A stretch of DNA of 20,586 nucleotides from a virus. A program made the position numbers and the translations under genes. The notes below the pieces were generated by a model. It worked only from the letters and a program-made list of their open reading frames with translations, made no database searches and was not told the origin of the DNA. Below are positions 1 through 20,586 of this stretch, piece by piece; positions within the stretch are counted from its first letter, which is position 1; each line of letters opens with the position of its first letter. The stretch covers positions 1 through 20,586 of the IMG/VR virus record IMGVR_UViG_3300025120_009600. One strand, 5' to 3'.

Positions 1-968
1 TTACAGATGATGTATTTGAAGATGTTGAAGATAATACTTCTCTAAAAGAAGATGACGATTACGAAGATATAGATTGGGATAATTATAATTATTATGAAGA
101 AGAAGATGGTCCTTTCTTAATTACAGGTGAAGAAGATTGGTGTAAAGAAGCTAGTTGGTGTGACGCAGCTTACATTGAGAATAATAATAAGTGGGCACAA
201 GGTGATTGGGATTTAAATACAAAGTACGATAAATGGAACTCTGAAAGTAAAAAACTATTTGAAGAAGTACACCTATCTTGGTATGATATGGATATGAAAG
301 AGGCACCTAAACCTTGGACTATACCAGAACTAAAAGACAAATATATTAAAGATTGGTCTTGGGACGATTGGGATATATGGTGGAAAAATTTTGATGAATG
401 GTATTATTCTGACTATTATGATAACTGGGAATCTACTTATGAAGAAGTATCACTAGAAGAAGAATATGCTTTTGAAGATGATCTACTTACCGAAGATCAA
501 TGGGAAACAGAATGGCTAGCAGGTATTACATTTGAGGCAGATTGTATATACTTTGGTTATTATTGGGACGTTGCTAATCAATCGTGTGGTACAACTTGGG
601 TAGATAACAGCGAAGCTAATGTTAAAGTAAAAGCAAGTGGTGAAAAAATTAATTATGAAACTGGTGAGATAACACAAACAATTACCACAACGACAAATGG
701 TGTATCTGATTCTGTCACTAGAACAGGTAGATATTCTACACTAAACAATACAGCAGATGTTGATGTAGAAACAGGTGATAATAATTTCCGTTCATTTACA
801 AGAACACACGAAGGACATACTTTTCACATACACACAGGTGGCAGTGGTGTAAATAGTGGTAATGATGCCATACAAAATTTTGATGTAATGGTTATACAGG
901 AACAAGAAACACAATCAGTTATAGCGGGCTCTAACGGCGCTAAGATCACCATTATACAGACAGACTAA
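1..968 (+). CDS. Acidic Trp/Tyr-rich protein of unknown function, 5' end missing
   Basis: The frame is open from the left edge (first full codon at base 3) to TAA at 966-968, giving 321 visible residues. An ATG lies at 288, but the same composition runs through it, so the gene very likely starts outside the window. Roughly the first 190 visible residues are extremely rich in Asp, Glu, Trp and Tyr (for example DWSWDDWDIWW). They include two close Cys pairs, WCKEASWC and a second pair about 15 residues apart. The last 130 or so residues are Thr/Ser/Gly/Asn-rich with alternating hydrophobic residues, suggesting a beta-rich domain. The gene ends 8 bases before the CHASE2 cyclase, so the two are probably co-transcribed. 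CHASE2 cyclases in bacteria are sometimes encoded beside exported FecR-like proteins, so an extracytoplasmic partner is possible, but I recognise no domain. The signal peptide, if any, is outside the window. Confidence 0.75.
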   Translation, partial: TDDVFEDVEDNTSLKEDDDYEDIDWDNYNYYEEEDGPFLITGEEDWCKEASWCDAAYIENNNKWAQGDWDLNTKYDKWNSESKKLFEEVHLSWYDMDMKEAPKPWTIPELKDKYIKDWSWDDWDIWWKNFDEWYYSDYYDNWESTYEEVSLEEEYAFEDDLLTEDQWETEWLAGITFEADCIYFGYYWDVANQSCGTTWVDNSEANVKVKASGEKINYETGEITQTITTTTNGVSDSVTRTGRYSTLNNTADVDVETGDNNFRSFTRTHEGHTFHIHTGGSGVNSGNDAIQNFDVMVIQEQETQSVIAGSNGAKITIIQTD

Positions 969-976
969 ATAAATCT

Positions 977-2710
977 ATGAAGAAATTAACTTCCACTTGG
1001 GCAGTATTGTTAAGTGTAATTATATTATTATCATTAAAAGTATATAATCCTATACCTTTACAAACTCTACAATTAAAAACATTTGATTTATACCAGAAGT
1101 TTGGTAATAATTATCAATCAAAAAGTTTAGTATTAATAGATATATCAGATGACTCTTTAGGTGTATATGGTCAATGGCCTTGGAAGAGAGATCAATTAGG
1201 TCGTGCTATAATAAAAGCATATCAAAATGGTGCTGCTTTAGTTTTTTTAAATGTAGTTTTTGTACATAAAGATAGACTAGGTGGTGATGAAATGTTTTTG
1301 AAAATGATCTCAAAGTATCCTGTTATTTTAACAGAAACTAAAGACGCAAAAAATCTCATTAGTATAAAAAGAAAAGTATTAGGTGTAGGTGATGTAGAAG
1401 TACCTATTGATGTTGATGGTACTATTAGAAAATTACCACTTGACAATTCTGTACCAAGTGTTATAATGAATGTAATAAAATTTCCATTACCTAAAATAGA
1501 TGATGTATGGATAGATTTTAGACATCAAATACCTAGGTTAAATCACGCTGATTTAGATTGGTCATCTGTTAAAGGTAAGATTGTATTCATAGGTGCTACA
1601 TTTACAGGCTCAACATTTGTATTAACACCTGATGGTTTAAAAAATCCACATGATATAATGGCAATGTCAACTGAAACTTTACTATCAGGTAAGTATATAA
1701 CAAGACCTGATTGGTTGCCTAAATTAGAGTGGATAGGATTGATATTAGGTCTACTTGCATTTGTATTAATTATACCTAGAGTAGGATTATTATGGTCAGC
1801 TATATTACTATTTGGTGCATATGTTGATATTGCTTTATCTGCTGGTTATCTATGGCATAGTAAAATGATAATTACAGATTGGTCATTTATCGCAATCATA
1901 ATAACTATTGTATGGACACACTTAATATACAATAACTTTGCTAGAGAAAATAGATTAAAACAACAAATAAGAAAACAGTTTGAGAAGTATTTGGATCCTA
2001 GACAAGTTGCTATACTTGTAAAGAATCCTGAAAAATTAAAACTTGGTGGTGAAAGAAAAGATATGTCATTTTTGTTTATGGATATTGTAGGATTTACACC
2101 TATATCTGAATACTATAAAAACAAAGATGACCCAGAGGGTTTGGTCAATGTGATAAATGATTACTTAAATCGTATGAGTAAAATAGTAATGAAGAATGGT
2201 GGAACGATTGACAAGTATATGGGCGATTGTATTATGGCATTTTGGAATGCGCCACTTGATTGTCGTAATCACGCAGAGATGGCTGTAAAGACAGGAATAG
2301 AATGTGCAATAGAAACACAAAAGTTAAAGAAAGAATTTAAAGAAAAAGGTCTACCAGATATTAATATAGGCTCTGGTGTAAATACTGGAACTTGTATTGT
2401 CGGTAATATGGGTAGTGAAAACCGACTTGATTATTCTGTAATAGGTGACGCTGTAAACTTGGCAGCTAGACTTGAAGCTGCTACAAGAAACTATAAAGAT
2501 GATAATGGTAATGTTGCTCCTTTGATTTATTCTTCATATACAAAAGACGAATTAAGAGAAGTTGAATCAGAAGAACTAGATAGAATATTTGTGAAAGGTA
2601 AAAAGGAGTTAGTGACAATCTATAAACCAGTAGCAAACTTAATGGAGGGTTATGACCTTACTTCAAAAGAGAAAGATCAGACTAATAGCAAAAAGGATAA
2701 TAAGAAATGA
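977..2710 (+). CDS. CHASE2-domain membrane adenylate cyclase (class III)
   Basis: A 577-residue membrane protein predicted to convert ATP to cAMP. Residues 5-20 form an N-terminal helix. Residues 45-240 match a CHASE2 sensor domain (LVLIDISDDSL, then GQWPWKR, then KGKIVFIGAT near 200-207), which is extracytoplasmic in known proteins. Three membrane helices follow at about 250-267, 272-292 and 300-318, then a short coiled linker and the cyclase domain at about 360-550. The catalytic set is intact: metal-binding Asp369 in FLFMDIVGFT and Asp417 in DKYMGD, adenine-selecting Lys413 and Asp485, and transition-state Asn494 and Arg498 in VIGDAVNLAAR. The Lys/Asp pair points to ATP rather than GTP. 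The tail is Lys-rich. The start ATG has only a weak ribosome site but begins a good membrane helix. The family is common in bacteria and unexpected inside a phage replication region. Confidence 0.93.
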   Translation: MKKLTSTWAVLLSVIILLSLKVYNPIPLQTLQLKTFDLYQKFGNNYQSKSLVLIDISDDSLGVYGQWPWKRDQLGRAIIKAYQNGAALVFLNVVFVHKDRLGGDEMFLKMISKYPVILTETKDAKNLISIKRKVLGVGDVEVPIDVDGTIRKLPLDNSVPSVIMNVIKFPLPKIDDVWIDFRHQIPRLNHADLDWSSVKGKIVFIGATFTGSTFVLTPDGLKNPHDIMAMSTETLLSGKYITRPDWLPKLEWIGLILGLLAFVLIIPRVGLLWSAILLFGAYVDIALSAGYLWHSKMIITDWSFIAIIITIVWTHLIYNNFARENRLKQQIRKQFEKYLDPRQVAILVKNPEKLKLGGERKDMSFLFMDIVGFTPISEYYKNKDDPEGLVNVINDYLNRMSKIVMKNGGTIDKYMGDCIMAFWNAPLDCRNHAEMAVKTGIECAIETQKLKKEFKEKGLPDINIGSGVNTGTCIVGNMGSENRLDYSVIGDAVNLAARLEAATRNYKDDNGNVAPLIYSSYTKDELREVESEELDRIFVKGKKELVTIYKPVANLMEGYDLTSKEKDQTNSKKDNKK

Positions 2711-2796
2711 AAAAAAACTCAAACTATATTTACTCAATTTACATTGGCTCAAAATTAAGAAACAAAAATTACGAAGAAGGAAAAGAACATTTATAA
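2707..2796 (+). CDS. Possible 29-residue peptide coupled to the cyclase gene
   Basis: The ATG overlaps the cyclase stop as ATGA, the same coupling used between many genes in this window. AAGGA at 2693-2697 gives a reasonable ribosome site 9 bases upstream. The product begins MKKNSNYIYSIYIGSKLR and ends in a charged stretch (NYEEGKEHL). There is no recognisable domain. It is too short to judge by coding statistics, so it is a candidate only. Confidence 0.4.
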   Translation: MKKNSNYIYSIYIGSKLRNKNYEEGKEHL

Positions 2797-2800
2797 AACT

Positions 2801-2872
2801 ATGGAAGCTAAAAAGACTAAATACAATCAAACGGTACCAACAGGTAGCGTAAGAGACTTGACTTCCACATAA
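2801..2872 (+). CDS. Possible 23-residue peptide
   Basis: ATG to TAA reading MEAKKTKYNQTVPTGSVRDL and three more residues. The composition is balanced rather than the Lys/Arg-rich pattern of an out-of-frame reading. The nearest purine-rich site (AAGGA at 2777-2781) is too far upstream, so translation would rely on coupling with the preceding small frame, which ends 4 bases before. The 3' end overlaps the -35 box of the promoter at 2858. Weak candidate. Confidence 0.25.
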   Translation: MEAKKTKYNQTVPTGSVRDLTST

Positions 2873-2885
2873 AAATAAATATAAT
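2858..2885 (+). promoter_or_regulatory. Sigma70-like promoter upstream of the coiled-coil gene
   Basis: TTGACT at 2858-2863, a 16-base spacer and a perfect TATAAT at 2880-2885. Transcription would start near 2892, in the largest gene-poor stretch of the window, and give a leader of about 80 bases before the ATG at 2975. No terminator is visible between the cyclase and this promoter, so read-through from upstream is also likely. Confidence 0.6.
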
Positions 2886-2891
2886 AGAGCT

Positions 2892-2974
2892 AATATATCA
2901 ATTAATGCTTTAAATGCATATGACCCATAAGGGGAACTTAAGCTCATTATAACCGTCTTTAACTAGATAGAACT
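2892..2974 (+). other. 5' leader with a possible nested hairpin
   Basis: Bases 2886-2974 hold no convincing gene. GCTTTAA at 2907-2913 can pair, with one bulge, to TTAAGC at 2938-2943. Inside that loop CCC (2924-2926) faces GGG (2931-2933) across ATAA. No U-tract follows, so it does not look like a terminator. It could protect the mRNA or affect translation of the next gene, which has no strong ribosome-binding site. The stems are short and may be chance. Confidence 0.3.
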
Positions 2975-3403
2975 ATGGCAGATACAACAGAAATAAAAGT
3001 AGATATTGAATCATTAAGAAAAGATATTGAAAATGTAAATACTATCAATGGTAGAATAGACACTGCTATTGATAAGTTAACAGATGTATCTACATCAATC
3101 AAATCTATGCTTGCAGTACATGAAGAAAAGATAGCGAGACAAGAAAAGATAGATGAAGTGATATTTGACAAATTGAAAGATAGAGCAGATGAAATAGGTG
3201 ATGTATATAGAGAGTTAAAAAAAGATGTGGAACTAAGTGAAAAGAGACTACTCATTGAAATCAAGTCATTAAAGAACGATATAGGCGCTAGAGTTGGCGT
3301 TTTAGAAAAATACAGGTGGATTATCATAGGTGGGGCGATTGTCATAGGGTGGATTTTATCAAAGAACTTTATGCCAATAATGCACATGATGAACGGCGCT
3401 TAG
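2975..3403 (+). CDS. Coiled-coil protein with C-terminal membrane helix
   Basis: A 142-residue protein. Residues 5-110 are charged heptad-like sequence with regularly spaced Ile/Leu/Val (for example VDIESLRKDIENVN), predicting a long coiled coil. Residues 114-130 (WIIIGGAIVIGWILSKN) form one membrane helix, followed by a short Met-rich tail. The layout recalls XhlA-type phage proteins, which have an N-terminal coiled coil and a C-terminal anchor and act in host lysis, but the sequence alone does not prove that link. It could equally be a phage membrane adaptor or structural protein. It has its own promoter (2858) and structured leader, and a second promoter begins just after its stop. Translation begins at ATG 2975 without an obvious purine-rich site. 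Confidence 0.75.
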   Translation: MADTTEIKVDIESLRKDIENVNTINGRIDTAIDKLTDVSTSIKSMLAVHEEKIARQEKIDEVIFDKLKDRADEIGDVYRELKKDVELSEKRLLIEIKSLKNDIGARVGVLEKYRWIIIGGAIVIGWILSKNFMPIMHMMNGA

Positions 3404-3405
3404 GG

Positions 3406-3434
3406 TTGACAAAAGCGATATTATGTAGTATAGT
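3406..3434 (+). promoter_or_regulatory. Sigma70-like promoter upstream of primase
   Basis: A perfect TTGACA at 3406-3411, a 17-base spacer and TATAGT at 3429-3434, lying between the coiled-coil gene and primase. The predicted start, near 3441, is only about 5 bases before the primase ATG at 3446. The transcript would be almost leaderless, and the GAGGG at 3435-3439 would be partly or wholly outside it. The -35 region belongs to a 15-base sequence (AGGGTTGACAAAAGC, 3402-3416) repeated exactly at 4345-4359. Confidence 0.62.
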
Positions 3435-3445
3435 GAGGGTGTGTT

Positions 3446-4441
3446 ATGTCAAGTTATATAGATTTAAAATATATCTCTAATTTAAAGAGTCGTTTACCCC
3501 AATTTAAACAGAAAAATGATTACCTGTTTAATTTTAGATGCCCACATTGTGGTGACTCTAAAAAATCAAAATTAAAAGCTAGAGCATATCTTTATAGAGT
3601 AAAAAATGATATGTTCTTCAAATGTCACAATTGTGGCATGGGTCAAAATCTTGCTAACTTTATCAAGTTTGTTGATCCTAAAATGTATTCTGAATATCTT
3701 TTAGAGAGATATAAGAAAGGGGCACCAGCGACACCGAGGCCTCAGTTTGATTTCAAACCTGCGTTTGAAGATACAACTATACTTGATAAATTGGAAAGTA
3801 TAAAACAACTAGATGATAAACACCCTGCAAAACAATATGTAATAGGTAGAAAGATACCTAGTGAATTTTACGATAAGTTATTTTTTTGTGATAAGTTTGG
3901 TCAGTTAGTTAATAAAGTAAAACCAAATACATATAAAACTAAAGACCATCCTAGACTTATTATACCATTTTATGACACTACTGGAAAGCTGTTTGCTTTT
4001 CAAGGTCGTGCATTCGGTAAAGAGCAACCAAAATATTTAACGGTAAAATTAGATGAAAATAAACAAAAAGTATTTGGCTTGGAAAGAGTTTCTTTTCAAC
4101 GACCTATCTTCATCACAGAAGGCCCACTTGATAGTTTTTTTATTAATAATTGTCTTTCTGCTGCTGGAGCTGATTTAGTATTAAAAAATAAAATTCCTAA
4201 CGATCAAGTTACATATATATTTGATAACGAACCTAGGAATAAAGAAATTGTAAAACGAATGTACGGTGTAGTTGAAAAAGATTACAACCTAGTAGTGTGG
4301 CCTGATGATATGCGACATAAGGACATTAATGATATGATTATATCAGGGTTGACAAAAGCTGAAGTTTCTGATATTATACATAAACACACTTACTCAAAGC
4401 TATCTGCATTAACAAAATTAAATGAATATAAAAAGGTATAA
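3446..4441 (+). CDS. DNA primase, T4 gp61-like
   Basis: A 331-residue DnaG-type primase that would make RNA primers for lagging-strand synthesis, working with a replicative helicase not in the window. The N-terminal zinc finger uses Cys32 and Cys35 (CPHCGDS) and Cys60 and Cys63 (CHNCGMG). The TOPRIM catalytic core includes Glu225 (FITEGPLDS), Asp260 and Glu262 in [10 protein letters not shown], and Asp293 in HKDINDM. The DNEPRN form of the TOPRIM motif is typical of T4-like phage primases. The length is close to T4 gp61 and shorter than bacterial DnaG, with no separate helicase-interaction domain. It starts at ATG 3446 behind GAGGG and ends two bases before dnaK. A promoter-like sequence lies within its last 100 bases. 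Confidence 0.9.
4349..4377 (+). promoter_or_regulatory. Candidate promoter for dnaK inside the 3' end of primase
   Basis: TTGACA at 4349-4354, a 17-base spacer and TATTAT at 4372-4377, ending about 66 bases before the dnaK start. The 15 bases AGGGTTGACAAAAGC (4345-4359) are identical to those of the intergenic promoter at 3402-3416, although here they also encode primase residues. This suggests a shared phage promoter box. In A+T-rich coding sequence, chance matches also occur, so it is a candidate. Confidence 0.45.
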
Positions 4442-4443
4442 GA

Positions 4444-6318
4444 ATGTCTGATAAGATAATTGGAATTGATTTAGGAACCACGAACTCTTGCGTTTCTATA
4501 ATGGAAGGAACACAAGCAAAAGTAATTGAAAATTTAGAAGGTAATAGAACTACTCCATCTGTTGTAGCATTTAGTGATGAGACTTTAGTTGGACAACCAG
4601 CTAGAAGACAAGCAGTTACAAACTCACAAAATACAATCTTTGCTGTAAAAAGATTAATAGGTAGAAACTTTGATGACAATAATATTCAAAGAGAAATAAA
4701 AACAATACCATATAATATTATTAAGGCAGATAATGGTGACGCTTGGGTAGAAGCTAAAAGTAAAAAATACTCACCATCACAAATTTCAGCATTTATCTTA
4801 CAAAAGATGAAAGAAACAGCTGAAAAATATCTAGGATCAGAAGTTAAGAAAGCAGTAATCACTGTACCAGCATATTTTAATGACTCACAAAGACAAGCAA
4901 CAAAAGACGCAGGTAAGATTGCTGGACTAGAAGTAGAAAGAATTGTAAATGAACCTACTGCTGCGTCATTGGCATATGGTTTAGATAAAAAGAAGACTGG
5001 TAACATCGCTGTATACGATCTAGGTGGTGGTACTTTTGATGTATCAATATTAGAAATAGGCGATGGTGTGTTTGAAGTTAAATCAACAAATGGTGATACA
5101 GCTTTAGGTGGCGAAGATTTTGATAGTGTTATTACAAACTATCTAATAGATGAGTTTAAAAAAGATAGTGGCATAGATTTAAAAGAAGACAAACTAGCAC
5201 TACAAAGAATTAGAGAGTCAGCAGAGAAGGCAAAGGTAGAGCTATCATCAGCGATACAGACAGACATAAATTTACCATTTATCACAGCAGACAAGTCAGG
5301 CCCTAAACATCTTAATATTAAAATGACTAGAGCGAAGTTAGAAGCTTTAGTAGAGAGCCTTATACAGAAAACTATAAAACCATGCGAGACTGCTATCAAA
5401 GATGCAGAACTAAAAGTATCAGATATAACAGATGTAATTTTAGTCGGTGGTATGACTAGAATGCCTAAGGTTATAGAAGTTGTAAAAAACTTCTTTGGTA
5501 GAGAACCAAACAAAAGTGTAAATCCAGATGAGGTAGTTGCGATGGGCGCAGCAGTTCAAGCTGGTGTTTTACAAGGTGATGTAAAAGATGTTCTGTTATT
5601 AGATGTGACACCACTATCACTAGGATTGGAAACTCTTGGTGGAGTGTTTACAAAACTAATAGATAAGAATACCACGATACCTTGTAATAAATCTCAAACA
5701 TTTTCTACTGCTGATAATAACCAATCTGCAGTATCAATTAGAGTTTTCCAAGGCGAGAGATCAATGGCAGCGGATAATAAACTATTAGGTAATTTTGATC
5801 TGGTAGGTATACCACCAGCACCAAAAGGTGTACCAAAAATAGAAGTGACTTTTGATATTGACGCTAATGGTATTGTAAAAGTATCAGCGAAAGATAAAGG
5901 AACTGGTAAAGAACAACAGATACAAATTAATTCATCTAGTGGATTAAGTGATGAAGAAATAAACAAGATGATAAAAGATGCTGAGGCAAATAAAGAAGCT
6001 GACGAGAAGAAAAAAGAAGAAGTTGATATAAGAAACCAAGCTGATGCTACAATCAATAGTGTTAAAAAGGTAATGGAAAGTGCCAAAGATAAATTATCAA
6101 AAGAAGAAATAGCAGATATAGAAGACAAGATAAAACAATTAGAAGAAGCAATCAAATCAAATAACATTGATGACATTAAGAAAAAGACTTCAGATTTATT
6201 AGATGCGTCTCATAAAATCGCAGAAAAGATTTATGCGCAACCTAAAGAAGAAGATAAAAAAGAAGAAGTTAAAAAAGATGATGATGTCATAGATGCTGAA
6301 TATACAGAAACAAAATAG
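4444..6318 (+). CDS. dnaK: Hsp70 chaperone DnaK, full length
   Basis: A 624-residue Hsp70 close in length to bacterial DnaK (638 in E. coli). The ATPase domain has phosphate-1 motif [10 protein letters not shown] (residues 6-15), catalytic Lys69 (AVKRLIGR), Glu170 in VNEPTAAS, phosphate-2 motif [10 protein letters not shown] (191-200, with Thr197) and adenosine motif [11 protein letters not shown] (331-341). The interdomain linker [13 protein letters not shown] is at 382-394. The substrate-binding beta domain runs to about 500, then comes the helical lid and a charged tail ending [13 protein letters not shown], like the bacterial DnaK C-terminus. Nothing is truncated. No dnaJ or grpE is nearby, so it presumably uses host co-chaperones. 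It sits between primase and nrdA, with AAAAAGG upstream and only 2 bases after primase. Acquisition from a bacterial host is the likely origin. Confidence 0.97.
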
Positions 6319-6323
6319 GGGGA
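6317..6323 (+). promoter_or_regulatory. Ribosome-binding site that sets the nrdA start
   Basis: AGGGGGA, overlapping the dnaK stop, lies 5 bases before ATG 6329. It is one of the strongest such sites in the window and favours 6329 over an in-frame ATG at 6293, which lies inside dnaK. Confidence 0.75.
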
Positions 6324-6328
6324 ATACT

Positions 6329-8635
6329 ATGGCTGATGTCATAAATGTGGTGAAAAGAAATGGTCGTGGTAAAGAACCACTTAACATTGAAAAGATACAC
6401 GAAATGGTAGAGTATGCGTGTGAAGATGTAAGTGGTGTATCAGCCTCGCAAGTAGAAATGAATAGTGGTTTACAATTTTATAATGACATCACAACAAACG
6501 ATATTCAACAAATATTAATCAAGTCAGCCTCAGATTTAATCTCTTTAGAGTCTCCTAACTATCAATATGTTGCGGCAAGACTATTGCTTTACAGCTTAAG
6601 AAAACAAGTTATAGGTAGACTATGGGACCACCCCCACATATTTGATCATGTTAAGAAAGCTGTTGAAAAAGGTGTTTACGATAAACAGTTATTAGAAAAA
6701 TACCAAAGAAAAGATTTTGACAGAATGGAAAACTGGATTAACCATGAAAGAGATTATACTTTTACATACGCTGGATTAAGACAAGTTATTGACAAATACC
6801 TAGTACAAGATAGAAGTAATGGTCAGATATTTGAAACACCACAATTTATGTATATGATGATCTCTGCTACCGTATTCGCAGATTATTCAAAAGAAAAAAG
6901 AATGACCTATGTTAAAAAATATTACGATGCTATTTCAAACTTTAAAATCAATATTCCAACACCTGTTATGGCTGGGGTTCGTACTCCTCTTAAACAGTAT
7001 GCTTCTTGCGTGCTTGTGGATATAGATGATACACTACCAAGTATATTTTCTGGCGATATGGCGATAGGTAGATATGTTGCTCAAAGAGCTGGTATTGGTA
7101 TTAACGCTGGTAGAATAAGAGGTATCAATGCTAGAATTAGAGGTGGCGAAGTACAACACACAGGTGTTATACCATTTCTTAAAAAGTTTGAAGCGACTGT
7201 AAAATGTTGTACACAAAATGGTGTAAGAGGTGGTAGTGCGACTGTACACTTTCCAATTTGGCACCAAGAGATAGAAGATATAATCGTACTAAAAAATAAT
7301 AAAGGTAGTGAAGATAACAGAGTTAGAAAATTAGATTACTCTGTACAAATATCAAAAATATTTTATGAGAGATTTATTAATGAAGAAGATATAACTTTAT
7401 TCTCACCACATGAAGTACCAGATTTATATGAGGCTTGGGGTACACCTGAATTTGATGACTTGTATATTAAGGCAGAAAGAAAAACAAGTATTAAAAGAAT
7501 TAAAATAGCAGCACAAGAATTATTTTTTGACATACTAAAAGAAAGAGCAGAGACAGGTAGAATTTATATTATGAATATAGATCACTGTAATTCTCACTCA
7601 TCATTTAAAGATTTGGTTAGAATGTCAAACTTATGCCAAGAAATTACACTCCCTACTGATCCTATCCAACACATAGATGGCGAAGGTGAAATAGCCCTTT
7701 GTATTCTATCAGCCATCAATGTTGGAAAGATTGACAAGAGAGACGAACTAGAAGAACTATGCGATTTAGCTGTAAGAAGTTTAGACGAAATAATAGATCA
7801 TCAAAAGTATCCTGTAAAGGCAGCAGAAATATCTACAAAAGCTAGAAGAAGTTTAGGTATAGGTTATATAGGTCTTGCTCATTATCTAGCTAGAAAAGGT
7901 TATTCATATGAACAAAAATTAGGTTGGCGTCAAGTTGATAAACTAACAGAGGCGTTTCAATTCTATCTATTAAAGGCAAGTAGTGAACTAGCAAAAGAAA
8001 AAGGTCAATGCGAATACTTTAATAGAACAAAATATTCCGATGGTATCTTACCGATAGACACTTACAAGAAAGAGGTAGACGAGGTTGTAACCAGAAATCT
8101 AACTTATGATTGGGAGTGGTTAAGGAAAGAAATAAAAGAGCACGGACTTCGACATAGCACACTCTCTGCTCAAATGCCATCAGAATCCTCTAGTGTGGTC
8201 TCAAATGCTACAAACGGCATTGAGCCACCTAGAGATTATTTAAGTGTTAAGAAAAGTAAGAAAGGACCATTAAAACAAGTGGTACCAGATTACAAAAAAT
8301 TAAAATCAAACTATACTTTACTATGGGATATGAAATCAAATGAAGGTTACATTAACATAGTGGCAGTAATGCAAAAGTATTTTGATCAAGCGATTAGTGG
8401 AAACTGGTCATACAATCCAGATCATTTTGAAGATAACCAAGTACCATTATCACAGATGGCACAAGACTTATTGACAACATACAAGTTAGGTTGGAAGACT
8501 TCTTATTATCAAAACACTTATGACGCTAAAAAAGACATAGACGAACCTGCTCACCCAATAGGGTTTGTTGATAATGTTCCTGAAGAAGATAAACCAAAAG
8601 AGGAGGACGAGAACTGTGACTCGTGTACTATATAA
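6329..8635 (+). CDS. nrdA: Class Ia ribonucleotide reductase, large (alpha) subunit
   Basis: A 768-residue NrdA that reduces ribonucleoside diphosphates to deoxy forms, together with NrdB encoded downstream. An N-terminal ATP-cone (about residues 4-90, starting VINVVKRNGRGK) suggests allosteric activity control. The active site is complete: Cys227 (YASCVL) and Cys458 (IALCILSA) as the redox pair, thiyl-radical Cys436 with Asn434 and Glu438 in SNLCQEITLP, and radical-relay Tyr726-Tyr727 in KTSYYQNT. The C-terminal CxxC (Cys763, Cys766) is re-reduced by thioredoxin or glutaredoxin. The start at 6329 follows a strong ribosome site. The stop overlaps the next start as TAATG. Its place in the replication cluster fits the T4-like pattern of making dNTPs from host nucleotides. 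Confidence 0.97.
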   Translation: MADVINVVKRNGRGKEPLNIEKIHEMVEYACEDVSGVSASQVEMNSGLQFYNDITTNDIQQILIKSASDLISLESPNYQYVAARLLLYSLRKQVIGRLWDHPHIFDHVKKAVEKGVYDKQLLEKYQRKDFDRMENWINHERDYTFTYAGLRQVIDKYLVQDRSNGQIFETPQFMYMMISATVFADYSKEKRMTYVKKYYDAISNFKINIPTPVMAGVRTPLKQYASCVLVDIDDTLPSIFSGDMAIGRYVAQRAGIGINAGRIRGINARIRGGEVQHTGVIPFLKKFEATVKCCTQNGVRGGSATVHFPIWHQEIEDIIVLKNNKGSEDNRVRKLDYSVQISKIFYERFINEEDITLFSPHEVPDLYEAWGTPEFDDLYIKAERKTSIKRIKIAAQELFFDILKERAETGRIYIMNIDHCNSHSSFKDLVRMSNLCQEITLPTDPIQHIDGEGEIALCILSAINVGKIDKRDELEELCDLAVRSLDEIIDHQKYPVKAAEISTKARRSLGIGYIGLAHYLARKGYSYEQKLGWRQVDKLTEAFQFYLLKASSELAKEKGQCEYFNRTKYSDGILPIDTYKKEVDEVVTRNLTYDWEWLRKEIKEHGLRHSTLSAQMPSESSSVVSNATNGIEPPRDYLSVKKSKKGPLKQVVPDYKKLKSNYTLLWDMKSNEGYINIVAVMQKYFDQAISGNWSYNPDHFEDNQVPLSQMAQDLLTTYKLGWKTSYYQNTYDAKKDIDEPAHPIGFVDNVPEEDKPKEEDENCDSCTI

Positions 8636-9273
8636 TGTTTTTACAAGCTAACTTACCACCAATAGAGTTATATGTTAAGAAAGAGTATCTGTACGATTTA
8701 GAAAAAGGCCACGGCGAATTAGTGGATGGTCTATGGGTATCTGTTAAATCAATACAAGGTAGAGCATTATACTTTGAAACTTACTTACCAGAGTATGGCG
8801 CAGTATATGATAAACTTCCATTATCAGCTTTTGTATGGAAGAAAGATTATGAAGGCGAAATAAAATTAGAAGAATTAGAATTATGGGATTGTTTTAGTTA
8901 TCATATATCTGTATTAGAAAAAAGATTTTTAAAAGGACAAAGAGCAAAATATTATAGTCCAAGTAAGGTGTGGCACGAAGGCACATATATGTTTACGATA
9001 GATAGTTGTCATGCGGATAGCAATTTACTAAATACTACATTCAGTGAGCTACCGACACAGCACAAATCATTTAACATTATAAAATTAGATAATGGTTATT
9101 TTGCGGCACAACCAAATAATCGTATGTTAATTTATGATAAGTCTTATAGCCCGAAACAATTAAAGTTTCCTGACTTTAAAGTATCATCTATTGAGTATTC
9201 TGTTGAAGATAAACAGAAGATAACTTTTGGTGATGATGACGAATTTTTTTACGGAGTAGAGGAAAAGAAATAG
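8635..9273 (+). CDS. Conserved-looking protein of unknown function between nrdA and nrdB
   Basis: 212 residues starting MFLQANLPPIELYVKKEYLY. The start ATG overlaps the nrdA stop (TAATG), pointing to translational coupling, and the GGAGG upstream at 8602-8606 is too far away to serve it. An in-frame ATG at 8623 would lie inside nrdA and is not preferred. The protein is soluble and rich in Tyr, Phe and acidic residues, with no signal peptide, membrane segment or motif that I recognise. A conserved unknown gene at this spot is, as I recall, seen in other marine T4-like phages. A role linked to ribonucleotide reduction is only suggested by position. The C-terminus is acidic (GDDDEFFYGVEEKK). Confidence 0.85.
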   Translation: MFLQANLPPIELYVKKEYLYDLEKGHGELVDGLWVSVKSIQGRALYFETYLPEYGAVYDKLPLSAFVWKKDYEGEIKLEELELWDCFSYHISVLEKRFLKGQRAKYYSPSKVWHEGTYMFTIDSCHADSNLLNTTFSELPTQHKSFNIIKLDNGYFAAQPNNRMLIYDKSYSPKQLKFPDFKVSSIEYSVEDKQKITFGDDDEFFYGVEEKK

Positions 9274-9275
9274 AA

Positions 9276-10379
9276 ATGGCAAGAAGCGTTTTTAATAAAG
9301 GAAAAGATGTTAGTTTTTTAAAACAACCAATGTTCTTTGGTGAGGACTTGGCTGTACAAAGATATGATACAATGAAGTATCCTATCTTCGATAAATTGAC
9401 ACAACAACAATTAGGTTATTTCTGGCGACCAGAAGAAGTATCTTTACAAAAAGATAGAAACGATTATGCAGAATTAAGACCAGAACAGAAATCTATATTT
9501 ACATCTAATCTAAAATATCAAACAATGTTAGATAGTGTACAAGGTCGTGGTCCTTGTCTAGCATTTTTACCTTTCTGTTCATTACCAGAACTAGAAGGCT
9601 GTATTGTTACTTGGGATTTTATGGAAACAATTCATAGTAGAAGTTATACTTACATTATTAAAAACTTATACTCTGACCCTAGTGAAATATTTGACACCAT
9701 TATTAAAGACGAGAAGATAGAAAAAAGAGCTCAATCAGTAACACAATGTTATGATGATTTAATTTCAATAGGTCATAAATGGCATTTAGATAGATCAAAA
9801 GTTGATGAATACGAGTTAAAGAAAAAATTATGGAAAGCATTAGTAACAGTAAACATACTAGAGGGTTTAAGATTTTATGTATCGTTTGCTTGTAGTTTTG
9901 CTTTTGGTGAACTTAAATTATTAGAAGGATCAGCAAAGATTATTTCGTTTATTGCAAGAGACGAAAGTCAGCACTTAGCAGTTTCACAAAGAATAATAAA
10001 CAATTATAGAGACATTGAAAGAGATAAGATAATGGACAAAGTGATTAAAGATACAGAGAAAGAAGTCTATACAATGTATGATGAAGCAGTACAACAAGAG
10101 AAAAGATGGGCAACATACCTTTTCTCTCAAGGCTCTATGATAGGTTTATCAGAAAAATTATTACATCAATTTGTAGAGTATATGGCTAATAGAAGAATGA
10201 AAGCTATTGGTTTAACACCTGCGTATGACCAAAAGACTAATCCATTACCTTGGATAGATCATTGGTTAAACAGTAAAGGTACACAAAATGCTCCACAAGA
10301 AACTGAAATAGAAAGTTATGTTATTGGTGGAATAAAACAAGATGTTAAGAAAGATCAATTTAAAAAATTTAAACTATAA
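9276..10379 (+). CDS. nrdB: Class Ia ribonucleotide reductase, small (beta) subunit
   Basis: A 367-residue NrdB carrying the di-iron/tyrosyl radical cofactor that starts catalysis in NrdA. The metal ligands are all present: Asp86 (MLDSVQGRGP), Glu117 and His120 (FMETIHSRSYT), Glu196 (NILEGLRF), and Glu230 and His233 (ARDESQHL). The radical tyrosine is Tyr124 in SRSYTYI, so this is a tyrosyl-radical type and not a metal-only or phenylalanine variant. The length matches the family. The start ATG is 2 bases after the preceding stop, with AGAGGA upstream. The stop overlaps the start of the small zinc-ribbon gene (TAATG). Confidence 0.97.
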   Translation: MARSVFNKGKDVSFLKQPMFFGEDLAVQRYDTMKYPIFDKLTQQQLGYFWRPEEVSLQKDRNDYAELRPEQKSIFTSNLKYQTMLDSVQGRGPCLAFLPFCSLPELEGCIVTWDFMETIHSRSYTYIIKNLYSDPSEIFDTIIKDEKIEKRAQSVTQCYDDLISIGHKWHLDRSKVDEYELKKKLWKALVTVNILEGLRFYVSFACSFAFGELKLLEGSAKIISFIARDESQHLAVSQRIINNYRDIERDKIMDKVIKDTEKEVYTMYDEAVQQEKRWATYLFSQGSMIGLSEKLLHQFVEYMANRRMKAIGLTPAYDQKTNPLPWIDHWLNSKGTQNAPQETEIESYVIGGIKQDVKKDQFKKFKL

Positions 10380-10558
10380 TGGAAAAAGCTCTAAAAAAGT
10401 GTTCTAACTGTACTACTAAATATACCATAGTATGGGACGAAGAAGAACAAGATTTACAACCCTTGACTTGTCCGTTCTGTGGATTTGAAGTAGAAACAGA
10501 GGAAGATGGTCAAGAGCATGAAATACCAGAAGAAGCAACAGACGATAGTTGGAATTGA
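10379..10558 (+). CDS. Small zinc-ribbon protein, 59 residues
   Basis: The ATG overlaps the nrdB stop (TAATG). The product, starting MEKALKKCSNCTTKYTIVWD, has two CxxC knuckles, Cys8/Cys11 (CSNC) and Cys31/Cys34 (CPFCGF), spaced like a rubredoxin-type zinc ribbon. An acidic tail of about 20 residues follows and ends DDSWN. Nucleic-acid or protein binding is plausible but no specific function is recognised. The last 53 bases overlap the RuvC-like gene in another frame. Small zinc-ribbon proteins of this kind are common in T4-like phages. Confidence 0.8.
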   Translation: MEKALKKCSNCTTKYTIVWDEEEQDLQPLTCPFCGFEVETEEDGQEHEIPEEATDDSWN

Positions 10559-11114
10559 TTATAGTTTAACTAGTCCTGCTGTGTGTGTTACACAGGATTT
10601 TAAATTTGAAAACTCTTATTTTTACTACCTTACTAATAAGAAAAAATACATTGGTAATATGCGTAAGAACATTATAGGTTATGAACATAAATTATGGACG
10701 GATCCCATTGAAAGGTTTACTCAAATATCAGATTGGGTTATTAATCTACTTACACACATCACACCAGCAACACCAATAGACTTAACAGGTCCATACAAAA
10801 CATTTATAGAAGGTTATTCATTTGGCTCTAAAGGTCAAGCAGTTTTTCAGATAGCAGAAAACTGTGGTATACTAAAATATAGATTACAAGAAAAGAAATA
10901 TCCATATGATACTGTGGTACCTAGTGTGGTTAAGAAAGGTGCATCTGGTAAAGGTAATGCTGATAAACAATTCATGTATGAGAGTTTTACTAAACATACA
11001 GGTGTTGATTTATTAGAAACCTTTGAGACAGAAAAATTAAACAATCCAGTTACAGATATTATAGATAGTTATTATATAGCAAAAGTTGGTTATGAAAATT
11101 CAAGTGGTCACTAG
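10506..11114 (+). CDS. RuvC-like Holliday-junction endonuclease
   Basis: Up to 202 residues with an RNase H/RuvC fold pattern. The first catalytic Asp18 is on strand 1 (TIVGIDYSLTSPAVCV), Glu102 is in KTFIEGYSFGSKG, and an Asp pair at 184 and 187 lies in VTDIIDSYYIAK. Between them are a helix (QIAENCGILKYRL) and the basic segment KKGASGKGNADK seen in RuvC-like nucleases. It would cut branched DNA during replication, recombination or packaging, a job done in T4 by endonuclease VII. The start is uncertain: ATG 10506 or ATG 10518 (MKYQKKQQT), with AGAGGA at 10498-10503 poorly spaced for both. It overlaps the zinc-ribbon gene by 41-53 bases and overlaps the next gene's start. Confidence 0.82.
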   Translation: MVKSMKYQKKQQTIVGIDYSLTSPAVCVTQDFKFENSYFYYLTNKKKYIGNMRKNIIGYEHKLWTDPIERFTQISDWVINLLTHITPATPIDLTGPYKTFIEGYSFGSKGQAVFQIAENCGILKYRLQEKKYPYDTVVPSVVKKGASGKGNADKQFMYESFTKHTGVDLLETFETEKLNNPVTDIIDSYYIAKVGYENSSGH

Positions 11115-11787
11115 TTGGAACAATAAGTTATACGAAGAATACGCACATAGGTTTAAAGAAACATATCAATGGCCTTTTGATTTAGTTGTTTATAATGAAG
11201 ATGAGGATATGTTTGATAAGATACCTAATCTTAAAAAATTCATAGAGAGAAATAAACATAGAGAGGTAGCATCATTTAAGCAAGATGGTGTAAGATTTTC
11301 ATATAAAGTTTATGCATATACACACGCCATAGAAAATTGTCCGAGTGATGTAGATGGTTTAATTTGTATTGACGCTGATAGTGTGTTTTACAAATCAATA
11401 GATGTAGATTGGATTAAAAAACATATTCACAAAGACGATTGTATGATGAGTTATCTAGGTCGTGGTAACCATTACAGTGAGTGTGGTTTTTTATATTTTA
11501 ATATGCAACATGATCAAACAAGAAACTATGCTAGTCATATGAAAAAGATGTATGATGATGATGAGATATATAGTTTAAGTGAATACCACGATAGTTATAT
11601 TTGGGATTATGTTAGAAAAATTTTTGAACAGAATATGAAAGTAACAAATAATAATATTGGTGACAATGAAGGTGGGCATGTACAAGTCAGATCAATATTA
11701 GGAACTGTTTACGATCACACTAAAGGTAAAAGAAAAATAACTGGTGTAAGTCCAGAATGGATAAATCAAACAAAAGGAAAACAATGA
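11092..11787 (+). CDS. GT-A-like glycosyltransferase, first of the glycan cluster
   Basis: 231 residues starting MKIQVVTSWNNKLYEEYAHR. The DxD-type motif Asp94-Ala-Asp96 in LICIDADSVFY, after a run predicted as Rossmann-like strands, fits a metal-dependent GT-A enzyme using a nucleotide sugar. CGFLYFNM and HDSYIWDY further on resemble acceptor-side elements of such enzymes, and VYDHTKGKRK lies near the C-terminus. There is no membrane segment, so it should be cytoplasmic. The ATG at 11092 is chosen because an upstream in-frame TTG (11086) has no advantage. The gene overlaps the RuvC-like gene by 23 bases and the lipoprotein gene by an ATGA junction. The donor and acceptor are unknown. Confidence 0.72.
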   Translation: MKIQVVTSWNNKLYEEYAHRFKETYQWPFDLVVYNEDEDMFDKIPNLKKFIERNKHREVASFKQDGVRFSYKVYAYTHAIENCPSDVDGLICIDADSVFYKSIDVDWIKKHIHKDDCMMSYLGRGNHYSECGFLYFNMQHDQTRNYASHMKKMYDDDEIYSLSEYHDSYIWDYVRKIFEQNMKVTNNNIGDNEGGHVQVRSILGTVYDHTKGKRKITGVSPEWINQTKGKQ

Positions 11788-11978
11788 AAAAAATATTAAC
11801 AATCATAGTTGCAAGTTTAATTGTAACTGCTTGTTCTGTTAAAGAACCTAGATTGTCAGTAGGTAAAAAATGTACCATAAAAGATGATAAAGTAGTTTAC
11901 TCATACTTATGGTTGTACGATAAACAAGTAGGTCTTCCAGCAGACAAAGAAGCTTGTAAAGAAATAGCAAGTGATTAA
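11784..11978 (+). CDS. Small lipoprotein, 64 residues
   Basis: MKKILTIIVASLIVTACSVK is a clear lipoprotein signal: basic start, hydrophobic core and a lipobox ending at Cys17. The mature part would be about 48 residues with two further Cys (KKCTIKDD and EACKEI) that could form a disulfide. Ser at +2 favours the outer membrane under the E. coli sorting rule. The ATG at 11784 overlaps the previous stop (ATGA) and has GGAAAA upstream, which favours it over an in-frame ATG at 11757. Small phage lipoproteins can be outer-membrane spanins or superinfection-exclusion proteins. Nothing here decides between these. Confidence 0.8.
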   Translation: MKKILTIIVASLIVTACSVKEPRLSVGKKCTIKDDKVVYSYLWLYDKQVGLPADKEACKEIASD

Positions 11979-12402
11979 TAGAAAAAAAATATTAATAATG
12001 GGATTACCTGGTAGTGGAAAGACTACAATCGCAAAACTACTTGTGCCAATGTTTAACGCTGTATGGTTAAACGCTGACGAAGTTAGAAAAGAGGCAGACG
12101 ATTGGGACTTCTCACCAGCAGGTAGAACTAGACAAGCAGAGAGAATGAAATCTTTTGCTAAGAAAGCATTAGATGAAAATAGAAATGTTATAGCAGACTT
12201 TGTGTGTCCAACAAAACAAACTAGAGCAGACTTTAATGCTGACTATGTTATATGGATGGACACAATAAAAGAGGGTAGATTTGAAGATACAAACAAAATG
12301 TTTGAAGCTCCTAAGAATCCAGATTTTATAGTCAGACACTTTGATGCTGATATGTGGGCTTATTTAATTAAACAGGATATATATGATCAATTGGGACAAT
12401 AA
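11971..12402 (+). CDS. P-loop kinase of the adenylylsulfate (APS) kinase family
   Basis: 143 residues. Walker A is GLPGSGKTT (11-19), directly after strand KKILIM. The pattern that follows, WLNADEVRKEADDWDFS, then GRTRQAERMKSFAKKALDE and NVIADFVCPTKQTR, mirrors CysC (LDGD-NVR, a basic helix, and FISP-YR). FEAPKNPDF near the C-terminus matches the EAPENPD segment of CysC. It is shorter than typical CysC (about 200), and the DGD motif reads NAD, so the substrate may not be APS. The start is GTG 11971, overlapping the lipoprotein stop. The next ATG (11998) would remove the first strand. A nucleotidyltransferase overlaps its end by 20 bases, so the two may act in sequence. Confidence 0.78.
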   Translation: MINRKKILIMGLPGSGKTTIAKLLVPMFNAVWLNADEVRKEADDWDFSPAGRTRQAERMKSFAKKALDENRNVIADFVCPTKQTRADFNADYVIWMDTIKEGRFEDTNKMFEAPKNPDFIVRHFDADMWAYLIKQDIYDQLGQ

Positions 12403-12754
12403 AAAACCAACAGCACAGATGTTAGGTAGATGGCAACCTTGGCATGCAGGTCATCAAAAATTATTTGAAGAAACTCTGAAAAGAGCTGAACAAGTATTGA
12501 TTATGGTAAGAGATATACAAGGTGTTGGTGATAATCCATTTGACTTTGAAACTGTTAAGAAGAATATAGAAGAAAAACTTAACCCAAAGTATAAAGGTAA
12601 GTTTAAAATTATATTAGTACCAAATATCACAAACATATGTTATGGTAGAGGTGTTGGTTATAAAATAGAAGAAATAGTATTAGACAAAGAAACACAAAAG
12701 ATTTCTGCAACTAAAATTAGGCAACAAATGAGAGACCACGGAGATTTGATATGA
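12383..12754 (+). CDS. HxGH nucleotidyltransferase (NMNAT/cytidylyltransferase superfamily)
   Basis: 123 residues. MLGRWQPWHAGHQKLFEE carries the HxGH signature (21-24) that binds the nucleotide phosphates, and ISATKIRQQMR (107-117) is the matching ISxTxxR signature. NPFDF near 51-55 resembles the NPF segment of NadM-type nicotinamide-mononucleotide adenylyltransferases. It would transfer AMP or CMP from the triphosphate to a phosphorylated substrate. Because the preceding, overlapping gene is a kinase, an obvious reading is kinase then nucleotidyltransferase, making an activated donor such as a nucleotide-linked polyol or choline-like group. A role in NAD metabolism is the main alternative. 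Translation starts at ATG 12383 inside the kinase gene and the end overlaps the next start (ATGA). Confidence 0.8.
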   Translation: MINWDNKKPTAQMLGRWQPWHAGHQKLFEETLKRAEQVLIMVRDIQGVGDNPFDFETVKKNIEEKLNPKYKGKFKIILVPNITNICYGRGVGYKIEEIVLDKETQKISATKIRQQMRDHGDLI

Positions 12755-13425
12755 TTAAAATTTTTATAGGATATGATGATAACGAAAAGGTAGCGTTTAG
12801 TACATTAAGTCATAGTTTATTAAAACACTCAACACAACCTATCTCTATAACTCCAATACGATTACAAAACATAAAAGACATATTTGTTAGAGAAAGAGTA
12901 AAAATACAATCAACAGAATTTGCTTTTAGTAGATTTCTTGTACCATATCTTTGTAACTATTCTGGTCACGCTATCTTTATAGATTGTGATATGTTAGCTC
13001 GTGATGATATATCATTATTGTGGCGACAAAGAACTACCAAATATGCTGTTCAATGTGTACAACACGATTACACACCTAATAGTACAATTAAATTTTTAAA
13101 TCAACCACAAACAACATATCCTAAAAAGAACTGGTCTAGTATGATGATATTTAATAATTCTAAATGTACAGCATTAACACCTGATTATGTTAATAGTGCC
13201 ACAGGTTTAGAACTACATCAATTTAAATGGTTAGAAAGAGAAGAGCTAATTGGTAATATAGATGTAGAATGGAATCATTTAATTGGTGAGTATCAATATA
13301 ATCATAGTGCAAAGTTAGTACACTATACAAACGGTGGACCATATTTTAAAAAGTATAAAGATTGTGATTATTCAAACGAGTGGTTTGATATGTACGAAGA
13401 TTCAAATAAAATTAATTTAGAATAA
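12751..13425 (+). CDS. GT8-like glycosyltransferase
   Basis: 224 residues with the pattern of LPS-type GT-A enzymes. It opens IKIFIGYDDNEKVAF, followed by the conserved STEFAFSRFLVPYL. The DxD motif FIDCDML (Asp78 and Asp80) lies at the end of a strand. Further on are KNWSSMMIFNN, WNHLIGEY and LVHYTNGGPYF, where the last His could complete metal binding. It probably transfers a sugar from a nucleotide donor in the cytoplasm. It is coupled at both ends: an ATGA overlap with the nucleotidyltransferase and a TAATG overlap with the next gene. Acceptor unknown. This is the most confidently placed glycosyltransferase of the cluster. Confidence 0.83.
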   Translation: MIKIFIGYDDNEKVAFSTLSHSLLKHSTQPISITPIRLQNIKDIFVRERVKIQSTEFAFSRFLVPYLCNYSGHAIFIDCDMLARDDISLLWRQRTTKYAVQCVQHDYTPNSTIKFLNQPQTTYPKKNWSSMMIFNNSKCTALTPDYVNSATGLELHQFKWLEREELIGNIDVEWNHLIGEYQYNHSAKLVHYTNGGPYFKKYKDCDYSNEWFDMYEDSNKINLE

Positions 13426-14366
13426 TGAAAACTTTAAATATCTATTTAAAAACCACAAGTGGTAGTAAAGTAGATAAGTTATTAGCATTTGGTAAAGGTG
13501 CTGAGAAACATGGAATAAAAGTTAATTATTGTGATGATAATTTTTTTACACCATCAGATTATAGTTTTATATTTTCTTATAAATCAAATGATATAAATTC
13601 TAAAAGTCACAATTTAAGACAAGAGATTGTTGATAAAAAAACAGATAAACAAATATTCTTTTTAGATAGTAATGTTTTAGGTCATTATGAAAAAGAAAAA
13701 GATATACAAAATGTTTATCGTAGATACCCTTATAGATCAATTCACTCACACGAAGCAGATTTTTTACCCTTAGATGATACATCATTTAAAAGAACAGATC
13801 AAGTTAAAAAAGAATTAGGTTTACAAATGAAAGATTGGCGTAAAACAGGTAATCATATATTGGTATGTTTAAATAGAGGTAGCGGTGGTTTCTCATCTTT
13901 TGGTAAAGGTTGTTACGAATGGGCAAGAGAAGTCGTACAAAAAATAAGATTATATACAGACAGAAAAATTATTATAAGATCACATAAACATTTTGTTTAT
14001 ACAGATAAGTTAAAAGAAGATCAAAAGAATTTAAATTGGATATTACAAAATATTAAAAATGTAGAGCACACATCTATTGAAAAAACAAATTTAATAGATG
14101 ATTTAAAAAATGCTTGGGCATGTGTGGTTTATACTTCTACATCTGGCGCTATAGCTATGATGCAAGGTGTTCCTGTATTTGTAACTCACCCTGCTTGTTT
14201 TTTCAGATTGTATGGCTCTGGTGGTATAGGTCAAATAGAAAACCCAATGATACCAAACAGAGCTATGTTTATGACTTACTATGTAAACTCACATTGGAGT
14301 TTAAAAGAAGTAGAAGACGGACACTATTGGGAAAAGTTTAAAAAATATCGTATGGAGGCAGAATGA
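13425..14366 (+). CDS. GT-B-like protein, paralogue 1 of 3
   Basis: 313 residues, not matched to a named family. The C-terminal half has a GT-B-like layout also seen in the genes at 14363 and 18166. WRKTGNHILVCLNR (138-151) is followed by KIRLYTDRKIIIRSH (173-187), then LKNAWACVVYTSTSGAIAMM (227-246) with GVPVFVTHPA. A tail with NSHWSLKEVEDG (288-299) ends the pattern. In capsule and LPS transferases of this type, such Ser/Thr-rich turns and the following GVP segment bind the nucleotide donor. The N-terminal half is more divergent. It may be a glycosyltransferase or glycerophosphotransferase-like enzyme. The start overlaps the previous stop (TAATG) and the end overlaps the next start (ATGA). 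Confidence 0.65.
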   Translation: MKTLNIYLKTTSGSKVDKLLAFGKGAEKHGIKVNYCDDNFFTPSDYSFIFSYKSNDINSKSHNLRQEIVDKKTDKQIFFLDSNVLGHYEKEKDIQNVYRRYPYRSIHSHEADFLPLDDTSFKRTDQVKKELGLQMKDWRKTGNHILVCLNRGSGGFSSFGKGCYEWAREVVQKIRLYTDRKIIIRSHKHFVYTDKLKEDQKNLNWILQNIKNVEHTSIEKTNLIDDLKNAWACVVYTSTSGAIAMMQGVPVFVTHPACFFRLYGSGGIGQIENPMIPNRAMFMTYYVNSHWSLKEVEDGHYWEKFKKYRMEAE

Positions 14367-15280
14367 ATATCATAGGTATACAAGGTGCTTTTAATACAGA
14401 GGCAATGTTTATATTTCCTAAACACGAAGACTTTAAACTAATAGAATATCCAGAAAGACATAATAATAAAGCAGACGCTTACATACAAACAAATGTATTA
14501 GGTGTGATGAAAACTAAGAACGCAGAGAAGTATCAATTTATATTAGACCAAAACAAACCTAGAATAGTAATAGAACAAGCAACTTTTAGAAAAAATTTAG
14601 ATATAGAAAAACCAAATGATTATTATTTTAGAGTTGGTTTAAATCACTATACTTTTAATGATGGTATATTTAAAAATCAAAACTCGCCAGCTGATAGATG
14701 GAAACAAATACAAAGAGAACAAGACATAGAAATAAAACCTTGGAAGAATAAAGGTGATTACATATTAATACTTACACAAAATCCTATTGATACAAGTCTA
14801 CATGATTTAGTAAAGAAACAAGGTGACTATGAAAACTTTATTATGAATACCATCAATGAAATATCAAAGCATACAGATGAAGATATAATGATAAGACCAC
14901 ACCCACGATTTACATTTAGATTTAATAAAGATACATTGAAAGATATTAAAGTTAAAAACAAAGTATTCTTTAGTGAGAACTTAAATAACTTTAATGTGAC
15001 CAATGGTGGTGAAGATATATACAAAGACTTTAAGAATGCCAGAGTTGCAATCTCATATTCAAGTAATAGTTTAACAGAAGCTATTTGTGAGGGTATACCA
15101 AGTATCGCATTGTCTAAAACATCACACACATGGCCTGTGGCGTTTCATACACTAGAAGTATTAAAACATAAAGAGTTGCCAGAGTTTGATAGAACACAAT
15201 GGTTAAATGATTGTGCTTACACACAATGGAAAATGTCAGAAATAAATAGTGGTATAGTACACAAAAGGTTATTAGTATGA
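14363..15280 (+). CDS. GT-B-like protein, paralogue 2 of 3
   Basis: 305 residues with the same architecture as its neighbours at 13425 and 18166. Segments in order are YYFRVGLNHYTFNDG (87-101), WKNKGDYILILTQNP (127-141), EDIMIRPHPRFTF (173-185), FKNARVAISYSSNSLTEAI (223-241) with CEGIPSIALSKTS, WLNDCAYTQWKMSEINSG (280-297). The IRPHPR element and the SSNS...EG-P turn resemble those of polysaccharide KDO- or glycerophosphotransferases. No signal peptide or membrane helix is visible. It is coupled by ATGA overlaps at both ends. Function beyond a likely glycan transferase is not supported. Confidence 0.65.
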   Translation: MNIIGIQGAFNTEAMFIFPKHEDFKLIEYPERHNNKADAYIQTNVLGVMKTKNAEKYQFILDQNKPRIVIEQATFRKNLDIEKPNDYYFRVGLNHYTFNDGIFKNQNSPADRWKQIQREQDIEIKPWKNKGDYILILTQNPIDTSLHDLVKKQGDYENFIMNTINEISKHTDEDIMIRPHPRFTFRFNKDTLKDIKVKNKVFFSENLNNFNVTNGGEDIYKDFKNARVAISYSSNSLTEAICEGIPSIALSKTSHTWPVAFHTLEVLKHKELPEFDRTQWLNDCAYTQWKMSEINSGIVHKRLLV

Positions 15281-15879
15281 AAGAAAAAGTAATTGAAGAT
15301 TATAGTTTAAAACCTAATCATCTAGGTGGTCATTTAAATAGAACAAATTTAGATAAACCATTATTAGAATACTTAAAAAAGAATCACAATATTAATTCTA
15401 TGTTAGATATAGGTTGTGGTACAGGTGGTATCAAAAAGATCGCTGATGATTTAAAAATTAATTGGTTTGGAGTTGACGGAGACCCATCTATTAAGTTACC
15501 AGAGAATACATTATTACACGACTTTGCTGAAGGTCAAGCAACAATAGATAAAACTTTTGATCTAGTATGGTGTGTAGAATTTTTAGAGCATGTAGAAGAA
15601 AAATATATACCAAACTATATGCCTTTATTTAAGTTAGGTAAACTAGCTGTAGTCACTGCAGCACCTCCAGGTTGGCCAGGACATCACCATGTAAATTGTA
15701 GAGAGAAAAGTTATTGGGTAGATGTATTTAAAAAGTATGGATTAAACTATGATAGTGCATTAACAGGACAATTTAAATCTGTATCTAAAATGAATCCAAA
15801 AGAAGGATATACATATGGTGATAAGAAGAACTTTTTTTTACAAGCAGGATTAGTATTTACAAATGGCAATAGAACTTAA
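15277..15879 (+). CDS. SAM-dependent methyltransferase (class I)
   Basis: 200 residues. Motif I is SMLDIGCGTGG (41-51), with the acidic end of strand 2 in WFGVDGDPS (63-71). Motif IV is TFDLVWCVEFLEHVEE (93-108), of the EHV type frequent in small-molecule and glycan methyltransferases. PGHHHVNCREKSYW further on places a His-rich loop near the likely active site. It would transfer a methyl group from S-adenosylmethionine. The setting suggests a sugar or lipid acceptor, but a small metabolite is possible. It begins in an ATGA overlap and overlaps the sulfotransferase start by 17 bases. Confidence 0.85.
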   Translation: MKEKVIEDYSLKPNHLGGHLNRTNLDKPLLEYLKKNHNINSMLDIGCGTGGIKKIADDLKINWFGVDGDPSIKLPENTLLHDFAEGQATIDKTFDLVWCVEFLEHVEEKYIPNYMPLFKLGKLAVVTAAPPGWPGHHHVNCREKSYWVDVFKKYGLNYDSALTGQFKSVSKMNPKEGYTYGDKKNFFLQAGLVFTNGNRT

Positions 15880-16471
15880 AAACTCAATGTTTATCCACAT
15901 ACCAAAGTGTGGTGGAAGAACAGTAAAACAGATGTTAAAGAAATATGTATCTGGCGCTAAAGTTATTGATGATGATATTTATGATAGTCACGCCACACCT
16001 GATACTGATAAAAAAGTATTTGGTTTTATAAGACACCCAGCAACATTTATTCATAGTCTTTGGACACATAGAAGTAAGAAGAAAAAGCATGGTGAAGCTT
16101 GGAACTGGCAAACATATATTGCGTTAGAAGAAAAGTGTCAATCAAAAAATTATAACGAGTTTGTAGAAAATATAATAAAAGGTAGAAACTATGTGTTTGA
16201 TTACTATATGCATTACCTAGGAAAATACAAAAGTCCTATGATAGGTAAAATGGAAGAACTACCAGATAGTTTGATAGGTATACTAAAAGAGAACAACGAA
16301 GACTTTGATGAAAAAGGTATTAGAGAAAACATTTATGTGCATGGCGCTAATAATAAAGACACAAACAAGCCAATAACTTTAGCAGATACTATGAGTTATG
16401 ATCAGATAAAGAAACTATTAACTCAGGCAGAAACAAAATTACATAAGGACTTTGACTACCATGCGTTTTGA
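15863..16471 (+). CDS. Sulfotransferase-family protein
   Basis: 202 residues. The N-terminal strand-loop-helix NSMFIHIPKCGGRTVKQML contains the PKxGxxT-type 5'-phosphosulfate loop (14-20), and FGFIRHPATFIHSLW (53-67) is the 3'-phosphate motif with Arg57 and Ser65. Both are hallmarks of PAPS-dependent sulfotransferases acting on carbohydrates (Sulfotransfer family 2). It would move a sulfuryl group from PAPS to a glycan or small molecule. An APS-kinase-like gene lies 3.5 kb upstream in the same gene run, so the donor could be phage-boosted. The start is ATG 15863 or in-frame ATG 15887 (MFIHIPKCGG). The first overlaps the previous gene by 17 bases, the second clears it. No membrane anchor is seen, unlike Golgi enzymes. 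Confidence 0.8.
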   Translation: MAIELKNSMFIHIPKCGGRTVKQMLKKYVSGAKVIDDDIYDSHATPDTDKKVFGFIRHPATFIHSLWTHRSKKKKHGEAWNWQTYIALEEKCQSKNYNEFVENIIKGRNYVFDYYMHYLGKYKSPMIGKMEELPDSLIGILKENNEDFDEKGIRENIYVHGANNKDTNKPITLADTMSYDQIKKLLTQAETKLHKDFDYHAF

Positions 16472-17486
16472 TAATCCTATTTACGATCATGGTTTTGTGT
16501 TTCCTGACATCGCTGACTTTCCAGATGTAAAACACGAAAGACACTACATGGGTAATGGCCATGAGGAATATGTATCTGTGATGAAAGAAGGAATACAAAA
16601 AGGTGATCTACATACATTTGAAAGAGGCTATCAATGGTATATGAAAGTGCCAGATACAAAACTAATGACAAAATTAAACACAATGTTTGAGTTTTATAAG
16701 ACCTTTGAAGATAATAAAATAGAGAGTAGTTTACCTAGTAATGATATATACGAAGACCTATACGAAAATGGTATATCGTATCTAAAAATAGATACAAAAG
16801 AATTAAGAGATATGGTTGATGATGAGATTAAAAAGTTAATCGTATTACCTGATTGGCGACCACCACCAGGTCAATTTGATAGATCAACTCAACTAGGTCA
16901 ACTAAATCCAGACATAGTAAAATATGTAAATCATATGTTTCAAAAACTTGGTATACTAAATGCAGTAACAAAATATAACAAGCAAAATTCATTACAAGTA
17001 AAGAATGTGGTATTACATATCGCTAAACCTACAGACGAAAATTGGAAACAATTTTTGTATGATTGTAAAACTGTGACTAAAACAACTAACTTACACATAG
17101 ACCCAAAAGAAAATGTAATGAAAGCTATGATGTATCTAAATGATATTACTGAAGATCATGGTCCATTTGGTTATGTAGAAAAATCTCATAGATGGGTATA
17201 TGATGATTTACAAAACATATTTGGTAGAGCCATATCGACTGGTAGTTATTGTCACAATCCAAAATCTAGAGCTGCGGTATTTCAATTTCCAAAACAATTA
17301 AGAGTATCACATAACTTTGGTAGATTATTATTAGATGATACAGATGAACAAGAAAGAATATTAAAACAAGAAAAAATATTTACTAGTGACAAAGGCAACT
17401 TATGTGTCTTTGACCCAGCTGGTATGCATAGAGGAGGAATTTGTAAAACAGGAACCAGAATTGCTTTACAAATATTAATGAAATGA
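16461..17486 (+). CDS. PhyH-like Fe(II)/2-oxoglutarate dioxygenase
   Basis: 341 residues starting MRFDNPIYDHGFVFPD. The iron site of the double-stranded beta-helix fold is visible: His212 and Asp214 (NLHIDPKEN) and His323 (DPAGMHRGG), with Arg333 (GTRIALQ) placed to bind 2-oxoglutarate. MMYLNDITEDHGPFGYVEKSH (in part) is the characteristic strand and turn after the HxD motif in PhyH and related enzymes. The N-terminal 160 residues are not recognised. It would hydroxylate or otherwise oxidise a substrate, perhaps the glycan, a lipid or a sugar precursor. ATG 16461 is chosen over the TTG at 16452. It overlaps the sulfotransferase gene by 11 bases and the next gene by ATGA. Confidence 0.8.
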   Translation: MRFDNPIYDHGFVFPDIADFPDVKHERHYMGNGHEEYVSVMKEGIQKGDLHTFERGYQWYMKVPDTKLMTKLNTMFEFYKTFEDNKIESSLPSNDIYEDLYENGISYLKIDTKELRDMVDDEIKKLIVLPDWRPPPGQFDRSTQLGQLNPDIVKYVNHMFQKLGILNAVTKYNKQNSLQVKNVVLHIAKPTDENWKQFLYDCKTVTKTTNLHIDPKENVMKAMMYLNDITEDHGPFGYVEKSHRWVYDDLQNIFGRAISTGSYCHNPKSRAAVFQFPKQLRVSHNFGRLLLDDTDEQERILKQEKIFTSDKGNLCVFDPAGMHRGGICKTGTRIALQILMK

Positions 17487-18169
17487 TATTAAATGATAGT
17501 GTATTAAACAAAAGAGTATTTAAACAACATATATTAGATTTACATTTAAAAGATTTTATGTTAGGTCAAACAACACCATATCTTAATACATTTAAAAATA
17601 CGATAGATGTAGGTGCGGCAACTGGTATGTATGCTAGTCACTTTGCTAAACACTCTAAAAATGTCATATGTTTTGAAGCTGTAAAACCTGTTTACACACA
17701 ATTAGAAAAGATAAAACAAAAATATAATAATGTTACAACTCATAACTTTGCTGTAAGTGACTTTGAAGGTGTGTCAGATTTCTATGTAGATGACAAGAGA
17801 TTATCTAATTCTAGTTTTCAAAATCTAGTAGAAGGTCAAAAGATAGAAGTAGAAACTGTAACTATTGATGGTATGAAATTTGTTGATATTGGTTTCATAA
17901 AAATAGATGTTGAGGGCGTAGAGTTAGATGTATTAAATGGTGCTAGTCAAACCATAGATGAATACAAACCAACTTGTATGGTTGAAATTTACGCAAAGTT
18001 TAATAAGTATCCAGTAGAGACTTCATTTGAATTTTTCTTTGCCAGAGATTATAGATGTTTTTATAATCATAAAGGTCAAGGTTTAAAACCAGTAAGAACA
18101 ATAGAAGAAGGTATAGAGGCTACAAAGATACCAGAAATAACAGATGGTGATTTTTTATTTACAATATGA
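17483..18169 (+). CDS. FkbM-family methyltransferase
   Basis: 228 residues. The SAM-binding motif is NTIDVGAATGMYASHF (39-54), followed by VICFEAVKPVYTQLEKI (61-77). The FkbM hallmark is FIKIDVEGVELDVLNGA (138-154). NFAVSDFEG and a small extra strand region lie between. These enzymes O-methylate sugars and other small molecules, and are frequent in capsule, LPS and phage glycan clusters. It is coupled by ATGA overlaps on both sides. This is a second, unrelated-looking methyltransferase 2 kb after the first, so two different positions may be methylated. Confidence 0.9.
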   Translation: MILNDSVLNKRVFKQHILDLHLKDFMLGQTTPYLNTFKNTIDVGAATGMYASHFAKHSKNVICFEAVKPVYTQLEKIKQKYNNVTTHNFAVSDFEGVSDFYVDDKRLSNSSFQNLVEGQKIEVETVTIDGMKFVDIGFIKIDVEGVELDVLNGASQTIDEYKPTCMVEIYAKFNKYPVETSFEFFFARDYRCFYNHKGQGLKPVRTIEEGIEATKIPEITDGDFLFTI

Positions 18170-18978
18170 TTATAACACACAATATTCCGTGGGACAAATG
18201 CTTATCTCATCAATTATTTACAGCTATAAAAAAAGGTTGGAAAGATACATCTATGAAACCCATACATTTTTTTTGGGGTTTAGGTTCTAACAATCTACAA
18301 GAGATAAAACAAGTAAAAGAAAAGGGTGAAGAATGGTGGTATATAGATGTGGGTTATATCACAGAACAAATTACAAGATACCCAATACCAATAATCAACG
18401 ATTACGATAAGACATACTTTAGAATAATAAAAGGTGATATGCATATGCAGGGTGGTTTACCTGAAGATGGATCACGCTATAAAAAACTATTACATCAAGG
18501 TATTGATGCAGAATTTAAAGGTTGGAATACTGGTGAATGTAAACACATATTACTAGCGCCATCATCACAAACTGTTTGTATATTTAAAAATGATATGTCG
18601 CAAGAAGAATGGATACAAGAAGCTAAAGAACAAATAAGATGCTATACAGATAGACCTATTATTATAAGAAACAAACCTAGACCTAATAACGAATGGTGGG
18701 GTACAGATATAAAAGATGAACTAAAAGATTGTCACGCATTAGTGACTAATATGAGTTTGTCCGCAATAGATGCTGTGTTAAATAAAGTGCCAGTGGTCAC
18801 TCATAAAAATAATGTATGTTATCCTGTGTCATTTAGATTAGAAAGTATAAATGAATTTAGAATGCCAGCAAGAGAAGATATGACTATGTGGTTAAATTGT
18901 GTGGCCAATAATCAATTCACTTTACAAGAGATAGAAGATGGTTTAGCATATGAGGTTCTAAATAAACAATATGGTTAA
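18166..18978 (+). CDS. GT-B-like protein, paralogue 3 of 3
   Basis: 270 residues. It shares with the genes at 13425 and 14363 the order CKHILLAPSS (125-134), IRCYTDRPIIIRNKPRP (157-173), LKDCHALVTNMSLSAIDAVL (186-205) with NKVPVVTHKNN, MWLNCVANNQFTLQEIEDG (241-259). The N-terminal half (IPWDKCLSHQLFTAIKKGW) is closer to a compact alpha/beta domain and is shorter than in the others. HPRP is replaced by NKPRP here. It is probably a glycan transferase related by old duplication, separated from its relatives by four decoration genes. It starts in an ATGA overlap and overlaps the next gene by 8 bases. Confidence 0.62.
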   Translation: MIITHNIPWDKCLSHQLFTAIKKGWKDTSMKPIHFFWGLGSNNLQEIKQVKEKGEEWWYIDVGYITEQITRYPIPIINDYDKTYFRIIKGDMHMQGGLPEDGSRYKKLLHQGIDAEFKGWNTGECKHILLAPSSQTVCIFKNDMSQEEWIQEAKEQIRCYTDRPIIIRNKPRPNNEWWGTDIKDELKDCHALVTNMSLSAIDAVLNKVPVVTHKNNVCYPVSFRLESINEFRMPAREDMTMWLNCVANNQFTLQEIEDGLAYEVLNKQYG

Positions 18979-19657
18979 TTTTGCTTGTGTATTTTATGGT
19001 GACAAATATACTTTCCCATATGTAAGAAATTTACATAGTATGGTTGAAAGAAACTTAACCATACCACATAGGTTTATTTGCTTTACAGATAATACTGTTA
19101 TTCATAGACAGAAAGAATTTAAAAATACCAACATAGAATTTAAACAATTTAAGAGACACGATTTTGAGGGTTGGTTTAATAAATTACAATTGTTTAGTCC
19201 TGATAGTGGTATAGAGGGTAATACTTTATATATGGATTTAGATGTGGTAATAATGAATAATATAGATTGTTTTTTTGAGATAGGTAAAGAAAAGAACTTT
19301 GTAGGTATGAATGACTTTAATCCTACGAGTGGTCTATTTAATTCTAGTATAATGAGATTTAATAATCAGTATCATAGTAAGATAATATGGAAAGACTATA
19401 TTAAAAGAAGAAGTGATTTTAATAGTTTCCATGGTGACCAAGAAATAATATCAGAACTTATAAAGAAACACGAAAACACTATTTCGTTTCCAGATGATTG
19501 GACACAATCATATAAGTGGTTGAATCGTAAGGGTGATAGATACCACATATCAAAACAAACATACGAACAAGACACAAATGCCAAGGTTTGTGTGTTCCAC
19601 GGTAGTCCAAATCCACATGACTCAACTCAGGAATGGGTCAAATCATTGTGGAAATAG
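18971..19657 (+). CDS. GT-A-like glycosyltransferase, last gene of the glycan cluster
   Basis: 228 residues starting MVNFACVFYGDKYTFPYVRN. A Rossmann-like N-terminal half leads to the DxD motif LYMDLDVVIM (Asp89 and Asp91), preceded by WFNKLQLF, which is common in this type of enzyme. FHGDQEII (153-160) supplies a likely catalytic acid, Asp156. VCVFHGSPNPHD near the C-terminus offers a His that could bind the metal. It is probably a cytoplasmic, metal-dependent sugar transferase. Its stop codon lies inside an inverted repeat at 19655-19672. The gene run ends here, before an intergenic region with a new promoter. Confidence 0.8.
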   Translation: MVNFACVFYGDKYTFPYVRNLHSMVERNLTIPHRFICFTDNTVIHRQKEFKNTNIEFKQFKRHDFEGWFNKLQLFSPDSGIEGNTLYMDLDVVIMNNIDCFFEIGKEKNFVGMNDFNPTSGLFNSSIMRFNNQYHSKIIWKDYIKRRSDFNSFHGDQEIISELIKKHENTISFPDDWTQSYKWLNRKGDRYHISKQTYEQDTNAKVCVFHGSPNPHDSTQEWVKSLWK

Positions 19658-19672
19658 ACATAAATGTGTCTA
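19655..19672 (+). repeat. Inverted repeat on the stop codon of the last glycan gene
   Basis: TAGACA and TGTCTA form a 6-base-pair stem with a 6-base loop (TAAATG). The first TAG is the stop codon. There is no U-tract after it, so it is at best a weak terminator or an mRNA-stabilising hairpin. Confidence 0.4.
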
Positions 19673-19693
19673 AAATAAGAACAAAATAAGAAC
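19672..19693 (+). repeat. Tandem 11-base repeat
   Basis: AAAATAAGAAC occurs twice in perfect tandem (19672-19682 and 19683-19693), directly after the hairpin, in non-coding sequence. It could be an A-rich binding site or a replication slip. Two copies only. Confidence 0.55.
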
Positions 19694-19734
19694 ATATACC
19701 CAAAAACCCTAGTAAAATAAAGGCAAATTAGTCC

Positions 19735-19762
19735 TTGACTTTATAGTTAATCCTGATATTAT
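19735..19762 (+). promoter_or_regulatory. Sigma70-like promoter for the last gene block
   Basis: TTGACT at 19735-19740 with TATTAT at 19757-19762 (16-base spacer), or alternatively TATAAT at 19760-19765 (19-base spacer). It lies in the only non-coding gap after the glycan cluster. It is followed 16 bases after the -10 by the ribosome site AAAGGAG (19781-19787), 9 bases before ATG 19797. This is one of the best promoter-plus-ribosome-site arrangements in the window. Confidence 0.62.
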
Positions 19763-19796
19763 AATAGTATGAATAAACAAAAAGGAGTACACACTT

Positions 19797-19985
19797 ATGA
19801 GTAAAGTTAAACAATACTACACAGATGAAGTCGAAAAAAAAGTAGATGATGTATTGACAAAAGTAAAAAATAATGTTATAACTAAAGATAACGCAAAAGT
19901 TGAAATAATGAAATTAGATAATTTAAACCTTATTAATATAGACGAAGATAATATTGATGAAGTAATTGATATGGAGGCTGCATAG
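19797..19985 (+). CDS. Small acidic protein of unknown function, 62 residues
   Basis: Starts MSKVKQYYTDEVEKKVDDVL and ends IDEVIDMEAA. It is charged and probably helical, with no Cys, signal or membrane segment. Its strong ribosome site and own promoter suggest abundant, possibly early, expression, as for many small T4-like phage proteins that alter host functions, but no domain is recognised. Its stop overlaps the next start as TAGTG. Confidence 0.75.
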   Translation: MSKVKQYYTDEVEKKVDDVLTKVKNNVITKDNAKVEIMKLDNLNLINIDEDNIDEVIDMEAA

Positions 19986-20398
19986 TGTCAACATTTAATG
20001 TTTGTTATTTAAGAGAATATAGAGACCCTGAGAACGAGGCTGAAACATTTAATCTATACGAAACTATATACAGAAATGTACCTATGAAGTATCTTAATAA
20101 ATTTTCTAATAAAGATTTTAAAATGAAGATGTTAAAACATTGCGATTGGAACTATAAAGAGACTGCAAAGAATTTTGAAAATGTAACTAATATTGATATA
20201 GTTATGGAAAAAGAATATTACACTTCATTTGCAGATGTGTATGGTGATGTAATGAGTAAAGATGAGTATAAGACACAAAAATTACATATGTGGCACGACT
20301 ATGGTCAGCAGTATGATAGATCAAGTTTAAGAAAAGACTTTAATTCTAAATTAACAAAGAGTAAAGTTTACTCTTATAACGGAAAGAAATGTCACTAA
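19985..20398 (+). CDS. Protein of unknown function, 137 residues, GTG start
   Basis: The frame starts at GTG 19985, sharing its G with the preceding TAG stop, and reads STFNVCYLREYRDPENEAET. It is rich in Tyr, Lys and Asp. The middle (MLKHCDWNYKETAKNF) is probably helical. No motif, signal or membrane segment is recognised. GGAGG is absent, so expression probably depends on coupling with the 62-residue gene. Its stop overlaps the next gene. Confidence 0.72.
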   Translation: MSTFNVCYLREYRDPENEAETFNLYETIYRNVPMKYLNKFSNKDFKMKMLKHCDWNYKETAKNFENVTNIDIVMEKEYYTSFADVYGDVMSKDEYKTQKLHMWHDYGQQYDRSSLRKDFNSKLTKSKVYSYNGKKCH

Positions 20399-20583
20399 TG
20401 GATTTAGAACACGGACTTTTGCTAGGATTTATAGGTTGTACGGTAACAATAGTAGGTTTTACTATTGCTTATATGATTGCAATGTATAACCATAAAAAAC
20501 AAAATAAAAAAGAAGAAACTAATCCTTTAAAAGATTATTTAAAAAGTATGCAAGTAGGTTGGAAAGGTGATGATTGCGAATGA
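20389..20583 (+). CDS. Small single-span membrane protein
   Basis: 64 residues from ATG 20389, or 61 from ATG 20398 (MDLEHGLLLGF), where TAATG coupling with the previous stop occurs. GGAAAG at 20381-20386 is better spaced for the first. Residues 8-32 (LEHGLLLGFIGCTVTIVGFT and on) form one membrane helix, followed by a basic stretch (NHKKQNKKEE) and a soluble tail ending GWKGDDCE. The positive charges after the helix suggest an outside-in orientation. Small inner-membrane proteins of this kind are frequent in phage early regions. Function unknown. Confidence 0.7.
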   Translation: MSLMDLEHGLLLGFIGCTVTIVGFTIAYMIAMYNHKKQNKKEETNPLKDYLKSMQVGWKGDDCE

Positions 20584-20586
20584 AGT

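Follow-up and report, generated by a model that had tools for sequence, protein, structure and literature searches.

A putative FecR-linked CHASE2 adenylate cyclase at the end of a phage curli module, with sensor and catalytic halves of apparently different origin

We analysed a viral DNA fragment of 20,586 nucleotides (20.6 kb; hereafter the window) that carries a gene for a membrane-bound class IIIb cyclase and whose host is a presumed one. A cAMP sensor linked to FecR and coupled to export is the best-supported account of this gene as a functional phage cyclase, and we consider it moderately probable. The periplasmic CHASE2 domain would read the state of a FecR-domain partner from the phage-borne curli export module, the cytoplasmic catalytic domain would answer by making cAMP, and the signal would report fibre or envelope assembly. 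Physical contact between FecR and CHASE2, ATP as the substrate and activity as a dimer are presumed in this account. A Sinorhizobium CyaD1 construct without CHASE2 produces cAMP constitutively, indicating that CHASE2 can serve as a regulatory brake (PMC5498481). The features on which the analysis rests are as follows.

3..968, plus strand: C-terminal part, 321 aa, of a long FecR protein with its 5' end beyond the window; matches the L002 ORF at 431 bits (phmmer)
L002 6528-8885: full-length FecR-acidic-curlin homolog, 785 aa, FecR domain at residues 58-154 (FecR Pfam E 2.4e-7)
977..2710, plus strand: CHASE2-class III (IIIb-type) adenylate cyclase, predicted, 577 aa, frame open and intact
998..1045, plus strand: N-terminal membrane helix, residues 8-23 (AlphaFold2/DSSP helix)
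1007..1762, plus strand: CHASE2 periplasmic sensor domain, residues 11-262, curli-B sensor type (Pfam PF05226, E 4.6e-26)
1712..1984, plus strand: three membrane helices, residues 246-269, 271-296 and 302-336, the last extending into the linker (AlphaFold2)
1958..1969, plus strand: apparent recombination junction at about codons 328-331, LK/QQ, left side like L001/L004, right side like L045-L047
2057..2617, plus strand: class III cyclase catalytic domain, residues 361-547, A-type catalytic module (Pfam PF00211 Guanylate_cyc, E 1.4e-18)
2081..2083, plus strand: Asp369, first metal ligand, in 84/84 phage homologs
2213..2227, plus strand: Lys413 (adenine selection) to Asp417 (second metal ligand), each in 84/84
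2435..2437, plus strand: Ser487, the true second base-selecting position, aligned with Thr of P. aeruginosa CyaB, in 82/84
2456..2470, plus strand: Asn494 and Arg498, transition-state residues (homolog alignment)

Both the CHASE2 and the Guanylate_cyc matches exceed the Pfam cut-off. An AlphaFold2 model of the cyclase (mean pLDDT 84.5, from a 39-sequence alignment) consists of an N-terminal helix, an alpha/beta domain, three long helices and a cyclase domain. Cya2, P. aeruginosa CyaB and Spirulina CyaC are among its best fold matches in the PDB. The first-pass annotation had described CHASE2, three membrane helices and a cyclase. All of these were recovered by Pfam and AlphaFold2, but a fourth helix, at the N-terminus, had been overlooked. 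CHASE2 is thus preceded by one membrane helix at the N-terminus and followed by three more, the layout of a CHASE2 receptor, and the class III character of the protein is seen in its Guanylate_cyc domain, two metal-binding Asp residues and the transition-state Asn and Arg. A search for Rfam elements within the 20.6-kb window returned none.

We next consider the active site. The metal, adenine-selecting and transition-state residues are retained in 82 to 84 of the 84 phage homologs aligned, and the earlier assignments of Asp369, Lys413, Asp417, Asn494 and Arg498, all nearly invariant, stand. The assignment of Asp485 as base selector does not: this residue is conserved in 82/84 but lies outside the base-selecting pair in the CyaB alignment, and the partner of Lys413 is Ser487. 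In class IIIb cyclases, the base-selecting Thr position is found seven residues before the catalytic Asn. When rmDYTIIGREVN of CyaB is aligned with RLDYSVIGDAVN of the window protein, the Thr position falls on Ser487. CyaB, Spirulina CyaC and Synechocystis Cya2, whose catalytic domains are class IIIb-like, share the catalytic fold and the metal and transition-state residues with the window protein, whereas their sensors differ. Cya2, a guanylyl cyclase, has Glu at the Lys413 position, and Ser487 replaces the Thr of CyaB. By alignment to CyaB and Cya2, Lys413 and Ser487 provide the Lys plus Thr/Ser/Asp pair of ATP-type base selection. Domains and conserved residues therefore support the original reading of a complete, probably ATP-specific cyclase with a predicted periplasmic sensor.

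The cyclase gene is under strong purifying selection. In within-family comparisons, dN/dS of the catalytic domain was 0.03-0.11 for most pairs and reached 0.14 for one, and sensor values ranged over 0.07-0.24; pairs between swapped domains are near saturation and uninformative. Together with the intact frame, the low catalytic values across copies uphold the view that the gene is not a decayed passenger. Its location in a phage genome was likewise borne out, because the downstream order of DUF7201, T4-like primase and nrdA is common to many IMG/VR contigs. At least 597 IMG/VR stretches match the window cyclase. Matches to an Acinetobacter phage MD-2021a cyclase were set aside, as the same records carry bacterial tRNA and dnaK. 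In the window itself, a full-length DnaK (4444-6318, plus strand) lies between primase and nrdA, which follow each other directly in the relatives examined; the nearest genomes to this DnaK are SAR11-like (74%). Further along, a run of small ORFs (11086-19657, plus strand) resembles glycosyltransferase, methyltransferase and sulfotransferase-type genes when judged by eye, and is probably a surface-modification region.

The curli/FecR module had escaped the first-pass annotation because the window starts inside the cluster. Judged by homologous ORFs, the cyclase appears to be the gene that closes a curli/FecR export module carried by the phage. The product of ORF 3-968, directly upstream, has an acidic middle and a curlin-like C-terminal repeat, and the whole FecR protein is seen in L002; csgF, csgG and the FecR domain itself would lie beyond the window edge, as relatives suggest. 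As only 8 bp separate the end of the FecR ORF from the cyclase start, the two are probably in one operon. Among phage loci with at least 2 kb of upstream sequence, curli/FecR neighbours were found in 42/42 and csgF or csgG in 36/42. These genes are on the same strand as the cyclase in 27 of the 42 loci and divergent from it in the other 15, indicating that the link outlasts rearrangement.

A phage CHASE2-cyclase is already known. Homologs are annotated in HTVC008M (host Pelagibacter HTCC1062) and four Melnitz isolates, and an adenylate cyclase and FecR have been reported in a curli (type VIII secretion) cluster of alphaproteobacterial origin in pelagiphage myoviruses and podoviruses (PMC9599517). 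The main text of two other curli papers does not mention the cyclase. HTVC008M gp019 resembles the window protein in combining CHASE2 with a class III cyclase, in being the last gene past FecR/curlin and in belonging to a T4-like marine phage lineage. The two are 47% identical overall, with a catalytic domain at 84% and a CHASE2 of a different type (~26%). The FecR partner in the window is a long FecR-acidic-curlin fusion, and HTVC008M, unlike the window, has tail genes downstream of the cyclase. Methylophilales phage Melnitz gp104 shares the cluster and the domain order but is only 30% identical, and its catalytic domain is of a third type. The Melnitz enzyme (L082 14932-16983), in which Ser takes the place of Asn494 and Asp that of Ser487, may be less active.

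Identity to relatives changes in a step within the protein. Residues 1-325 are ~90% identical to L001 and 28% identical to L045, whereas residues 328-549 are ~96% identical to L045 and 55% identical to L001. A DNA comparison reproduced the step, which lies at LK/QQIRKQF, just past the last membrane helix. In trees, the window sensor groups with L001/L007/L004 and its catalytic domain with L045-L047, and an L002/L003 chimera represents a separate event. Sorting 152 phage and related proteins yielded four main groups of sensors, found joined to two main groups of catalytic domains, and both reciprocal curli combinations occur. The window protein thus appears to be a sensor/catalytic chimera, with independent swaps elsewhere, a feature new to this analysis. 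The earlier worry about joined sequence thus returns in another form: the protein itself is apparently a domain chimera, but similar chimeras arose independently on other contigs. Could metagenome assembly have joined two phage populations inside a conserved stretch? There is a single junction, in a short stretch common to both parents, and no second contig with the parental combination of the window was found among the records searched, from which near-identical ones may have been withheld (a junction scan gave three contigs, all of the L002 kind). However, L002 and the contigs behind L003/L010, which come from three separate assemblies, show a similar junction between other parents, reciprocal chimeras exist and the reading frame is unbroken, so that we regard an artefact as decidedly unlikely. 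Such swaps suggest that CHASE2 is matched to its export partner.

FecR type tracks CHASE2 type and not cyclase type, a relation also new here. The two types agreed in every curli locus compared (49/49), also in the 6 whose catalytic domains are swapped; Melnitz was binned in this typing against two catalytic exemplars, though its catalytic domain is of the third type. Linkage alone could account for the co-inheritance of FecR and CHASE2, whose genes are usually close in the genome. Outside phages, a FecR ORF lies within 400 bp of a related CHASE2-cyclase in 15 of 80 cellular loci, 14 of them without nearby curli. Alphaproteobacterial pairs of this kind resemble the window in that the FecR gene adjoins the cyclase; they differ in being cellular, 27-42% identical (best segment) and mostly without curli, and in that some FecR partners are giant cadherin (cadherin/laminin-G) or RTX proteins. 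A literature search within the library used found nothing combining a FecR domain, an adenylate cyclase and cadherin. The pairing makes FecR a concrete candidate ligand for CHASE2. Besides domains, fold, catalytic residues and selection, we count for the sensor account the curli/FecR neighbourhoods (42/42), the type match (49/49), the cellular FecR pairs (15/80) and FecR in adhesins of type I secretion systems (T1SS), described below.

One cellular locus, L084 3992-10049 from a Caulobacteraceae MAG, shows the gene order of the phages, csgF-csgG-curlin-curlin-FecR-cyclase; its flanking genes look cellular. It fits an alternative in which the cyclase came along with the curli cluster from an alphaproteobacterium as a hitch-hiker and is kept only since the genes of the cluster travel together, with little use for its cAMP in the phage; the lack of a receptor in most presumed hosts and in the phage relatives searched (see below) fits as well. 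By contrast, the catalytic codons are under strong purifying selection, the catalytic domain has been replaced repeatedly by intact ones, and the cyclase is retained in rearranged, divergent clusters. Hitch-hiking is thus an unlikely explanation.

An active cyclase would mean that some phages of the most abundant ocean bacteria bring cAMP synthesis into cells in which, for the most part, neither class III cyclases nor CRP seem to occur. The genome order with the best match to the window DnaK was taken as SAR11-like because its GC content is 28.8% over the 400 kb read, its genome measures 1.2 Mb and proteorhodopsin is present in 37/40. A tRNA comparison with pelagiphages added nothing to this assignment but unrelated tRNA-Met matches. 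Using Pfam cNMP_binding and HTH_Crp_2 as receptor models and class III as the cyclase search, we found a class III cyclase in 0/297 genomes of this order, a CRP-type HTH over the cut-off in 0/97 and a cNMP-binding domain in 6/97, all weak matches. The one of these six that was read, L180 919-3264, is a cNMP-binding domain fused to an acyltransferase. No cNMP-binding domain was found in the phage records searched, many of which are fragments.

These counts go against the earlier proposal that cAMP made by the phage enzyme acts through host CRP to reset transcription, nutrient uptake or defence, as does the infection of SAR11 by HTVC008M. In favour of a CRP reset, the enzyme looks active by its residues, and other genomes of the class encode many cNMP-binding proteins, so that a host outside SAR11 could respond; the host is, after all, a presumed one. 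Even so, we find a reset through CRP very unlikely. If the host is SAR11-like, host CRP is unlikely as the effector, which would then have to be some protein other than CRP or be located outside the cell that is infected. The absence of a receptor from phage relatives and most presumed hosts searched also counts against the sensor account, which leaves the output unexplained, and would suit a product acting outside the usual cAMP pathway. The signal might exit via the CsgG pore or lysis, or drain or decoy nucleotide signals, for example in defence. Published phage clusters do include an outer-membrane pore (PMC9599517, PMC9004378), but the predicted topology places the catalytic site in the cytoplasm, and we rate such a route as improbable as hitch-hiking. 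An active cyclase would also make two matters directly testable, namely the missing receptor and what the curli cluster of these phages is for, a question since 2020.

In addition to the curli-associated enzymes, we found a second family of phage CHASE2-cyclases, new here, beside T1SS genes and adhesins with FecR. In L085 and its viral relatives, the cyclase adjoins an outer-membrane efflux protein, an HlyD protein, an ABC-type membrane protein and a giant adhesin. This neighbourhood was present in 18/24 loci with at least 1.5 kb upstream, and FecR was over the Pfam cut-off in 5/6 giant adhesins scanned. The catalytic domain of L085 is ~80% identical to those of curli-type cyclases, whereas the sensors are ~27% identical. 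Searches of the T1SS-type records for Gp23 and Terminase_6N were nearly all negative, and two of these records had no head or tail gene in common with HTVC008M (phmmer); the same two were kept as phages because they carry a T4-type DNA polymerase and baseplate or tail-fibre genes. Extending the sensor account, marine T4-like phages might use a general FecR-CHASE2-cyclase sensor for surface-polymer export. Its sensor half would be co-inherited with the export system (curli, or T1SS with FecR-cadherin adhesins), its catalytic half would be freely swapped, and its cAMP would act without CRP via an undescribed receptor. We offer this generalization tentatively and hold it to be doubtful. The membrane protein of L085 (3950-4696, 248 aa) is of the T1SS ABC type without a Pfam match or an ATPase domain. 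Two CHASE2 cyclases each, one T1SS-adjacent and one curli-adjacent, are present in L209 (1899-3848 and 8839-10533), L272 and L268/L029.
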